Source: Leptolyngbyaceae cyanobacterium C42_A2020_001
GTDB taxonomy: Bacteria > Cyanobacteriota > Cyanobacteriia > Leptolyngbyales > Leptolyngbyaceae
DNA: 64,000 nucleotides
Direction: 5' to 3'
Assembly: GCA_015272515.1 (NCBI GenBank)
Contig: JACYLN010000025.1
Coordinates: forward strand, 47,224-111,223
Below are positions 1 to 64,000 of this stretch, in pieces. A program made the translations under genes and the position numbers. The notes beneath the pieces are model-generated. The model did no database searches, was not told the origin of the DNA, and saw only the letters and a list, made by a program, of their open reading frames with translations. The first letter of the stretch is position 1. Every line of letters starts with the position of its first letter.

Positions 1-2692
1 TCGGTTTTGTTGTAAAAAACGGCTCGAAGATTCGTTTAAGCGTGCTGTCTGTCATGCCGCTGCCGTTGTCCCGAATGCTAATTCGGACACAGGGACTCCC
101 GTTCAGCTTGCTCAACTCGGTGCGAATGCTGATGCGGCTGGGGTTCTCGCGTAACTCCTGAAGCGATCGCGCCTTGTTGCGGTCTTCCAGGGCATCGATC
201 GCATTACTCAAAATGTTCATAAACACCTGGTTGAGTTGTCCGGCGCAACACTCTACCAGCGGAATATCTCCATACTCCTTCACCACCTCAATTCCCAGAA
301 AATTACCATTTGCTTTCAAACGGTGGTGCAAAATCATCAAGGTACTGTCAATTCCGTCGTGCAAATTAGCAGGTTTCAGCCCGTCTTCATCAATTCGGGA
401 GAAATTGCGAAGCGACAACACAATTTGACGAATTCGATCTGCCCCAATTTGCAGAGACGATAGTGTTTTTGGCAAATCTTCCGCCAGAAACGCCAAATCA
501 ATTTCTTCCATCCGCTCTGCAATGTCGGCATGAACCTGGGGATGGTGGATTTGGTACAGTTTGAGCAATCCCAATAATTCCTCGGTGTAACCCTGGATGT
601 GTTTTAAATTGCCATAGATGAAATTAACTGGATTGTTTATTTCGTGGGCAACCCCTGTGACTAACTGCCCCAAACTCGACATTTTTTCCGTCTGAATCAG
701 TTGCGTTTGGGTTTGCTGCAAATCCTCCAACATTTCAGCTAGTTGCTGGGTTTTTTGCTTAGTTTGTGCCAACAAATGTGCCTGTTGTAGGGCAACACCC
801 AACTGATCCGTAATCTGCCGCATTAGCTCAATATCTCTTTCCTTCCAGAAATGGGGTTGAGAATGCTGGTAAGCCGCCAGAACACCCCATAACGTTTGCC
901 CTACAAAAATAGGTGCTGTCAGAAACGCTTTGATCTTGAATTGGTCTAAAATCTCCAGATGACAGGGTGTTAAACCAGCGGTATAAACATCGTTCACAAC
1001 ATAAATCTGGTTATTCTGATAGCGCCCTCCCTGCGTTTCTTGTAGATAGGTATCGTTCCAGACGATGTTAACTCCCAATTGACCAACCTCGACCAACTCG
1101 GTTTCGGCAAATTCAAAATTGGCCACAAATTTACCGCCCCAGTTCTCATCAAATTGGTAGACTGCTACCCGCTCTGCTTTTAAAAAGTGACAGACTTCTT
1201 GAGTAACAAACCGAAAAATTTCTTCGATCTCAAGAGAACTGCGAACTTTAGCGACGACATTGGAAAGGGTTTGCTGTTGTTCAATGTGCTGATGTAGTTC
1301 TGTGGTTCGTTCCTGTACTTGATGTTCCAGGGTGGTGTTGAGCGATCGCACCTGAGAATAGAGGCGATATTGCTGCACTGCCATCGCAAAATGGTCTGCC
1401 ATCTCCTGTGCTAGCTGCTTCTCGCCCTCTGTCCAGGGAGCAGAACTTCCCCGCTTCAGTTCTCGCCAAGCTGCAAATGAAGGTTGGGGCATTTGCTGGC
1501 GACTATCATGATCGCGATACCCTGCCCACAAGCGTTCTGTTTCGATTTCTGCACGAAACAACGTCAGGCAGCCCAACAGGCGATCGCTGTAACGGAGCGG
1601 CACAATCAAGACCCCCCGAATCGATGTTTCCTGAAAAGAGGGAGCGATCGTTCGCAGCAGTGGCTCTTGATAGATATCACAGATTGCCCAAGAAGCTAGA
1701 TCAGGTCGTTCCCCTGTAGGTGAATAGCCGGATGCCAGCCTTTGATGGGACCATGGTTCTGTACCAGAATCTTCATTCGCCTCAACGTTGCCAATGGCCG
1801 CTTTAGGCTGTGTCAGGTAGCGTTGCCACATGAGATGATGCTCAACCTGCTGCTGACTATTGATCAACTCGCTGGGCTGCTCACCGTAGGTATAGAGTTC
1901 TTCTGCCTCTTGAGGGTGGGTTGCTGTCAGGTATAGCCTGCCGCCCACTGCCTCAAAGATTTCAACTGCTATTTTGAGAGCTGCCTCAAACCGAACGGTA
2001 GGGATCTGGTGCAGCAGTGTGGAGACGCGATTGATTTTGGTTTCTCGCTCAGCTTGTTCGCGCAGTTGGCTCAGAAGGGTTGCTTGAGCGATCGCCACCT
2101 CCACCTGATCTACCACCGCTTGAATAAACTCCAGTTCCTCAACGGAAACGGTGCGCTGTTCAGAGTGGTGAGAAACCATCAGTCCCCAGAGGCGATCGTT
2201 CTGCAAAATTGGCACCACCACGGAAGACTTCACGCCCATCGCTGTCAAATATTCCACATGACACGGGTCAACGGGTCGATAACGCAAATCCGATCCAGCC
2301 TCTAACGTTTCCCAATCCTCCTCTAAACTGTGCCCTGTTGTGGTTTGGTTAACAACATCTACTACCACTCGCTGGCGAGCTTTGAGAAGTAACTCGCGCG
2401 CATAGGGTGGAATATCATCCGCCGGGAAATTTAACTTTAACAAGGAGGGTAATCGTTCCTTATCAATCGCTTCAGCAATCACTTCGCCACTGCCATCAGC
2501 ATGAAAACGATACACCTTAACGCGATCTGTCCCCAAAAACGATCGCATCTCCGCCACTGTCGTCTCCAAGATTGTTTGAAGCTCTAACGATTGACGAATC
2601 CTGAGAGTAATTCGGTGTAGCAACTCTTGCTGCTGAAGAGACTGCTGGGCTGATATGGCGGTTTCTGTAGAGGGCATGATTGAATGCGTCAT
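1..2692 (-). CDS. GAF-rich, cyanobacteriochrome-like sensor histidine kinase (C-terminus beyond left edge)
   Basis: The ORF track misses this gene because its stop lies outside the window; frame -, from ATG 2692, reads into the left edge with at least 897 codons. Order: GAF1 (about residues 20-190), a second GAF-like segment (about 200-400), a coiled linker, GAF3 (about 460-640), then HisKA with H-box 'GVAHEINNPVN' (His about 683) and the HATPase domain ('NILSNAIDA', 'RDNGSGM', 'IFEPFFTTK'). GAF1 has 'DPCHVEYLTAMGV' (Cys about 144) and GAF3 has 'AGLTPCHLEILDQF' (Cys about 577). Both match the Cys-His signature of bilin-binding phytochrome and cyanobacteriochrome GAF domains. It is therefore probably a cytoplasmic light-sensing kinase. 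An alternative start is the ATG at 2677. Bilin attachment is inferred; the kinase call is strong. Confidence 0.88.
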   Translation of the reverse strand, partial: MTHSIMPSTETAISAQQSLQQQELLHRITLRIRQSLELQTILETTVAEMRSFLGTDRVKVYRFHADGSGEVIAEAIDKERLPSLLKLNFPADDIPPYARELLLKARQRVVVDVVNQTTTGHSLEEDWETLEAGSDLRYRPVDPCHVEYLTAMGVKSSVVVPILQNDRLWGLMVSHHSEQRTVSVEELEFIQAVVDQVEVAIAQATLLSQLREQAERETKINRVSTLLHQIPTVRFEAALKIAVEIFEAVGGRLYLTATHPQEAEELYTYGEQPSELINSQQQVEHHLMWQRYLTQPKAAIGNVEANEDSGTEPWSHQRLASGYSPTGERPDLASWAICDIYQEPLLRTIAPSFQETSIRGVLIVPLRYSDRLLGCLTLFRAEIETERLWAGYRDHDSRQQMPQPSFAAWRELKRGSSAPWTEGEKQLAQEMADHFAMAVQQYRLYSQVRSLNTTLEHQVQERTTELHQHIEQQQTLSNVVAKVRSSLEIEEIFRFVTQEVCHFLKAERVAVYQFDENWGGKFVANFEFAETELVEVGQLGVNIVWNDTYLQETQGGRYQNNQIYVVNDVYTAGLTPCHLEILDQFKIKAFLTAPIFVGQTLWGVLAAYQHSQPHFWKERDIELMRQITDQLGVALQQAHLLAQTKQKTQQLAEMLEDLQQTQTQLIQTEKMSSLGQLVTGVAHEINNPVNFIYGNLKHIQGYTEELLGLLKLYQIHHPQVHADIAERMEEIDLAFLAEDLPKTLSSLQIGADRIRQIVLSLRNFSRIDEDGLKPANLHDGIDSTLMILHHRLKANGNFLGIEVVKEYGDIPLVECCAGQLNQVFMNILSNAIDALEDRNKARSLQELRENPSRISIRTELSKLNGSPCVRISIRDNGSGMTDSTLKRIFEPFFTTKP

Positions 2693-2903
2693 TTCCATAA
2701 AGCGTCTCTTTAGGAACTTAGAGTGCCCCAAATTGGGTCAGTTTTAACAAGCAGGCAGGTTTGAGCCTTTTTTTACCGCTTCTTCATCGATTTAATGGAT
2801 GACTTAACGAGGATTCTCTCGAATCTGTAAGAAACTGCTCCCAAATCAATTTCATCTTCTATACTGCTGTCGTGATTCTGATAATTCGTCACCGAGCAGC
2901 CCT

Positions 2904-3992
2904 ATGTTGAAGGATGCCAGCACCAATCCAGTTTTAATGACTTCCTCCCACGAGGAAAAACTCTCCAGGTTCCACATCGTGAGTAAATCAGTAGAGCCTA
3001 GCCAATTTTCAGCCAACACCTATGCGGAGCGGCTGATGGATGACTTATTCCAGGACATTGAACATCTCCTGGATATGAAGCCCGATCCAGCAGAGGCAGA
3101 TGCCTCAACCACTGACTTCAGCGCAGAAACACCGATCCCATCGCCTTCTCAACAGGTTGATGCGGAAGAATCTCGTTTGGCGCTTCCGTTAGCTCGGAAT
3201 GAAGCCATATCAGTTCCAGATCCAATAGCACCGGGCGATCGCGCCCTGGCTGAGGTGAAAGAATCTCCTACTTTGACTAATCCAGCTTCTACACAAGAAA
3301 CTGAGCGATCGTCCAAGCGCACCTACGAGCGCCTGTTGTTGGCAGTTGGGTGTATTTCAGTCGTCGTCTCACTGGCGCTGTATCTGCTGTATCAAGACGG
3401 AAAAACTCGCCAACAGGCAACTGCGCCCAGTGCGGTGAGTACAGCGGCAACTCAACCTGCTGATTCGTTGAACCCATTTGCCGCCTATGCTCAAAAAGCC
3501 CTTCGCGCGATTGATCAGCATACTCAGCAATCTTCGACAACTATCCCCGCCCCGACTGGAACCACTGGAACATCAGCACTCCCAACCGTTACCATTCCCC
3601 AGACCAACGCACCATCGCCCTTGCCAAACCGCACTGCCACTGGCTTAGAGCGAATTTACGTTCCGGTTTATCAAATTCCCTCCAATCTTTATCCACCTGG
3701 AACGGCTGTTGCACCATTGCCCAGTGCAGGTTTGCCAAAGACACCCGCTAAAGGCAAATCGAAACCTGCGATCGCGCGAACATCAACTGTTGCTCGTAAG
3801 CTGGTAGGTGTATTAGATCAAGGCGATCGCTCAGTTGCCCTGTTTGAGACAAACGGCATCACGCAGCGCTATGAAATTGGTGAAAGTATTGGCTCCTCCG
3901 GCTGGACACTGGTGGAAGTCACCAAAGATCAGGCAGTTATCCGTCGCAATGGAGAAGTGCGATCGCTATTTGTTGGGCATAGTTTTCAGTGA
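2904..3992 (+). CDS. Single-pass membrane protein with PilP/GspC-like C-terminal domain
   Basis: The protein has 362 residues. An acidic N-terminal part of about 140 residues is followed by one clear transmembrane segment at about 143-163, then a Pro/Thr/Ala-rich linker. The C-terminal 70 residues ('VGVLDQGDRSVALFE', 'GESIGSSGWTLVEV', 'NGEVRSLFVGHSF') have the short beta-strand pattern of the homology region of PilP/GspC proteins from type IV pilus and type II secretion machines. That likeness is my reading of the pattern, not a search result. Topology would be N-terminus in the cytoplasm and C-terminus in the periplasm. The next gene follows on the same strand after 93 bases, so co-transcription is possible. 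No pilus gene is nearby. Confidence 0.7.
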   Translation: MLKDASTNPVLMTSSHEEKLSRFHIVSKSVEPSQFSANTYAERLMDDLFQDIEHLLDMKPDPAEADASTTDFSAETPIPSPSQQVDAEESRLALPLARNEAISVPDPIAPGDRALAEVKESPTLTNPASTQETERSSKRTYERLLLAVGCISVVVSLALYLLYQDGKTRQQATAPSAVSTAATQPADSLNPFAAYAQKALRAIDQHTQQSSTTIPAPTGTTGTSALPTVTIPQTNAPSPLPNRTATGLERIYVPVYQIPSNLYPPGTAVAPLPSAGLPKTPAKGKSKPAIARTSTVARKLVGVLDQGDRSVALFETNGITQRYEIGESIGSSGWTLVEVTKDQAVIRRNGEVRSLFVGHSFQ

Positions 3993-4085
3993 GTGATGGA
4001 TATTAGATAGTGGAGAGTGAGGGTGAACTGCCAACGCCATTCCACCATTCACTATCCACGGTTTACTGCCACTGGAGCATTTGTC

Positions 4086-4661
4086 ATGGGGATTTTTGAT
4101 GATTTCAGTAAGTTTCTAGAAGAGCGATTGGATGAATACCTGGCTGCCAATCCGCATCTGGAACTCATGGCGATGGAGGAAAAACTGCGAGAACAGGAAG
4201 AAGAAACCCTGAAACTGATGACCGATCTGAAAATGAAGGAGCGTCAGTTGCAGGATGAGATTTTAGCGATCGCGCAAGATATTCAAGTGTGGCACGCCCG
4301 CATTGAAAAAGCCGAGGCAAAAGGCAGATCAGATCTGGCAGAACCCGCCAAAGCGCACGAAGCCAATTTGCTGCGTCAGGGTAACCAAAAATGGGGGCAA
4401 ATGGAGATGTTGAAGGAGCGCATTCAACAAACCCACGAGCTTCAGCAAAAAATTCAGCAACGCCGTAAAGAAGTGCAGGTAGAAGTGACCCAGGCTCAGG
4501 CAACCCGCACCACTACCTCAACTCAAACCAGTAGCACGAGTTGGAATAGCCCACCCATTGGCAGCACCAACAGCGGCAACCCTGCCCAACTGGAAAAACA
4601 GTTTCAGCGGTGGGAAGCAGAAGAAGAACTGGAAGAACTCAAGCGCAACCTGGGAAAATGA
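4086..4661 (+). CDS. Coiled-coil conserved cyanobacterial protein (TIGR04376-like)
   Basis: I place the start at ATG 4086, not the track's 4017, because 'TGGAG' lies just upstream and the family-like sequence begins 'MGIFDDFSKFLEERLDEYL'. The product has 191 residues. Residues about 20-130 are highly charged and heptad-like (long coiled coil), followed by a Ser/Thr-rich linker of about 30 residues and a short acidic C-terminal helix ('RWEAEEELEELKRNLGK'). From memory this resembles the cyanobacterial family TIGR04376, of unknown function. There is no signal peptide or membrane segment, so it is probably cytoplasmic. It ends 8 bases before the stop of the convergent gene that follows. Confidence 0.75.
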   Translation: MGIFDDFSKFLEERLDEYLAANPHLELMAMEEKLREQEEETLKLMTDLKMKERQLQDEILAIAQDIQVWHARIEKAEAKGRSDLAEPAKAHEANLLRQGNQKWGQMEMLKERIQQTHELQQKIQQRRKEVQVEVTQAQATRTTTSTQTSSTSWNSPPIGSTNSGNPAQLEKQFQRWEAEEELEELKRNLGK

Positions 4662-4668
4662 GTGTAGG

Positions 4669-5706
4669 TTAATCTGATAAGACCTGAAGCCGGACGACGC
4701 GATCGCTCATGTCATCCAGCGGAGTTTCGATGATTTCGTTGGCGAGGTTGCCCAGGCAACTCAGGAGAGTTCTCAGGTGGGGGGTACTTTCCCCACTATC
4801 AACATATACCCGCTCGGATAGGTTGTTGAGTCGCTTCCAGGTGAGAAATAGCTTGACGACTGTTTGTTCTAGTTGGGCTGCCTGGTTTACCAGGTCGGCA
4901 GTAGCGCTGAGGCAACCAATTCGCAATGCCTCTTCCAGGGCTAACTCCAGATTTAAGGATTCGGTGGAAAGTGCCTGAACTCTAGCTGCGGCTTCCAGGT
5001 ACTTTGCCAGATAGCGGGCTTCGGCGGTGACCTGTTTTACGGTGTCTACGTCGGGCGTTTCGGCGATCGTGTCGCGCAAGGTGATTTGATGGGTTTCCGG
5101 CAGCTTTTGCATCTCCTTGACTAAGGGAGCCAGGTAACGAGTGGGTAAGGTGTGATCTGCTGCTTTCTCACGAATCGGTTCTGGTAATAATTCAGAAGTC
5201 ATTGCCGTCCATTCATCTGAGAGTTGCCGTACTTCTCGCCGCGTGATGCGATCGCCTCGCCGGGCCGCATCGCTCACTAACTGTTGCACTTCTGGCGCAG
5301 AATGAGCCGTTTCCACAAATGCCCGCTTGCTGAACTGGTTCACGTCATCCGGTTCTAGAAAGCCACCCTCGATCAGCGTATCGGCACTGTTCGCAACTTC
5401 AATCAGCGCATAAGCCTGACTCTTGCTAATTTCGCGATCCTTCAACCAGTTCAAAAACCCGGTGCCGCGCCCATCCCCGTTGCGTTTTTCGCGATCGCGC
5501 ACCGTCCGCAAAATCCGCCCACGCCAGATATCGGTTTGCAAGTCAAAGCGATCGCACACCTGCCATGCTTGCTCGATCTGTTGTTGAAACTCGTGATCGG
5601 GGATGCGATCGTCTTCTGGATCGGGAAGCTGAAACTCCAGAGGAGCTTTGCCATTTAAAACCGCCGGAATCAGATCAGAGGAGCCATTTGGCAGGGTACG
5701 AACCAT
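4669..5706 (-). CDS. Conserved cyanobacterial protein of unknown function
   Basis: The protein has 345 residues and is soluble, with no signal peptide or membrane segment. The N-terminal third contains 'GTGFLNWLKDREISKSQAY', which looks like a helix-turn-helix of the kind seen in ParB-like or phage regulatory proteins ('SKSQAY' as a recognition turn). The middle is basic ('DAARRGDRITRREVRQLSDE') and the rest is predicted helical. I recall similar unnamed proteins in many cyanobacteria but no established function. DNA binding is only an inference from the HTH-like stretch. It converges on the coiled-coil gene and has a free upstream region of over 100 bases. Confidence 0.65.
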   Translation of the reverse strand: MVRTLPNGSSDLIPAVLNGKAPLEFQLPDPEDDRIPDHEFQQQIEQAWQVCDRFDLQTDIWRGRILRTVRDREKRNGDGRGTGFLNWLKDREISKSQAYALIEVANSADTLIEGGFLEPDDVNQFSKRAFVETAHSAPEVQQLVSDAARRGDRITRREVRQLSDEWTAMTSELLPEPIREKAADHTLPTRYLAPLVKEMQKLPETHQITLRDTIAETPDVDTVKQVTAEARYLAKYLEAAARVQALSTESLNLELALEEALRIGCLSATADLVNQAAQLEQTVVKLFLTWKRLNNLSERVYVDSGESTPHLRTLLSCLGNLANEIIETPLDDMSDRVVRLQVLSD

Positions 5707-5863
5707 GACTACGCATCAAAAACAGTCGGATTATTATGGCATGTCTACGATGGGGTTTTGGGTAAAACATCTGGGCAAAAGCTCGTGCTCGTGTCGGTCC
5801 AATGCAGATCGCCAATTCAGCAAGGTGTAAATATTTCTTTTGACTTTTTAACCTGACTCATGC

Positions 5864-5892
5864 AAAAAGCAGCCCCGCGATCGCGAAGCTGC
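5864..5892 (-). terminator. Rho-independent terminator of the HCP gene
   Basis: Read on the minus strand, GCAGC TT CGCG / CGCG GG GCTGC forms a GC-rich stem with an internal mismatch, followed directly by TTTTT. It lies about 40 bases past the stop codon of the helical carotenoid protein gene. The stem contains a HIP1-like core (GCGATCGC). Confidence 0.7.
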
Positions 5893-5930
5893 CCGTTTGA
5901 CCACAGCAATCATCAAACTCAGACCTTTAT

Positions 5931-6431
5931 CTACAGCCCCGTCTCGCTGTCATGCTCAGCAGTACTGGGGTCAACGCCCATCGGCGCAACGTAATCCCGG
6001 AATACGGTAATTTGCTGGCCAAAGTCCAACTGCTTGATTTGTTGAAACACTTGCTGCGCTTGCTCAGACAAATCGTAGTTGGCTGGGAAGGGGACAACCC
6101 GGTTGGTTTCCATTTCTTGTGCTAACCGATACCAGAACAAAAGCTTGGTGGTATCACTCATTGCGCCATACTCGCGGGCAATCAGGCTGTTTTTGCGCTC
6201 AATCAAATCCCGCTGAAGTTGCAATTGCTCCTCATGAGACATCTCTAGAACCTGATTTAACAACCCTTCTGCAATATCGGGAGATACGGTGCTGGCACCA
6301 GGAGCCGCAGGCGTAATGGAGTCTCCCATTTCTTTGTAGATGTACCAAAACAAGGCTAATTGTTGATCAGTTTCTAATCCTTGAAACGCTTGCAACAGCT
6401 CGTTTGCAGTATTGGATTGAGTGTAAGTCAT
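5931..6431 (-). CDS. Helical carotenoid protein (OCP N-terminal-domain homologue)
   Basis: The product has 166 residues from the second ATG, chosen because 'GGAGAG' sits 7 bases before it; the track's start would give 171. The sequence is the all-helical carotenoid-binding fold of the Orange Carotenoid Protein N-terminal domain without the C-terminal domain. It shows 'ALFWYIYKEMG', 'TPAAPGA', 'AEGLLNQV', 'KLLFWYRLAQEM' and 'LDFGQQITVFRDYVAPMGVDP', which line up with the OCP carotenoid tunnel, including the aromatic cluster around the ring. HCPs bind a ketocarotenoid and act as singlet-oxygen quenchers or, in some clades, phycobilisome quenchers. Its clade cannot be decided here. It is monocistronic, has its own terminator, and has no CTDH next to it. 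Confidence 0.92.
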   Translation of the reverse strand: MTYTQSNTANELLQAFQGLETDQQLALFWYIYKEMGDSITPAAPGASTVSPDIAEGLLNQVLEMSHEEQLQLQRDLIERKNSLIAREYGAMSDTTKLLFWYRLAQEMETNRVVPFPANYDLSEQAQQVFQQIKQLDFGQQITVFRDYVAPMGVDPSTAEHDSETGL

Positions 6432-7133
6432 AATTAATCTCTCCATCTCACTTCCAATACCTTATCGAGGACAGCCATTTTGCCAAACTCACTCCAGACG
6501 GAGGAGCGATGTTTCAAAGGGTAGAGATTGGGAATGGGGCATCGTAAGGGCTGGTTTTGTGCCTGCCCGGTAATAGAGGAATGGGGTTTAGAACAAAGTA
6601 CTTAGGAATGAGAATTAATTAAAAATGAAAAGTTGAAAGTTCAAAGTGTTTCTCAATAAGGCTTTGCCACGTTTGATTTTCATTTTGAATTATTCATTGT
6701 CCTTCGTGTGATCTGGGTCGCTCTGTCTCATGATTCAGGTGCAGAAAAATCTTGACTCACGGCACGGTTTTTAGGTGTCCAAATTCACGTTGAGCAGAGG
6801 ATAAGGTCACCGCTCGCCGCACATAATTCAACGATGATTGAAGTGTAAGAAATGCAACTGCTCTGAAGGATTGAACCTCATGAGAGTCTCTGAATGCCCC
6901 CCGTTCGATATCTCGTTCACTGAAGCTCCAACCCTAATTTTAGATCCGCTGCCTGATCAGGAGGTTGAGTTGGAGTCTGTGCCCCAACCCATTGCACCGC
7001 TGGCTGTTCCACCAGAGCGGCTACCGCAATCAAACCAGTGCACTCAGTAGGCTCTTGCCCTTGATGCCTCTGATTGGTTTCAGCTTGATTTTGGCAGTTT
7101 ATTCACCCACTTTGACCTGTAAGGATTAGCCCC
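6432..7133. other. Intergenic region, HCP promoter side
   Basis: About 700 bases hold no gene I can support. The ORF at 6838-7050 (TTG start, Cys-rich N-terminus, Pro-rich tail) has no recognisable domain and is left out. The first 100 bases must carry the HCP promoter. The stretch 6600-6700 is AT-rich with the 'aaaagttgaaagttcaaag' type of low-complexity sequence common in cyanobacterial spacers. Confidence 0.4.
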
Positions 7134-7310
7134 ATGACTACGACACTCACATTCCGCGGACATCAGTACGAAACGGCTTCTGCGATCGCCCCTAGCCAAA
7201 GCGAATTCGCTGGTAAATATCGCGGGATTCCCACCACGTTCTCCAGCGCCCGTCCTTCATCCATCTCCACTGTGCAACTAACCTATCGCGGCGTGAGCTA
7301 TCTGCGCTAA
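7134..7310 (+). CDS. DUF4278-type small protein
   Basis: This ORF of 58 residues is below the track's cutoff. It begins at ATG 7134 with 'AAGGA' 9 bases upstream. The sequence shows the DUF4278 pattern: an N-terminal 'LTFRGHQYE', a central 'GKYRGIP' and a C-terminal 'LTYRGVSYLR', i.e. two copies of an L-T-[YF]-R-G-x-x-Y motif around a G-K-Y-R-G core. DUF4278 proteins are small cyanobacterial proteins of unknown function. Its stop overlaps the stop of the convergent TMEM14-like gene by 4 bases. Confidence 0.8.
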   Translation: MTTTLTFRGHQYETASAIAPSQSEFAGKYRGIPTTFSSARPSSISTVQLTYRGVSYLR

Positions 7311-7639
7311 CTCAACCAGCCGATCGCAAACACAATTGCACCTATCAAACTCACAATTGCCATCAGCCCCGCAGGCATGAACTTGCCAGTTTTGCGGAAG
7401 CGGATGGCAAAAACAATTAAGAGGGCGATCGCTAGCAATGTTGCTACCGCCATGCCAGTGGTGTAACTCTGAAAAAAAGTAATGAGCCATGCAATCAACA
7501 AAGCAATGCCACTAGTTACTCCAGAAATTAGCGATGGCTGACTTTGGGCTTTAACGTAACCCATTACGCCACCTGCTATCACCAGCACGGCATAGAGCAA
7601 CAGCAACCAGGGCGCGATCGCCACAATCAAAAAAATCAT
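7307..7639 (-). CDS. TMEM14-family small membrane protein
   Basis: The protein has 110 residues with four hydrophobic segments (about 5-27, 38-57, 62-82, 89-108). It is rich in small residues, with 'GGVMGYVKAQSQPSLISG' after the first helix, the typical TMEM14/FAX1 signature. Family members in chloroplasts are linked to fatty-acid export; the cyanobacterial role is not established. It would sit in the inner or thylakoid membrane. The gene is followed upstream by the lipoprotein gene on the same strand and converges on the DUF4278 gene. Confidence 0.8.
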   Translation of the reverse strand: MIFLIVAIAPWLLLLYAVLVIAGGVMGYVKAQSQPSLISGVTSGIALLIAWLITFFQSYTTGMAVATLLAIALLIVFAIRFRKTGKFMPAGLMAIVSLIGAIVFAIGWLS

Positions 7640-7682
7640 TGCAAGATCTCAGCAAACGTCTTGCTTGCATCCTACAACCTTC

Positions 7683-7934
7683 TTAATCGTCATCATCCTT
7701 CTCTTTTTCAGAGTCTTTCTCAGAGCGATCGCCCTTCGACGTTTTGCTCTTTTCATCATCGTCATCGCCATTATCCGCTTCTGGCTTCTGCGAGTCACCT
7801 AGCCTGGCATCGGCTTCCTGCGCTTCCGACTGTTCTGTTTTTGGTTTCTCTGAGTTTTCGCCTGAAGAACCGCAGGCAACGAGAGTTGTCATTAACCCAA
7901 CTAACAACAGCAAGCCAATTAAGGTTGTTTTCAT
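7683..7934 (-). CDS. Small acidic lipoprotein
   Basis: I take the start at ATG 7934 (83 residues) because 'AAGGAG' precedes it and a lipoprotein signal begins there: 'MKTTLIGLLLLVGLMTTLVAC', with LVAC as the lipobox. After the lipidated Cys the whole mature chain is hydrophilic and of low complexity (Glu, Asp, Lys, Ser), ending in a run of Asp. No domain is visible. It would be membrane-anchored with a disordered, highly charged periplasmic tail, possibly cation binding (inference). It lies 43 bases upstream of the TMEM14-like gene on the same strand, so the two may be co-transcribed. Confidence 0.75.
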   Translation of the reverse strand: MKTTLIGLLLLVGLMTTLVACGSSGENSEKPKTEQSEAQEADARLGDSQKPEADNGDDDDEKSKTSKGDRSEKDSEKEKDDDD

Positions 7935-8151
7935 TGTCCCATCTCCTTCAATTGCGATCGACCCCAGAACATGGCAGCAACCCACTGCCTCAAGTTCCAA
8001 ACGCAACTACAAAAAAGGTCGTTAGTTTCATGGTTACACTAACGACCGAGAGGTATCATTGGATGTTCAAAGGCGCAGTATAGAAGAAGTTAAACCACGT
8101 CCAGCCCCACCATTGAGGTTCTAAGAACGACGGGTTTGGACGTGAATAAAC

Positions 8152-8451
8152 TTAGAAAGCGCTGGGCGTTTGGGGGGAGTTAACCGCATCTGGAGGCAGA
8201 ATGCGTTGGAAGCGCCGTTCTAAAGTGATGCGATCGCGTTCAGACAACGTTTCATCTTTATTGTCTTGAGTTGACACTTCAACCTTAATTGCCTGAACTT
8301 TCGTAGGTTTAACCGTTGGTTGAGGAGCCGTCGTTTCCGTGGTTGGGGCATCCTGGTTTTGTGGAGTGGGCGTATTTTCAGCTTTAGCACCTGGCATGAC
8401 TAGCGCCGTCAACATCAATACGGAGAGTCCAGTTGTAATGAAGCGTTTCAT
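8152..8451 (-). CDS. Small exported protein, paralogue 1 (SERDR motif)
   Basis: The start is set at ATG 8451, preceded by 'AGGAG'; the track's longer frame runs back into the neighbouring gene. The product has 99 residues: a signal peptide ('MKRFITTGLSVLMLTALV..AKA'), a Pro/Thr-rich linker and a C-terminal helix 'LSERDRITLERRFQRILP'. The neighbour at 8558-8806 has the same plan and the same terminal motif, so the two are tandem paralogues. Function unknown; probably periplasmic. Both lie downstream of, and divergent from, the marR-type regulator gene, which may control them. Confidence 0.72.
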   Translation of the reverse strand: MKRFITTGLSVLMLTALVMPGAKAENTPTPQNQDAPTTETTAPQPTVKPTKVQAIKVEVSTQDNKDETLSERDRITLERRFQRILPPDAVNSPQTPSAF

Positions 8452-8557
8452 GGTTGTGTCTCCTAAATGAGAAGCGAATGGGAGCAATTCGATAATGTGA
8501 AGCGAACGAATTTGAAAATTCGCGAACCGTGGAGAGTTGGGGCAGACAGTGAGCGTT

Positions 8558-8806
8558 CTACTGTTGGGATGGGATGAGTTGCTGTAGGCGACGCTCAAGG
8601 ATCAGACGATCGCGCTCTGAAAGGGGTGCAGATCCAGTCTGAGATTGGCTAAGTTGTGGATTGGTTTGGGCAACCTTTGCCTTAATTTCTAGTTTAGCAG
8701 GGGCTTGAGTTGTGGTAGCTTTTGGGGCTTCTGGCGCTGCGTGGGCAGGCACCCCTAGCGCGGCAAGCAATAAAACGACGAGTCCAGTATCCATCAGGCG
8801 TTGCAT
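8558..8806 (-). CDS. Small exported protein, paralogue 2 (SERDR motif)
   Basis: The product has 82 residues from ATG 8806, with 'GGGAGG' a few bases upstream. It has a signal peptide ('MQRLMDTGLVVLLLAALGVPAHA'), a short Ala/Pro/Lys-rich linker and the C-terminal 'LSERDRLILERRLQQLIP', nearly the same as its downstream paralogue. It is the first gene leftward from the divergent MarR regulator, with 166 bases between the two start codons. That spacer is filled with TTGCA-type repeats, so regulation by MarR is likely. Function unknown. Confidence 0.72.
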   Translation of the reverse strand: MQRLMDTGLVVLLLAALGVPAHAAPEAPKATTTQAPAKLEIKAKVAQTNPQLSQSQTGSAPLSERDRLILERRLQQLIPSQQ

Positions 8807-8853
8807 AAAAGCCTCCCTTAAAAAGATTGCAATTGACTTGGTTGCGTTAGTTC

Positions 8854-8951
8854 TAGTTGCATACGATTTGATTGCATTAGCAACTAATATGTTTATAGCC
8901 CAATTTAATTTCAAATGCAACTAGTTTGAGTAAAATAATTGCAGATGCAAT
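8854..8951. promoter_or_regulatory. Probable MarR operator array
   Basis: The divergent spacer contains TAGTTGC (8854-8860) mirrored by GCAACTA (8880-8886) and a perfect ATTGCA-GA-TGCAAT (8938-8951) directly before the marR Shine-Dalgarno sequence. Related half-sites are GTTGCGTTAG, ATTGCATTAG and ATGCAACTAG. MarR proteins are dimers that bind inverted repeats in such spacers, so autoregulation and control of the divergent exported proteins is a reasonable inference. Confidence 0.6.
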
Positions 8952-8972
8952 CATAAAAGAGGAGATGGTACC

Positions 8973-9452
8973 ATGAGCGACAGGTTAGATGAGGCTCGTA
9001 GCCGAATGTGGCGATTGTTCCGCACCACCTACGTCACGGTTACCGAACAGATCGAGAAAGACTTGGAACAGGCAGGACTCCCACCCCTGCTCTGGTATAG
9101 CGTTTTATGGGCATTGGAACGCGCACCCGATCACGAAATGCGGTTGCACGAACTCGCGGAGGAAGTGTTTCTTAGCCGCAGCAACATTACTCGCCTGATC
9201 GATCGCCTGGAAGCCGCAGTGCTGTTGTGTCGCAAACGCTGCCCCCTGGATCGACGCGGTGCTTACGCTGCACTCACCAACGAAGGGTTAGCCATGCGCC
9301 AGAAAATGTGGGCAGTTTATTCTGAAGGCATTGCCCAATATTTCACCGACCACCTCAGCCAGGATGAAGTGCAAGTGCTCGATGCCGTCTTTGATCGCGC
9401 CCTCACCACTGCCCAGAAACTCACTCATCAATCAACCGCCCAAGAAGGCTAA
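8973..9452 (+). CDS. MarR-family transcriptional regulator
   Basis: The protein has 159 residues and the standard MarR length. The winged helix-turn-helix is clear at about residues 50-110: 'LRLHELAEEVFLSRSNITRLIDRLEAAVL' style helices followed by the wing 'CPLDRRGAYAALTNEG', which carries the conserved D-x-R-G motif. N- and C-terminal helices would form the dimer interface. 'AGGAG' precedes the ATG. The divergent spacer carries inverted TTGCA repeats. The oxygenase gene follows 38 bases downstream on the same strand and is probably co-transcribed. The ligand is unknown; two Cys near the wing ('LLCRKRC') could make it redox-responsive, which is speculation. Confidence 0.9.
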   Translation: MSDRLDEARSRMWRLFRTTYVTVTEQIEKDLEQAGLPPLLWYSVLWALERAPDHEMRLHELAEEVFLSRSNITRLIDRLEAAVLLCRKRCPLDRRGAYAALTNEGLAMRQKMWAVYSEGIAQYFTDHLSQDEVQVLDAVFDRALTTAQKLTHQSTAQEG

Positions 9453-9490
9453 CCCTCTACACCCCATCCGCGATTCCCTATTTCCCACTT

Positions 9491-10432
9491 ATGCAAACCA
9501 TTCCCGTGCTCGACCTGCAAACCTTCCACGCCAATCCTGCTCAACGGGATGCCTTTGTACAGCAATTGGGGCAATCACTGGAAGCGATCGGCTTCTTTGC
9601 CGTGGTGAATCATGGCGTTGAGACGCATCTTATTCAAAGGGCGTACCAGGTTGCTCAGACATTTTTTGAATTACCCAATGAGATTAAACAGCGCTACGAA
9701 AAACCCGAATTGCATGGGCAGAGGGGTTTTACCTCCTTTGGGCGTGAACACGCGAAAGATTATCCTATGCCCGACTTGAAAGAGTTTTGGCATATTGGAC
9801 GCAACCTTTCAACTGATGTGCAGCGATCGCTGAACTATCCTGCCAATCTTGCCATTGCGGAGGTGCCAGAGTTTCACCCGGTGATGATGCAACTTTACGC
9901 CCAACTCGAAGCCTGCGCTGCGAAACTGTTGCAAGCCTGCGCTTTGTTTTTAGGTGAACCCGAAAATGCGATCGCTGACCTGATTCAAAATGGCGACACC
10001 ATCCTGCGAATTATTCACTACCCACCCGTGCCGCCGGATGCTCATCCTGCTAGTCTGCGCTCTGCCCCCCACGAAGACATCAACCTGATCACACTGTTGT
10101 GCGAAGCCACGGATGACGGGTTAGAACTGCAACAGCGAGATGGCACCTGGTTGCCGATCCGGGCAGTTTCAGGACAAATCATTGTGGATAGTGGCGATAT
10201 GCTGCAACACCTGACAAATGGCATCCTGAAAAGTACAACCCATCGCGTTGTAAACCCATTGGGCGACAAAACCCGTCGCTTTTCCATGCCCTTCTTTGTT
10301 CATCCCCGTAAAGAGGTTGATCTCACTCCGCTTCCTAGTTGTGTTGCTCGTAAAGGAGCGCCATTGTTTCCTGCTATTACTGCTGGTGACTACCTGATGC
10401 AACGCTTACGCGAAATCGGTTTGGCAAACTAG
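9491..10432 (+). CDS. 2-oxoglutarate/Fe(II) dioxygenase, isopenicillin N synthase family
   Basis: The protein has 313 residues, usual for the family. The N-terminal DIOX_N domain starts 'IPVLDLQTF' and includes 'GFFAVVNHGV'. The C-terminal double-stranded beta-helix carries the Fe ligands: His and Asp in 'PHEDINLITLL' and the distal His in 'STTHRVVNP', followed by 'RRFSMPFFVHP' with the Arg/Ser pair that binds the 2-oxoglutarate carboxylate. The substrate cannot be read from the sequence; relatives act on flavonoids, hormones, peptides and other small molecules. Its position right after the MarR gene suggests a MarR-controlled modification or detoxification step. Confidence 0.88.
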   Translation: MQTIPVLDLQTFHANPAQRDAFVQQLGQSLEAIGFFAVVNHGVETHLIQRAYQVAQTFFELPNEIKQRYEKPELHGQRGFTSFGREHAKDYPMPDLKEFWHIGRNLSTDVQRSLNYPANLAIAEVPEFHPVMMQLYAQLEACAAKLLQACALFLGEPENAIADLIQNGDTILRIIHYPPVPPDAHPASLRSAPHEDINLITLLCEATDDGLELQQRDGTWLPIRAVSGQIIVDSGDMLQHLTNGILKSTTHRVVNPLGDKTRRFSMPFFVHPRKEVDLTPLPSCVARKGAPLFPAITAGDYLMQRLREIGLAN

Positions 10433-10458
10433 TATTTTGTTGGTGCTGGCTCGATGGT

Positions 10459-13323
10459 TTAACCAAAAATATCAAGTTGCTCAATCGGTGTTTTTCTCTC
10501 GGCGTAATGATTGCTTTTCTTATCCTTAACAGTTTTTTCCTGCCCTGTTTTACGTAGTCCGATCGCGATTTTACTGTGCTTTTCAATTTGAATCATCACT
10601 TGTTTCGCGCGTTGAATTACCGATGCGGGCAATCCTGCTAGCCGACCCGCTTCAATGCCATATGAGCGATCGGCTCCACCGGGTTGAACTTTGTGTAGAA
10701 ACACAATTTGGTCGGGTAGTTCCTTGACGGTCACTTGATAGTTAGCGACATTGGGCAAAATCGATGCTAGCTCATTCAGTTCGTGGTAATGCGTCGCAAA
10801 AATGGTTCTTGCTTGAATTTCAGTCGCCAGGTATTCCGCCACCGACCAGGCGATCGACAGTCCATCAAAGGTTGCCGTACCGCGCCCAATTTCATCCAGC
10901 AAAACCAGCGATCGCGCCGTGGCATGGTTCAAGATATTCGCCGTTTCATTCATTTCCACCATAAACGTGGATTGCCCCGTTGCCAGATCATCCACCGCTC
11001 CTACCCGCGTAAAAATGCGATCGCAAATTGCCAGCGTTGCCGCCCGCGCTGGAACATAGCTGCCCATCTGCGCCATCAGTTGAATCAATCCCACCTGTCG
11101 TAAATAACAGCTTTTGCCGCTGGCGTTGGGTCCGGTGAGGATGATCAGATCGGGGGAGGGGTCGGGGGTTGGGGGAGAGAGGGAAGATGAGGATGATGGA
11201 GCAGGTGAAGCAGCTTTAGAAGAAACTCCTTCTTCATCTCCCCTATCTCCCCTATCTCCCTCATCTCCCTTACCTTCTGACTCCTCCCCACTCCCCAACT
11301 CCGTTGAATTCGGGACGAAGAAGCCTGCTGGCAGGGATTGTTCCACCACGGGATGGCGACCATCCAGAATCTGAATTTCGCGTGCTTGAGTAATTTGGGG
11401 ACGGCAATAACCCTGAATCGCAGCAACTTCTGCTAAGCCGCAGAGAACATCAACCGCGGCAACGGAACGGGCAACGGCGCGAATCAGATCAACGTGTTCC
11501 CCAACTTCGGCTCGGAGTTGGGCAAAAATGTCGTATTCCAGGCGGTTCAAGGACTCGCGTGCATTTAAGATGCGGTTTTCGCGCTCTTTCAGTTCAACGG
11601 TGATGTAGCGTTCTTCGTTGGTTAGGGTTTGTTTGCGATCGTAGCCTTCTGGAGCTTGATTCGATTTAGCTTTGGAGATGCTGATGTAATAGCCAAAGGT
11701 TTTGCTGTAACCGACTTTTAACGTAGGAATTCCGGTGCGCTCTCGCTCGATCGCTTCCAGGTTTTTGATCCATTCCTGATCATCCTCCACTTGTTGGCGC
11801 AGTTCATCCAATTGCGGATTCACACCAGAGCGGATGAGGTTACCCTCGGTGAGGGTGAGGGGTGGATTTTCAACCAGATGGGCGTGGAGGTGATGTCCCA
11901 ATGCTTCCAGTTCTGGCGGGACGGATTGCAGGGTTATCAGGTAGGGGGATTGGGCTTTGGCAACCACCATCGCTAAGTCGGGGAGGCGATCGCAAGAATC
12001 GGCGATCGCAACCAGATCACGGGCATTTGCCGTTCCCGATCCGGCACGTCCAGCTAGGCGTTCCAGGTCATAAATCTGTTTCAGCAACTTCTGGATGTTC
12101 TGCCGCAAAAAGCTGTTGCACGCCAACTCTTCGATTGTGTCCTGACGGGCAATAATGTCGTTGATCTTGAGCAGCGGTTGCAACAACCAGCGCCGCAATG
12201 CCCGACTACCCATCGCCGTTACCGTGCGATCCAGTGCCCACAACAAGGACCCGTGATAGGTGCCATCCCGCGCAGTTTGGGTAATTTCCAAGTTGCGCCG
12301 CGTTTGATGATCGATCGTCAGATATTCCGTTAGCGTGTAGGTGCAGAGCGGTTGCAGCGGTACGGGTTGGAGTACTGAGTGCTGAGTGCTGAGTGCTGAG
12401 TGTTTTTTATCCCCGGATGGTCGTTGCTTTCCCAGCCCTTCCACTCCCCGCTCTGAAGTACTTTCCAAGTATTCCAACAAACCTCCGGCAGAGCGAACTG
12501 CCAGTGGCAAGTGTTCGCAGCCCATTCCTTCCAGCGATCGCACTTTGAACCGTTGCAGCAAGCGATACCGCGCTTCTGCCAGCACAAACGGAGCCTGAGA
12601 GCGCAGCGTATAGCAAAATTGGGACGGCAAATAATCGGGCAATTGATCCGACTTTTCTCCCGGACGCAGCAGGCTCACGAGATCAGGGGCATCGGTGGGC
12701 ACCAAGACCTCCGCAGGTTGCAAGCGCATCAGCTCTTGTGTGAGTTGTTCCAGGTTTTCTGATTGAGTGGTGAGAAATTCGCCCGTGGAAACATCGGCAT
12801 ATGCCAAGCCCCAATGGGTTCCGGCTACCACCACTGCCGCCAAAAAATTATTGCGACGGGCATTTAGCATTCCCTCTTCCAGCACGGTGCCCGGTGTAAT
12901 CACTCGCGTCACTTCCCGCTGGACTAATCGCCCCTGCGCTTCGCTGGCATCCTCGGTTTGGTCGCACACGGCAACGGCGTATCCCTGCTCAACCAGCATG
13001 GCGCAATAGCGATCCAGGGCATGGTGGGGAATGCCTGCCAGCGGCACCTGCCCAATGTCTTCTCCGGCGTGCTTGGCGGTTAGGACAATCTCTAGTTCAC
13101 GGGAAACCGCGATCGCATCCTGAAAAAACGTCTCGTAAAAATCCCCAATTCGGTATAGCAATAGCGCATGGGGATACTGGTCTTTCAGTTCCACGTAATG
13201 CCGCATCATGGGCGTGAGGGCATCGCGGTTGACTTCCCGATGATGGGCATAGCGAACTTTGTATTTAACCAAACGCTCCGGCAAGTCAGAAAGGGAATCA
13301 GGAGCAGATGCAGAATCCGTCAT
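10459..13323 (-). CDS. mutS: DNA mismatch repair protein MutS
   Basis: The 954 residues make it longer than the usual 850-900. The N-terminal mismatch-recognition domain has the Phe-x-Glu type motif 'RIGDFYETF'. Connector, core and clamp domains follow, then the ABC-type ATPase with Walker A '[14 protein letters not shown]', '[11 protein letters not shown]' and Walker B '[16 protein letters not shown]'. The Phe-Tyr-Glu motif separates it from MutS2. Two segments look foreign to the family: '[11 protein letters not shown]' near residue 310 and a Gly/Asp/Glu then Pro/Ser tract of about 45 residues just before Walker A. Both are encoded by short repeats found elsewhere as spacer DNA. The frame stays open, so the protein is probably functional. 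Confidence 0.96.
11235..11274. repeat. CATCTCCC-type minisatellite inside mutS
   Basis: Units of 'atctcccct' and 'atctccctc' repeat in tandem and encode the Gly/Asp/Arg/Glu tract of MutS. The same repeat on the opposite strand fills the spacer at 19488-19551, including a shared core GGTAAGGGAGATGAGGGAGA. Confidence 0.75.
12375..12402. repeat. Heptamer tandem repeat (4 x CTGAGTG) inside mutS
   Basis: Four exact copies of CTGAGTG lie in the mutS coding region and encode 'SALSTQHS' on the minus strand. Short tandemly repeated heptanucleotides of this kind are known from filamentous cyanobacteria, normally between genes. Confidence 0.85.
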
Positions 13324-13505
13324 GGAGAGTCAGTGAACGCAAAAATCTTCACTGACTCTAGCGCAAGCCTGGGAAGAATTTGAGATTTGGGATGAAAGTT
13401 GTAAGTTCACCCAGTTGGCTCACTCTATTGGGCTACCCTGAAACTGCATGAACCCACCAGGTTCAACGTTAAATCCTTTAGACCTACAACAAAGGACTTA
13501 ACGAA

Positions 13506-13643
13506 ATGACGACTTTATCTGCTGCAAAATCTGCATACCCTGCGATCTCTCCTCTACCCGCTCCTAGTGCTACCCCTCGCAAGCAACTGGTGATGAACTG
13601 GGTAGTCAACGGCAAACTGGAATGTCGTTGGATTGAAGCCTAG
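13506..13643 (+). CDS. Small protein of 45 residues, unknown function
   Basis: This short ORF is below the track cutoff. It starts at ATG 13506 with 'AAAGGA' upstream at good spacing and reads 'MTTLSAAKSAYPAISPLPA' followed by a compact C-terminus 'MNWVVNGKLECRWIEA'. The Trp/Gly/Lys-rich end looks like a folded beta hairpin. No family is recognised. It is followed by a hairpin at 13677-13705 and by three 20-base direct repeats before gltX. Support is the strong ribosome binding site and protein-like composition only. Confidence 0.5.
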   Translation: MTTLSAAKSAYPAISPLPAPSATPRKQLVMNWVVNGKLECRWIEA

Positions 13644-13676
13644 AACCGCACTCTTGAACCGCTCTTAGTCTGAGGA

Positions 13677-13705
13677 GTAGGGGTTCGCTCCTAGTCAACC
13701 CCTAC
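13677..13705 (+). terminator. Hairpin after the 45-residue ORF
   Basis: GTAGGGGTT and AACCCCTAC form a perfect 9-base stem with an 11-base loop. No T-run follows, so termination is uncertain; it may be a transcript-stabilising hairpin or a processed repeat. Confidence 0.4.
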
Positions 13706-13724
13706 ACTGCCTGCCCAGATCATT

Positions 13725-13786
13725 TCTGATCTAAGGGAGAAGTCTCTGATCTAAGGGAGAAGTCTCTGATCTAAGGGAGAAGTCTC
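13725..13786. repeat. Three exact 20-bp direct repeats upstream of gltX
   Basis: The unit CTGATCTAAGGGAGAAGTCT occurs three times head to tail without a mismatch, ending 59 bases before the gltX start. Copies are contiguous with no spacers, so it is not a CRISPR array. Confidence 0.95.
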
Positions 13787-13844
13787 AACGCTTAATTGCA
13801 AAGTTCAGATAGCATGGAAAGGTTGGTTTTTTGAGAATTCTACT

Positions 13845-15293
13845 GTGACAGTTCGCGTTCGCATCGCCCCTAGCCCCACTGGCAACTTGCATATTGGCAC
13901 CGCTAGAACCGCGGTCTTCAACTGGTTGTATGCTCGTCATCATGGCGGCACATTTATTTTACGAATTGAAGATACCGACTTGGAGCGATCGCGCCCGGAA
14001 TTTACCCAAAACATCCTCGATGGCTTACAGTGGCTGGGCTTGACCTGGGATGAAGGTCCCGTGTTTCAGAGCGATCGCCTGGATCTCTACCGTCCCAAAA
14101 TTCAAGAATTGCTGGACAAGGGCTTGGCATACCGTGCCTACGAAACGCCCGAAGAACTCGATGCCATGCGAGCAGCCCAAAAAGCCAAAGGCGAAGCTCC
14201 CCGCTACAACAACGGGCACCGCAACCTCACCCCCGCTCAGCAAGCCGCCTACGAAGCTGAAGGTCGAACGGCCGTGATTCGCTTCAAAATTAACGACGAT
14301 CGCGAAATTGTCTGGAACGACCTGGTACGCGGCACCATCACCTGGAAAGGGCACGACTTGGGCGGCGACATGGTAATTGCCCGTGCCTCCTCCGCTGGCG
14401 ACATTGGTCAACCGCTGTATAACTTCGTCGTGGTGGTAGACGACATCGACATGGCAATTACTCACGTCATCCGGGGCGAAGACCACATTGGCAATACGCC
14501 TAAACAAATTCTGCTCTACGAAGCGCTGGGGGCAAACGTGCCAGAGTTTGGACACACGCCTCTGATTCTCAACCAACAAGGAGCCAAACTCTCCAAACGG
14601 GATGGTGTGACCTCTATTTCTGATTTCCAAAAAATGGGTTACGTTGCGCCTGCCCTCGCCAATTACATGACCCTACTTGGCTGGACTCCACCCGATGCCA
14701 CCCAGGAAATTTTCACGCTAGCAGAAGCGGCTCAGCAATTTGGCTTTGAACGCGTCAACAAAGCTGGAGCCAAGTTCGATTGGGACAAACTCAACTGGCT
14801 CAACAGTCAATACCTGCACCACATCCCCGCATCCGAACTCACCGATCAACTCATTCCCTACTGGCAACAGGCAGGCTACGAGTTTGACTGGGAGGGCGAT
14901 CGCCCCTGGTTGGAACAGGTCACCGCTTTAATTTCCCAAAGCCTCACCCGCCTCGACGATTGCGCTGCCATGACACACTACTTATTTGTAAAAGATGTCG
15001 GCTTTTCGGAAGAAGCGTTGAAAAAACTAAAACAAGATGGCTCGGCTGAGATGGTGCAAGCGATCGCTGCTGCCCTGCCCAATTACCAACCCCTGACTGA
15101 AACCAATTCCCAAGACCTGATCAAACAAGTCGCCAAAGACCTCGGACGCAAAGAAGGACAACTCAAACCCATCCTCCGCGCCGCTCTCACTGGAGAAACC
15201 AAAGGTCCCGACCTGATCCAATCCTGGCTATTGCTCAACCATCGCAGCTGGGATATTCCCCGCCTGCAAGCTGCCCTGGCAGCAATAGATTGA
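13845..15293 (+). CDS. gltX: Glutamyl-tRNA synthetase
   Basis: The protein has 482 residues, the normal bacterial length, starting at GTG 13845 ('[20 protein letters not shown]'). Class I signatures are present: the HIGH-type motif 'HIGTART' at about residue 17 and the KMSKS-type motif 'KLSKRDGV' at about residue 251. The catalytic Rossmann domain is followed by the alpha-helical anticodon-binding domain. It charges tRNA-Glu with glutamate; in cyanobacteria this also feeds tetrapyrrole synthesis through glutamyl-tRNA reductase, and the enzyme is usually non-discriminating (also charging tRNA-Gln). Three 20-base repeats lie in its leader. Confidence 0.97.
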
Positions 15294-15343
15294 AGTGGAT
15301 GCAAGAGATTCTATCTGGGATGGTGTAGGCGCAACTACCTTTC

Positions 15344-16041
15344 CTAACTTGCCAGTCGCCCAGAGTCTCGTTCTGCACTCGTCATTGGTTTACAGTCAGC
15401 AAAGTTAATCGAGTTGGGGTCAAGGAAACCCGCGATCGCAATTTCCAGCACGGCTTCTACTGGATAGTCCATTTCTTCGGCATAGGTGACGATTGCCTGT
15501 TTAATTTTGTCAGGCAGAGCATCGAGAAAGGCATGAGCCGCAGCCGGTGCGAGATGGTGTGATTGGGCTTGCATGGTCTTACTCCATTTGCCAAATACGA
15601 CTGTTATACGTGGTCTGGCAATCTGAATCATCCGTGCTTCAATGTCCAGAGATTGCAACCAGGCTTGATAACCCAACTTCACAGCAACAATTCTGACTTC
15701 ATCCGGGTCAAGTTGATCAATAAATGCCCACCCCAATGCTTTGTGTTCACCTCGTAGCCGCTGCCGCATATCACGGGCTTTGCCAATGTATAGCCGTAGC
15801 CATCTGTAACGTGGCTATGGCGAGTCAGAACGCCTACCCAGCATTGGCTTTGCCACTTTTTCCTGTCCTAAGCGTTCTGACCAAAGCTATATAAAAGTTC
15901 CTGGTCAGCATGACGGAAACCATAAACTCCAGCGCGAGCGAGCACCGTTTCAAAATTACGGGTTAACGGGTAAACAGTTAAGAAAGGAAGTGGTGGTAAA
16001 AGTTTCCAGCAGCCGATTGGCTTCAGTCTCAAAAAATCCAT
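15344..16041 (-). pseudogene. GIY-YIG nuclease-family gene split by a 99-bp MITE
   Basis: The track shows only the 3' part (15344-15769). Upstream on the same strand, past the repeat element, the frame continues: 'ETVLARAGVYGFRHADQELL' joins 'YIGKARDMRQRLRGEH'. This forms the GIY-YIG signature G-V-Y...Y-I-G-K-A-R. Removing the 99-bp element plus one TA copy gives an unbroken frame of 199 codons (198 residues) from ATG 16041. In the present sequence, translation from ATG 16041 would stop inside the element soon after 'LLYS'. GIY-YIG domains are usually metal-dependent endonucleases, but this small cyanobacterial type has no assigned role. The 3' remnant could be expressed only from an internal start. 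Confidence 0.88.
15791..15889. mobile_element. 99-bp MITE, copy 1 (TA target duplication)
   Basis: The element begins TAGCCGTAGCC and ends CAAAGCTA, is flanked by TA on both sides, and is identical base for base to 27523-27621. It contains an internal inverted repeat GTCAGAACGC / GCGTTCTGAC and a palindrome TAGCCA / TGGCTA near its left end. It has no ORF. TA duplication and short terminal inverted repeats point to mobilisation by an IS630/Tc1-mariner-type transposase, which is not in the window. Confidence 0.88.
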
Positions 16042-16215
16042 CGGTCATTCTGTCCTGGGCATGGTGGATAATAACCTGCCCCTTATTTTTGCCGGAAGCT
16101 TCCAGGACTCGAATACCAAAATCATTCATGTTTTCGATGTAGGGTGCTACTTCTCACCCCCTTCAATTTCTCTGCCAGAAGAAGATTCGGCTGCCCCATC
16201 TCCATAACCTGCCAT
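15956..16215 (-). pseudogene. Small gene, apparently frameshifted
   Basis: A frame with a strong Shine-Dalgarno (GGAGG) starts at ATG 16215 and reads 'MAGYGDGAAESSSGREIEGGEK' before a TAG. Read one base out of phase, the sequence continues as 'VAPYIENMNDFGIRVLEASG', 'KNKGQVIIHHAQDRMTDGFF' and 'ETEANRLLETF' to a stop at 15956. Adding one G at 'GAGAAG-TAG' restores a single frame of about 86 residues. The alternative is an intact 57-residue protein from ATG 16129. No family is recognised. Its 3' end overlaps the 5' end of the interrupted GIY-YIG gene, so both members of this pair look damaged. Confidence 0.5.
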
Positions 16216-16308
16216 TCTCGATTCCCCTCCACTCTCCACTCTCCCACTGGAGGAACTCAGCGTTTAGCGGTATCGTCATTGGAAACAACAGTTAAACGTG
16301 CATGGGTA

Positions 16309-16800
16309 ATGGCAAAACAACAGATGAAAAGGTGGATGAGGATGAGGAGTACGATCGCGATCGCAGCTTTAACAATCATCTCGATTGCAGGCAATTCTAT
16401 TCAACTGGCCTATTCTCAGCCAGCTAACATTACCCTAAGTCCGCAGTTTGCCCCCAATCCCCTAGAGTTGAAAGGCAAAACTGGAGGAGCGGAGGCAGTC
16501 AGCGAGATTACAGGTCAAGCAGTAACCCCAACTGGACCCTGTACCGGATTTGCCAACACAGATCCCGACCACACCATCACGCTCAAAGCCTTTTTCAAGC
16601 AACTGAGCATGGAAGTAGAAAGTTCACAAGACACGGCGATCGCGATTCGAGGGCCCGGTGGAGTGTGGTGTAATGACGACTTCCAGGGCAAAAATCCAGG
16701 AGTTACGGGTCAATGGCTGGCGGGTAAATACGAAATCTGGATCAGCACCTACGGCAAAAACCAAACAGCTCCCTACGTCCTCAAAATTACAGGACAATAA
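16309..16800 (+). CDS. Exported conserved cyanobacterial protein
   Basis: The start is placed at ATG 16309; the track's 16144 adds an unlikely stretch. The product has 163 residues with a basic N-terminus and a signal peptide ('MRSTIAIAALTIISIAG...AYSQP'). The mature part starts 'ITLSPQFAPNPLELKGKTGG' and contains 'GPCTGFANTDPDHTITL', 'AIRGPGGVWCNDDFQGKNPG' and 'GQWLAGKYEIWISTYG'. The two Cys may form a disulfide. The pattern resembles exported cyanobacterial proteins with a bacterial pre-peptidase-like beta-sandwich, but no function is established. It converges on the glycosylase gene with 5 bases between stops. Confidence 0.75.
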   Translation: MAKQQMKRWMRMRSTIAIAALTIISIAGNSIQLAYSQPANITLSPQFAPNPLELKGKTGGAEAVSEITGQAVTPTGPCTGFANTDPDHTITLKAFFKQLSMEVESSQDTAIAIRGPGGVWCNDDFQGKNPGVTGQWLAGKYEIWISTYGKNQTAPYVLKITGQ

Positions 16801-16805
16801 CCGTT

Positions 16806-17423
16806 CTACCGTTTTGACACGGCTGCACAGCCAGCCAAATACCAGCGCCAGGGTAAATCAACTCCCTGAGTCAACCCAATGCGTGTTGTTTGAGTCAGAC
16901 TCACAGTGCCTGCATCAAGTTGCTGCTGAAACTCAGGTGAGCGATGTTCCAGCCACAGCGGTTCGCCCACTTGCAGGAGACAACCGTTTAAGTGGCGATC
17001 GATCTGCAAAGCACGACAGAGTTTTCCGGGTCCTGCTGCCACCTGATGAAACTTCTCCTTCGCCAAATCAATCCAGGCGGGAATCGTTTCTAGCTGAACT
17101 GCCCGAATCAACACAGCACTGGGTACTGTATCTAGATCCGTCACAAGGTTAAGGCAGTAATACATTCCATAAATCAAGTACACGTAGGTTCTGCCAGGTG
17201 GACCAAACATCACCGCATTGCGCTCCGTTTGGCGACGATAAGCATGACAAGCTGGATCATCAGGCGTATAAGCTTCTGCCTCAACAATCATACCCCGAAC
17301 AATTTGCCCATCAGGAAAGTGGCGTACCAGAATACAACCGATCGCATCGGGGGCAACTTCTGTGGCAGGGCGAGCAAACCAACTTGGTTGAATCAGCGAA
17401 GATGTATTTGAAAATCGTTCCAC
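16806..17423 (-). CDS. DNA-3-methyladenine glycosylase (AAG/MPG family)
   Basis: The ORF track starts at a TTG (17537), but the family's N-terminus fits GTG 17423 (205 residues). Diagnostic segments are 'GMIVEAEAY', with the catalytic Glu, 'NAVMFGPPGRTYVYLIYGMY' around the DNA-intercalating region, 'AAGPGKLCRAL' and 'RIGLTQGVDLPWRWYL' at the end. The enzyme excises alkylated purines such as 3-methyladenine and hypoxanthine in base excision repair. An inverted repeat covers the upstream TTG and is better read as a regulatory site than as coding sequence. Confidence 0.9.
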   Translation of the reverse strand: MERFSNTSSLIQPSWFARPATEVAPDAIGCILVRHFPDGQIVRGMIVEAEAYTPDDPACHAYRRQTERNAVMFGPPGRTYVYLIYGMYYCLNLVTDLDTVPSAVLIRAVQLETIPAWIDLAKEKFHQVAAGPGKLCRALQIDRHLNGCLLQVGEPLWLEHRSPEFQQQLDAGTVSLTQTTRIGLTQGVDLPWRWYLAGCAAVSKR

Positions 17424-17516
17424 AGAAACCGTTCCACAGAAGAAGTTGTTGTAAAAACCTTGAATTGTTAGGATGACGGCAAAATCCGTTTTAAAATGCC
17501 TGCAAGCTAAACGGAC

Positions 17517-17538
17517 TTTGAACCGAACCCGGTTCAAA
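17517..17538. promoter_or_regulatory. Perfect inverted repeat TTTGAACCG-AACC-CGGTTCAAA
   Basis: A 9-base perfect inverted repeat with a 4-base loop lies in the divergent spacer between the glycosylase gene and the 40-residue membrane peptide gene. It is placed like an operator or a 5' hairpin. No matching regulator is known to me. Confidence 0.45.
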
Positions 17539-17566
17539 TTATCTATTGTTTCAAAGCGTGATAAAT

Positions 17567-17689
17567 ATGGATGTCAAGCTGATTGTGGTGATTCTAACCG
17601 TTGTGTTTACAGTGTGTTGCTTGTTCTTTGGTACCCGCAATGGTTTTTACGATTCGGATAATTATCACGGAAATGGTTCTGCCCATTAG
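17567..17689 (+). CDS. 40-residue single-pass membrane protein
   Basis: This ORF is too short for the track. ATG 17567 opens a frame reading 'MDVKLIVVILTVVFTVCCLF' and continuing 'FGTRNGFYDSDNYHGNG' to 'SAH' and stop. One transmembrane helix (about 3-23) is followed by a hydrophilic Tyr/Asp/His-rich tail. The 'FGT.NG.YDSD.YHG.G' tail gives the impression of a conserved cyanobacterial small membrane protein, of the size of photosynthetic accessory subunits, but I cannot name it. It ends 11 bases before the GTG of the beta-CASP gene, so the two are probably co-transcribed. Confidence 0.68.
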   Translation: MDVKLIVVILTVVFTVCCLFFGTRNGFYDSDNYHGNGSAH

Positions 17690-17700
17690 TGGTCTGAAAT

Positions 17701-19380
17701 GTGATTGAGCTGGAATGTCTGGCATATGGAGTGGGTCATGCAGAGGAAGGAGTTTGCCTGCTGCTTCGGATTGGACCTTATCGTGTCATGCTGGACTGTG
17801 GGCTGACTGATCCATCCTCCGTGATTACCCCAATCAAGCAAGGAATCCCTCCAGCAGATTTGGTGATATGTAGCCATGCTCACGCTGACCATGCGCGCGG
17901 CTTACTTAGGCTACATCAAGCATTTCCGCAACTTCCAATCTACGCTAGCGAAGTCACTACTCAGCTTTTGCCGCTCAACTGGGCAGCCATTCCCTTAGAT
18001 GAGTTGCCCTTGTTTTGCCATGCACTGCCGCTGCAAACCCCGGTAGAATTTTTGGACGGGTTGAGTGCAGAGCTTTATCCGGCGGGGCATTTACCAGGTG
18101 CGACTGCAATTTTGTTAACCTATACGCCTCCAGCAACCGCTGAAGTTTCTCGCTCTTATACGGTGCTGTATACAGGTGACTTTTTCCTGTCCAACACGCG
18201 GTTAGTTGAAGGGTTACCGCTGGAGGAGTTACGTGGCTCTCAGCCAGATGTGTTGATTGTGGAAGGCAGTTACGGTACGTCCCGCCATCCCCATCGTCGC
18301 CAACAAGAGAATCAACTTGCTGAGCGCATTAATCGCGCGATCGCCGATCAGCAATCGATTCTTTTGCCTGCCTATTTGGGTCTGGGGCAAGAACTACTCA
18401 TGCTACTGCGAAGTCACCACTACTTTACTGGGCGAGACCTTGACATTTGGGTAGACGGCTCGATCGCAAAGGGTTGTGATGCCTATCTAGAAATTCTGCC
18501 CCACCTGCCAACCTCGGTGCAAAACTTTGCCCGTCATCAAGCGCTCTTTTGGGATGAGCGAGTCCGCCCTCGGGTGCGTCGCCTTGTGCCCGATTACCGT
18601 TCAGATATTGGCAATTCGCCCTGTATTGTGCTGACAGACGATACAACCGATCTGCGACAGTACTACCGCTCAAACCCACGCGATTGGTTGGTGCTATGTC
18701 CCCAAGAGCCTCACCGCTCTGGGACAGAAGCGGCAAATTTGCGGTTAACTTCGCCACTATCTCCCCTAACCGAAACTTACCTGCTGGCACAACACTGCGA
18801 TGGCCCAGGCACCACTCAACTGATTCACAATTTACGTCCCCAACACGTGATTTTCGTCCACGGGTCTGAAACCTACCTATCAGACCTTACCGGGTTGGAT
18901 GAACTCCATAATCGGTACCATCTGCACACCCCATCTACGGGCAGCCGAGTTGAGTTACCAATCGGTGAAACCTTTATCCAGCCTGCCGCACCAGAAACCA
19001 GCTACGAAGGAGAGCTGACGGAACTAGATGCAGTGGTCACAATCACGCTGCCCAATGCGATCGCTGCCGATCCTCGCTGGAGACTTCTAGCCGACACAGG
19101 CTTAATTGAGGCACGCTGGCAAGGAGATGAACTCATCCTCCGGGGTTTGCCCCAACGAGAATTGCTCAGGCAAGGGAGCGATCGCCTGCTGGACTGGATG
19201 GATGCCAACTCGCCCTTACGTAACTGCTGTGGCAACTGCCGCCACTATCGCGGGCAACGCTGCTGGAATCCAGCTTCACCGCTGTTTGAATTCAGAGTTA
19301 CTCCTGAAGGGTTTTGTCCTGTATTTGAGTCGATTCAAACACCCCCTGAAGAAGGGAGTGATCAGGAAATGAGGAGGTGA
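17701..19380 (+). CDS. MBL-fold, beta-CASP-type metallo-hydrolase
   Basis: The protein has 559 residues from GTG 17701. The metallo-beta-lactamase fold shows the zinc motif 'HAHADHARG' (HxHxDH) at about residue 59, a second ligand region 'AGHLPGA', 'YTGDFF' with the bridging Asp, and a C-terminal His segment 'HVIFVHGSE'. The insertion between them fits a beta-CASP domain as in CPSF-like and RNase J-like nucleases. A short Cys-rich end ('CCGNCRHYRGQRCWNP', then another Cys) looks like an added zinc or Fe-S site. It probably cleaves RNA or single-stranded DNA; the exact substrate is unknown. Confidence 0.85.
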   Translation: MIELECLAYGVGHAEEGVCLLLRIGPYRVMLDCGLTDPSSVITPIKQGIPPADLVICSHAHADHARGLLRLHQAFPQLPIYASEVTTQLLPLNWAAIPLDELPLFCHALPLQTPVEFLDGLSAELYPAGHLPGATAILLTYTPPATAEVSRSYTVLYTGDFFLSNTRLVEGLPLEELRGSQPDVLIVEGSYGTSRHPHRRQQENQLAERINRAIADQQSILLPAYLGLGQELLMLLRSHHYFTGRDLDIWVDGSIAKGCDAYLEILPHLPTSVQNFARHQALFWDERVRPRVRRLVPDYRSDIGNSPCIVLTDDTTDLRQYYRSNPRDWLVLCPQEPHRSGTEAANLRLTSPLSPLTETYLLAQHCDGPGTTQLIHNLRPQHVIFVHGSETYLSDLTGLDELHNRYHLHTPSTGSRVELPIGETFIQPAAPETSYEGELTELDAVVTITLPNAIAADPRWRLLADTGLIEARWQGDELILRGLPQRELLRQGSDRLLDWMDANSPLRNCCGNCRHYRGQRCWNPASPLFEFRVTPEGFCPVFESIQTPPEEGSDQEMRR

Positions 19381-19786
19381 AGGAGGTTAGAGCATGGGGG
19401 ATGGGATTTGGGGTATCGGGTATCGGGAAAAGATTTTAGATTGCCGATTTTAAGTTACAGATGGAGTCAATGAGTCAGGAGTCAGAAGATGAGGGAGGCA
19501 AGGGAGATGAGGGAGGTAAGGGAGATGAGGGAGATGAGGGAGATGAGGTAAGAATGGATGAGTTCGCAAGTGAGCGAGAAGTTTCATCCACCCACTTACC
19601 CATTCACCTATCTCTATCTACCCATGTACCTTTACCGATTCACGCTCATCCTTTCGCCATTCCCCATTCCCATTCCACCAACATTTAGCGCTAAGATAAA
19701 CTAAGGCGGAATGATTCCGACCTCAGAGATATTCTCCAAACTTGGTTTGACCCCTACCTGACCCTAATAAAGCGAGTGCTGCATCC
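19381..19786. other. Repeat-rich spacer before def
   Basis: About 400 bases consist of low-complexity DNA: a G/A-rich minisatellite (19488-19551), then a C/T-rich stretch with 'cccacttacccattcacc' words. The 75-residue ORF in the track (19461-19688) is only the translation of these repeats. The last 100 bases must hold the def promoter. No gene is seen. Confidence 0.7.
19488..19551. repeat. GAGGGAGAT-type minisatellite
   Basis: Tandem units of 'gagggagat' and 'gagggaggcaagggagat' run for about 64 bases. The opposite strand of this repeat is found inside mutS at 11235-11274. Confidence 0.8.
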
Positions 19787-20353
19787 ATGACTGCTGAGGT
19801 TTTAGTTGAAAAGAAGAAGTTAGCAAAGCCACCCCTGGAGATTCACCATTTGGGCGATCGCGTCTTGCGTCAGCCTGCGAAGCGCGTTGCAAAGGTGGAT
19901 GCAGAAATTAAGCAAGTCATTCGTGAGATGTTGCAGACGATGTACAGTGCCGATGGCATTGGGCTGGCAGCACCTCAAGTTGCAGTACACAAGCAAATTA
20001 TTGTGGTAGACGTAGAACCAGATGAAGCGGTGAAACCGCCTTTGATTTTAATTAACCCAACCATTATCAAGAGTAGTCGAGATAATTCTGTTACTCAGGA
20101 AGGGTGTCTCAGCATTCCGGGTGTATACCTCGACGTGAAACGCCCCTCAGAGGTTGAGGTGTCTTATAAGGATGAAACGGGTCGCCCTCAGCGGTTGACA
20201 GCAAACGGGCTGCTGGCGTGCTGCATTCAGCATGAAATTGACCATTTGAATGGCGTGTTGTTTGTAGACCGAGTTGAAAATGCGCTGTTGCTTGATCAGG
20301 AATTGAAAAAGCATGGTTTCTCTTCAAGAGCGGTTCAAACCGTCGCTTCCTAA
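19787..20353 (+). CDS. def: Peptide deformylase
   Basis: The protein has 188 residues. All three deformylase motifs are present: 'GIGLAAPQVA' (GxGxAAxQ), 'EGCLSIPGVY' (EGCLS, Cys metal ligand) and 'QHEIDHLNGVLF' (HExDH, two His ligands and the catalytic Glu). It removes the formyl group from the N-terminal Met of new proteins at the ribosome exit. The N-terminal 18 residues before 'LEIHHLGDRVLRQPA' are an extension seen in several cyanobacterial enzymes. It stands alone, behind a repeat-rich spacer. Confidence 0.97.
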   Translation: MTAEVLVEKKKLAKPPLEIHHLGDRVLRQPAKRVAKVDAEIKQVIREMLQTMYSADGIGLAAPQVAVHKQIIVVDVEPDEAVKPPLILINPTIIKSSRDNSVTQEGCLSIPGVYLDVKRPSEVEVSYKDETGRPQRLTANGLLACCIQHEIDHLNGVLFVDRVENALLLDQELKKHGFSSRAVQTVAS

Positions 20354-20468
20354 ACCGCAGACGAAGAATCTCCAAACTGGATGACAAGTTTAGGCTGTTC
20401 TGTTTAAATTTTTAGACCAAGCCTTTTTAGATTGGCTGAACATTAACAAGATAGGAGTAATTTGATAA

Positions 20469-20663
20469 GTGACTCCAAAGAGTGGTGCTTTGCTGGCAGG
20501 TTCATGTGTGGCGGCGATCGCAGCCGTTGGTTGCGTGTTCGAGCTTTCTTCAGGTGAGCCTGATCTTGGAGGGGTGATGACCGGAATTATTTTGGCAATC
20601 AGCATTCCGTTAGGAATCCTGTGTTTTATAGCAGCCGTGCGAGATGCCAGAGCCAATCAGTAG
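20469..20663 (+). CDS. Small two-helix membrane protein
   Basis: The protein has 64 residues from GTG 20469, with 'AGGAG' about 12 bases upstream. Two hydrophobic helices (about 6-25 and 35-57) are joined by a short acidic loop ('LSSGEPDLGG'); the C-terminus is basic ('RDARANQ'). The Gly/Ala-rich helices suggest a membrane protein, but no family is recognised. Its stop is 17 bases before the ATG of the FHA-PrsW gene on the same strand, so the two probably share a transcript. Confidence 0.6.
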   Translation: MTPKSGALLAGSCVAAIAAVGCVFELSSGEPDLGGVMTGIILAISIPLGILCFIAAVRDARANQ

Positions 20664-20680
20664 TAAGTGACAACCCCACA

Positions 20681-22114
20681 ATGACGGGAACGGATCGGTC
20701 TGTTGCATATCTCCAATTACTCCCTCGCTCTATAGAGGCGCAAGCAAAGTCATCGCTCTACCCATTGACCGGCGCGGATTCCTTTGCAATTGGAAGAGAT
20801 TTTCGCTGTCAGATTGTTTTAGATCCAACCGTTTATCGTTCTGTTTCTCGTCGCCATGCTGAAGTGAGCCTGATTGCTGGGTTTGAGGCATCAGACGGCA
20901 GGCGATTCTGGCAAGTGTGTGATCTCAACAGCAGTAACGGAACCTTTGTAAATGGCACTCGGTTGCAGGGATGTCAAATTTTGCAGAATGGCGACCGTAT
21001 CACGCTTGGGCAAAACGGTCCAGAGTTCGTGTTTGAGTGTCAGGCAACCGTTGAACCCCAACCCGAAGCATCGTTTCAGCCCGAAGCGATCGCGTTAGAC
21101 GAACTCTATCCCACTGCTCCCCCACCCGCGAAAGCCTCCTCTGCCAGTGCTTCATCTAAATCTGCCGCCCGATTCTCTGGCAGTCGATCGCCTGACTCTG
21201 TCAGCATGACTCAACTGTTCCCCATCCTGTCTACCGGGCGAGAACTGGCGCAAAAGGCATATTTGTTACCTGCCGGAATCACCATTTTGTTTGTGGTGCT
21301 GTTATTCCTGGCGATCGGCAATCCATTTGTCTTTAATGTCTTGCTAGCATCCTACCTGGCAGGTGCCGCCTACTACTTCGTCTATCAACTGTGTGGCAAG
21401 TTCAAGCCCTGGTGGATGATAGTTTCAATGGCAGTTTGCACTGCTTTGTTACTGGTCAGCCCGCTCTTAGACCTCTTTATTTTTGTCTTCCATCGTCTGC
21501 TACCAGGTGATCTCGTCAATACAACTTCGCAAACCAACTTCCTGGTTTTGCTGGTCAAAATGTTTTTTGGCGCAGGGTTGATGGAAGAGCTGTTAAAAGC
21601 GGTTCCTGTGATTGTGGCTACCTGGATTGGAACTCGCCTGAAGCCAACCTTACGCCAGAAAGTGGGAGTTTGGGAACCATTGGATGGGATCTTGTTGGGA
21701 GCCGCCTGCGCCGTGGGGTTTAGCTTGATGGAAACATTGGGCGTGTATGTTCCGGCAACTTACAAATCCGCTTTGGCGTTGGCAGGGCAAGATGCCGCGC
21801 AATTGGCAAGTTTGCAGTTGCTCATCCCTCGTGTTTTGGGTTTAGTAGCGGGACACATGGCATACAGCGGTTATCTGGGTTACTTTATTGGGCTAAGTTC
21901 GCTGCGTCGTCGTCAGCGCAAATTAATCTTGGGAGTTGGTTTACTGACATCTTCCGTACTTCATACTCTTTGGAACGCTGCCGGAATGGTGAATCCAGTG
22001 TTTCTCGCATTGATTGGAAGCATATCCTACGCGTTTTTGGGAGCTGCGATTCTTAAGGCCAGAGCGCTATCGCCGACGCGATCGCAAAACTTTGCTACTC
22101 GGTTCTACCAATAG
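20681..22114 (+). CDS. FHA domain fused to PrsW-family intramembrane protease
   Basis: The start is taken at ATG 20681 (477 residues); the track's 20621 overlaps the previous gene. The N-terminal FHA domain (about 30-120) has 'FAIGRDFRCQIVL', 'SRRHAEVSL' and 'LNSSNGTFVNGTRL', the phosphothreonine-binding loops. A Pro/Ser linker leads to 6-8 membrane helices with PrsW motifs: 'GLMEELLKAVPV' (EExxK), 'GFSLMETLGV', 'AGHMAYSGYLGYF' and 'SSVLHTLWNAAG' with conserved His. PrsW proteases cut membrane-bound substrates such as anti-sigma factors. The fusion suggests protease activity steered by Ser/Thr phosphorylation. A CHAT-FHA gene lies just downstream on the other strand. Confidence 0.9.
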   Translation: MTGTDRSVAYLQLLPRSIEAQAKSSLYPLTGADSFAIGRDFRCQIVLDPTVYRSVSRRHAEVSLIAGFEASDGRRFWQVCDLNSSNGTFVNGTRLQGCQILQNGDRITLGQNGPEFVFECQATVEPQPEASFQPEAIALDELYPTAPPPAKASSASASSKSAARFSGSRSPDSVSMTQLFPILSTGRELAQKAYLLPAGITILFVVLLFLAIGNPFVFNVLLASYLAGAAYYFVYQLCGKFKPWWMIVSMAVCTALLLVSPLLDLFIFVFHRLLPGDLVNTTSQTNFLVLLVKMFFGAGLMEELLKAVPVIVATWIGTRLKPTLRQKVGVWEPLDGILLGAACAVGFSLMETLGVYVPATYKSALALAGQDAAQLASLQLLIPRVLGLVAGHMAYSGYLGYFIGLSSLRRRQRKLILGVGLLTSSVLHTLWNAAGMVNPVFLALIGSISYAFLGAAILKARALSPTRSQNFATRFYQ

Positions 22115-22120
22115 GTCAAA

Positions 22121-22146
22121 AGCCAGGAATCTTCTCACTCCTGGCT
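22121..22146. terminator. Bidirectional terminator between convergent genes
   Basis: AGCCAGGA and TCCTGGCT form an 8-base stem between the convergent FHA-PrsW gene and the 231-residue gene. A TTTT run follows on the minus strand, a TCTC run on the plus strand. Confidence 0.55.
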
Positions 22147-22179
22147 TCTCAAATTCTGGCTTCTAGGCTTCTAATTTGG

Positions 22180-22875
22180 TCAAGCGTCTTGCGAAGGTTG
22201 CAGTTCGCTGAGGGCGTAACGTGCGATCGCCAGTCCCAAACGTGCCCGCTGCACTTCTGAAAGGTGTTCCCACTCAACCTGGGGCACTTGAGCAATAAAC
22301 GAATCAATGGCGTTTGTCGTGCCACCGTTTCGCATCTGCACGGCCAGTGGACGCGCCAAAACATAAAAATCTTCCTCTGCCAAACCAGGGGCAATCTCCC
22401 GCACACATTCAACCAATTGATCGGCAAGGGTAGTGGATGCACCCACAACAGCTTGTTGCGCGCTGGCAACCACTTGCTGAGCTTGTTGAGCGATTGCAGA
22501 CAGCCAATTTTGAGGCACCCGCGCTGCAAAGCGCTCTACCAGAGTTGCCTGCAAACCAGTTGTTGCCCAAACGCGATCAATGCCAGCAAAAAACGACTGA
22601 GAACGACCAACAATTTCTTCTTCTTGCCAACCTTCAAAAATAGAAGGGGTTTCATCGTCAGCGAAAAAAGTTTCTGCCTCCGGCATCAACGGATTCCACG
22701 GATAGGCAATCTTGGCATTTGGCGCTTCTGCAACCGTAACCACTACCTCGCCAGATCCATCACCCCCAGGCTGAGTAAAACTGATGCCTTCTGAGTGTAG
22801 TAGAGCTGCAAAAAAATCTTGCTCAACCGTTGCGTTAATCTTTCCTACGTTACCGGAACAGAGTTTTTCTTCCAT
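22180..22875 (-). CDS. Unknown protein downstream of the CHAT-FHA gene
   Basis: I choose ATG 22875 (231 residues, 'MEEKLCSGNVGKINAT') because 'AGGAG' lies 8 bases upstream; the track's ATG is 21 bases earlier. The sequence is soluble and acidic. An N-terminal beta-rich part of about 100 residues ('ALLHSEGISFTQPGGDGSG', 'YPWNPLMPEAETFF') is followed by an all-helical C-terminal part rich in Ala and Gln ('AIAQQAQQVVASAQQAVVGA'). No known domain is seen. It lies 121 bases downstream of the CHAT-FHA gene on the same strand, so it may be its partner or substrate (inference). Confidence 0.65.
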   Translation of the reverse strand: MEEKLCSGNVGKINATVEQDFFAALLHSEGISFTQPGGDGSGEVVVTVAEAPNAKIAYPWNPLMPEAETFFADDETPSIFEGWQEEEIVGRSQSFFAGIDRVWATTGLQATLVERFAARVPQNWLSAIAQQAQQVVASAQQAVVGASTTLADQLVECVREIAPGLAEEDFYVLARPLAVQMRNGGTTNAIDSFIAQVPQVEWEHLSEVQRARLGLAIARYALSELQPSQDA

Positions 22876-22996
22876 CTCGCGGACTCCTGCATGCACTGAA
22901 ATAATAAATCAACTTCGCTGTTGAGAGTACCTACACACCCACAAAAGGCAGTTTCGGAATTCCATCAAATTTAGGATAAAAGTCGTACACCCTGCC

Positions 22997-24658
22997 TTAA
23001 GAACTAGAAGATGGTAAATCAGCCGGGCTAGAAATGACAAATTCCATCGCTTCGTTTTGGGTGCTGCCAAACTTGATTTGGGTACCTGGAGTCAACTCAA
23101 TTTCCTTATGATGAAGTTTCTGCCACGCCCCATTGCTCAACATCCACGTGCCAAAGCGAGAAAAATCTTTGAGAAAGTAGCTGAGATGATCATCTCCCTC
23201 TTGCCCATCTCGACACAAAATCATGGCGTGTTCACGAGACACTCCACTTTCATCCTCTCTTAGCACCAGGTCATTTTCCATACTTCTGCCAATTCGCATT
23301 AACCCACCTCGAACTTGCCACACTCGACCATCTTTCAGCGATCGCAAATAAGCAACATGAGTTGGCGGTTCTGGCGGACCAAAGCCCGTTTCACTCATCT
23401 CCAACGGTTTTAACAACTCCCCATTGAACTCAGGATGCATATAGAGGACGGGTAATGTCCAGGTTTGCTGATTAAACTTGTACAGCGTTAATAAATGCTG
23501 CCGTGCCACTGCCACCGCTTGATCAATCGGCATTCGTTGAGACAGCGATTGTGCAAACGCCTGGATAAAGCTGATTGCTTCGTGATCGGCGATTGGATCC
23601 CGCATCCCCAAAACCGCTGGCACACCATGATGAATCAGCACTTCCGCCAAACTGCTGCGAGGAATCGGCTGGGCCAGCTTAACCCCAGGAACACACTCCA
23701 ACCCGTTGCTATCTTCGTAGTGATCAGGCTGGGCACCCCAACAGGCATTGAAAACGGCTAACTTAACCTGGCAGCGGGTTAAAACCTGAGCAAGTTCTGT
23801 ACCATTCAGCGCCATATCCGAACGTAGAAAGATTAATCCGCCGTCTGGTCCTGGCATTCCATGACCAGCGTAGAACAAGACGTTATACACACGCTTCTCT
23901 AAAGCTTGAATCAGTTCCACCGGAGATGGCTGAACCAGAACGTCTACTTGGCAGTTAATTCCTCTGGAAATTCCAATCCCAGAATTACCAGAAGTCTTCA
24001 ACACTTGAGCTAAGGTTGAAGCCTCTTGTTCAAGCTTCAAGGTTTGCAAAGTATCGCTAGCAACCCCAGCACCATTGACCGGATCGGTGGGCTGTCCCAA
24101 CACCAGCAAGATTCTCAGGGCATAGTCAGACCGAAGTGGTGGTAAAGAATTGACATCGCTGGTTGTACGGCTGAAAAGAACTTGCTGACTCAAGGAGATT
24201 GCTTGCCTGCCAGGTGCATCCTGCATAATTTCCCAGGGTAAAGCGATGAGGTTGGGGTCTCGAATCTCTAGCCGCAACCGCAACGGCTTGTTTTGCCCCA
24301 TGGCAATGCCCTGGCTTTGGCTTAAGCTAGCGACGACAGGACCATCAAACAACCATTGCCAAAGCTGCACACCTAAGGTTTGCATTAAGCGTCCTGACAT
24401 TCCCCCTGTCTGTCCAGACTCTAAAAGCATCTCAGGCGCATCACCAGGAGCAGTGGGGTAGGGGGGCATCCGTCGGTTAGAAAACATTTCTTGCCACATC
24501 TGCCAAAGTTGGCTGAGGTCGTTTGACCAAATGCAGTCACGCAAGGCAAGCCCCCCTGGGTAGGGCGCTTGGGTCACGTGAATCGCAAAGTGTGCCGCTC
24601 CGGTTGTTTGTAGCGGAGTGACAGCCAGACTCAAATCAGGAGTTCCAGATGAAGGCAT
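22997..24658 (-). CDS. CHAT-domain (caspase-like) protein with C-terminal FHA domain
   Basis: The track starts at TTG 24676; ATG 24658 is preferred (553 residues). The N-terminal 170 residues are a helical effector-associated region ('DPNLIALPWEIMQ' before the fold). The caspase-like CHAT domain covers about 190-400 and has the catalytic His in 'LFYAGHGMPGPDGG' and the catalytic Cys in 'LAVFNACWGAQPD', followed by 'GVPAVLGMRDPI'. The C-terminal FHA domain (about 450-545) shows 'MRIGRSMENDLVL', 'SREHAMI' and 'FSRFGTW'. CHAT proteases act in conflict and cell-death pathways. The FHA domain suggests recruitment to phosphothreonine. The His/Cys dyad is intact, so activity is likely. Confidence 0.88.
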   Translation of the reverse strand: MPSSGTPDLSLAVTPLQTTGAAHFAIHVTQAPYPGGLALRDCIWSNDLSQLWQMWQEMFSNRRMPPYPTAPGDAPEMLLESGQTGGMSGRLMQTLGVQLWQWLFDGPVVASLSQSQGIAMGQNKPLRLRLEIRDPNLIALPWEIMQDAPGRQAISLSQQVLFSRTTSDVNSLPPLRSDYALRILLVLGQPTDPVNGAGVASDTLQTLKLEQEASTLAQVLKTSGNSGIGISRGINCQVDVLVQPSPVELIQALEKRVYNVLFYAGHGMPGPDGGLIFLRSDMALNGTELAQVLTRCQVKLAVFNACWGAQPDHYEDSNGLECVPGVKLAQPIPRSSLAEVLIHHGVPAVLGMRDPIADHEAISFIQAFAQSLSQRMPIDQAVAVARQHLLTLYKFNQQTWTLPVLYMHPEFNGELLKPLEMSETGFGPPEPPTHVAYLRSLKDGRVWQVRGGLMRIGRSMENDLVLREDESGVSREHAMILCRDGQEGDDHLSYFLKDFSRFGTWMLSNGAWQKLHHKEIELTPGTQIKFGSTQNEAMEFVISSPADLPSSSS

Positions 24659-24783
24659 TCGTAGACAGTATGGCAAGATCCAGGCGGATCGATAGCTGTA
24701 GGATTTCTAGTAGCAAGTTGTTCTACCAGTCTAGTGCCTGGATGGGATGAGTTGTTAGGAATTTGCGTCTCTCAAGCCAGTCC

Positions 24784-25179
24784 TTATTTTGAGGTGAGGG
24801 CGGCTTGCGCTAAAGTCCAGTCAGGACGAAGGTTACGAGCGTGCCGCAGGTAGGGATGGTGGATTTCTACGTTGGGGTTTGGCGTATTGAAGTGAATTAA
24901 GAATCGAATGCAGCGTTCTAAACTTCCTTCTACATACATCTGTTGGACATCCAGCAGGGGCACGTTTGACCAGTGAGCGCGTTCACGGGCGATGGCTGCC
25001 GGGAAAATGGCATCTAGATCTCGCGTGACTGAAAAGGTAACGCTCACAATCTCATCCATGTCTAACTGATTGTGAAACTCTAGCTCGTCCAAGAGTTCGT
25101 TGACAGCCTCTCGAATTGCCTGAACTGAATTTTCTGGTACTGTTGTTGCGCCACGAATCGCTCGAACTCGCCAACCCAC
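24784..25179 (-). CDS. aroH: Monofunctional chorismate mutase, AroH class
   Basis: The track extends to 25332, but GTG 25179 has an ideal GGAGG 8 bases upstream and starts the family sequence 'VGWRVRAIRGATTVPEN' (131 residues). AroH-type landmarks are the 'RAIRGATT' strand with the active-site Arg, 'VSVTFSVTRDLDAIFPA' and 'VPLLDVQQMYVEGSLERCIR' with the second active-site Arg. The enzyme rearranges chorismate to prephenate for Phe and Tyr synthesis and acts as a trimer. It lies 135 bases downstream of sppA on the same strand. Confidence 0.9.
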   Translation of the reverse strand: MGWRVRAIRGATTVPENSVQAIREAVNELLDELEFHNQLDMDEIVSVTFSVTRDLDAIFPAAIARERAHWSNVPLLDVQQMYVEGSLERCIRFLIHFNTPNPNVEIHHPYLRHARNLRPDWTLAQAALTSK

Positions 25180-25313
25180 GCTCGTATCCTCCACACGCTT
25201 CAACCGTTGATAATTGTTCACAAATTTTATTTTCAATAAAAAGCTAGAGTTTGTATTTTCTTCTCTGATCATGGCTGAAAAGATATCAAACGTCAGCCAA
25301 GTTGGCAAAACCT

Positions 25314-26153
25314 TTATGGTCTGTACAACCAAAGAGGCAAACCGTTTGTGGAAAGCTCAAATTCAAGCAGTTCTGCTCCAGCAACAAGTCCCGGCAGCGA
25401 TCGCAGTTGGCTCAGCCTGCTGGCATCTCTCGACAAAACGCGGTTGAGGAGAGGCTTTTTCTCTTCTAAGGTAAAGCAGCGAGTCTTGTCAGGGTCGAGT
25501 CCAGCTAGCTCGGCTGCCCAACGACGAGCATCTTCTTCTGTCCCCAGGCGATCAACGATTCCCAACTCAACTGCCTGCTGCCCGGTGAAAATCCGCCCAT
25601 CGGCAAAGGTCTTTACAGTATCAACTGCAAGTTGGCGAGCTTCGGCAACCGTTTGCACAAATTGTTGATAGCTCACATCAATCAGTTCTTGCAAAATGTG
25701 GCGTTCCTGGTCGGTCATTTCGCGATCAAATGCCAGTATGTCTTTATAAGGACCAGACTTGATCACCTTAAAAGACACGCCAACCCTTTCCAGCAAGCGT
25801 TCTAGATTATTCCCCCGCAAAATCACACCAATGCTGCCAGTAATTGTGCCAGGGTTTGCCATGATGTGTTGGGCACCCATACCGATGTAAACGCCCCCGG
25901 AGGCGGAAATATTACCGAAACTGGCGACAATTTTGATCTTTTCCTGAAGCTTCTTTAGCGCTGTATAAATCTCCTGGGAATCACCGACGGTGCCACCGGG
26001 GCTGTCGATCCGTAGTAGTAAAGCTGGGAACTTACGTTCTTCAACCGTTTTTAGCGCTTCTAGTACCCGCTTTCGGGTTCCACCTGCGATCGCGCCATTA
26101 ATTTCAATCCGAGCAATTTGCTTCCGAAACCGGGGCTTGATGAACCAAACCAT
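25314..26153 (-). CDS. sppA: Signal peptide peptidase SppA, short form
   Basis: The protein has 279 residues, the short SppA form. It shows 'LLLRIDSPGGTVGDSQEIY', then 'GNISASGGVYIGMGA' with the catalytic Ser at about residue 85, and 'IKSGPYKDILAF' with the catalytic Lys at about residue 137 (Ser-Lys dyad). These enzymes digest cleaved signal peptides in the membrane; in cyanobacteria SppA homologues have been linked to light acclimation. No strong N-terminal membrane anchor is visible apart from a short basic-hydrophobic start ('MVWFIKPRFRKQIARIEI'). Confidence 0.9.
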   Translation of the reverse strand: MVWFIKPRFRKQIARIEINGAIAGGTRKRVLEALKTVEERKFPALLLRIDSPGGTVGDSQEIYTALKKLQEKIKIVASFGNISASGGVYIGMGAQHIMANPGTITGSIGVILRGNNLERLLERVGVSFKVIKSGPYKDILAFDREMTDQERHILQELIDVSYQQFVQTVAEARQLAVDTVKTFADGRIFTGQQAVELGIVDRLGTEEDARRWAAELAGLDPDKTRCFTLEEKKPLLNRVLSRDASRLSQLRSLPGLVAGAELLEFELSTNGLPLWLYRP

Positions 26154-26378
26154 GATGCGTCAATTCAATATGAGAACGTGGCAACCCGCCACTCACCCTC
26201 ATACCCAGATAAGCGAAAATCTGGAAGGGTTGAATGACATGGGGCATACGCTCTAGTGTGCCTTAAAGATTGCTATCTTGCAGAGCTTCTGTAAGAGAAA
26301 CTGCTTAACATAACTACAAGATTAGCTACACTAATACAAGCTCTGCTGTACCATCTAGCTCTTCCATCCTCACCCCCC

Positions 26379-27437
26379 ATGAACCCTACCTCTGCCCCGT
26401 CAAAGCTGCCGTTTTACTCACTATTGTTGATTGCGCCCTTCTTTTTTTGGGGTACGGCAATGGTGGCTATGAAGGGAGTTATTCCCAACACCACCCCTTT
26501 GTTTATGGCAGGTGTGCGGTTGGTTCCCGCTGGTCTATTGGTGCTGGCAACAGCGATGATTGCAGGCAAACCCCAACCCAAAGGTTGGGCAGCATGGCTA
26601 TGGATTGCTTTGTTTGCGCTGGTCGATGGAGCGTTGTTTCAGGGTTTTTTGGCGGAAGGACTAGTCCGCACGGGAGCAGGTCTTGGCTCGGTGATGATTG
26701 ACTCGCAACCGATCGCCGTGGCATTGATGGCGTGGCTGCTGTTTGGGGAACATATTGGGCTGTGGGGTTGGCTAGGATTAGGCGTTGGGATTGCAGGTAT
26801 CAGTCTACTGGGGCTTCCCGATGCCTGGCTCATTAGCCTGTTTCAAGGAAAAGTTCCACTGGATGGAGCGCAGCTTGGAACCAATCTACTAATTGACCTG
26901 TTCCAAAACGGACAGTGGTTGATGCTGTTAGCCTCCCTGTCAATGGCAGTGGGAACAGTGAGCATGCGCTACGTTAGCCGTCATGCAGATCCGGTGGCGG
27001 CAACGGGTTGGCACATGATTTTGGGTGGCTTGCCCCTGTTTGCGCTCTCAGCGTTCACCGAGACGAACCAGGTTACTAACCTGGACTGGTCGAACTGGGT
27101 GGCAATGGGATATTCAACCATTTTTGGCAGCGCGATCGCCTATGGATTGTTTTTCTACTTCGCGGCTAGCGGTAGTCTCACAAGCCTGAGTTCGCTCACC
27201 TTTCTCACTCCAGTATTTGCTTTGCTATTCGGTAGCTTGTTTTTGGGTGAAATGCTGAGTCCGATCCAGTGGGGTGGCGTAGGATTAACATTGATAAGCA
27301 TTTACCTGATCAACCAGCGAGATGTTCTCGCTCAAAAGTTTCAGCAGATCCAATCATTCTCTGCAACTCAACCCGTTCAGTTGGCTCAATCCGATGAACC
27401 ACCACAAGAGCTAGCAAAGTTGACTAGCCAGGACTAG
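26379..27437 (+). CDS. EamA-family (DMT superfamily) transporter
   Basis: The protein has 352 residues with ten hydrophobic segments arranged as two EamA repeats of five helices. The first repeat begins 'LLLIAPFFFWGTAMVAMKGV', the second after about residue 180 at 'WLMLLASLSMAVGTVSMRYV', and both end in the typical 'G..L.LGE' helix ('LFGSLFLGEMLSPIQWGGV'). Such proteins export metabolites such as amino acids or nucleobases; the substrate is not predictable. The last 35 residues are a hydrophilic cytoplasmic tail rich in Gln. It is monocistronic. Confidence 0.9.
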   Translation: MNPTSAPSKLPFYSLLLIAPFFFWGTAMVAMKGVIPNTTPLFMAGVRLVPAGLLVLATAMIAGKPQPKGWAAWLWIALFALVDGALFQGFLAEGLVRTGAGLGSVMIDSQPIAVALMAWLLFGEHIGLWGWLGLGVGIAGISLLGLPDAWLISLFQGKVPLDGAQLGTNLLIDLFQNGQWLMLLASLSMAVGTVSMRYVSRHADPVAATGWHMILGGLPLFALSAFTETNQVTNLDWSNWVAMGYSTIFGSAIAYGLFFYFAASGSLTSLSSLTFLTPVFALLFGSLFLGEMLSPIQWGGVGLTLISIYLINQRDVLAQKFQQIQSFSATQPVQLAQSDEPPQELAKLTSQD

Positions 27438-27522
27438 TTATTTGTTAAGCAAGTTGGAGGGTGGGGTTAATTGGTGACTGGTGGGTAATAAGGAAGTGAG
27501 AATTGGAGATTGAAGACTATTA

Positions 27523-27621
27523 TAGCCGTAGCCATCTGTAACGTGGCTATGGCGAGTCAGAACGCCTACCCAGCATTGGCTTTGCCACTTTTTCCTGTCC
27601 TAAGCGTTCTGACCAAAGCTA
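27523..27621. mobile_element. 99-bp MITE, copy 2 (TA target duplication)
   Basis: Identical over all 99 bases to 15791-15889 and again flanked by TA. It sits in the spacer between the transporter and the glycosyltransferase genes, where it breaks nothing. The lack of any difference between the copies implies recent movement or gene conversion. Confidence 0.88.
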
Positions 27622-27702
27622 TATTTTTGCGGCGGCTCAAATCGGTAATCTCAAATCGGTAATCTCAACCTCTCCTGACTTCCTCATCTTCCTTCCCTCC
27701 TC

Positions 27703-28791
27703 ATGGCTCATTTATCGCGATCGCTCAAGTTGCTGTTTCTCTCCACCTCTGTTGGTCCGCTAGGTTCCGGCTTGGGAGGAGGTGTTGAGCTAACGCTGAA
27801 AAACATTGTGCGATCGCTGACCCATCGAAATCACGAAATTACGGTGGTTGCACCCGGTGGGTCTGTGCTCGAAGGCTTCTCGCTGGTCGAAATTGCTGGT
27901 AATTTGCAAACCACGGCGCAAAGTGAAGGGCGGGATGCCTGGATAGGGATGCCCGGCAACTCAGTGCTAGCGAATATGTGGGACTATACCCGCCAGGTGC
28001 AAACGCAGTACGATCTGATTCTCAACTTTGCTTATGACTGGCTACCGTTTTATCTCACGCCGTTCTTTTTCTGCCCTGTGGCGCATCTGGTCAGTATGGG
28101 TTCGCTCACAGCAGCAATGGATCGAGCGATCGCTCAAGTGATCAACCAGTTTCCGGGTACGGTTGCCGTACATAGCCGTGCTCAGGCGCAAACCTTTCCC
28201 TTTGGCAATCAATGTGAGGTGATGGGCAACGGTTTTGATCTGTCTCAGTACACGTTTTGTCCCAAACCAGACAATCTGTTGGGCTGGGTAGGTCGCCTGG
28301 CACCCGAAAAAGGATTGGAGGATGCAGTTGCGGTGGCTAAAGAAACAGGTATTCCATTGAAGATTTGGGGGATTATGCAGGATGTTGCTTACTGGCACGA
28401 CATTTGTGATCAATATCCCAATGCACCGATTAGCTACGAAGGCTTTTTGCCAACGGCTGAATTGCAGCAAGCCTTAGGGAAATGCCGCGCTCTGCTGATG
28501 ACACCACGCTGGGTGGAAGCGTTTGGCAATGTGGCGATCGAGGCGATGGCGTGTGGTGTGCCCGTAATTGCCTACGATCGCGGCGGTCCTTCCGAAATTG
28601 TGCAATCCGGTAAAACTGGCTGGCTGGTAGAACCCGACAGCATCACTAGTTTGATCGAAGCCATTGCCCTGCTTGACCCACTCGATCGCGCTCAGTGTCG
28701 CGAATACGTTGAAGCAGAATATTCCCTCACCGCCATGGGCGATCGCCTCGAAGCCTGGTTCACCAACATCCTGACTTCCCGAAAACCATGA
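27703..28791 (+). CDS. Glycosyltransferase family 4
   Basis: The protein has 362 residues with a GT-B fold. The N-terminal half starts 'LKLLFLSTSVGPLGSGLGG' with the glycine loop and 'GGVELTLKNIVRSLTHRNH'. The C-terminal half has 'LGWVGRLAPEKGLEDA' and the nucleotide-sugar-binding 'EAFGNVAIEAMACGVPVIAY' followed by 'RGGPSEIV', including the conserved E-x7-E motif. It transfers a sugar from an activated donor to an unknown acceptor (lipid, polysaccharide or small molecule). The next gene overlaps its stop by 4 bases (ATGA), which shows translational coupling. Confidence 0.92.
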   Translation: MAHLSRSLKLLFLSTSVGPLGSGLGGGVELTLKNIVRSLTHRNHEITVVAPGGSVLEGFSLVEIAGNLQTTAQSEGRDAWIGMPGNSVLANMWDYTRQVQTQYDLILNFAYDWLPFYLTPFFFCPVAHLVSMGSLTAAMDRAIAQVINQFPGTVAVHSRAQAQTFPFGNQCEVMGNGFDLSQYTFCPKPDNLLGWVGRLAPEKGLEDAVAVAKETGIPLKIWGIMQDVAYWHDICDQYPNAPISYEGFLPTAELQQALGKCRALLMTPRWVEAFGNVAIEAMACGVPVIAYDRGGPSEIVQSGKTGWLVEPDSITSLIEAIALLDPLDRAQCREYVEAEYSLTAMGDRLEAWFTNILTSRKP

Positions 28792-29093
28792 CAATCCAGC
28801 GTGAAAAAATCGCTCGATACCAGCAGCGTACTCGCTGGGCATGGGTAGGATTGGCACTTCAACCGCTTGCGTTGCTAATCATGGGGTCTTTTACTGAGTT
28901 GGATGCCATGAGCACGCGTGGCATGATAGGAGCATTCCTGATTCTGTTGAGCATTGCCCTCATGAATGTGGGCATCTGGAACTATGCCAAATTGAAAGGG
29001 TACGGTAATGGCGTGGCGGCTCTCAGCCTGTTAAACATTTATGGCCTGCTGATTTTACTGTGTCTACCGAACAGAAATCGCCGTCGTTCCTGA
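28788..29093 (+). CDS. Small three-helix membrane protein coupled to the glycosyltransferase
   Basis: The protein has 101 residues and starts with ATG 28788 inside the stop of the glycosyltransferase gene (ATGA overlap). It has a basic N-terminus ('[17 protein letters not shown]') and three hydrophobic segments (about 18-34, 44-63, 72-92) and ends in a basic 'NRNRRRS'. No family is recognised. The overlap suggests a job linked to the glycosyltransferase, for example membrane anchoring or acceptor handling (inference). leuC begins 77 bases downstream. Confidence 0.7.
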
Positions 29094-29170
29094 TCAACTC
29101 TGGATCACTCAATCTGCTTGATAGAATAAATATTCGCCAATTTCACATCACTTCACCAAAGCCAAAATCT

Positions 29171-30574
29171 ATGAGCCAGGGGACGCTGTTCGACAAAGTT
29201 TGGGACGCACACACCGTTGGAGTCTTGCCTTCGGGACAAACTCAGCTATTTATTGGGCTGCACCTGATTCACGAAGTTACGAGTCCCCAAGCTTTTGCTA
29301 TGCTGCGCGATCGCGGTCTGAAGGTGCTGTTCCCCGATCGCACCATTGCCACGGTGGATCACATCATTCCCACCGACACGCGTGCCCGTCCTCTAGTAGA
29401 TTCCCTGGCAGAAGAGATGATGCAGGCTCTAGAAAAGAACTGCCAGGAGAACGGCATCACCTTTTATAACGTTGGTTCTGGCAATCAGGGGATTGTGCAT
29501 GTGATTGCACCTGAATTGGGCTTAACCCAACCAGGCATGACGATCGCCTGCGGAGATAGCCACACTTCAACCCACGGTGCCTTTGGCGCGATCGCCTTTG
29601 GCATTGGTACCAGCCAAGTGCGGGATGTGCTGGCTTCGCAAACATTAGCGCTTGCCAAGCTTAAGGTGCGGCGAGTAGAGGTCAATGGTACCCTGCGCCC
29701 TGGTGTCTATGCTAAAGACGTGATTTTGCACATCATCCGCAAATTGGGTGTGAAGGGTGGAGTGGGTTATGCCTACGAATTTACAGGCACTACGTTTGAG
29801 CAAATGAGCATGGAAGAACGCATGACCGTTTGCAATATGTCGATTGAAGGGGGTGCTCGTTGCGGTTACGTGAACCCGGATCAAGTAACGTTTGACTATT
29901 TGAAAGGGCGCGACTTTGCCCCCAAAGCAGCCGATTGGGATAAAGCCGTTACCTGGTGGACGAGTATTGCCAGCGATCGCGATGCCCAGTACGACGATGT
30001 GGTGGTGTTCAATGCAGAAGAGATTGCACCAACCGTAACCTGGGGCATCACACCCGGTCAGGGGATTAGCGTGGATGAAAAAGTGCCCACTCCTGACCAG
30101 ATGCCAGAAGACGAACGGGCGATCGCCGAAGAAGCCTACCAATATATGGACTTGTTACCAGGTACGCCGATTGTTGGCACCAAAGTAGACGTTTGCTTCA
30201 TTGGTAGCTGCACCAATGGGCGCATCTCTGACCTGCGAGAAGCAGCAAAGGTTGCCAATGGTCGCCATGTGGTGGAAGGCGTGAAAGCCTTTGTAGTTCC
30301 TGGTTCAGAGCGTGTCAAGCAGCAGGCAGAAGCGGAAGGACTGCACGAAATTTTTCAACAAGCCGGATTTGAGTGGCGAGAAGCGGGCTGTTCCATGTGT
30401 CTTGCCATGAACCCAGACAAACTTCAGGGGCGGCAACTCAGCGCTTCCTCGTCAAACCGCAACTTTAAAGGACGACAAGGCTCTGCTTCTGGGCGCACGT
30501 TGCTGATGAGTCCCGCGATGGTCGTTGCTGCTGCCGTCACTGGTCAGGTGACTGACGTGCGTCAGCTGATTTAG
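29171..30574 (+). CDS. leuC: 3-isopropylmalate dehydratase large subunit
   Basis: ATG 29171 gives 467 residues, the normal length; the track's 29060 adds 37 residues from the spacer. The aconitase fold is clear: 'TVDHIIPTD', '[20 protein letters not shown]', and the 4Fe-4S ligands in '[10 protein letters not shown]' and '[12 protein letters not shown]'. With LeuD it converts 2- to 3-isopropylmalate in leucine synthesis. leuD is not adjacent here; the next gene is an unrelated convergent one, so the small subunit must be elsewhere. Confidence 0.97.
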
Positions 30575-30620
30575 GTATGAAGGAGGCGCGATCGCTCACG
30601 CCTCTTGATTCTTCTCAGCC

Positions 30621-31028
30621 TTAACGAGCGCGGATTGGACCGTTATAATCTACCTTCGTTGCCCAACCATTCACCGCCACCGTGACCACACTTTCTATCG
30701 TGGGTTTCGCAGCAGGTGCACCGCCATAGAAGGTAAAGGTCACGGTTCCATTTCCATTTTCTACCAGGCGCGTTTGTTCAACGGGGCCATGCATCAAGGC
30801 TTCTGCCCGATAAACTCGTAAACCGCCGTTGCGTTCTTCTGCTGCCTGACGAGCATAGTTCTTGGCACGATTTAAGACTGCAACGGAATTTCGATAAATC
30901 ACCGTGCGAGTTTTGGAGCGAATTTCAGTCTGTCCAACGCTGGTTTGGCTAACACTCTGCGCGATCGCAGCAAGGGGAGTCACAGCGATCGCACTCAGCG
31001 CTAAACTCACTAAAACAGGTTTGTTCAT
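30621..31028 (-). CDS. Small exported conserved protein
   Basis: The protein has 135 residues and a signal peptide ('MNKPVLVSLALSAIAVTPLAAIAQS', likely cleavage after AIA). The mature region contains 'AVLNRAKNYARQAAEERNGG', 'LRVYRAEALMHGP' and 'GNGTVTFTFYGGAPA', ending in two beta strands ('TIESVVTVAVNGW'). It lacks Cys. Similar exported proteins occur in many cyanobacteria without known function. It converges on leuC. Confidence 0.7.
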   Translation of the reverse strand: MNKPVLVSLALSAIAVTPLAAIAQSVSQTSVGQTEIRSKTRTVIYRNSVAVLNRAKNYARQAAEERNGGLRVYRAEALMHGPVEQTRLVENGNGTVTFTFYGGAPAAKPTIESVVTVAVNGWATKVDYNGPIRAR

Positions 31029-31175
31029 AGGGCTACTTTCAATAGGGTGGTGTACGCTGCCCTCCAGTGTGCCCTACTCAAATCTTGAGATAACAGTAAC
31101 CGTACATTGATACAACAAAGGGGCGAGCAACCCCCGCCCCCATGCCAGATTGATTTAAATGTGATAACGGCTTGA

Positions 31176-31289
31176 TTACAGACCAAGCTCATTCCCACGG
31201 CGATATTGAAGATATGCAGCAACAAACAAACCCGCCAGGGTCACCGGAATCAGACCCAGAACAATGCCAAGAAGAATGGGTTCTATCAA
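31176..31289 (-). CDS. petG: Cytochrome b6f complex subunit PetG
   Basis: This gene of 37 residues is too short for the ORF track. It starts at TTG 31289 with 'GGAG' 7 bases upstream and reads '[20 protein letters not shown]' followed by '[16 protein letters not shown]'. That is the PetG pattern: a single membrane helix beginning with x-E-P and ending with 'YRRG..LGL'. PetG is a small structural subunit needed for assembly of the cytochrome b6f complex in the thylakoid membrane. It is divergent from cytM. Confidence 0.92.
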
Positions 31290-31596
31290 GTTCAGTCTCC
31301 TTTTAATTACCAGATTAAGATACAAACCATCATGACTTTTCCTTAGTATACGGTGAAGCCACGCGACAAAAGCGTTTTGCTACCAAGCAAGATCTATGAG
31401 AAACGCTGCTCAACAAAGCGAAGTGGTGTTGACTTTCATATACTTTTCAGCGTTAACAGCCGAGTTAAACGCTCAAATAGTTACATAATTTCGCATTTTT
31501 GCAAAGTTATCTAAACAGGCTTTAAACTACAAACAGGTTTACATCAGAGCGTCATACATCCACTTTTTGCGCCTGTCTATCTATAACTAAGCAGTT
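31290..31596. other. Divergent spacer between petG and cytM
   Basis: About 300 AT-rich bases hold the two divergent promoters. I see no ORF or strong repeat. Two AT-rich stretches near 31465-31510 ('ttacataatttcgc', 'gcaaagttatctaaac') could be part of the cytM promoter, but no clear -35/-10 pair is decided. Confidence 0.4.
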
Positions 31597-31971
31597 TTGG
31601 AAAACCAAGTTCTTAACAAGGAGAATGCAGTTCAATGGATTGTCGTGGTTGTGGCGACAATCTTTGTTGTCTTGCTGCTGCTACTGTTCAGTATCGTTAC
31701 TTCTCAGCGAGTAGAACCGTATGCCCGTGATGTGCTCTCTTTAAGTGGCAATTCGCTTCAAGGGCAGGCGATCTTCCAAATGAATTGTGCTGGATGCCAC
31801 GGAGTTCAAGCAGATGGGCGAGTTGGTCCAAGTTTGCTAGCCGTGTCATCACGGAAATCTAAAGTCAGCATTATTCATCAGGTTACAAGTGGTCAAACGC
31901 CTCCCATGCCTCAATTTCAGCCTTCTCCTCAAGAAATGGCAGATCTTCTCAGTTATTTGGAAACTCTTTAA
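31597..31971 (+). CDS. cytM: Cytochrome cM
   Basis: The protein has 124 residues from TTG 31597, the first possible start after an in-frame stop. An uncleaved N-terminal membrane helix (about 13-33) is followed by a mono-heme cytochrome c domain with the heme-binding 'FQMNCAGCHG' (CxxCH) and the axial Met in 'QTPPMPQF', ending in the usual C-terminal helix 'PQEMADLLSYLETL'. Size and plan match cyanobacterial CytM, which limits photosynthetic or respiratory electron flow under some trophic conditions. It lies divergent from petG. Confidence 0.85.
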   Translation: MENQVLNKENAVQWIVVVVATIFVVLLLLLFSIVTSQRVEPYARDVLSLSGNSLQGQAIFQMNCAGCHGVQADGRVGPSLLAVSSRKSKVSIIHQVTSGQTPPMPQFQPSPQEMADLLSYLETL

Positions 31972-32030
31972 ACAGTTCGTTGCATAGCAGCAGGATAGAC
32001 TGAGCTAGCTCGTATCATTGGGTTTTAGGT

Positions 32031-33212
32031 ATGCCTACTGTTGATTGGCTTGTGGTGGGTGGAGGAATTACGGGGTCTGCACTGGCTTACGAGTTGGCAA
32101 AGCAGGGCGCATCTGTGTTGGTATTAGAGCGTCATGCAGACCTGTGTGGCGGCACTCGCTTCGGTTATGGCGGAGTCGCATATTGGTCGGGAACAACTAA
32201 TCTGACCCGTCAACTTTGTGCTGAGGGAATTGCGCGGTTGAGAGAACTCTCCGAGGAATTGGATGCTGATATCGAATTTCGAGAACTGGATCTGGTTCTG
32301 ACGATTTCTGCTGGGTCGAATCCCGTTGAGGTTGCCCAATCTTACGCTCACTTCGCTATTCCACCTAAACTTGTGGATGAGAAAACAGCCTGCGAACTAG
32401 AACCCTTACTCAATCCGGTTGAGATTGCCGGGGCATTAACTGTTAAGCATGGGCACATTCATTTGGGCAAAGCCGCAAAGGCATACCGCGATGCTTGCAC
32501 GCGATTAGGGGGAACGGTGCAAGTAGGGGAAGTAACTGACCTGTTGCGCGATCGCCACCAGACTGAGCGCATCGTTGGAGTTGCTTGTGGAGATGAACCG
32601 TTTTACGCCAGCAATGTTGTGATTTGTGCAGGGGCGCTGAGTCGGGCATTGCTCAAGGCTGCAGGGATTTCAGTGCCGCTTTACTTCACTCACGCCGAAT
32701 TAATTGAAACGCCGCCCATTGAGACTAAACTACGATCGCTGGTGATGCCCGCTCAAACAAAGCGCTTTGAACTGGAAGCAGAAGCCAGCAAAGCTGAGAT
32801 AAATCACCTATGGGACGAACCAGGACACGAACCAACGCCACCCATCCTGGATGCAGGTGCAATTCAATTTCTAGACGGGCATCTGAGAATTGGGCAAATG
32901 AGCCGCACTCTTACAGACCCAACTGCTCCAATTGACGCACGTTCAAGTGAGCAATCTATGCGAGAACAGGTTGGCAAAGTCTTACCTGCCCTCAAGCACG
33001 TGCCGGGCACATGGCATCGATGTCTCGTATCCTTCAGCCGCGATCGCCTGCCTCTCATTGGTGCAATCCCTAACCTGCAAGGAATTCACTTATTTTCGGG
33101 ATTTAGCAATCCCCTTGCCATTACCCCATCTCTCGCCCAACGCTTTGCCAACGCCGCTTTCTCTCAACCAGACGAACTGCTTCAGCAAGTCTCTTTAGGG
33201 CGCTTCAGCTAA
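32031..33212 (+). CDS. FAD-dependent oxidoreductase, DAO family
   Basis: The protein has 393 residues. The N-terminal dinucleotide-binding motif is 'WLVVGGGITGSALAYELAKQ' with the acidic ribose-binding residue in 'VLVLERHA'. The middle has 'NVVICAGALSRALLKAAGI' and the C-terminal FAD contact is in 'DRLPLIGAIPNLQGIHLFSG'. This is the D-amino acid oxidase / glycine oxidase fold. Substrates are probably amines or amino acids, but cannot be specified. It follows cytM by 59 bases on the same strand. Confidence 0.88.
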   Translation: MPTVDWLVVGGGITGSALAYELAKQGASVLVLERHADLCGGTRFGYGGVAYWSGTTNLTRQLCAEGIARLRELSEELDADIEFRELDLVLTISAGSNPVEVAQSYAHFAIPPKLVDEKTACELEPLLNPVEIAGALTVKHGHIHLGKAAKAYRDACTRLGGTVQVGEVTDLLRDRHQTERIVGVACGDEPFYASNVVICAGALSRALLKAAGISVPLYFTHAELIETPPIETKLRSLVMPAQTKRFELEAEASKAEINHLWDEPGHEPTPPILDAGAIQFLDGHLRIGQMSRTLTDPTAPIDARSSEQSMREQVGKVLPALKHVPGTWHRCLVSFSRDRLPLIGAIPNLQGIHLFSGFSNPLAITPSLAQRFANAAFSQPDELLQQVSLGRFS

Positions 33213-33240
33213 CGTTCAACAGTTGCTACTCCCGCTTATA

Positions 33241-33270
33241 CAAAAACTCCCCAGACGATACCTGGGGAGT
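33241..33270 (-). terminator. Terminator of the SLH porin gene
   Basis: On the minus strand, ACTCCCCAG / CTGGGGAGT forms a perfect 9-base stem with a 7-base loop, followed by TTTTTG. It lies about 60 bases past the porin stop codon. Confidence 0.85.
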
Positions 33271-33330
33271 ACAACAAGAGAGCGATGTGAGGAGAGGTTA
33301 ATCCATCAACGCCGAGCCAACGGAACCATC

Positions 33331-35304
33331 TTAGAAACTAAATTGTGTCCGCATATTAAACACGTAGACGGTTGGGTTGCTGTCAAAGTTATTGGCGTTG
33401 AAGATAGCGTAGAACGCGGGCACCAGGGCAATGTTGTCATTCACTGGGAAGTAGTAGGAGGCTTCCAATTCATACATCGTGCCACCATCCCCTGCCCCTG
33501 CCGCAAAGAAACGCCGTCCGCGTGTAATGTCCATTGGCATCAAGAAAGTCACAACTGCCAGCGCTCCTTTCTTAAAGAGATCGGGGAAACCCAGACCTGC
33601 CTGGAAGGATTGCACATTCACCTTGCGATCGATTGGCTCCAGGTTGATGTCACCATACCCGTAACGTCCGAAGATGCCAAAGCCATTAGTAATTGCCCAG
33701 TCAAAGTTCACACCCAAGAAATGAGCAGTGGCGAATTGCAAACCACCGTCGCTGGGGAAGTTGTTGCCAGGGGTGAAGACTGAAAATCCTGGACCTGCAT
33801 CCAACTGTCCGTAGGGAATGGGTTCCCCTGTTGCACCGCCAACTTGCCCACCTACAGCTTGAATTCTGGAGTAGTTGTACATCAACCGCAGGTTGAAGGC
33901 GTTGCTGGGAGAGAAGGTTAATTCAGCCGTTGCCGTATATGTACCACCAAAGAGACCAAACCTGGGGTCACTGGAAGTGTTAAAGCCAGGAACTGCACTG
34001 GGCAGAAACTCAGTATTCTCACCCAGGTAGGAGGCGGCAAACCGCAGTTTGGGGCTGATATTCCACTCGATTACCGCCCCCGAGCCGCGATCAATTGCAT
34101 TAGATTGGGTGCTGCCAATGGAGTCAAAACTGCTGGCTCCAGTTAGGAAGAAGGTGTAGCGGTTGAAGTCGAAATGGCGGTACCAGTTAACCCGTGGACC
34201 TACCGTAACCGTCACTTTGTCGCTCAGCGGGAAGCTGTAGAACAAGTCGTGGATCACAACCGCAGGGCTACCGTTTTGAGGCCCGGCTGATTGATCGGTA
34301 AAGGGAGAACCGAAGGCGTTAAAGAAACCAGCCGAGGCAAACTCGTTAATTGGTGAAATTCCGTTACCTGCTGCAAGTTGGGTTACCAGGTTATCTCTTC
34401 CAGTAAAAGAAGTATTGAAGGTCAACCAAGTAAGATAGCTAAACGTGGATTGAGCCTCATCGACCGTCAACACAACAGGACGACCCGTGAGAGCATCACG
34501 CCCAGCGTTCCGAACAAAGTTCCCATTCCCTGGAGAGGCAGTGGGCGTTTTACCATCAAACGGAATTGCTTCAAATCGAACGTTTTTATCAAAACTGGTA
34601 GCCGTGGTGCGGTTAAACCAAACCGAGCCGCTCAATTTTGTAGTGGTAGAAAACTGCTGCTTCTCCAGGGTTGCAGTCCGAACTTCTAAAGCATCAACAC
34701 GCCCCCGCAGGGTTGCCAATTCAGCCGCAAACTCTTCTTGCAGGCGCTTTACCACTTCAAAATCTTCTTTACGAACAAAGTCAGCCGTTGCAGCCGCAAT
34801 CAGTTCTTGGATTTTGTCAAGACAGGCATTAACACCCGCTGCAAATTCGTAACGACTGAGTGGACGGTTGCCCCGAAACGTTTTGTCAGGATAACCAACG
34901 ATACAACCATAACGCTCTACCAGGGATTGCAATGCCTGGTATGCCCAATCTGTAGGTCTTACGTCTGAAAATTGAGAAACGGATGTAACTTGATCCGCTT
35001 CAACTGCCTGACCTGCACCTTCTTGCAAATCGGTGACTCCTGCAAGTTCATCCATCCCAGAGGGGGGAGCATCTTCAGGAAGCCCTGCAATTAAAAGATT
35101 GGAACTGCCACCCGCAGAAACAGAGTTTTTTGAACTGGAATCTGAAGGTAGCTGTATTGAAGGGGTTTCATTTTTATGGGCAAGTTCAGATGCGCCTGCG
35201 TTGGCAAGGGGTAGACCGAACAAAGCGCCTGAAGCAATTACAGCAAGCCAGAGACCGTTTGAAGCTTTTGGCAGCAAGCGGTACAAAGAATTGAGTTTAG
35301 CCAT
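33331..35304 (-). CDS. SLH-domain porin, OprB/iron-uptake porin type
   Basis: The protein has 657 residues. A signal peptide (to about residue 37) is followed by a Ser/Ala-rich stretch and one SLH domain at about 105-165 ('VSQFSDVRPTDWAYQALQSL', 'YPDKTFRGNRPLSRYEFAAG'). A coiled coil follows ('LATLRGRVDALEVRTATLEK'), then a 16-to-18-strand outer-membrane barrel that ends in the aromatic 'VFNMRTQFSF'. The plan is that of cyanobacterial SLH-OprB porins, which tether to peptidoglycan and pass inorganic ions, including iron, across the outer membrane. It has its own terminator and is probably highly expressed. Confidence 0.93.
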   Translation of the reverse strand: MAKLNSLYRLLPKASNGLWLAVIASGALFGLPLANAGASELAHKNETPSIQLPSDSSSKNSVSAGGSSNLLIAGLPEDAPPSGMDELAGVTDLQEGAGQAVEADQVTSVSQFSDVRPTDWAYQALQSLVERYGCIVGYPDKTFRGNRPLSRYEFAAGVNACLDKIQELIAAATADFVRKEDFEVVKRLQEEFAAELATLRGRVDALEVRTATLEKQQFSTTTKLSGSVWFNRTTATSFDKNVRFEAIPFDGKTPTASPGNGNFVRNAGRDALTGRPVVLTVDEAQSTFSYLTWLTFNTSFTGRDNLVTQLAAGNGISPINEFASAGFFNAFGSPFTDQSAGPQNGSPAVVIHDLFYSFPLSDKVTVTVGPRVNWYRHFDFNRYTFFLTGASSFDSIGSTQSNAIDRGSGAVIEWNISPKLRFAASYLGENTEFLPSAVPGFNTSSDPRFGLFGGTYTATAELTFSPSNAFNLRLMYNYSRIQAVGGQVGGATGEPIPYGQLDAGPGFSVFTPGNNFPSDGGLQFATAHFLGVNFDWAITNGFGIFGRYGYGDINLEPIDRKVNVQSFQAGLGFPDLFKKGALAVVTFLMPMDITRGRRFFAAGAGDGGTMYELEASYYFPVNDNIALVPAFYAIFNANNFDSNPTVYVFNMRTQFSF

Positions 35305-35507
35305 CGAACCTCACACCTAAAATCTGGACAGGATAGTCTCCTCAGTCAAAGAATACTATCAGAGCTACCGCACTAATTATGTAATCTTTGCCACAGCAAA
35401 AAACAGGAATTTTCTTGGGGTTTAGGACTCTGATAGGCAACCGCACTGGCACGATCGCGCCGTTCTCGCAATTTCAACAATCACCGATCCAAAGCTCTCC
35501 CTGGTGG

Positions 35508-37040
35508 TTATGCCAACTCTGCTTTGATTGAAAGGGATTCCACTAAAAAACCCACCAGCCAATCTTTGACGTGGTGGGTCGCGCGGCAGTCATCTTCGTT
35601 GTAGGTGAGGATCGAGTCGAGGTAGGTGCGATCGCCTGTGGAAAGCCATTGTGAGTACCAGCAGATAGATTGGGCACCGTTGGCTGAGGGGTCTCGCCAG
35701 TCAAACCCTAGCCAGCGGGCAATGGGTTTAAGGGCATAACTTTCTACTGGTAGCGTAACTAGTTGAGTAATGCGTTCGTGTAGATCAACAAAGCGAGAGA
35801 TTAACGGTTTAATTTGGTGGGCAGGAGTACCGTATAGTTTGCCAAGCCGTTCAACAGTTTGCACTTCGTAGGGGCAGAAATGGAAGATGGGAGCATTAGG
35901 ATAACGCCAAACCAATTCTAAAAATTGTTCCCACACCTGGATCTCAGCAGCGGAGGATTCAGCCAAGAGAGGGTAGTAGGTTTGGATATTAGTGGGACGT
36001 TCAACTACCAGCACGCCGTGCAGGTATGCCAGGTTCAGGCTGGGTTCGGCTTCGATGTCAAAATACAGTTCAACGGGAGCGGTTGGAATGTCTAAGGTTG
36101 CCAGAACTGGGTGGGGGTAGTAGGTTGGTAGTTTGCCACGGTTGCTCGCCGTAGCGGCAATTCCGGCAAAGGGCAGGTTTTCTTCCATCAGCAAGGCTTG
36201 ATTGTGCAGCGCTGATCGCGCTTGTCGCACCAGTTTATAAGCCGTTTCTCGTCCAAACCCTGGCAATGGCTCCAGATCGATTGGATTGGTTTCAGCCAGC
36301 GATCGCACAGTCGTCAAGTTCAACGCTTGCAACTGGTGATAGCGAGTGGGAGTGACCCCTGGCAATAGAGACAGATGATAATCAGCTTTGGCGATCGCGT
36401 GGCAATGGTTGAGCCAATGGCAAAGGCTACACCGACTGCGAGCAATAAACACTTCTGGTTCTTGCTGATTTACCAACATCTGGATGCAACCATCCAGAAT
36501 TTCCTGCATTCGAGGAAGGGTTTCCCAGAGATCGACTGAGAACGTGCCCCGTTCTCGTAACATCAGCCAGGCTTCCTCACACCAGGCACCCTGCACTTCT
36601 GCGGCAACAAGCGCATGGAAGGTCACAGCAATTTGGTACTCCATTTTGGGGCGTTTGCCCAACTTTATTTCCATCGGAGCATAAAGCCAATTACCAAACA
36701 GCGATCGCCCCGGTTGTTTTACGAGTAAATCTGGATTGCTTTTAAGGACTACGCCATCCGCCCCTTCTACCAGCAGTACTCCCTGGTAAATCTGCTCTGC
36801 TCCCTCCTGCATCAATTCTAGAGTGGCAGCATGAGCAGCGTGCCAATCATTCGGCGGGTAAGACGGTTGAATTAATTCTCGCTTCTGGGCAAATAGACGC
36901 TGATTTTCCTGGCTGTCCTGAATCAGTTTCAAGAGATATTCGTTTGTGGCATCTCGATCAGCGAGGTGCCCATACACATCCAGGTAAGCTCTTCGATGGC
37001 AGCGTTGATAGTTTGTTAACTGCTCAGCATCTATTAGCAT
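35508..37040 (-). CDS. TM0106-family RecB-like nuclease with RNase H-type exonuclease domain
   Basis: The protein has 510 residues. The N-terminus 'QLTNYQRCHRRAYLD' and the Cys cluster 'CSLCHWLNHC' mark a RecB-type PD-(D/E)XK nuclease with a 4Fe-4S clasp (one Cys near the N-terminus, three at about 212-222). A helix-hairpin-helix type segment follows ('LEPLPGFGRETAYKLV'). The C-terminal half has 'YFDIEAEPSLNLAYLHGVLV' and 'YNEDDCRATHHVKDWL', an RNase H-like 3'-5' exonuclease with DE and D-D motifs. It probably trims single-stranded DNA in repair; the exact role is unknown. Confidence 0.82.
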   Translation of the reverse strand: MLIDAEQLTNYQRCHRRAYLDVYGHLADRDATNEYLLKLIQDSQENQRLFAQKRELIQPSYPPNDWHAAHAATLELMQEGAEQIYQGVLLVEGADGVVLKSNPDLLVKQPGRSLFGNWLYAPMEIKLGKRPKMEYQIAVTFHALVAAEVQGAWCEEAWLMLRERGTFSVDLWETLPRMQEILDGCIQMLVNQQEPEVFIARSRCSLCHWLNHCHAIAKADYHLSLLPGVTPTRYHQLQALNLTTVRSLAETNPIDLEPLPGFGRETAYKLVRQARSALHNQALLMEENLPFAGIAATASNRGKLPTYYPHPVLATLDIPTAPVELYFDIEAEPSLNLAYLHGVLVVERPTNIQTYYPLLAESSAAEIQVWEQFLELVWRYPNAPIFHFCPYEVQTVERLGKLYGTPAHQIKPLISRFVDLHERITQLVTLPVESYALKPIARWLGFDWRDPSANGAQSICWYSQWLSTGDRTYLDSILTYNEDDCRATHHVKDWLVGFLVESLSIKAELA

Positions 37041-37155
37041 GACTTCAAGTTAGCAGGAAATCGAGATCATTGCAGTGTTTTGAAACAACAAACGGTTGAC
37101 AAAAGATGAACTAGGGTTTGAGTGAGGTTTTGTTGAACTAGGTGAGGGAAGAAAT

Positions 37156-37647
37156 ATGGTTGTCACTGGGCTGTTTCACGTTGCGATTAAGACCAACGAT
37201 TTAGAGGCAACAGTCTATTTCTACACGCAAATTTTGGGGTTACGGCAGGTTCAGCGTCCTAACTTCGGCTATCCAGGCGCGTGGCTCGCCTGCCCAACCC
37301 CTAACGGCGAGGCAATCATGCATATCTATGCAGGAGGTCCAGCCCTGGGAGACGATGGGCATACTCCAATTGGCACTGCTGCCATTGACCATATTTCTCT
37401 CACTGCCGTTGGGTTTCACCAGTTTCGGGAGCGATTTCAACGGCTGGGGCTAGAGTGGCGCGAGTTTTTAGTGCCAAACACCACCCTCTGGCAACTGTTT
37501 GTTTATGATCCCAGCGGCGTTCAGCTTGAACTCACCTTTGATGGAACCGTAGAGCCAGGAGTACCTCCAGATATGTCGGTTGGACGCAGGTACGTAGCAG
37601 GAAGATCGTTCTTTCGGGCAGAAAGCTACCCCGATCCGCACGTCTAG
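37156..37647 (+). CDS. VOC-family (glyoxalase/dioxygenase fold) protein
   Basis: The protein has 163 residues covering one vicinal-oxygen-chelate domain of paired beta-alpha-beta-beta-beta units. The first half starts 'LFHVAIKTNDLEATVYFYTQ' with the metal-ligand His, the second contains 'AIDHISLTAVGFHQFRERF' and 'FVYDPSGVQLELTFDG' with His and Glu ligands. Members include glyoxalase I, extradiol dioxygenases and resistance proteins; the reaction cannot be specified. It stands alone between divergent and convergent neighbours. Confidence 0.85.
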   Translation: MVVTGLFHVAIKTNDLEATVYFYTQILGLRQVQRPNFGYPGAWLACPTPNGEAIMHIYAGGPALGDDGHTPIGTAAIDHISLTAVGFHQFRERFQRLGLEWREFLVPNTTLWQLFVYDPSGVQLELTFDGTVEPGVPPDMSVGRRYVAGRSFFRAESYPDPHV

Positions 37648-37685
37648 TCCATTACCGTGTCTACATTTTGAATTATTGATTGTTC

Positions 37686-38687
37686 CTAATGTTTCAAAAC
37701 CAGGCGATAGCGAGGTTTGCCGTGGCGCAGTTTTGAGATCGCTTCGTTCACCTGATCAAAGGCAAAGGTTTCTGTAATGGGTTCCACATCATGACGGGCG
37801 GCAAAAGCCAGCATTTTGGCAACGGTGGTGGGGCTGCCTAATGGACTGGCAGAAATTGACTTTTGTCCTGCAATCATTGGGAAAACTTGGCTGGAGATGG
37901 GGCTGGGAACCACCCCTACTAAATGCAGTCTTCCTTTAGGACGCAGTGCTGCGATATAGCTTCCCCAATCCAGGTCGGCATTGACTGTTGAAAGGATCAC
38001 ATCAAACGAGTTTTCTACCGATTTTAGTGCGGCTGGATCACGAGAATTAATGAAGTGGGTTGCGCCCATCTCGCGGGCTTCGGCTTCCTTGTCAGGACTG
38101 GTGGAAAACGCGGTTACGTCGCATCCCCAAGCATGAAGAAAGCCCAATGCCATGTGCCCCAAGCCGCCAATGCCAATCACACCGACGCGATCGGTGGGTT
38201 TGATATCCAGTTGCACAATCGGGTTAAACACAGTGATGCCACCACAAAACAGCGGACCACATTTGGCGGGGTCAAGTTCAGCAGGCAGCGGAGTTACCCA
38301 TTCCCAGTGAGCACGCACGCGATCGCCAAACCCACCATGCCGCCCCACAATCGTTCCTTCTGCCGTCAAACACAGGTTTTGATTGCCAGACATACACCAT
38401 TCACAATGCATACAGGAATGGGAATACCAGCCCAACCCAACTCGCTGCCCCACCTGCAAAGTTGTAACATCGCTGCCAAGCTCGGCAATAGTGCCTACAA
38501 CCTCATGCCCTGGAACAAAGGGATACTGCGTTGTGCCCCATTCGTTATCCAACATACTTAGGTCGCTGTGGCAGATGCCGCAATACTCAACCTGAATCTC
38601 AACCTGATCTTTTCCTAAAACGCCTGGATCATATTCAAAGGGTTTAAGCTCTCCACCGGGTTCATGGGCTGCGTAAGCATTGATCAT
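37686..38687 (-). CDS. Zinc-dependent NAD(P)-alcohol dehydrogenase, CAD/YahK type
   Basis: The protein has 333 residues. Catalytic zinc ligands are in 'CGICHSD' and 'GHEVVG'; the structural zinc site is 'CMHCEWCMSGNQNLC'. The Rossmann fold has 'GVIGIGGLGHMALGFLHAWG'. This is the cinnamyl-alcohol dehydrogenase / YahK subgroup, which reduces broad-range aldehydes with NADPH. A cyanobacterial relative (Synechocystis AdhA type) has this role. The substrate in the cell is unknown. Upstream is a free spacer of over 100 bases shared with cobD. Confidence 0.92.
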   Translation of the reverse strand: MINAYAAHEPGGELKPFEYDPGVLGKDQVEIQVEYCGICHSDLSMLDNEWGTTQYPFVPGHEVVGTIAELGSDVTTLQVGQRVGLGWYSHSCMHCEWCMSGNQNLCLTAEGTIVGRHGGFGDRVRAHWEWVTPLPAELDPAKCGPLFCGGITVFNPIVQLDIKPTDRVGVIGIGGLGHMALGFLHAWGCDVTAFSTSPDKEAEAREMGATHFINSRDPAALKSVENSFDVILSTVNADLDWGSYIAALRPKGRLHLVGVVPSPISSQVFPMIAGQKSISASPLGSPTTVAKMLAFAARHDVEPITETFAFDQVNEAISKLRHGKPRYRLVLKH

Positions 38688-38820
38688 ACGTTTATTGCTG
38701 CTAGAAAGGCTTCACTGCTTCGCATTCTAGGGGTGGTAAGAAAGGCGTAGGAGAGGAATCGTTGAATGTATGAACAGTGATAAGCAACGTTGCAATTGTT
38801 GATATTTCTTCAAGCTTTTC

Positions 38821-39801
38821 TCAAGAGGTTTGAAGGATGCCTTCTAACGCGATCGCCACCCCTAACCAAATCAAAAAACACACTCGCGTAAGGTGCAGGG
38901 CTTTGTAGATGTGAGCGGGGGCAATCTCCTGGACTGGATCTCCCAATAATGGCTTTGGTTTCGCCACGCCTTTGTAGTAATTTACGCCGCCCAGTTGCAC
39001 GTCCAGAATGGCTGCATACACACATTCGCTCCAGCCAGAGTTGGGGCTGGGGTCTTGGGGTGCATCTCGTTGACAGATTCGCCAAACCTGGTGTGGCTTT
39101 CCAGAAACGAATGATAGCGTCAACACCACCAGACGGCAGGGCACCCAGGTTAAACCATCATCCACTTTGGCACTACACCAGCCCAGATCGGTGTAGGGCG
39201 GTGTGCGATAACCCACCATTGAATCTAGCGTGCTGGCGGCTTTGTAGCCTAATGCCAGCGGTAAACTGCCCACTCCTGGAATCAGGGCACCCAGCAGCGC
39301 ATAAAACAGCGGAGCCAACACGCCATCGGTGGCATTTTCAGTGACTGTTTCTAGCACTGCCCGCAAAATTTCCGGCTCTTGCAAGTGCTCCACATCGCGC
39401 CCCACATACAACCGCAAGCGCGATCGCGCCTGTTCTAAGTCTCCTGCTTGCAATGGATCTAGAACCTCTGTAGCCGCCTCTCGCAAACTGCGCCCGGCGA
39501 AGCAACTGGCAAGCAATACGCTCTGAATAGTAACTCCCAGCAGAGGATGAACGCGACTTGTCAGAGTCGCGATCGCCCAGCCCAGCCCGCTACTGCCAGC
39601 GACTAAACCGACTGCTAAGCCGATTCCAGCCAGGCGCAAAGTAACAGGAGACTTCAACCACTTCCATGCCACCTCGCTGTAACGAGTGATTACCCAGCCC
39701 ATGCCCTGCACCGGGTGCCACCAGTTCCACGGATCGCCAATTAAATAATCTAGAAAGGCAGCGATCACTAGAATCAAAACGGCATTCCACTCATGCGTCA
39801 T
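38821..39801 (-). CDS. cobD: Adenosylcobinamide-phosphate synthase (CbiB/CobD)
   Basis: The protein has 326 residues with several membrane helices. The N-terminal family signature is 'DYLIGDPWNWWHPVQGMG' and further conserved parts are 'TVTENATDGVLAPLFYALLG', 'KAASTLDSMVGYRTPPYTDL' and 'NSGWSECVYAAILDVQLGG'. It attaches the aminopropanol arm to adenosylcobyric acid in cobalamin (in cyanobacteria pseudocobalamin) synthesis. No other cob gene is nearby. The start at ATG 39801 is divergent from the Trypco1-like gene. Confidence 0.95.
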   Translation of the reverse strand: MTHEWNAVLILVIAAFLDYLIGDPWNWWHPVQGMGWVITRYSEVAWKWLKSPVTLRLAGIGLAVGLVAGSSGLGWAIATLTSRVHPLLGVTIQSVLLASCFAGRSLREAATEVLDPLQAGDLEQARSRLRLYVGRDVEHLQEPEILRAVLETVTENATDGVLAPLFYALLGALIPGVGSLPLALGYKAASTLDSMVGYRTPPYTDLGWCSAKVDDGLTWVPCRLVVLTLSFVSGKPHQVWRICQRDAPQDPSPNSGWSECVYAAILDVQLGGVNYYKGVAKPKPLLGDPVQEIAPAHIYKALHLTRVCFLIWLGVAIALEGILQTS

Positions 39802-39887
39802 CAGACCTGGTAAGGGGTTTCACCCCTGATCGACAAATTTATTTTTAGGGAACACTCAATACGCATTTCTATTTCTTTTACAAGCCC

Positions 39888-40316
39888 GTGACTACTCTTG
39901 TTCCTATCCAGATCGAAGACGGCATGGTGATCTACGTCGAAGCCCAAGAGAACACCGAAACTGCCCCCATCATCCCACAACAGCCTGCTGCCCCAGAAAC
40001 GGGTGAACAAACTCGTGGCGGACAAAAAGGGTTACCCTCCATGCCTCCAATTCCACGCATGAATCCCACACAGTCCATGCAACTGGTGCAAAACACGATT
40101 CGCACGTATGCGTCTTATTGCATGACAGCGTTCAAAAACTTTAGTGCAGCGGATATCAATGAAGTCACCCTGGAGTTTGGCATTAATCTAAGTGCAGATG
40201 CAGGCATTCCCTACATTGCCAGCGGCAAAGCTCAGAGCAACCTCAAGATTACAGTGAAGTGTACTTATCCTAAGGAGACGCTGGCAACCGATCAAACCAC
40301 AAAGCTAGATGCCTGA
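39888..40316 (+). CDS. Trypco1-like (CU044_2847 family) protein
   Basis: The protein has 142 residues from GTG 39888. An N-terminal strand 'LVPIQIEDGMVIYVEAQE' and a Pro/Gln-rich linker lead to a C-terminal core 'AFKNFSAADINEVTLEFGIN' then 'SADAGIPYIASGKAQSNL' and 'KITVKC', which is the trypsin-co-occurring domain 1 pattern. Family members usually lie next to trypsin-like proteases or other effectors in predicted conflict systems. Here no protease is adjacent. Its 3' end overlaps the 3' end of the convergent Rrf2 gene by 25 bases. Confidence 0.72.
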   Translation: MTTLVPIQIEDGMVIYVEAQENTETAPIIPQQPAAPETGEQTRGGQKGLPSMPPIPRMNPTQSMQLVQNTIRTYASYCMTAFKNFSAADINEVTLEFGINLSADAGIPYIASGKAQSNLKITVKCTYPKETLATDQTTKLDA

Positions 40317-40735
40317 CCCTGCGACGCTTGCCAACTCCGGGCATCAAAATACAGGTCTTCTAGGGAAATACTGTAAAGTGCTTCCTTGAGTTTTTGGTGC
40401 AAGCGGTTCCAGAGCGTAAACGTGACCCAATCTTCTGCCTGGGAATCGTCGGGAGTGTGACGTGGGAGGGGATCGATGCTTTCCCCAACCGCTTCCAAAA
40501 TTTGCCCCAACGAAATTTGGGCAGGGGGACGGGACAGTTGATAACCTCCCTGCGAACCGCGAACCGACTGCACCAACCCCGCGCGACGCATTTCAATTAA
40601 TAACTTTTCCAGATAGGGTGCTGGGAGATCCTGACGCTGGGCAATCGCCTTTACCGATGTGGGCCCAAATCCGGGCTGCAAGGTCAGATCCAGCAGTGCC
40701 TTGACGCTGTAATGTCCACGAGTGGTTAGTTTCAT
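40292..40735 (-). CDS. Rrf2-family transcriptional regulator
   Basis: I take ATG 40735 (147 residues): family N-terminus 'MKLTTRGHYSVKALLDLTLQ'. The winged helix follows with 'SVKAIAQRQDLPAPYLEKLL' and 'VQSVRGSQGGYQLSRPPAQI', the Rrf2 wing signature, then 'ISLGQILEAVGES'. It has no Cys, so unlike IscR or NsrR it cannot hold an Fe-S cluster through the usual three Cys. Targets are unknown. The 3' ends of this gene and the Trypco1-like gene overlap. Confidence 0.92.
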   Translation of the reverse strand: MKLTTRGHYSVKALLDLTLQPGFGPTSVKAIAQRQDLPAPYLEKLLIEMRRAGLVQSVRGSQGGYQLSRPPAQISLGQILEAVGESIDPLPRHTPDDSQAEDWVTFTLWNRLHQKLKEALYSISLEDLYFDARSWQASQGQASSFVV

Positions 40736-40940
40736 TGGAGGTGGTTGATTAAAAGGCGATCGCTCCTCTGGGCAATGTAAATGAATATTAAGAAAAATCA
40801 GCAAAGCTGAGAAGTTTTGCAAACTTTAGTTGTGCTTAATGAAGCAATATTGAATACTTATCGTTAATTAAACCAATTGGGACTTCTAACTGTCCTTGTT
40901 TGATTTATTCATATCGAGATCAAGATTTAACGATAGCATT

Positions 40941-41375
40941 ATGACTCCACTGTTCCCTTTAGCGCCTCGCTACCGCTTAGATGATGAGCTTCCCTGGTTA
41001 GAGGGAATCGATCCCAGCCGTCATTATTGGCTAATGGTAAACGGTGATGCAGCACTGACGGTTGCAATTCCAGGCTTGGCTGTATTTTCGCAAGAAGAAT
41101 TTAAGCAAGCGATTTTAGGATTTCGTGCTCTCCAACCTGGTGGGCAGATGGAAATTCAACGAGCGGCGAACCGTTGTGTGATTATTTGCATTAGCCAAAA
41201 TTGCTACGCTCTTGAAGCAGAAGTTCTGGGCGCAACGGTTTGGCATTTATTTGATCAGGAAACGTTGGAAAGTCTGCTAAGAACCAGTCATCCTGATTGG
41301 AAGTGCGCTCCCAAAGATGTTGAACTGGGGCGGCGATCGCTGCTGCGTTCTTGGGCGCAATCCATCGCAGCTTAA
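40941..41375 (+). CDS. Conserved protein of unknown function
   Basis: ATG 40941 is preferred over the track start 40896 (144 residues). It is soluble, beta-rich in the middle ('HYWLMVNGDAALTVAIPGLA', 'NRCVIICISQNCYALE') and ends with 'GRRSLLRSWAQSIAA'. Three to four Cys are present but do not form a known motif. I recognise no family. Its 3' end overlaps the stop of the convergent CTDH gene by 4 bases. Confidence 0.6.
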   Translation: MTPLFPLAPRYRLDDELPWLEGIDPSRHYWLMVNGDAALTVAIPGLAVFSQEEFKQAILGFRALQPGGQMEIQRAANRCVIICISQNCYALEAEVLGATVWHLFDQETLESLLRTSHPDWKCAPKDVELGRRSLLRSWAQSIAA

Positions 41376-41821
41376 ACTTCAGCCGCATTTTTGTTGTTCT
41401 TTAGGTGAAGTAAATCCTGAAGGGCTGCTAGCAGATTGATCTTGGCGATAAAGATCTGCTGAGTGGGACTAAGGATGAATGTCCATCTTACATTGACTGA
41501 GAACCAGGGCGTTTGTACCTTACCCACCACTTCAACTTCTGTACATCCGTCATCTAGAACTGTTGAAACTGCTTGCGTTGGTTCAAGTAAAAAGCCTCTC
41601 GCTTCTCGCTTCAGGTAGTCTGCGATCGCCTCTGGACCAACCACCGCATTTTCAAACGGGGGTTGCAAAGCCCCATCCACGGCAAACAACCGACTTGTTG
41701 CCTCAAAGTCTCCTGCATTTAGACTGTCGAAATACTGTAAAACAACTGGCTGAGCAAAGTCTGCGACCGCAGCTTGCCCCAAACTTGTTATAGATTCAAC
41801 CTGTGGAGACAATTCACCCAT
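41372..41821 (-). CDS. OCP C-terminal-domain homologue (CTDH), carotenoid carrier
   Basis: The protein has 149 residues with the NTF2-like fold of the OCP C-terminal domain: 'PVVLQYFDSLNAGDFEATSR', 'DGALQPPFENAVVGPEAIA', 'GKVQTPWFSVNVRWTFIL' and 'IFIAKINLLAALQDLLHL'. The Tyr and Trp that bind the carotenoid keto group in OCP appear to be kept ('ADYLKRE' and 'VRWTF'). There is one Cys ('DDGCTEV', about residue 93). CTDHs form dimers, take carotenoid from membranes and pass it to HCPs, some of which can oxidise to a disulfide dimer. The gene lies 121 bases downstream of an HCP gene on the same strand, with a hairpin between. Confidence 0.92.
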   Translation of the reverse strand: MGELSPQVESITSLGQAAVADFAQPVVLQYFDSLNAGDFEATSRLFAVDGALQPPFENAVVGPEAIADYLKREARGFLLEPTQAVSTVLDDGCTEVEVVGKVQTPWFSVNVRWTFILSPTQQIFIAKINLLAALQDLLHLKNNKNAAEV

Positions 41822-41862
41822 TCACAGAGAAACCCCATTAAACGTTTGATTTCTAGAATAAA

Positions 41863-41891
41863 GGGGAAGCGCGTTAGATATCTGCTTCCCC
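41863..41891 (-). terminator. Hairpin between HCP and CTDH genes (possible attenuator)
   Basis: On the minus strand GGGGAAGC / GCTTCCCC forms an 8-base stem with a 13-base loop, followed by TTTATT. Its place between two functionally linked genes suggests partial termination, giving more HCP than CTDH transcript. Confidence 0.65.
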
Positions 41892-41942
41892 GGAGAAATT
41901 CTGAATGAGAGGTTAAGATTTCTGCAATGCTTAAAGGGTTGC

Positions 41943-42464
41943 TTATGCAAACAGCGGATCAACACCCATTTCAATCACAATATTGCGAAGAACGGTAATT
42001 TGCTGACCCATGTCAAGCTGCTTGAGCGCTTCCAGGGTTTGATAGGCATCAGTGGATGCGGAGTAGTCAGCAGGCATGGGAACAACTATGCCCTGTCTCA
42101 TCCACTCAGCCAGTTGATACCAGAATGCTAACTTAGTGTTGGCACTAAGGATGCCATAGGCGCGTGTATCAGCCGTGTCTACCTGGTTTGCCAAGTCACG
42201 CATGAAAGTGAGTTGTTCAGCGAAAGACATTGCCTTAATCTGATTCAGCAGTCCCTCAGCCAGTTGCAAGCGAGCAGCACCAGGAGCAGCAGGAGTTACA
42301 GAAGTACCCATCTCGGTGTAAACATACCAGAGGAGGGCAAGTTGGTCATCTGTTGAGAGACGCTTGATTTGAGCAGTAACAGATGCAACGGAATCAGAAG
42401 TCTCAACAGTTGAGAGGTAAGGGTTAGAAAAACGAGTTGAGGTTGATTCTGTAGTGAAAGTCAT
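41943..42464 (-). CDS. Helical carotenoid protein, paired with CTDH
   Basis: The protein has 173 residues from ATG 42464, with 'AAGGAA' upstream. It is the OCP N-terminal-domain fold: 'DDQLALLWYVYTEMGTSVTP', 'AAPGAARLQLAEGLLNQI', 'SANTKLAFWYQLAEWMRQG', 'VVPMPADY' and 'LDMGQQITVLRNIVIEMGVD'. The HCP-then-CTDH order matches the arrangement known for HCP4-type genes in Anabaena, where CTDH loads the HCP with ketocarotenoid and the holo-HCP quenches phycobilisomes or singlet oxygen. Clade assignment is inferred from this context. It is clearly different from the solitary HCP at 5931-6431. Confidence 0.93.
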   Translation of the reverse strand: MTFTTESTSTRFSNPYLSTVETSDSVASVTAQIKRLSTDDQLALLWYVYTEMGTSVTPAAPGAARLQLAEGLLNQIKAMSFAEQLTFMRDLANQVDTADTRAYGILSANTKLAFWYQLAEWMRQGIVVPMPADYSASTDAYQTLEALKQLDMGQQITVLRNIVIEMGVDPLFA

Positions 42465-42606
42465 AGGTTATTCCTTATGTTGAGGACGTATGAGGTTTGC
42501 TCGGTTAAAAAGGGATGTCCAGTACCTATTGGCTTAACGTCGAAAATCCACCTCGGACATCTCTCAATGTAAAGCTTTATTTGCAAAATGACAACAAAAT
42601 TTACAA

Positions 42607-43602
42607 ATGACCGTTCTAGACTTGTCTCTATCTTTGCCAGAATTAGTGGCTTCGATTAAGCAGAAGGCATTGGATTTGGGCTTTCACAAAGTTGGGATTG
42701 CCTCAGTTGAAGCCATGCCAGAGGACGCAACGCAGTATTTGCAAAACTGGTTAGCGCAAGGGTTTCAGGCAGATATGGCATGGATGGCGAACCCAAAGCG
42801 GCAAAACATTCGAGACGTGATGCCCAATGTTCAATCTGTCATTTGTGTGGCGCTGAATTACTATGCGCCTGTGGCTCGTTCCATCGGCGAGCAGTATGCT
42901 CAAATTTCTCGCTACGGCTGGGGGCGGGATTATCACAAGGTTTTGCACAAACGGTTGAAGGTGTTTGCAACCTGGCTGCAAGCGCCGGGGGAGGGCGTTC
43001 AAGCTCGTTACTATGCAGATACGGGACCTGTGCAGGATAAGGTATGGGCGCAGCAGGCGGGAATTGGCTGGATTGCCAAAAACGGCAATTTAATTACCCG
43101 TGAGTATGGTTCCTGGGTGTTCTTGGGCGAAGTGTTAACTAATCTTGTGTTACCAGGCGATCGCCCCCACACGGCGCATTGTGGCACCTGCACTCGCTGT
43201 TTGGATGCGTGCCCCACAGGAGCCATTCCCCAACCTCATGTCGTTGATGCGAATCGGTGTATTGCTTACCACACAATTGAGAACCGGGCAGAGCAGTTAC
43301 CAGAAGCGATCGCGCCTCATCTCCAGGGATGGGTTGCGGGCTGCGACATTTGCCAGGACGTGTGTCCCTGGAATCAACGATTTGCCCAACCAACGAATAT
43401 CCCAGAGTTTTATCCCCATGCCTGGAATGTGGCTCCAACCCTGACAGAGTTGGTAGAACTGTCTGATGAAGAATACGATCGCCGCTTTATTGGCTCAGCC
43501 CTGCGACGCATCAAGCCCTGGATGCTACGACGAAATGCTCAAGCAAACCTCGATCATCTGAGATCCGCTGAGTCAGAGCCAAACTGTGAATCAACCGATT
43601 AA
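42607..43602 (+). CDS. queG: Epoxyqueuosine reductase
   Basis: The protein has 331 residues. The N-terminal cobalamin-binding part begins '[18 protein letters not shown]'. The two 4Fe-4S clusters are in '[16 protein letters not shown]' and '[11 protein letters not shown]', the ferredoxin-type motifs shared by QueG. It performs the last step of tRNA queuosine synthesis, using B12 and two Fe-S clusters. The first 40 bases upstream are AT-rich. Its stop overlaps the stop of the convergent kinase-cyclase gene by 4 bases. Confidence 0.96.
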
Positions 43603-46600
43603 TGATCCGAATGATGAGACGATTCGGGCTTAACGGCAAAGGTCAACACCGTTTCGTCTACGCCTTTGAGCTTTAAAGGGCTAAATTTGATGATCTCGTC
43701 TTCTTCCATGTAATCAGCGACCGCAGCCGATACCAGAATGCTGTCTGGATCGGCAGCTTCTTGAATCCGAGCTGCGATGTTTACACTGGGACCAATCGCC
43801 GTGTAATCCGATCGCTCCGGTGAGCCAAACATCCCCACTACGGCGGTTCCTTGATGGATGCCGCAGCGGAACTGCACCTGATCGATCCCTTGCTCCTGCC
43901 AACGCTGGTTGAGTTTGACTAACGATTTCCGCATGGCACGAGCCGATGCCACTGCCCGCCGCACCTGTTCGTTGGGTGTCAGTTCTTCTGGAGCACCAAA
44001 CACGGCTAAAATCGCATCGCCCATGAACTTGTCGATCGTTCCACCATTATCAAATAGCACGCGGGTCATTTCTGCCAGGTACTCGTTCAACAGTTCAGCC
44101 ACCCGCCGCGATCGCAGTGTATTCGACAGTTGCGTAAAGCCTACAATATCGCTGAACAGCACCGTCACCATCCGAGGTTCAGGGCGCAAATCCAGCACTA
44201 ATTCGCCCTTCGCTGCGCGTTCTACCAATGACGATGGCAAGAATCGCTTCAAGATTGAACCTGTGAGATAACTGTTTAACTCTGCCACACGTCGCTCGTT
44301 TTCTTTCAAAGCTAGTAAATTTCTCACCTCTGCCAGCAACTCGCGATCGTTAAACGGCTTAGATAGATACGCATCGGCTCCTCGCTCTGCCCCTTCAATC
44401 CGCGTATCCTCATCGGCTTTTGCCGTCAGCAGAATGATGGGAATCCCTTTCAAGGTGTCATCCTGCCGAATCAGCCGGATCATATCCAGTCCGGAGACTT
44501 GGGGCATCATCAAATCTGTCACAATCAGGTGCGGCGGCTGAGCTTGGGCAATGTTCAAGCCCTCCGCCCCATTTCGCGCTAGCGATACACGATAACCCCG
44601 TTCTCGGAGGATGCCAGATACGTAAGTTCTCACATCTGGATTGTCATCCACGATTAAGATATGAGCCGTTTGCGGTTTGGCAGTTAACGTTGGTTCCTCA
44701 ATCGGTAGTGGGTCGTTGAGAATAGGTAGTGGCTCCAGATCTTGCAGGTCGGCTTCGATATCTGCCAGTTCTACCGCAGCACGATTTTGCTGAAGCTCTG
44801 TTTGGACATCAATTACCTGTTGAGGCGGCAGATGAGCGACTCCAGTCTGTATCCAAATCGTAAAGGTTGAGCCTTCTCCATAGGTCGAATCCACAGAGAT
44901 TTGCCCTCCATGCAGTTCAACCAATTCTCTGACTAGCGCTAACCCTAAGCCGCTGCCTTCGTAGCTACGGTTAGCAGAACCTTCTGCCTGGCGGAACCGC
45001 TCAAACAGATGGGGAATTTGATCGGGGCGGATGCCAATCCCGGTATCAGTCACCTTGAGCAAGCAGTGATCTCCAGCGGGTTCTAAACTTACTGAAATGC
45101 TGCCGCCGCCGGGGGTAAATTTCATGGCGTTGGAGAGCAGGTTGTATAGCACCTTGTCGAACTTTTCCAGGTCGAGATATACCGCGGGACAAGGGGTTAA
45201 CCGGGTAATCAACCGAACACCTTTGCGATCGCAGTAGGGACGGAACGACTCCACTGTCTGGTTGACAAAGTCCACCAGATCGCAGGGGCGAAAACTCGGC
45301 TGCATCCGTCCGGCATCCAACCGCTGTAAATCCAGCAATTGGTTGACAAGCCGCAGCAGTCGGCGGGAATTACGGAGGGCAATGACTGACTGTTCGTAAG
45401 AAAGCCCTTGCTCTTTTGCCACGACTGCTTCTAAGGGACCAATCGTTAATGTCAGTGGAGTGCGAAATTCGTGGGAGATGTTTTGGAAGAACTCGGTTTT
45501 CTGGCGATCAAGTTCCAGCAGTTGCTCTGCTTGTTGACGAGTTTTTTGGTAAAGGCGGGCTTGTTGAACGGCGATCGCTGCCTGAGCTGCCACTGCTTGC
45601 GCCAGTTCAATCTCCGATAGCAACCAGCGACGAGCATGATGATTTTGCCGTAAAGAAATGCTGCCGATGATTTTACCATCCGATAACAGGGGCACGACCA
45701 ACAATGCCCGTGTGGGATGGCGGAAGGGGTGCTCGGCGATCGTCATTTCTGGATAGAGGGTCAAGTCATTCAGCACCACGGGTTGCTTGGTCAGCATCAA
45801 CTGCTTTAATACCGGATTCCGATCAATTGGCACCACGGATTGGGGCATTGCCCGCCCACTATCCTCTCCCAAATGTCCTTTTGCTTCATCCAGCGAGATC
45901 AGGCTAAGGGAGGCGTTACCACCGGGGCGATCGGTGGCAATGGTAGTGGGGTGCCCTGGTTGAGCCGCATCGTGCAGTCCAACGCATTGCACAAATTCGT
46001 CTTCTTCCGTCCACAGAGATAGCGCGCATCCATCAGCATGAAGCACTTGCCCCAATTGCTGCGTAATCGCCGCAAAAATATCTTGGGGATCAAGGCTAGA
46101 ACGAATTGCTGTCGTGATGGTGTTAATTAAAGCTTCTCGCTTTGCTAGCGCCTGAAGCTGTTCGTAGGCGCGCGCCTGTGATAATGCCAGGGCTGCTTGA
46201 TCTGCCACCATTGCCAGGAGCTGTACTTCATCATCCTGCCAACTGCGAGAATGCCCAGTTTGGTGGAGTACCAGGATGGTAATGAGTTCTTGCTGATACC
46301 ACAGAGGAACGATCAAGCTGGAGCGAATGCCTAAGGTGGTGTAGGCGTGTCGGCGTTGTTGGGTAGGTAAATCGTTGCCTTGCAGATGGAGATCGGTTTC
46401 GGCATCTTCAATGATTTGAATGTCCTGGCTGACCCAAACGGTTTGGGTCAACATCTCTTTATAAGAACTGAGGTGGTCGCTCTCGGCACCGCTACTGAAA
46501 CGATCCATTGGATCGATCGCGTATTCGATTAGAGTTTCCTTTTCATTGACGCTAACGCTCTGAGAAGCGGGTTCAGATGCTGCCGAATTGGAATGAGGAT

Positions 46601-47204
46601 TGTGTCCAAAGTAAATGAAGCAGTCCTCGTCTACACATCCATCCTGAACCGGACAAACGAGGCAATAGCTCGCTTCAAAAATGTGCCCCACTGTTTGTCC
46701 AATCGTTTGCAAAATTTGCCGATAACTGAGGGCACTGCGAATTGTACTGGTGACAGCATTGAGGAGCGATTCTTGCCGCAGCGATCGCCGCAGTTCTCGG
46801 GTGCGAGCTTTTAGCACGTTGTGAGTATCCACTGCCTGATGCACAACAGCTTTCAGTTCGCTATCGTTCCAGGGCTTCGTAACATACTTAAAAACTTTGC
46901 CAGAGTTGATTGCCTCTACCAAATCTTCAACATCGGTGTAGCCCGTTAAAATAATCCGAATAATGTCGGGATACTGAGTTGCCGTCAGGCTCAAAAACTC
47001 TGTACCGCTCATGTAGGGCATCCGCTGGTCTGAAATAATGACCGCTACATCCCCCTCATTTGCCAATATCTTCAATGCTGCGGGACCATTCTCTGCCCGC
47101 AGAACCTTAAATTCTCGATAAAACGTTCGATACAGCAAGTCTAAATTGTCTGGTTCATCATCCACTACCAGAATTTTGGGCTTGCTATTCGGCTGGACCT
47201 TCAT
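43599..47204 (-). CDS. Hybrid REC-GAF-GAF-histidine kinase-REC-adenylate cyclase
   Basis: The protein has 1201 residues without membrane helices. Order: REC1 (1-125; phosphoacceptor Asp about 59 in 'ISDQRMP'), GAF1 (about 150-345), GAF2 (about 360-555), HisKA '[15 protein letters not shown]', HATPase ('[14 protein letters not shown]', '[11 protein letters not shown]', 'GSGLGLALV'), REC2 ('LIVDDNPDV', 'VTDLMMP') and a class III cyclase domain. The cyclase has '[10 protein letters not shown]', '[14 protein letters not shown]' with both metal Asp and the adenine-specifying Lys, 'DYTAIG' and 'NIAARIQ', so it is adenylate- rather than guanylate-specific. GAF1 carries a Cys cluster (C181, C184, C190, C195). 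It probably turns a phosphorelay input into cAMP. Confidence 0.92.
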
Positions 47205-47953
47205 GAACCGATCTCCTGCGACCTGGCAGTGGATTAACTATCCTTAGGATTAACAGAAAGTCTCTACAAGAAGACGTGAGCGGAGTCAGTCACTCCCATT
47301 CTTGGATGGCACCCTAGCGTTTCCTGTCTACCACTATCACACTCTCGCGAGTGGATTGGCTATTTTCAACGCACTTCGGCAAACTCGCTTGAGTTTTATG
47401 CCGTTACCCCCTATTCAACCTGGCTTTTCCTAGAAAACAACAGTACCGATGGTGCAGTTTAAGCAAAAACGCTTTTCCATCTTGATCTCCGTCTGCATTT
47501 AATCCCTGAAATTTCAACACATGGCTCCTAAGACAACGACCTGTTCGCTTGTTTTCCAACTTAGGTTGCCCTGAGCCGTGACGTTTGTAACTCCCGATGC
47601 CGCACTCCTCAAATTTTCTTGAGATTCCACTGCCCATCTAGATGGTTGCCTAATTTTTACTCATAGCTTATACCACTCAAATGAATTCCAGGTTGGCTAA
47701 GTCTGGGTCTTACAGCCTCGCAAGCTGGGTGGCTAGAACTAGATGCATCGCCAAAGCGAGAGCACTCAGGAAAATTAATTAAAGCTGTTAAAACAAATCG
47801 GTCATAATCATGATTGAGAATCACAATTTAAGAAGCAAAAAAGGTACACCCAAAGTTTAGTCGAGTCACGCGTAAACAAATTCTTTGAATATAGGTTTAG
47901 CTGGGTTGACTGGGTTTGGAATGCCGTCACTTATTCGCCTGGAGTCTTCCAAC
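47205..47953. other. Long spacer before nrdR
   Basis: About 750 bases hold no gene I can support. The ORF at 47404-47637 has no family likeness and no Shine-Dalgarno. The first part must carry the promoter of the kinase-cyclase gene, and the last 150 AT-rich bases that of nrdR. No tRNA, transposase or repeat array is seen. Confidence 0.5.
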
Positions 47954-48502
47954 ATGCGCTGCCCCTTTTGTCAGCACAGCGATAATCGAGTCCTTGAATC
48001 GCGCTCAGCAGAGGCAGGGCAAAGTGTTCGGAGGCGGCGTGAATGTCTAAAGTGTGCTCGTCGCTTCACAACTTACGAGCGGATTGAATTTGTTCCAGTA
48101 ACGGTGATTAAACGAACAGGCGATCGCGAATCATTTGACCGCTACAAACTATTGAGAGGAATTGCCCGTGCTTGTGAAAAAACGGGAGTCACTTCTACCC
48201 AAATGGAAAACGTTGTTGATGAAATTGAGTCAGAACTGCAACAACGTGTGGTGCGCGAGGTTCCCAGCAGCGAAATTGGGGAATTGGTGTTAAATCATCT
48301 CAGTTTACTTAGTGAAGTGGCTTATATTCGCTTTGCCTCGGTTTATCGTAAGTTTCAAGGTATTCGAGACTTTGTTGAAACTTTAGAGCATCTCCAGAGT
48401 AGTCAGGAGAAAGGACACAAAACGGCTGAAAAGCGATCGCGTGAATCTTCCAATGACACTGTTAGCTCAGACGGTGGTTCAATCGCCATTTCTGCAAATT
48501 AA
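47954..48502 (+). CDS. nrdR: Ribonucleotide reductase repressor NrdR
   Basis: ATG 47954 gives 182 residues starting '[20 protein letters not shown]'; the track start adds 23 unrelated residues. The N-terminal zinc ribbon is made by 'CPFC' and 'CLKC' and the ATP-cone domain follows ('[20 protein letters not shown]', '[15 protein letters not shown]'). The C-terminal 30 residues are Ser/Lys-rich and beyond the usual family end of about 155. NrdR senses ATP/dATP and represses nrd genes by binding NrdR boxes. It lies upstream of rps1 as in many cyanobacteria. Confidence 0.96.
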
Positions 48503-48822
48503 ACTGCCTACCCTCAAACTCCTAGTTGTTTTTCAAAGAGTCCTCCAAGTCTTAACTAGGCACAATCTCAATAAAGCGTCGCATATCCTCGGATACTTAA
48601 GGCTTTTGGAGTTGGTTCATCCCTTCGTCCCCGATCTCAAAAAAAGGGTTGTGTGGCTTACCTCATCTTGGGGTATGATAGTTCTTCCGAGCCTATATTT
48701 TTCAAAAAATCTCCTACAATTGTAAGGAGGGTTATTCCAGCGTGTAGTAGCACAAACTAGGAGTGCGTATACATCCGCAGGAGGCACATTTTCACGGAGA
48801 AAACTTTCAGGAAACGATTCGC
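48503..48822 (+). promoter_or_regulatory. Leader/promoter region of rps1
   Basis: 320 bases without a gene. It contains 'ggtatgatag', a possible -10 region, near 48672 and a long leader with 'gtaaggagg' (48721-48729) and 'gcaggaggc' (48777-48785). A second GGAG-like stretch precedes the real start at ATG 48823 at a larger distance. Ribosomal protein S1 genes often carry autoregulatory leaders, so the long untranslated region may serve that purpose (inference). Confidence 0.4.
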
Positions 48823-49821
48823 ATGGTCAATCAGGACACAACAACTTTAGACGTTGGCTTTACTTACGAAGAATTTGCTGCCCGACTGGATAAGTACGAC
48901 TATCATTTCAGTCCAGGTGATGTTGTGGCTGGCACCGTGTTCAGTCTCGAACCACGCGGTGCCCTGATTGACATTGGGGCGAAAACGGCTGCCTACATCC
49001 CCATTCAGGAGATGTCGATTAACCGCATCGATAGCCCTGATGAAGTGCTTCAAGCCGATGAAACTCGCGAATTCTTTATTCTGGCAGACGAAAACGAAGA
49101 TGGACAACTGACTCTTTCCATTCGCCGCATTGAGTATATGCGTGCGTGGGAACGGGTACGACAGCTTCAGGCAGAAGATGCTACTGTGCGATCGCTCGTA
49201 TTTGCAACGAATCGAGGCGGTGCTCTGGTTAGAATTGAAGGTCTGCGCGGTTTCATCCCTGGTTCTCATATCAGCACTCGTAAACCGAAGGAAGAGTTAG
49301 TCGGTGAAGAACTACCTCTGAAGTTTTTAGAAGTGGACGAGGAGCGTAACCGTTTGGTTCTGAGCCATCGTCGAGCACTGGTTGAACGGAAGATGAATCG
49401 CCTGGAAGTGGGCGAGGTCGTCATTGGCACGGTGCGCGGCATCAAGCCCTACGGTGCCTTCATTGACATTGGCGGCGTGAGCGGCTTGTTACACATCTCT
49501 GAAATTTCCCACGATCACATTGATACTCCCCATAGCGTCTTCAACGTGAATGATGAGTTGAAGGTGATGATTATTGATTTAGACGCTGAGCGGGGTCGGA
49601 TTTCTCTATCTACCAAACAGTTAGAGCCAGAACCTGGTGACATGGTGAAGAACCCTCAAGTGGTTTATGACAAGGCTGAGGAAATGGCGGCGCGCTATCG
49701 TGAACAGGTAATGGCGAAGCAGCAACAGCAATTGCAAGAAGTGAATGGTAATGGATACGAGGCTCCTTCTGCCATCGCTGAGGAAGAAGTTGAAGAACTG
49801 CCCCCTGCGATTGAAGAATAG
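48823..49821 (+). CDS. rps1: 30S ribosomal protein S1
   Basis: The product has 332 residues from ATG 48823 ('MVNQDTTTLDVGFTYEEFAA'). It has three S1 RNA-binding domains: 'GDVVAGTVFSLEPRGALIDI', the second at about 120-185 ('LVFATNRGGALVRIEGLRGF') and the third, most conserved, 'GEVVIGTVRGIKPYGAFIDI' with 'GLLHISEISHDHI'. This is the short three-domain S1 of cyanobacteria and chloroplasts. The C-terminus is a charged Gln/Glu-rich tail. It binds mRNA leaders and delivers them to the small ribosomal subunit. Two strong hairpins follow. Confidence 0.97.
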   Translation: MVNQDTTTLDVGFTYEEFAARLDKYDYHFSPGDVVAGTVFSLEPRGALIDIGAKTAAYIPIQEMSINRIDSPDEVLQADETREFFILADENEDGQLTLSIRRIEYMRAWERVRQLQAEDATVRSLVFATNRGGALVRIEGLRGFIPGSHISTRKPKEELVGEELPLKFLEVDEERNRLVLSHRRALVERKMNRLEVGEVVIGTVRGIKPYGAFIDIGGVSGLLHISEISHDHIDTPHSVFNVNDELKVMIIDLDAERGRISLSTKQLEPEPGDMVKNPQVVYDKAEEMAARYREQVMAKQQQQLQEVNGNGYEAPSAIAEEEVEELPPAIEE

Positions 49822-49877
49822 TGTCTTTGAGCTGAGTAGGCGTTGATCTGACTCGGCGCAGTATAGATAAAAATTTA

Positions 49878-49938
49878 CAAAAGAGGCATACCTCTTTTGG
49901 CTATGAAGCAGTCAGAGTGATGCTCTGGCTGTTTTTTT
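49878..49938 (+). terminator. Double terminator of rps1
   Basis: CAAAAGAGG-CATA-CCTCTTTTG (49878-49899) is a perfect 9-base hairpin. CAGTCAGAG / CTCTGGCTG (49909-49931, one G-T pair) follows and is directly succeeded by TTTTTTT, a standard Rho-independent terminator. Confidence 0.88.
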
Positions 49939-50064
49939 ACTGATTTTTGGTGTTTATTCCCGCACCGTTTCAGACCAATTGGCAAATGGTGGATTATAGC
50001 TTTGGTCAAAACGCTGAGGACAAGGAAAAGTTGCAAAGCCAATGCTGGATCAGTGTTCTGACTT

Positions 50065-50093
50065 GCCATAGCCGTGTGTAACGTGGCTATGGC
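50065..50093. repeat. Palindrome GCCATAGCC...GGCTATGGC related to the MITE end
   Basis: A 9-base perfect inverted repeat around the loop 'gtgtgtaacgt'. The left end of the 99-bp MITE contains nearly the same words ('tagccatctgtaacgtggctatgg'). This is either a solo MITE relic or the palindrome that inserted into the MITE. The 49939-50197 spacer holds nothing else that I can name; the ORF 49875-50138 is not supported. Confidence 0.65.
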
Positions 50094-50197
50094 ATAACTC
50101 GCCAAATTGGCGCGGCGCAATTCTAGAAGCTTGGTCAAATGCCATTGATGCCGCAGTATGGAGCATGTCTAACCCTCACAAATGCTCGATCGAACCT

Positions 50198-50599
50198 TCA
50201 CCGAGTGGAAGTTTTTTGTTTGTAATACGGTTTCTGAGCATTGAGGCACTGTTTCATCTCAGCAGTAAGTTCAGAACCAAATTGGCGATCGCGGGGATAA
50301 GGCAACAGATGATTGACTGAACCGTAGGAAAGTTGGTCTGGGCTGTCTTGCCGTACCACCATCTCTTTGGAACCTGCTATTTGATGTAAATTGGGGTATT
50401 TCGGGTGGGGAGAGAGAGACGCGATCAGGGTGGCTCGTGCAGAAAAGCCTTGATAGCAAAAGCGATCGCCTTTCTTGGCGATTTGAATGTACTTAGAACC
50501 CCAGCTATAAGATCCGGGTTGCAACGGCAAAGCATTGGCAACCTCGGTAAATACCAGCCACCAGGGAACTGAGATCGCGACCAGTTTACCCATGTTCAT
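50198..50599 (-). CDS. Small exported protein
   Basis: The protein has 133 residues with a signal peptide ('MNMGKLVAISVPWWLVFTEV', probable cleavage after 'ANA'). The mature part is basic and aromatic ('GSYSWGSKYIQIAKKGDRFC', 'YQGFSARATLIASLSPHPKY') and has two Cys that may pair. 'AGAGGAG' precedes the start. No family is recognised. It is downstream of the large lipoprotein gene on the same strand. Confidence 0.65.
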   Translation of the reverse strand: MNMGKLVAISVPWWLVFTEVANALPLQPGSYSWGSKYIQIAKKGDRFCYQGFSARATLIASLSPHPKYPNLHQIAGSKEMVVRQDSPDQLSYGSVNHLLPYPRDRQFGSELTAEMKQCLNAQKPYYKQKTSTR

Positions 50600-50669
50600 A
50601 TCAATGGAACTCCTCTACATACAAGATTGGGTAGGGACGTTTGGCCAAACGCCCCATTAATTCAAAAAA

Positions 50670-52445
50670 TTAGCGAATCACACCCCGCGCTACGAGTGCG
50701 CCAATGGTTTCTAGCCGGAAGCCCCAGCCTTTGGGTAGGTTATCGTCACCGTCGTTTTGCCCCAAGTCAACAAAGATACGAGGCGGCACGAAGCGGCTGC
50801 GATCGCCTTCGCCTACCAGCATTTCATCAGCTTTCGCCATGAGGAGATCCATCGTGGCATCAAAGGTGGCATCGTTGGGAAAAGTCTTATTCAATTCACC
50901 GCAAACTAGATCAATAAAGGCTTGTACCGCTTGCACTTTAGGATCATCGGGCGAAGCAAACTGCAATCCCAACTGCTGCAACAAAGCGGGTTCCATAAAG
51001 CGGAACATCCGGGCTTGCGCCTGCGCGATCGCCTTATCTCGACCGGAACCATCCCGTTTTAACAACGTGCGAAAGGCACGACGAATCACTTGAGAAATTT
51101 TGAACGGTGGGAAAGGCAGGCTCGATGCATCCACAAATTGGCGATTCTGCTTCATCAACACGTCCAGTGGTGGCAGGTTGGCAGGAATCACCGGCATGGG
51201 GATGTTGCCATCGCGAAATTGAGGATTTGCCGTATTTTGGCTAAGGAGGTTGGGCTGTCGCTGGTTTTGCTTTGCCTGCATCGCCAAAATTGCATCGGCG
51301 GCTTTCGCATCTCCATTGAGCAATTCCGTCAGCGTAGCTTTGTTGAAAGGGAACAGCACTGTGTTCAGGCTGACGAAAACAAACTCGGCGCAGTAGCATT
51401 TGTGCAGCGGATCTTTGAAATAATCTTGGGCTTTTTTATCCCCCATTGCTGCCCGCAAGCCGTTCTGCAAAAACTCTTTGAGCGTAGCGCGATCGCAAAC
51501 ACGGGTAGGGTCACCGCCATTAAAGTCGCGGGGAAACTCCACAAATGGATTGAGCAACACCATCCAGCAAATCACTGTATCGGTGTAGCCACGCGCTTGT
51601 TGAGGCGTTACAAAACTAGGAAACACCAGCCGTTGGGCAGCAGCGATATAACCATCTTTGCCGTATAGCCCCAAATGGTAGTCGTTTGGCTCGTTAAAGG
51701 TGGCAAAGGCTGGAATTTGCTTTCCATTTTCCAGTCGTTGGGCAGGAACAATTATGCCAGAATGGTGTCCTTCGTTCTTGATGAAACCTTCCACAAACAG
51801 GTCTTTGTTCATAGCACGACGCGTATCAAACGGCTCACCGTAGCGCTCTTTGTTCCATTGAAAGGTGCAAACTAGTAATCCATCTCGATCCAAAAATTTG
51901 CGAATGTCTTCGTGCCCAGAGGCTTCGTGCCCAGAGGCATCGGTGACTTTTAAGGGATCGGAAATGCCGATGAAACCTGGAACTTTGAGTGTTTCAACGT
52001 TGATTGTGGTTTGATCATCCAGAATCACTTGTTTGAAAAATAACTTTCGTAAATCCTCAACGGGTTTGCCTTTCCAATCGCCAACCAGCGCATTGAATTT
52101 GGGCAAATCGATCTGGTCGGGCGATCGCAGCGGTAGCTTAGGCTGAGTTGAGGCAGGGTTGAATGGAGCAGGTGCAGTTGAGCTAGAAGATGAGTCAGAC
52201 GTGGAAACAGTGGGGGCGGTAGATTGACTTTGGTTTAGCATAGGGGGCTTTATTTGTGATGAAAATGGAATGTCACAGCCTAATACACCCACAAGGAGTA
52301 TGCCGAAACTCAGAACTCTGAAGCGGCAGTGATCGCGAATGGTGTATGTAAAATAGCTGTAACAGAAGCCTGGTAGTATTTTTGGCTTCGGTAGTCTTTT
52401 AGAAGCTACCCATCCAACTGCATCCACTCCGGATGCGGGGATCAA
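50670..52445 (-). CDS. Large putative lipoprotein, unknown function
   Basis: The track ORF (591 residues) begins at TTG 52445, which lies beyond the 5' end of tsaB and is unlikely. The lipobox 'GILLVGVLGC' (Cys about residue 57) indicates a lipoprotein, but no ATG precedes it in a normal place, so the start is unresolved (GTG at residue 7 or an unusual codon; ATG only at residue 69, after the Cys). The mature chain has a Ser/Pro-rich spacer, then a soluble domain of about 450 residues with 'FQWNKERYGEPFDTRRAMNK', 'PRDFNGGDPTRVCDRATLKE' and 'PKGWGFRLETIGALVARGV'. No enzyme motif is recognised. A short duplication encodes 'ASGHEASGHED'. Confidence 0.6.
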   Translation of the reverse strand: MIPASGVDAVGWVASKRLPKPKILPGFCYSYFTYTIRDHCRFRVLSFGILLVGVLGCDIPFSSQIKPPMLNQSQSTAPTVSTSDSSSSSTAPAPFNPASTQPKLPLRSPDQIDLPKFNALVGDWKGKPVEDLRKLFFKQVILDDQTTINVETLKVPGFIGISDPLKVTDASGHEASGHEDIRKFLDRDGLLVCTFQWNKERYGEPFDTRRAMNKDLFVEGFIKNEGHHSGIIVPAQRLENGKQIPAFATFNEPNDYHLGLYGKDGYIAAAQRLVFPSFVTPQQARGYTDTVICWMVLLNPFVEFPRDFNGGDPTRVCDRATLKEFLQNGLRAAMGDKKAQDYFKDPLHKCYCAEFVFVSLNTVLFPFNKATLTELLNGDAKAADAILAMQAKQNQRQPNLLSQNTANPQFRDGNIPMPVIPANLPPLDVLMKQNRQFVDASSLPFPPFKISQVIRRAFRTLLKRDGSGRDKAIAQAQARMFRFMEPALLQQLGLQFASPDDPKVQAVQAFIDLVCGELNKTFPNDATFDATMDLLMAKADEMLVGEGDRSRFVPPRIFVDLGQNDGDDNLPKGWGFRLETIGALVARGVIR

Positions 52446-52477
52446 TTTTCCCGCTGTTTACTCTGATACTAACGAAC

Positions 52478-53140
52478 GTGACGAACTACGGATTAGCCAT
52501 TCATACCGCTAGTGCCTCGTTGGGGCTGGCAATCAATAATTTGTCAGGCGATGCTCGTGCTCGGGTTTGGGCTTTGGGACGAGAAACCTCAAACCTACTG
52601 CATCAATACCTGATTGCGTTTCTCCAGCCGCAAACCTGGACGGATCTAGCATTTATTGCCGTGGCAAAAGGTCCAGGCGGCTTTACAGGTACCCGAATTG
52701 GAGTGGTAACGGCTCGCACTCTGGCGCAGCAGTTGGAACTTCCCCTATTTGCCATTTCCACTCTGGCGGGAGTTGCCTGGCAAACGGCAAAAACCCTTGA
52801 TCAGTCAATTCGGCAATCAACAGATATTGCCGTTCAGATGGGTGCTCAACGGGGAGAAGTGTTTGGTGCCGTTTATCGGATTAGTGGTGCTGATACGGGA
52901 TGCGATCGCCTGCAAATCGTGCTGCCCGACACTGTGATGTCTTTGGAGCAATGGCAACACACCCTGGCTACCTGGACAACGCCTTACCATCGGGTTGAAG
53001 CCGATCGCCAAATTGCGGCATCCGTTGCTGATCTTCTGGACTTGGCATGGCTGGATTATCAACAGAACCAGCGCCCTCACTGGTCAGAAGTGCTCCCGTT
53101 TTACGGGCAACATCCCGTTGAAAAAGGGCGTAGGGAATAG
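52478..53140 (+). CDS. tsaB: tRNA threonylcarbamoyladenosine synthesis protein TsaB
   Basis: GTG 52478 ('VTNYGLAIHTASASLGLAI') gives 220 residues and the family N-terminus; the track's ATG 52433 adds 15 residues. The diagnostic motif is 'AVAKGPGGFTGTRIGVVTAR', with the ASKHA fold starting 'LAIHTAS'. TsaB is the non-catalytic partner of TsaD and TsaE in making t6A at position 37 of ANN-decoding tRNAs. It is divergent from the lipoprotein gene with almost no spacer, and converges on ctaE. Confidence 0.93.
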   Translation: MTNYGLAIHTASASLGLAINNLSGDARARVWALGRETSNLLHQYLIAFLQPQTWTDLAFIAVAKGPGGFTGTRIGVVTARTLAQQLELPLFAISTLAGVAWQTAKTLDQSIRQSTDIAVQMGAQRGEVFGAVYRISGADTGCDRLQIVLPDTVMSLEQWQHTLATWTTPYHRVEADRQIAASVADLLDLAWLDYQQNQRPHWSEVLPFYGQHPVEKGRRE

Positions 53141-53185
53141 GGGGTGGGTGGGTAAAAAGGATGAGGCGAAAATGGCTGCAAACAT

Positions 53186-53222
53186 AAAAACAGCAGGAAA
53201 ACTCGTCTGGTTTCCCTGCTGT
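53186..53222 (-). terminator. Terminator of the ctaCDE cluster
   Basis: On the minus strand ACAGCAGG-GAAA / TTTT-CCTGCTGT forms a long stem with one bulge and is followed by TTTTT. It lies about 20 bases after the ctaE stop. Confidence 0.82.
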
Positions 53223-53242
53223 TCTCAGAATTCAATTGGGAT

Positions 53243-53860
53243 TTACTTTAGCAAGTACAGCAAAATAAACAGCACAATCCACACAACATCAACGAAATGC
53301 CAGTAGATTTCAGCCGCTTCTACGCCGAAATGGTTGCTGCTGGAGTAGTGACCAGGTTTGAGCGATCGCCACAGCACACCCAAAATCAACACTAGCCCAA
53401 ACAAGACGTGCAACCCGTGAAACCCCGTCAACACATAGAAGGTGCTGGCAAACAGGTTCGTTTTCAGTCCAAACTCCAGGTGGAAGTATTCATACAACTG
53501 CCCCACGAGGAAAACGGCTCCCATCGCTGCCGTAATCCCAAACCACTTCTGCAACCCCTTCACATCATTCTTCTTAACGGCAACATCAGCATTGTGAATC
53601 ACAAAACTACTGCCAATCAAAATGATCGTGTTTACACCAGGAAGCAGCAGTTCCAGTTCCGGGGTGCCCTCAGGTGGCCAGGTTGGAGCCACCGCGCGAA
53701 ATGTAAGATAGGCAGTAAATAGCCCCAGGAAGATCATCGCCTCCGCAATCAGGAAGACGATTACGCCTAGAACTCGATAATCGGGATGTCCATGATGCCC
53801 ATGTCCAACCTCTGCCTGGTAGTTAACAACTGCCTGAGAATCGATCGCTGAACCTTGCAT
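53243..53860 (-). CDS. ctaE: Cytochrome c oxidase subunit III
   Basis: The protein has 205 residues with five membrane helices, the short form. Conserved parts are 'FLIAEAMIFLGLFTAYLTFR', 'STFYVLTGFHGLHVLFGLVL' (helix with the family Glu/His pair) and 'AAEIYWHFVDVVWIVLFILL', the C-terminal signature. The N-terminus 'HGHHGHPDYRVLGV' is His-rich, a peculiarity without a known role. It is the last gene of the ctaC-ctaD-ctaE cluster. Confidence 0.95.
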   Translation of the reverse strand: MQGSAIDSQAVVNYQAEVGHGHHGHPDYRVLGVIVFLIAEAMIFLGLFTAYLTFRAVAPTWPPEGTPELELLLPGVNTIILIGSSFVIHNADVAVKKNDVKGLQKWFGITAAMGAVFLVGQLYEYFHLEFGLKTNLFASTFYVLTGFHGLHVLFGLVLILGVLWRSLKPGHYSSSNHFGVEAAEIYWHFVDVVWIVLFILLYLLK

Positions 53861-53872
53861 GAATGCTCTCTC

Positions 53873-55552
53873 CTATGCTTCAGTTGCGGCAGCAGTCGCC
53901 AAAAACGGACCCGCCTGAATAATTTCTTTCGCCTTTTCCGTGCCGTACTCGTAAGGAGCAATCAACAACATCGGATCAATCGCAAAGTTTTCGTGTGGTG
54001 GCGGGGAAGTGGTTTGCCACTCAAAGGTGAGACCGCCCCAGGGATTGCTAGGTGCCTTTTCGCCTTTGAAGATGCTCCAGAGGGCATTGAAGATGAACGG
54101 GAAGGTAGACACTGCCAGCAAATAAGCGCCAATGGAGCAAACCAGATTCAAGGTTGCAAATTTGGGATCGTACTCGGCAATCCGGCGGTTCATGCCTTCT
54201 AAGCCCAACTTGTGCATGGGCAAGAAGCAGAGGTTAAAGCCAACGAGGGTCAGGATGAAATGCACCCGTCCTAGAGTTTCGTTCATCATGCGTCCGCTCA
54301 TTTTGGGGAACCAGTGATAGATTCCGGCGTATAGCCCAAACACGCTCCCCCCAAACAAAACATAGTGCAGGTGCGCCACGATGAAGTAAGTGTCATGCAC
54401 ATGAATGTCGAAGGGCACTGCTGCCACCATGACACCACTAATGCCGCCGATCACGAACATGGAGATAAAACCCATGGCAAATAGCATGGCACTGTTGAGC
54501 CGCAGTTTTCCGCCCCAGATGGTTGCTAGCCAGCTAAAGACTTTGATCCCGGTGGGTACGGCGATAATCATGGTGTTGATCATGAAGAACATCCGCAACC
54601 AGGGAGGGGTCCCGCTGGTGAACATATGGTGTGCCCACACAATCAAACCCAAAAAGCTAATGGCGAAGCTGGAGTAGGCGATCGCTTTGTAGCCAAAAAT
54701 CGGCTTGCGAGAGTGAACTGGTAGAATTTCGGAAATCAGCCCAAACACAGGCAGAATCATGATGTAAACCGCCGGGTGGGAATAAAACCAGAACATGTGC
54801 TGGTATACCACTGGGTCACCACCGCCCGTTGGGTTGAAGAAAGCAGTTCCCACAATTAGGTCAAACCCCAACAGAATCAACGCCCCTGCCAATACCGGAG
54901 TGCCCAGCAAAATTAGACAGGATGCCGCCAGCATTGCCCAGCAAAACAACGGCATACTGTTCAATACCATGCCGGGTGCCCGCATTTTAAGAATGGTAAC
55001 AATGAAGTTCACCGCACCCAGAATGGATGACGTTCCTAGAATCAGCACGCTGAGAATCCAGATGGCTTCTCCCACCTTGTTATAGACAAGGCTTAGGGGG
55101 GGGTAGGAAGTCCAACCGGAACCGGGAGCACCAAAAAAGAAGCTAGACATTAGCAGAATGCCGCCCGGTGGGATCATCCAAAACGCGACCGCATTCAACT
55201 TGGGAAATGCCATATCTCGTGCGCCAATCAGCAACGGAATCAGGTAGTTGCCAAATGCACCCGTTGCCGCCGGAACGATCCACAAAAAGATCATCACGGT
55301 GGCATGAACTGTAAACAGCCCATTATATAGATCAGGGCTGACGAAATCGGATTGGGGAGTGGCTAGCTCGGTGCGAACCAGCGTCGCGAGGAAGCCTCCC
55401 ACCAGGTAGAAGATAAACGAAGTCACCAGGTATTGAATTCCAATAACCTTGTGATCGGTGCTGAAGCTAATGTATTTCAGCCACTCACGTTTGCCCTCGG
55501 TTGCACCGTGAGCAGGAGTGTTGGTGGCTTCTTCTTGAAGTGTCTGAGTCAT
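53873..55552 (-). CDS. ctaD: Cytochrome c oxidase subunit I
   Basis: ATG 55552 ('MTQTLQEEATNTPAHG') is taken as the start (559 residues); the track begins 8 residues earlier. Twelve membrane helices and the heme a, a3 and CuB ligands are present, e.g. 'MFWFYSHPAVYIMILPVFG' with the cross-linked His and Tyr, 'WAHHMFTSG' with the two CuB His, and 'HDTYFIVAHLHYVLFG' with the heme His pair. In the 'HPAVY' motif the usual Glu is Ala and 'YSH' precedes it, the sign of A2-type oxidases. It is the catalytic subunit that reduces oxygen in the respiratory chain. Confidence 0.97.
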   Translation of the reverse strand: MTQTLQEEATNTPAHGATEGKREWLKYISFSTDHKVIGIQYLVTSFIFYLVGGFLATLVRTELATPQSDFVSPDLYNGLFTVHATVMIFLWIVPAATGAFGNYLIPLLIGARDMAFPKLNAVAFWMIPPGGILLMSSFFFGAPGSGWTSYPPLSLVYNKVGEAIWILSVLILGTSSILGAVNFIVTILKMRAPGMVLNSMPLFCWAMLAASCLILLGTPVLAGALILLGFDLIVGTAFFNPTGGGDPVVYQHMFWFYSHPAVYIMILPVFGLISEILPVHSRKPIFGYKAIAYSSFAISFLGLIVWAHHMFTSGTPPWLRMFFMINTMIIAVPTGIKVFSWLATIWGGKLRLNSAMLFAMGFISMFVIGGISGVMVAAVPFDIHVHDTYFIVAHLHYVLFGGSVFGLYAGIYHWFPKMSGRMMNETLGRVHFILTLVGFNLCFLPMHKLGLEGMNRRIAEYDPKFATLNLVCSIGAYLLAVSTFPFIFNALWSIFKGEKAPSNPWGGLTFEWQTTSPPPHENFAIDPMLLIAPYEYGTEKAKEIIQAGPFLATAAATEA

Positions 55553-55591
55553 AGCAATGCAACTTCTGAAGGGCAACGAATCTGGCAGGAG

Positions 55592-56728
55592 TTAACTAGC
55601 TGAGGAATGGGCATGTTGCGAGTGGAGTTGCTGAACGATGGCGCGATCGATTCCCAAATCTTGGATGAAGGGAGCTAGGAATTCATCAGGAGCTTGGTTC
55701 GCAGGGTTTACAGCAACGGTCTGCTTCAGGTCGTTTGGATTGCTGGCAACCTGCTGTTCCTTAAGCCAAGCATCAAAATCGTCCTGAGTTTGGGCAATCA
55801 CTTTCGTTTTCATTACGCCGTGATACGCTCCACACAGTTCAGCACAGATCACGGGGTACTCACCCACCTTAGAGGGCGTAAAGCGTAGTTCGGTTTGCTT
55901 GCCGGGGATCGCATCTTGCTTTAGGCGATACTCTGGCACCCAGAAGGCATGGAGCACATCGTTAGCAGAGATGTTCAACAAAATTTCTTTACCAACGGGG
56001 ACATGCAGTTCGCCTGCCACAATGCCTGTATCAGGGTAGGTAAAGAGCCAGGCAAACTGTAAGCCTGTGGCGTTAATGACATAATCCGGCGGTTTACCTA
56101 CATTGCCGGGTGTGGGTCCAATGCGTGGAGCAGTTGATCCCATTGCCGAGGAGTCTTTGCGCTGAGGCAATGATTGATCCCGAACAGCCGCCGTTGCTGG
56201 ATCTTGAGTTACAGCCTCTTCTACGGCTGGACTACGATCGCCCGTTGCGTTATCCAAATTTTCAGGTTGAGGTGCGGTGGTTTCCTCTGGCAGGGTGGCC
56301 GCGATTGCTGCGCCCGGCATATTCGCTATTTGCTGAGTAGAATGCCCATGGGCAACCGAATGATCCATCGGATTTAGCCCACCGATGGAGTTGTAGACTT
56401 CAAAGCTATACACCGCAATGATTAGCACGATCACAGCGGGAATCGAAGTCCAGAGGATTTCCAGCGGAATATTGCCCTCAATGTAGGGACCGTCGGTATC
56501 GTCTCCAGGACGACGACGAAATTTGAACAGCGAGTAAATGAGCGTGCCCTGCACAATCAGGAATAGCCCTGTACCGATGGTCATCATCGTGTTAAACAAA
56601 CCATCAATCAATACGGCTTCCTCAGAGGCTTCTACGGGCATCAATCCGTGATTTTGTCCATACCAAATGCTGGTAACGGTCAGGAGGATACCGATCAGCA
56701 GTGTTGTAATGGAGCCTGGAATGTTCAC
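55592..56728 (-). CDS. ctaC: Cytochrome c oxidase subunit II
   Basis: The protein has 378 residues, longer than the usual 300-330. Two membrane helices (about 5-22 and 45-65, then 90-110) anchor a periplasmic cupredoxin domain with the CuA ligands in 'AFWVPEYRLKQDAIPG' and 'CAELCGAYHGVMKTKV'. Between the second helix and the cupredoxin there is an unusual 75-residue linker rich in Pro, Thr, Ala and Glu ('LPEETTAPQPENLDNATGDR'). Electrons enter here from a cytochrome c or plastocyanin. It is the first gene of ctaCDE. Confidence 0.95.
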   Translation of the reverse strand: MNIPGSITTLLIGILLTVTSIWYGQNHGLMPVEASEEAVLIDGLFNTMMTIGTGLFLIVQGTLIYSLFKFRRRPGDDTDGPYIEGNIPLEILWTSIPAVIVLIIAVYSFEVYNSIGGLNPMDHSVAHGHSTQQIANMPGAAIAATLPEETTAPQPENLDNATGDRSPAVEEAVTQDPATAAVRDQSLPQRKDSSAMGSTAPRIGPTPGNVGKPPDYVINATGLQFAWLFTYPDTGIVAGELHVPVGKEILLNISANDVLHAFWVPEYRLKQDAIPGKQTELRFTPSKVGEYPVICAELCGAYHGVMKTKVIAQTQDDFDAWLKEQQVASNPNDLKQTVAVNPANQAPDEFLAPFIQDLGIDRAIVQQLHSQHAHSSAS

Positions 56729-57351
56729 AACAAATCTCCGCTTAGAAGATGAACCAAAACTTAATTAATCCTTAAGAAGTGGAAGGGAATAGTTTACAAA
56801 ACAACAGAGAGCGATCGAACGTGTATGGGGTTTACGCCTAAACGAATTTTCCACCATCTACAGAGTAGATCAGCTTTTTAGTTAAACCGTTAGAACGGCT
56901 ACAGGCAAGTAACGATTTGTGCAATGTGAAAAGGTTTCCCGTCTCTTAAAAAAGCGCAACAACTGCCTAAAACCTAACAGACTTTTACTTGAAGTGGAAC
57001 GAATTTCTTTCCAACCTAGACCCTTCTTAAGACTGATTTAAGGAAGCTCTGGCTTTTGCACAGTATTATTTCAGACGATTCGGATGTCTGGCGATTTAAC
57101 TGTTTTTTTCGGAGTATCCAGAGTTGAACTGTGTTTTGTGATACGTCTTTTTGCTTCTAAATGCGAAATAAATTCAGCAATCCGAAGAAATTACAAAAGG
57201 TTTCAGAACATCAAAAATAACCTCATTAAAGTAGTTAGAAGTTGGTGATCAAACCCGTGCTAGCTAAAGAATATTCTCCTTAAACTGAGGATGAGTGATT
57301 ACTCAAGGTTCTATTAACAAGCCTGCTGTTTTTAGATGAAAGGTTAGGTGC
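56729..57351. other. Divergent regulatory region between ctaC and ctaA
   Basis: 620 AT-rich bases separate two divergent oxidase-related operons. No ORF, RNA gene or clear repeat is seen. The length suggests independent promoters and room for regulatory sites, but I see no defined operator. The lack of coding potential on both strands is itself clear. Confidence 0.5.
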
Positions 57352-58266
57352 ATGGTTGATATTGCTTTCCATCAAACAACAACGGAGCAGTCTTCTCGCC
57401 CTCGCGATTGGATTGCCCGATTTGTTTTGGGGATGGCTGCCGAAACGATTTTCTTAATGGCATTAGGAAGCGCCACACGCGTGATGAATGCCGGACTTGC
57501 CTGCCCCGATTGGCCCTTGTGCTATGGCGTTCTGGTTCCTCAAAAGCAGATGAACCTTCAGGTGTTTCTAGAATGGTTTCATCGGTTGACAGCTTCGTCG
57601 ATGGGGTTGTTTGCGATCGCTCTAGTGGCTATGTGCTGGTGGTATCGTCGCGACCTTCCCAACTGGGCACCCTGGACAGCTGCCCTGGCGCTATTTTTGG
57701 TGGTGTTTCAAGGACTACTAGGTGGACTAACGGTAACTGAGCTGTTGCGGTTTGATATCGTGACCGCGCATTTAGGCACGGCGCTGCTATTTTTCATCAC
57801 TCTGCTGGCAATGGGGTTAGCCTTGCGCCCTTACCAGGGCACTGGCACTGCCGGAAATCTCCCCTGGATGGGATTTGCCTCAGTTATTCTGGTCTATTTC
57901 CAAAGTATTTTAGGCGCATTGGTTGGCTCCCGTTGGGCGTTACATCAATGTTTGAGCGATTCCCAACTCTGCACGGTCATGAATAGCCACATTGCGGGGA
58001 TTTTTCCGGCAACGCTGGCAACGATCGCCCTGGTGATCTGGGCGTGGCGTACTCCAGCTCTCCATCCCACCTTGCGACAGTTAGCAAATTTGGCAGGTGG
58101 ATTGGTGGTTCTGCAAATTTTGCTGGGCGTTGCCACCTTCAAACTGCGCCTGCAAGTTGAGCCGCTGACGGTTTCCCATCAAGCGATCGGCGCACTGCTG
58201 CTGGGAGCGCTGGTAGCGTTCACCGTGTTAGCATTTCGCGATCGCGCTTCGCTACGTTCTTCGTGA
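57352..58266 (+). CDS. ctaA: Heme A synthase (COX15 type)
   Basis: The protein has 304 residues with eight membrane helices in two repeats. The heme-ligand His lie in 'FLEWFHRLTASSMGLF', 'VTAHLGTALLFFI', 'VMNSHIAGIFPATL' and 'TVSHQAIGALLLG', at the ends of the repeat helices. The Cys pairs 'GLACPDWPLCYG' and 'LHQCLSDSQLC' match the conserved extramembrane Cys. It hydroxylates the heme O methyl group to make heme A for the oxidase. ctaB starts 12 bases downstream (co-transcribed). Confidence 0.95.
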   Translation: MVDIAFHQTTTEQSSRPRDWIARFVLGMAAETIFLMALGSATRVMNAGLACPDWPLCYGVLVPQKQMNLQVFLEWFHRLTASSMGLFAIALVAMCWWYRRDLPNWAPWTAALALFLVVFQGLLGGLTVTELLRFDIVTAHLGTALLFFITLLAMGLALRPYQGTGTAGNLPWMGFASVILVYFQSILGALVGSRWALHQCLSDSQLCTVMNSHIAGIFPATLATIALVIWAWRTPALHPTLRQLANLAGGLVVLQILLGVATFKLRLQVEPLTVSHQAIGALLLGALVAFTVLAFRDRASLRSS

Positions 58267-58278
58267 GGAAATTTTTTA

Positions 58279-59268
58279 ATGCAAGAAACTCTTTTATCCG
58301 CTACTCCTCGTCGCCACGAAAGCCTTCTCCAGGTTGTTCAAAGCTACGTCCAACTCACGAAACCTCGCATCATTTTGTTGTTGCTAATTACGACAGCAGG
58401 CGGTATGTGGGTCGCAGCAAACGGGCAGGTTGATCCATTTCTGCTGCTGGTGACACTCCTGAGTGGAACGTTTGCAGCAGGCGCAGCAAATACCATTAAC
58501 TGCCTTTACGATCGCGATATCGATTACATCATGGAGCGGACTCGCCACCGTCCGTTGCCATCGGGTCGTGTGCAGCCGCTTCATGCCTTAATATTTGCGA
58601 TCGCGTTGACGGTTGCTTCGTTCACCCTGCTCACTGTCTTTGCCAATTTGCTGGCTGCGGGTTTGGCCATGTCTGGAATTGTTTGCTACGTGCTGGTGTA
58701 CACTCACTGGCTGAAGCGTCACAGTACGCAAAACATCGTGATTGGTGGCGCGGCTGGAGCCATTCCGCCTCTAGTGGGCTGGGCAGCAGTAACAGGCGAC
58801 CTCAGTTGGGCAGCGTGGGACTTGTTCGCTATCATCTTTTTCTGGACTCCGCCCCACTTTTGGGCACTGGCAATGATGATCCGAGACGATTATGCCAGCG
58901 TGAATGTGCCGATGCTGCCTGTGGTGGAAGGTAACGAACCTACTGCCCGCCAGATCTTCTACTACACCCTGGCACTCATTCCCATTACGCTATTGCTAAT
59001 CTACCCGCTGCATGTCATGGGGGCGGTGTATGGCGCGATCGCGCTTTCGCTAGGGGCAATTTTTGTCTATAAGTCCTGGAAACTGGTGCAAACTCCATCG
59101 GAACTGCAAATGGCGCGATCGGTGTTCAAATATTCCATCCTCTACCTGATGCTTCTCTGTGCCGGGATGGGAATAGATAGCTTGCCCGTGACTCATCAAC
59201 TTATGGCTGTGTTAGGGGATAACCTGCAAACTCTAGTGAGTATGTTTCCTTTGCACAGTGCTAGGTAA
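58279..59268 (+). CDS. ctaB: Heme O synthase (protoheme IX farnesyltransferase)
   Basis: The protein has 329 residues with nine membrane helices of the UbiA superfamily. The aspartate-rich prenyl diphosphate motif is '[20 protein letters not shown]' (the expected N-D-x-x-D-x-x-x-D region) and the second motif is '[17 protein letters not shown]'. It adds a farnesyl group to heme B to make heme O, the substrate of CtaA. The order ctaA-ctaB beside ctaCDE groups all the oxidase assembly steps in one locus. Confidence 0.95.
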
Positions 59269-59497
59269 TAGATGATGGGTAATAGCTAAATAGATCATAA
59301 GGAATGGGTGATAGGTAATAGGTAAAACGTAAACACCCATTCCTGACTCACCATTACCAGATAGCAATTACCTCAGGTCACCTAAACCTTTGACCTCTTC
59401 TTCAATCAGTACATTGTGCTATGCTTGCCGAAAGTTTTCTAAAGGCGACTCGTCCTAATACTTAATTAGATCTAACCTACCTACTGAGCTGAGATTT

Positions 59498-59920
59498 TTA
59501 CTGCCAAGAAGAATTTGATTGAGATGGATTGGATGAAGGCGGAGTTGGTTTAGGCTCCTGTAGAACGGCGAAAGCTAGAAGCCAGCCGATAACAACGCCC
59601 AACCCGCCAAAGCGCACAATTTGCCAGAAGGATTCTTTCAGGCTGCCCCAGGTAAATAAGCGGCTTTCTAAATTCACTTCTAGTTCTTCCAGTTGAGTTG
59701 CAATTTGTTTTAGCTCTGCTTTTAGCTGAGGCGTAGGGCGCTGTTTGAAATTTCGGTTTAGGGTTTCCTGCCGCTCTTGAAGCTGCGCTTGAGTTTCTAA
59801 ATCTTGCTGAACTTGGGAGTATCGCTGTTTGAGTTCTTGTAGCGATCGCTCCACATTGGCAAGCTCCTGCTCAAACTCCAATTCTTCAGATTGCGATTCA
59901 TCGGCATCCCGGCGAGACAT
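59498..59920 (-). CDS. Coiled-coil protein with one membrane helix
   Basis: The protein has 140 residues. The N-terminal 90 residues are a long acidic coiled coil ('LEFEQELANVERSLQELKQR', 'LKQIATQLEELEVNLESRLF'). One membrane helix follows at about 102-121 ('IVRFGGLGVVIGWLLAFAVL') and the short C-terminal tail is Ser/Pro-rich. No family is recognised. Topology suggests a cytoplasmic coiled coil tied to the membrane. It is divergent from the 91-residue gene with 45 bases between starts. Confidence 0.7.
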   Translation of the reverse strand: MSRRDADESQSEELEFEQELANVERSLQELKQRYSQVQQDLETQAQLQERQETLNRNFKQRPTPQLKAELKQIATQLEELEVNLESRLFTWGSLKESFWQIVRFGGLGVVIGWLLAFAVLQEPKPTPPSSNPSQSNSSWQ

Positions 59921-59965
59921 AGTACAGTGAGGGTATCAGCATTCTCAAGGATACCGCCAGTTCCC

Positions 59966-60241
59966 ATGCTTAACGCTCCTATCCAGTCCTCAAATTCTGC
60001 ATTGCAGCAATTTAGCGCCGAAGAACTTGCTCAGGCATTGCTGGAGAAGTTGGCAATTACCGATAAAGATTGGCATCGCCTCAAAGCCAATCGCAAAGCC
60101 AGAGCCAGCGAACAAACCGCCGCCGCCCTCGTTCTTTTGCTTAAGAACCAACCCGACGAAGCCCTGGCTCGGCTTCAACAAGCAACAGGCTGGCTCGATC
60201 GCTCCATCTCCGCCCCTCCTTGTGAAACGCATGGGAAGTAG
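59966..60241 (+). CDS. Small conserved cyanobacterial protein
   Basis: ATG 59966 is taken (91 residues); the track's 59891 overlaps the divergent gene. The protein is helical: 'FSAEELAQALLEKLAITDKD', 'WHRLKANRKARASEQTAAAL' and 'DEALARLQQATGWLDRSISA', ending 'PPCETHGK'. I recall similar proteins annotated as DUF6439, which I cannot check here. Function unknown; cytoplasmic. After the stop comes G/A-rich repeat DNA. Confidence 0.68.
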   Translation: MLNAPIQSSNSALQQFSAEELAQALLEKLAITDKDWHRLKANRKARASEQTAAALVLLLKNQPDEALARLQQATGWLDRSISAPPCETHGK

Positions 60242-60347
60242 GGAATGGGGAATAGGGGAATAGGTGGACGAGTAGATGGGTAGACGGAATTTCACTCATC
60301 CACTCCATCTTTCACCTTCACTCTCCTGACTCCTGGCTTCTGACTCT

Positions 60348-61022
60348 TTAAATTTGTGGCTGGCGGAATTCAAACTCTCCACACCAACCGATTTCAGGCA
60401 CCAGTTGCGGGAATGGTGGTTCTGATTCTAGCGATGCGAGTCGGATGATGTAGCTGATGCCAGGTGTTCCAGGACGATTTGCTTGGTACCAATTCTTTAA
60501 CTCTTCGTGTTCTACCAGATTCCAGTGCTCGTCGTATTCTTCCAACGATTGCTGCACGGTCATGCTGGATAAGTAGGCATAGATTTCTATCAAGTACTCG
60601 CCAGGTGGAACATCAATCGTTTGAAAAATCTGGTAGTTCGGCTGGGGAGGATTTCCCGAAATTGCCTCAGCTACTTCATTGGCATCGCCACCACCACACA
60701 GCAACACCAGTTTGCCACAGGGAATGTTGAGTTTCCAGGTAAGGCGACCAATCCAATCATGTTCCTCTTCGGCAGTGAGATTCCCTAGAACAAATAGGGT
60801 TTCTTGGTCCAACGCGCAGTCGCCATCAAAGCACAGTGGAATACAAATCCCCTGTCTCAGCAAGCCCTCAATTTCTGGTTCATCCGCGCGCCCCAACACA
60901 TCAGAAAGTTGCTGCGGACTGAGATTGCTACCACCCAAACTGGCAGAAGTCAGGACGTAGTAATGCCCATCACAATAGAATTTCGGGTCTATGAGAATTT
61001 CTGTTCGAGGTTGTTGGGACAC
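60348..61022 (-). CDS. Conserved protein of unknown function
   Basis: The protein has 224 residues and is soluble and acidic. Segments: 'IDPKFYCDGHYYVLTSASLG' at the N-terminus, 'GLLRQGICIPLCFDGDCALD', 'LTWKLNIPCGKLVLLCGGGD', 'IDVPPGEYLIEIYAYLSS' and 'PEIGWCGEFEFRQPQI' at the end. The beta-rich middle and the seven or so Cys are notable, but I cannot assign a family. Upstream on the same strand, 24 bases away, is the small membrane protein gene, so the two may be one transcript. Confidence 0.65.
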   Translation of the reverse strand: MSQQPRTEILIDPKFYCDGHYYVLTSASLGGSNLSPQQLSDVLGRADEPEIEGLLRQGICIPLCFDGDCALDQETLFVLGNLTAEEEHDWIGRLTWKLNIPCGKLVLLCGGGDANEVAEAISGNPPQPNYQIFQTIDVPPGEYLIEIYAYLSSMTVQQSLEEYDEHWNLVEHEELKNWYQANRPGTPGISYIIRLASLESEPPFPQLVPEIGWCGEFEFRQPQI

Positions 61023-61045
61023 CTGATTTCCTGCCTTTCTGCCTG

Positions 61046-61330
61046 CTATGCCTCTTCTTCCTCTTTCACTTCATCCTTAGATGCAGGAATCAAGTGAAAG
61101 GCATTCATAGAGTTTTGGGAAGATTGGCTGGTTTGCGAGGCGATCGCGCTGCCAGAATTATGCGTGGTGTAGGATTGCAAAGCATGAGCAACCGGATGAT
61201 ACAACACCGTCAATAGACAAGAGCATCCCGCCAGCAACAATAAATCTAGCTCTTTGCTGGTCGGCTTTCGTGCTTTCGTTTTGCGCTCATAAAACGGTTG
61301 GATTGCTGATACTCGCTGTGTACCCTGCAT
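61046..61330 (-). CDS. Small single-helix membrane protein
   Basis: ATG 61330 ('MQGTQRVSAIQPFYERKTKA') is preferred because 'GAGAGG' precedes it; the track starts 18 bases earlier. The product has 94 residues with a basic N-terminal segment, one membrane helix at about 28-47 ('ELDLLLLAGCSCLLTVLYHP') and a Ser/Gln-rich, then acidic tail ('KDEVKEEEEA'). No family is recognised. It is probably co-transcribed with the 224-residue gene downstream. Confidence 0.6.
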   Translation of the reverse strand: MQGTQRVSAIQPFYERKTKARKPTSKELDLLLLAGCSCLLTVLYHPVAHALQSYTTHNSGSAIASQTSQSSQNSMNAFHLIPASKDEVKEEEEA

Positions 61331-61691
61331 GGGTTCCTCTCTTTTCATGAATGACTAAACCGTGCATTTTGAACCTGAACCATCCTAACGCTCAATGCTG
61401 TAAACATTGCCGAATTGGTTCTTTAATCTATCTCCACACTGGATCTAGACTGCCCCGAAAGATTTCAGTTCCGACATGATGTAAATGATTGGTTGAGTGT
61501 TCTGCGAAAATAATGAGTCACAAGGAAAGAAGGGATGGGGATAGGAGACAGAAGATAGAAGACAGGAGAAGATGGGTCATTGGTCATTGCTAATCGGTAA
61601 TTGAGTGATCTGTCATTCCCTATTACCTACCCATCACCCATTCCCCATTACCCCCTCCCCCTCCACCCTATTCAATTTGGAAGAGAGAAGA
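61331..61691. other. Spacer before ilvD
   Basis: About 360 bases without a gene. From 61530 on it is low-complexity ('gacagaagatagaagacagg', 'cctacccatcacccattccc'), the same kind of degenerate G/A and C/T word repeat found before def and after ctaB. The ilvD promoter must lie within it. The extra 29 codons in the track's ilvD ORF come from this repeat. Confidence 0.5.
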
Positions 61692-63380
61692 ATGTCTGAG
61701 AATTGGAGAAGTAAGGTTATTACTGAAGGTGTGCAGCGATCGCCTAACCGTGCCATGCTGCGAGCGGTGGGCTTTAGCGACGACGATTTTAAGAAGCCGA
61801 TTGTGGGAGTTGCCAGCGCTTACAGCACCATCACTCCCTGCAACATGGGAATTGCGCCCCTGGCAACGAAAGCCGAAGATGGAATTCGGCTCGGAGGGGG
61901 AATGCCCCAAATTTTTGGCACGATTACCGTGAGCGATGGCATTTCGATGGGCACCGAAGGGATGAAATACTCTCTCGTATCACGGGATGTGATTGCCGAC
62001 TCGATTGAAACCGCTTGCAATGCCCAAAGTATGGATGGGGTGCTAGCGATCGGGGGCTGTGATAAAAACATGCCGGGAGCCATGATTGCAATGGCACGGA
62101 TGAACATTCCTGCGATCTTTGTTTACGGCGGTACGATCAAGCCGGGGCATCTGGAAAACGAGGATTTGACTGTGGTGAGTGCGTTTGAAGCGGTGGGGCA
62201 ATACAGCGCTGGCAGAATTGATGAAGTTCGCCTGATGTCGGTAGAGCGGAATGCCTGTCCGGGTGCGGGGTCTTGTGGTGGAATGTATACGGCTAACACG
62301 ATGTCCTCGGCGTTTGAGGCAATGGGGATGAGCCTGATGTATTCTTCCACGATGGCAGCGGAGGATGAAGAAAAGGCAGACAACACGCTGCTGGCAGGCA
62401 AGGTGTTGGTGGAGGCGATTCGCAACAATCTGCGTCCGCGAGACATTATCACCCGCCAGTCGATTGAAAACGCGATCGCGGTGATTATGGCAGTGGGCGG
62501 TTCCACCAATGCGGTGCTGCACTTTTTGGCGATCGCCCATTCTGCCGGAGTGCCCCTCACCCTGGATGATTTTGAAACGATTCGAGAGCGGGTTCCGGTG
62601 CTGTGTGACCTCAAACCATCCGGACGCTATGTGGCAACGGACTTGCACAAAGCAGGTGGCATTCCCCAGGTGATGAAAATGTTGCTGAATCACGGCTTAA
62701 TCCACGGTGATTGCATCACGATCACCGGAGAAACAATTGCTGAACGCTTAAAAGACATTCCCGATCAGCCACGCCCTGACCAGGATGTGATTCGTCCCTG
62801 GGATAACCCCATGTACACCAGTGGGCATCTGGCAGTCCTCAAAGGCAACCTGGCAACTGAAGGATCTGTTGCCAAAATCACAGGGGTCAAAAATCCCCAA
62901 ATTACCGGACCTGCCCGCGTTTTTGATTCGGAAGAAGCCTGTTTGGATGCCATCCTGGCGAATCAGATTAAGCCGGGTGATGTGCTGGTGATTCGTTACG
63001 AAGGGCCCAAAGGTGGTCCCGGAATGCGAGAAATGCTAGCTCCGACCTCGGCAATCATTGGCGCAGGCTTGGGCGATGCGGTTGGCTTAATTACCGATGG
63101 GCGCTTCTCCGGCGGCACTTACGGCATGGTGGTGGGGCACGTGGCACCAGAAGCCTATGTGGGTGGAACGATCGCTCTAGTGGAAGAAGGCGATTCCATT
63201 ACGATCGATGCCCATGCCCGGTTGCTGCAATTGAATATCACGGCTGAAGAATTGGAAAAACGTCGGGCAGCCTGGACACCTCGCCCGCCCCGGTACACGA
63301 CAGGAGTATTGGCAAAATACGCCAGCCTGGTTTCTACGAGTAGCCTCGGTGCCGTCACTGATTTGAATCTGAAACCGTAG
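61692..63380 (+). CDS. ilvD: Dihydroxy-acid dehydratase
   Basis: ATG 61692 with 'GGAAGAG' upstream gives 562 residues, the normal length. Cluster ligands are in '[17 protein letters not shown]' and '[20 protein letters not shown]', with the N-terminal Cys in '[13 protein letters not shown]'. The C-terminal signature is '[20 protein letters not shown]'. The enzyme uses a 2Fe-2S cluster to dehydrate dihydroxy acids in valine, isoleucine and leucine synthesis, complementing leuC elsewhere in this window. Confidence 0.98.
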
Positions 63381-63504
63381 ATCACTCAAAGCGATCGCTG
63401 TTTGCCAGGGGCGATCGCCGAGTGAGAAAAATTGACAGCTTTAAAACCGATGACGGATTAGAGTAGAAAGTGGTAGGAGAAATTCCTCTTACCACATTAT
63501 CTTG

Positions 63505-63744
63505 ATGAATGCTAAGGTCGTGCAAGCAGAAAAATTATTCGTCTCGCTCCCTGCCTCATTGGTTTGGTTTTTAGAGCAATACAAAACTAATCACCAATTG
63601 AAGTCTCGTTCTCAAGTGATTGAAAAAGCACTGGAGTTGTTGCGAGAGCAGGAATTAGAAAAAGCTTATAGAGAGGCTTCTCAAGAAGTAGAGCCTGCTT
63701 GGGACGTGACAATTGCAGATGGTTTAAGTGATGAAACGTGGTGA
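63505..63744 (+). CDS. Ribbon-helix-helix antitoxin (MazE-like)
   Basis: The product has 79 residues from ATG 63505 (the track uses TTG 63502). The N-terminal ribbon-helix-helix is seen in 'KLFVSLPASLVWFLEQYKTN' and 'KSRSQVIEKALELLREQE', followed by an acidic C-terminal tail 'EPAWDVTIADGLSDETW' of the toxin-wrapping type. It would neutralise the downstream MazF and repress the operon. Its stop overlaps the toxin start by 14 bases, typical of coupled type II pairs. Confidence 0.85.
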   Translation: MNAKVVQAEKLFVSLPASLVWFLEQYKTNHQLKSRSQVIEKALELLREQELEKAYREASQEVEPAWDVTIADGLSDETW

Positions 63745-63970
63745 AATTTATTATGCTGATCTCAATCCCACAATTGGTTCTGAGGTTGCAAAGTGTCGTC
63801 CAGTTCTAATTGTTAGTAACAACATTAATAATCGAGTTGCCAGCACAATCACAGTTGCTCCTCTAACCTCCCCCTCAAACGGATCTATCCATTTGAGGGG
63901 GAGGATGTCACCTTTGCGCCCTCACCCTAAATCCCTCTCCCAAGCTTGGGAGAGGGACTTTAAGCTTTAA
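63731..63970 (+). pseudogene. MazF/PemK-type toxin, truncated by repeat DNA
   Basis: The first 46 residues are a standard MazF N-terminus: 'MKRGEIYYADLNPTIGSEVA', 'KCRPVLIVSNNINN' and 'STITVAPLTS', with the conserved strand and R-P-x-L-I-V motif. After 'VAPLTS' the frame runs into hairpin repeats and yields 'HPKSLSQAWERDFKL', a known nonsense product of such repeats. The rest of the toxin fold (another 60 residues with the catalytic Arg/Thr region) is missing before the window edge. Either the toxin is dead or its 3' end lies beyond the repeats. Confidence 0.75.
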
Positions 63971-64000
63971 CTCCCCTTCTCCCAAGTTTGGGAGAAGGGG
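63867..64000. repeat. Array of three hairpin repeats reaching the right edge
   Basis: Three perfect inverted repeats follow one another: CCTCCCCCTCAAA / TTTGAGGGGGAGG (63867-63904), the 26-base palindrome TCCCTCTCCCAAG-CTTGGGAGAGGGA (63932-63957) and CCCCTTCTCCCAA / TTGGGAGAAGGGG (63973-64000). The words 'ccctcaccctaaatccctctccc' are a dispersed repeat of cyanobacterial and other bacterial spacers. Confidence 0.92.

Follow-up and report, generated by a model that had tools for sequence, protein, structure and literature searches.

A HetF-related CHAT protease with an FHA domain and its conserved neighbours, an undescribed helical protein and a PP2C phosphatase, in cyanobacteria

HetF is a caspase-like protease that acts in cell division and differentiation of cyanobacteria, and HetR is mainly a marker of filamentous cyanobacteria. 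According to a review, HetF cleaves PatU3 (PMC12288457). HetF (alr3546 in Anabaena PCC 7120) has a CHAT domain homologous to that of the protein CHAT-FHA described here, with about 34% identity over 320 residues and the same His and Cys. HetF proteins have about 800–1150 residues with transmembrane and TPR parts, whereas CHAT-FHA has about 550 residues with an FHA domain, and the two occur in a nearly identical set of genomes. CHAT-FHA also has its protease fold in common with TPR-CHAT (Csx29, Craspase), SAVED-CHAT and separase (Foldseek E-values of 1e-9 to 1e-6), but it has no CRISPR, SAVED or TPR part, carries an FHA domain instead, and differs from all of them in its chromosomal, housekeeping context. 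Fusions of FHA and PrsW domains were noted earlier by Zhang et al. 2012 (PMC3482391); the accessible portion of that work does not mention their convergence on an operon of CHAT-FHA and a third gene, here called MID. A search of a limited literature collection for CHAT combined with FHA in cyanobacteria found no paper. If our reading is correct, this sister of HetF, with its phospho-binding domain, its ties to a phosphatase and to a protein of no known family, and a distribution that nearly coincides with that of HetF, would connect Ser/Thr phosphorylation with regulated proteolysis in cyanobacteria in a way open to experiment.

The locus and its two proteases

The window, the whole 64,000-nucleotide stretch of DNA analysed, contains the following features.

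19787–20353, plus strand: peptide deformylase (def), from Pfam, a frequent conserved neighbour upstream of FHA-PrsW
20681–22114, plus strand: FHA-PrsW, 477 residues, an N-terminal canonical FHA domain followed by a PrsW-family intramembrane protease, from Pfam and conservation
22120–22147, no strand: hairpin aagccagga/tcctggctt with a 10-base loop, read from the sequence, in the convergent gap between FHA-PrsW and MID
22180–22875, minus strand: MID, 231 residues, predicted to be mostly helical, of an undescribed cyanobacterial family
22997–24658, minus strand: CHAT-FHA, 553 residues, a HetF-related CHAT protease (His266, Cys306) with a C-terminal FHA domain

The preliminary description of this DNA had FHA-PrsW facing CHAT-FHA around a gene of 231 residues, with the FHA domain N-terminal in the PrsW protein and C-terminal in the CHAT protein; the open reading frames, their strands and the Pfam domains agree with it. 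MID shares the orientation of CHAT-FHA, which it follows after a gap of 121 bp, and is tail to tail with FHA-PrsW. Judged by its letters, the hairpin could be a terminator shared by FHA-PrsW and MID; promoter and terminator scans gave chance-level results only, and the 10-base loop exceeds what the terminator scan accepts. We regard the peptide deformylase as context outside the claimed module. Open reading frames for a chorismate mutase and an S49 peptidase, overlapping slightly, adjoin CHAT-FHA (24784–26153, minus strand).

Both active sites had been described as apparently complete, and conservation among homologues confirms this. CHAT-FHA matches Pfam CHAT (PF12770) above the cut-off (E 9e-25) and FHA at its C-terminus (E 9e-11). 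In the homologue alignment, which has one gap at the His, His266 is invariant in 95 of 95 aligned sequences and Cys306 in 96 of 96. The structure model (mean pLDDT 84.6) matches separase, TPR-CHAT and SAVED-CHAT as well as FHA domains in a Foldseek search of the PDB, so that score, catalytic residues and fold all place the protein in the CHAT family. The model also matches the transmembrane anti-sigma factor DdvA (8rot); a search for hydrophobic segments in CHAT-FHA found none. FHA-PrsW matches Pfam PrsW (PF13367, E 9e-32) and FHA (E 2e-17). Its EExxK motif, the following Glu and two His are invariant in 42 of 42 homologues and lie in transmembrane helices, the hydrophobic segments starting at about residue 189, which supports PrsW membership; the protein scores 24.4 bits with the PrsW equivalog model (NF033739), below its cut-off of 225 bits.

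The FHA domain of the PrsW protein is fully canonical, with G-R..S-R.H..N-G-T invariant in the 42 homologues, and thus retains the phosphothreonine-binding residues (G-R, S-x-x-H, N-G). In the CHAT-FHA family, the Ser and His are kept, 68 of 96 members have the Arg and 28 lack it, and the conserved Asn is absent in nearly all, mostly replaced by Tyr or Phe; the window protein retains the Arg and has Phe in place of the Asn. Phosphothreonine binding by this domain is therefore not assured. The proposal of proteolysis controlled by phospho-signals thus stands in part, with the intact active sites and a linked phosphatase (see below) in its favour and the altered FHA domain of CHAT-FHA against it.

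Kinship with HetF and distribution

The window CHAT-FHA matches the HetF model (NF045509) with an E-value of 1e-50 and 172.8 bits, far below the cut-off of 1200 bits, which is so strict that it is passed in only 8 of the 194 genomes of the window's class that we sampled. In most of these genomes, HetF was the second match to CHAT-FHA. An alignment with 17 HetF proteins showed that both catalytic residues, His and Cys, are shared, as are many of the residues around them. The tree separates CHAT-FHA from HetF by one fully supported branch, making them sister clades, with no CHAT-FHA inside the HetF clade. The C-terminal transmembrane and TPR region of HetF was not found in CHAT-FHA, which has the FHA domain there instead. 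Among the 94 genomes with CHAT-FHA, HetR is present in 89 and HetF in 91, counts that are inflated in part by shared ancestry.

MID occurs in 93 of the 194 genomes, in one copy each. It accompanies CHAT-FHA in 92, and 99 have neither. CHAT-FHA is found without MID in two genomes (one 79% complete and one in 1200 contigs), and MID without CHAT-FHA in one. The presence and absence of the two correlate even where the genes lie far apart, and G115, a genome of the same family, lacks both. FHA-PrsW has a wider distribution (124 of 194): it occurs with CHAT-FHA in 73 genomes and without it in 51, and 21 genomes have CHAT-FHA without FHA-PrsW. Because FHA-PrsW is common without CHAT-FHA and MID, it is better seen as a looser neighbour than as the equal member suggested at first.

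CHAT proteases are known in defence, and the preliminary description had pointed to conflict and cell-death systems. An anti-phage or cell-death system with CHAT as effector could indeed account for Craspase and SAVED-CHAT among the structural matches and for weak matches to the SAVED_CHAT model in 19 of 81 CHAT-FHA members. However, none of the three window proteins matches a PADLOC family, about half of the genomes sampled carry a single CHAT-FHA next to housekeeping genes (ndhM, def), and the protein is sister to a developmental protease and tracks both HetR and HetF. We therefore find a conflict system improbable, and the evidence favours a chromosomal regulatory module with a HetF-type protease at its core.

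Gene order and the linked phosphatase

We compared gene neighbourhoods around 92 copies of MID and around a further 20 of CHAT-FHA at separated positions, two of the loci (L002 and L062) apparently representing a single genome. At its most complete, the block runs ndhM, PP2C, CHAT-FHA, MID in one direction and then FHA-PrsW and peptide deformylase in the opposite one. In 76 loci, CHAT-FHA and MID are direct neighbours with the same orientation and a median gap of 150 bp; MID and FHA-PrsW converge in 42, and ndhM lies upstream of PP2C in 49. The same block is seen in numerous genomes from several families and is thus not a chance arrangement; the adjacency and near-perfect co-occurrence of CHAT-FHA and MID bear out their conserved neighbourhood.

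In 74 loci, CHAT-FHA is directly preceded by a co-directional gene for a zinc-ribbon, membrane-anchored PP2C phosphatase. This protein matches Pfam PP2C; its PP2C motifs and four Cys are conserved, and its catalytic Asp residues are invariant or nearly invariant. Of 73 sequences, 70 have a hydrophobic segment C-terminal to the catalytic domain. A search for a nearby Ser/Thr kinase or phosphatase, as had been suggested, thus yielded this linked phosphatase in relatives and no kinase adjoining the genes. In the window genome, the nearest PP2C homologue is on another contig beside phosphate-transport genes; having moved away from the locus, it was invisible in the sequence first inspected. A related locus (L001) still keeps a PstS-like gene, PP2C, CHAT-FHA and MID together, which suggests that a rearrangement in the window's lineage separated PP2C from the other two. 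The window genome has two zinc-ribbon PP2C paralogues (L181:5298-7625 and L162:1483-3402), one of them adjoining pst-type genes.

Anabaena also has two similar membrane-located PP2C paralogues, PrpJ1 and PrpJ2. PrpJ (all1731) is reported to be a membrane PP2C needed for heterocyst maturation. PrpJ could serve as a lead to a counterpart of the linked PP2C; a search of a limited set of papers for Anabaena locus tags found nothing.

The four proteins might instead work in unrelated processes and have stayed together through the slow change of cyanobacterial gene order. The neighbours ndhM and def are likewise conserved, MID and PrsW stay adjacent across the tree no more stably than ndhM and PP2C do, and linkage changes are similar for all pairs. 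The gene order that includes ndhM and def may indeed be plain inherited synteny in large part. For the block as a whole, we give inherited synteny little chance, because the occurrence of CHAT-FHA goes with that of MID even when the genes are far apart and because G115 is without both.

We see an even chance that the block is a HetF-like proteolysis module under phospho-control, located on the chromosome, inherited vertically and found mostly in cyanobacteria with HetR. Its protease activity, phospho-control and role in division or differentiation, as well as an adaptor role of MID, are what we infer from these comparisons. In such a module, CHAT-FHA would be a soluble cysteine protease, its probable targets being one or a few regulatory proteins, comparable to PatU3 in the case of HetF. 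The FHA domain might recruit the protease to a partner, possibly a phosphorylated one, and the linked membrane-anchored PP2C would probably reverse that phospho-mark. FHA-PrsW, only loosely tied to the others, might provide a parallel response to phospho-signals at the membrane.

MID and the in-place loss of CHAT-FHA

MID had been described as a gene of unknown fold, and this holds: it belongs to no family in Pfam or PADLOC, NCBIfam gave only sub-threshold noise, and members of the MID family had only scattered weak family matches. A PDB sequence search with MID alone found nothing, and one with a MID profile gave only helical-bundle noise. Apart from a short hairpin at the N-terminus, the structure model (mean pLDDT 81.7) is helical; a PDB fold search with it gave no match at E ≤ 0.001.

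Six species in two genera of one family (loci L075 and L194–L198; genomes G037 and G204–G208) have intact MID and FHA-PrsW genes and no CHAT-FHA match. All six keep the order of ndhM, PP2C, MID, PrsW and deformylase, and none has an intact CHAT-FHA frame in the interval upstream of MID, where four retain a remnant of the FHA end of CHAT-FHA. The dN/dS of MID is 0.14–0.45 in pairs with decayed CHAT-FHA and 0.07–0.33 in pairs keeping it. MID is thus still constrained after the decay of CHAT-FHA, perhaps slightly less so.

These species bear on the suggestion that MID serves the CHAT protease alone, as its substrate or inhibitor, and is cut or released upon a phospho-signal. The near-perfect co-occurrence with CHAT-FHA, the operon-like adjacency and a middle-gene position like that in protease–substrate pairs would all fit. 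However, MID persists under purifying selection where CHAT-FHA is a remnant or gone, and its only invariant Arg residues (175 and 182) belong to a long helix of the model rather than to a loop. MID is therefore unlikely to be simply a substrate or inhibitor, and its role seems to extend beyond CHAT-FHA. In the proteolysis module that we prefer, MID would be an adaptor or regulatory partner in the same signalling branch with a second, CHAT-independent role.

More tentatively, and with the odds against it, the HetR-bearing cyanobacteria might possess a second developmental pathway of the HetF type, in which a membrane PP2C, possibly of the PrpJ type, an FHA-guided CHAT protease and MID as a new class of adaptor would convert a phospho-signal into selective proteolysis governing division or differentiation.

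Two further observations concern the species without CHAT-FHA. G037 retains only the C-terminal part of HetF and lacks HetR. In L198:4370-6639, PP2C is split into two overlapping frames, by a frameshift or an assembly error.
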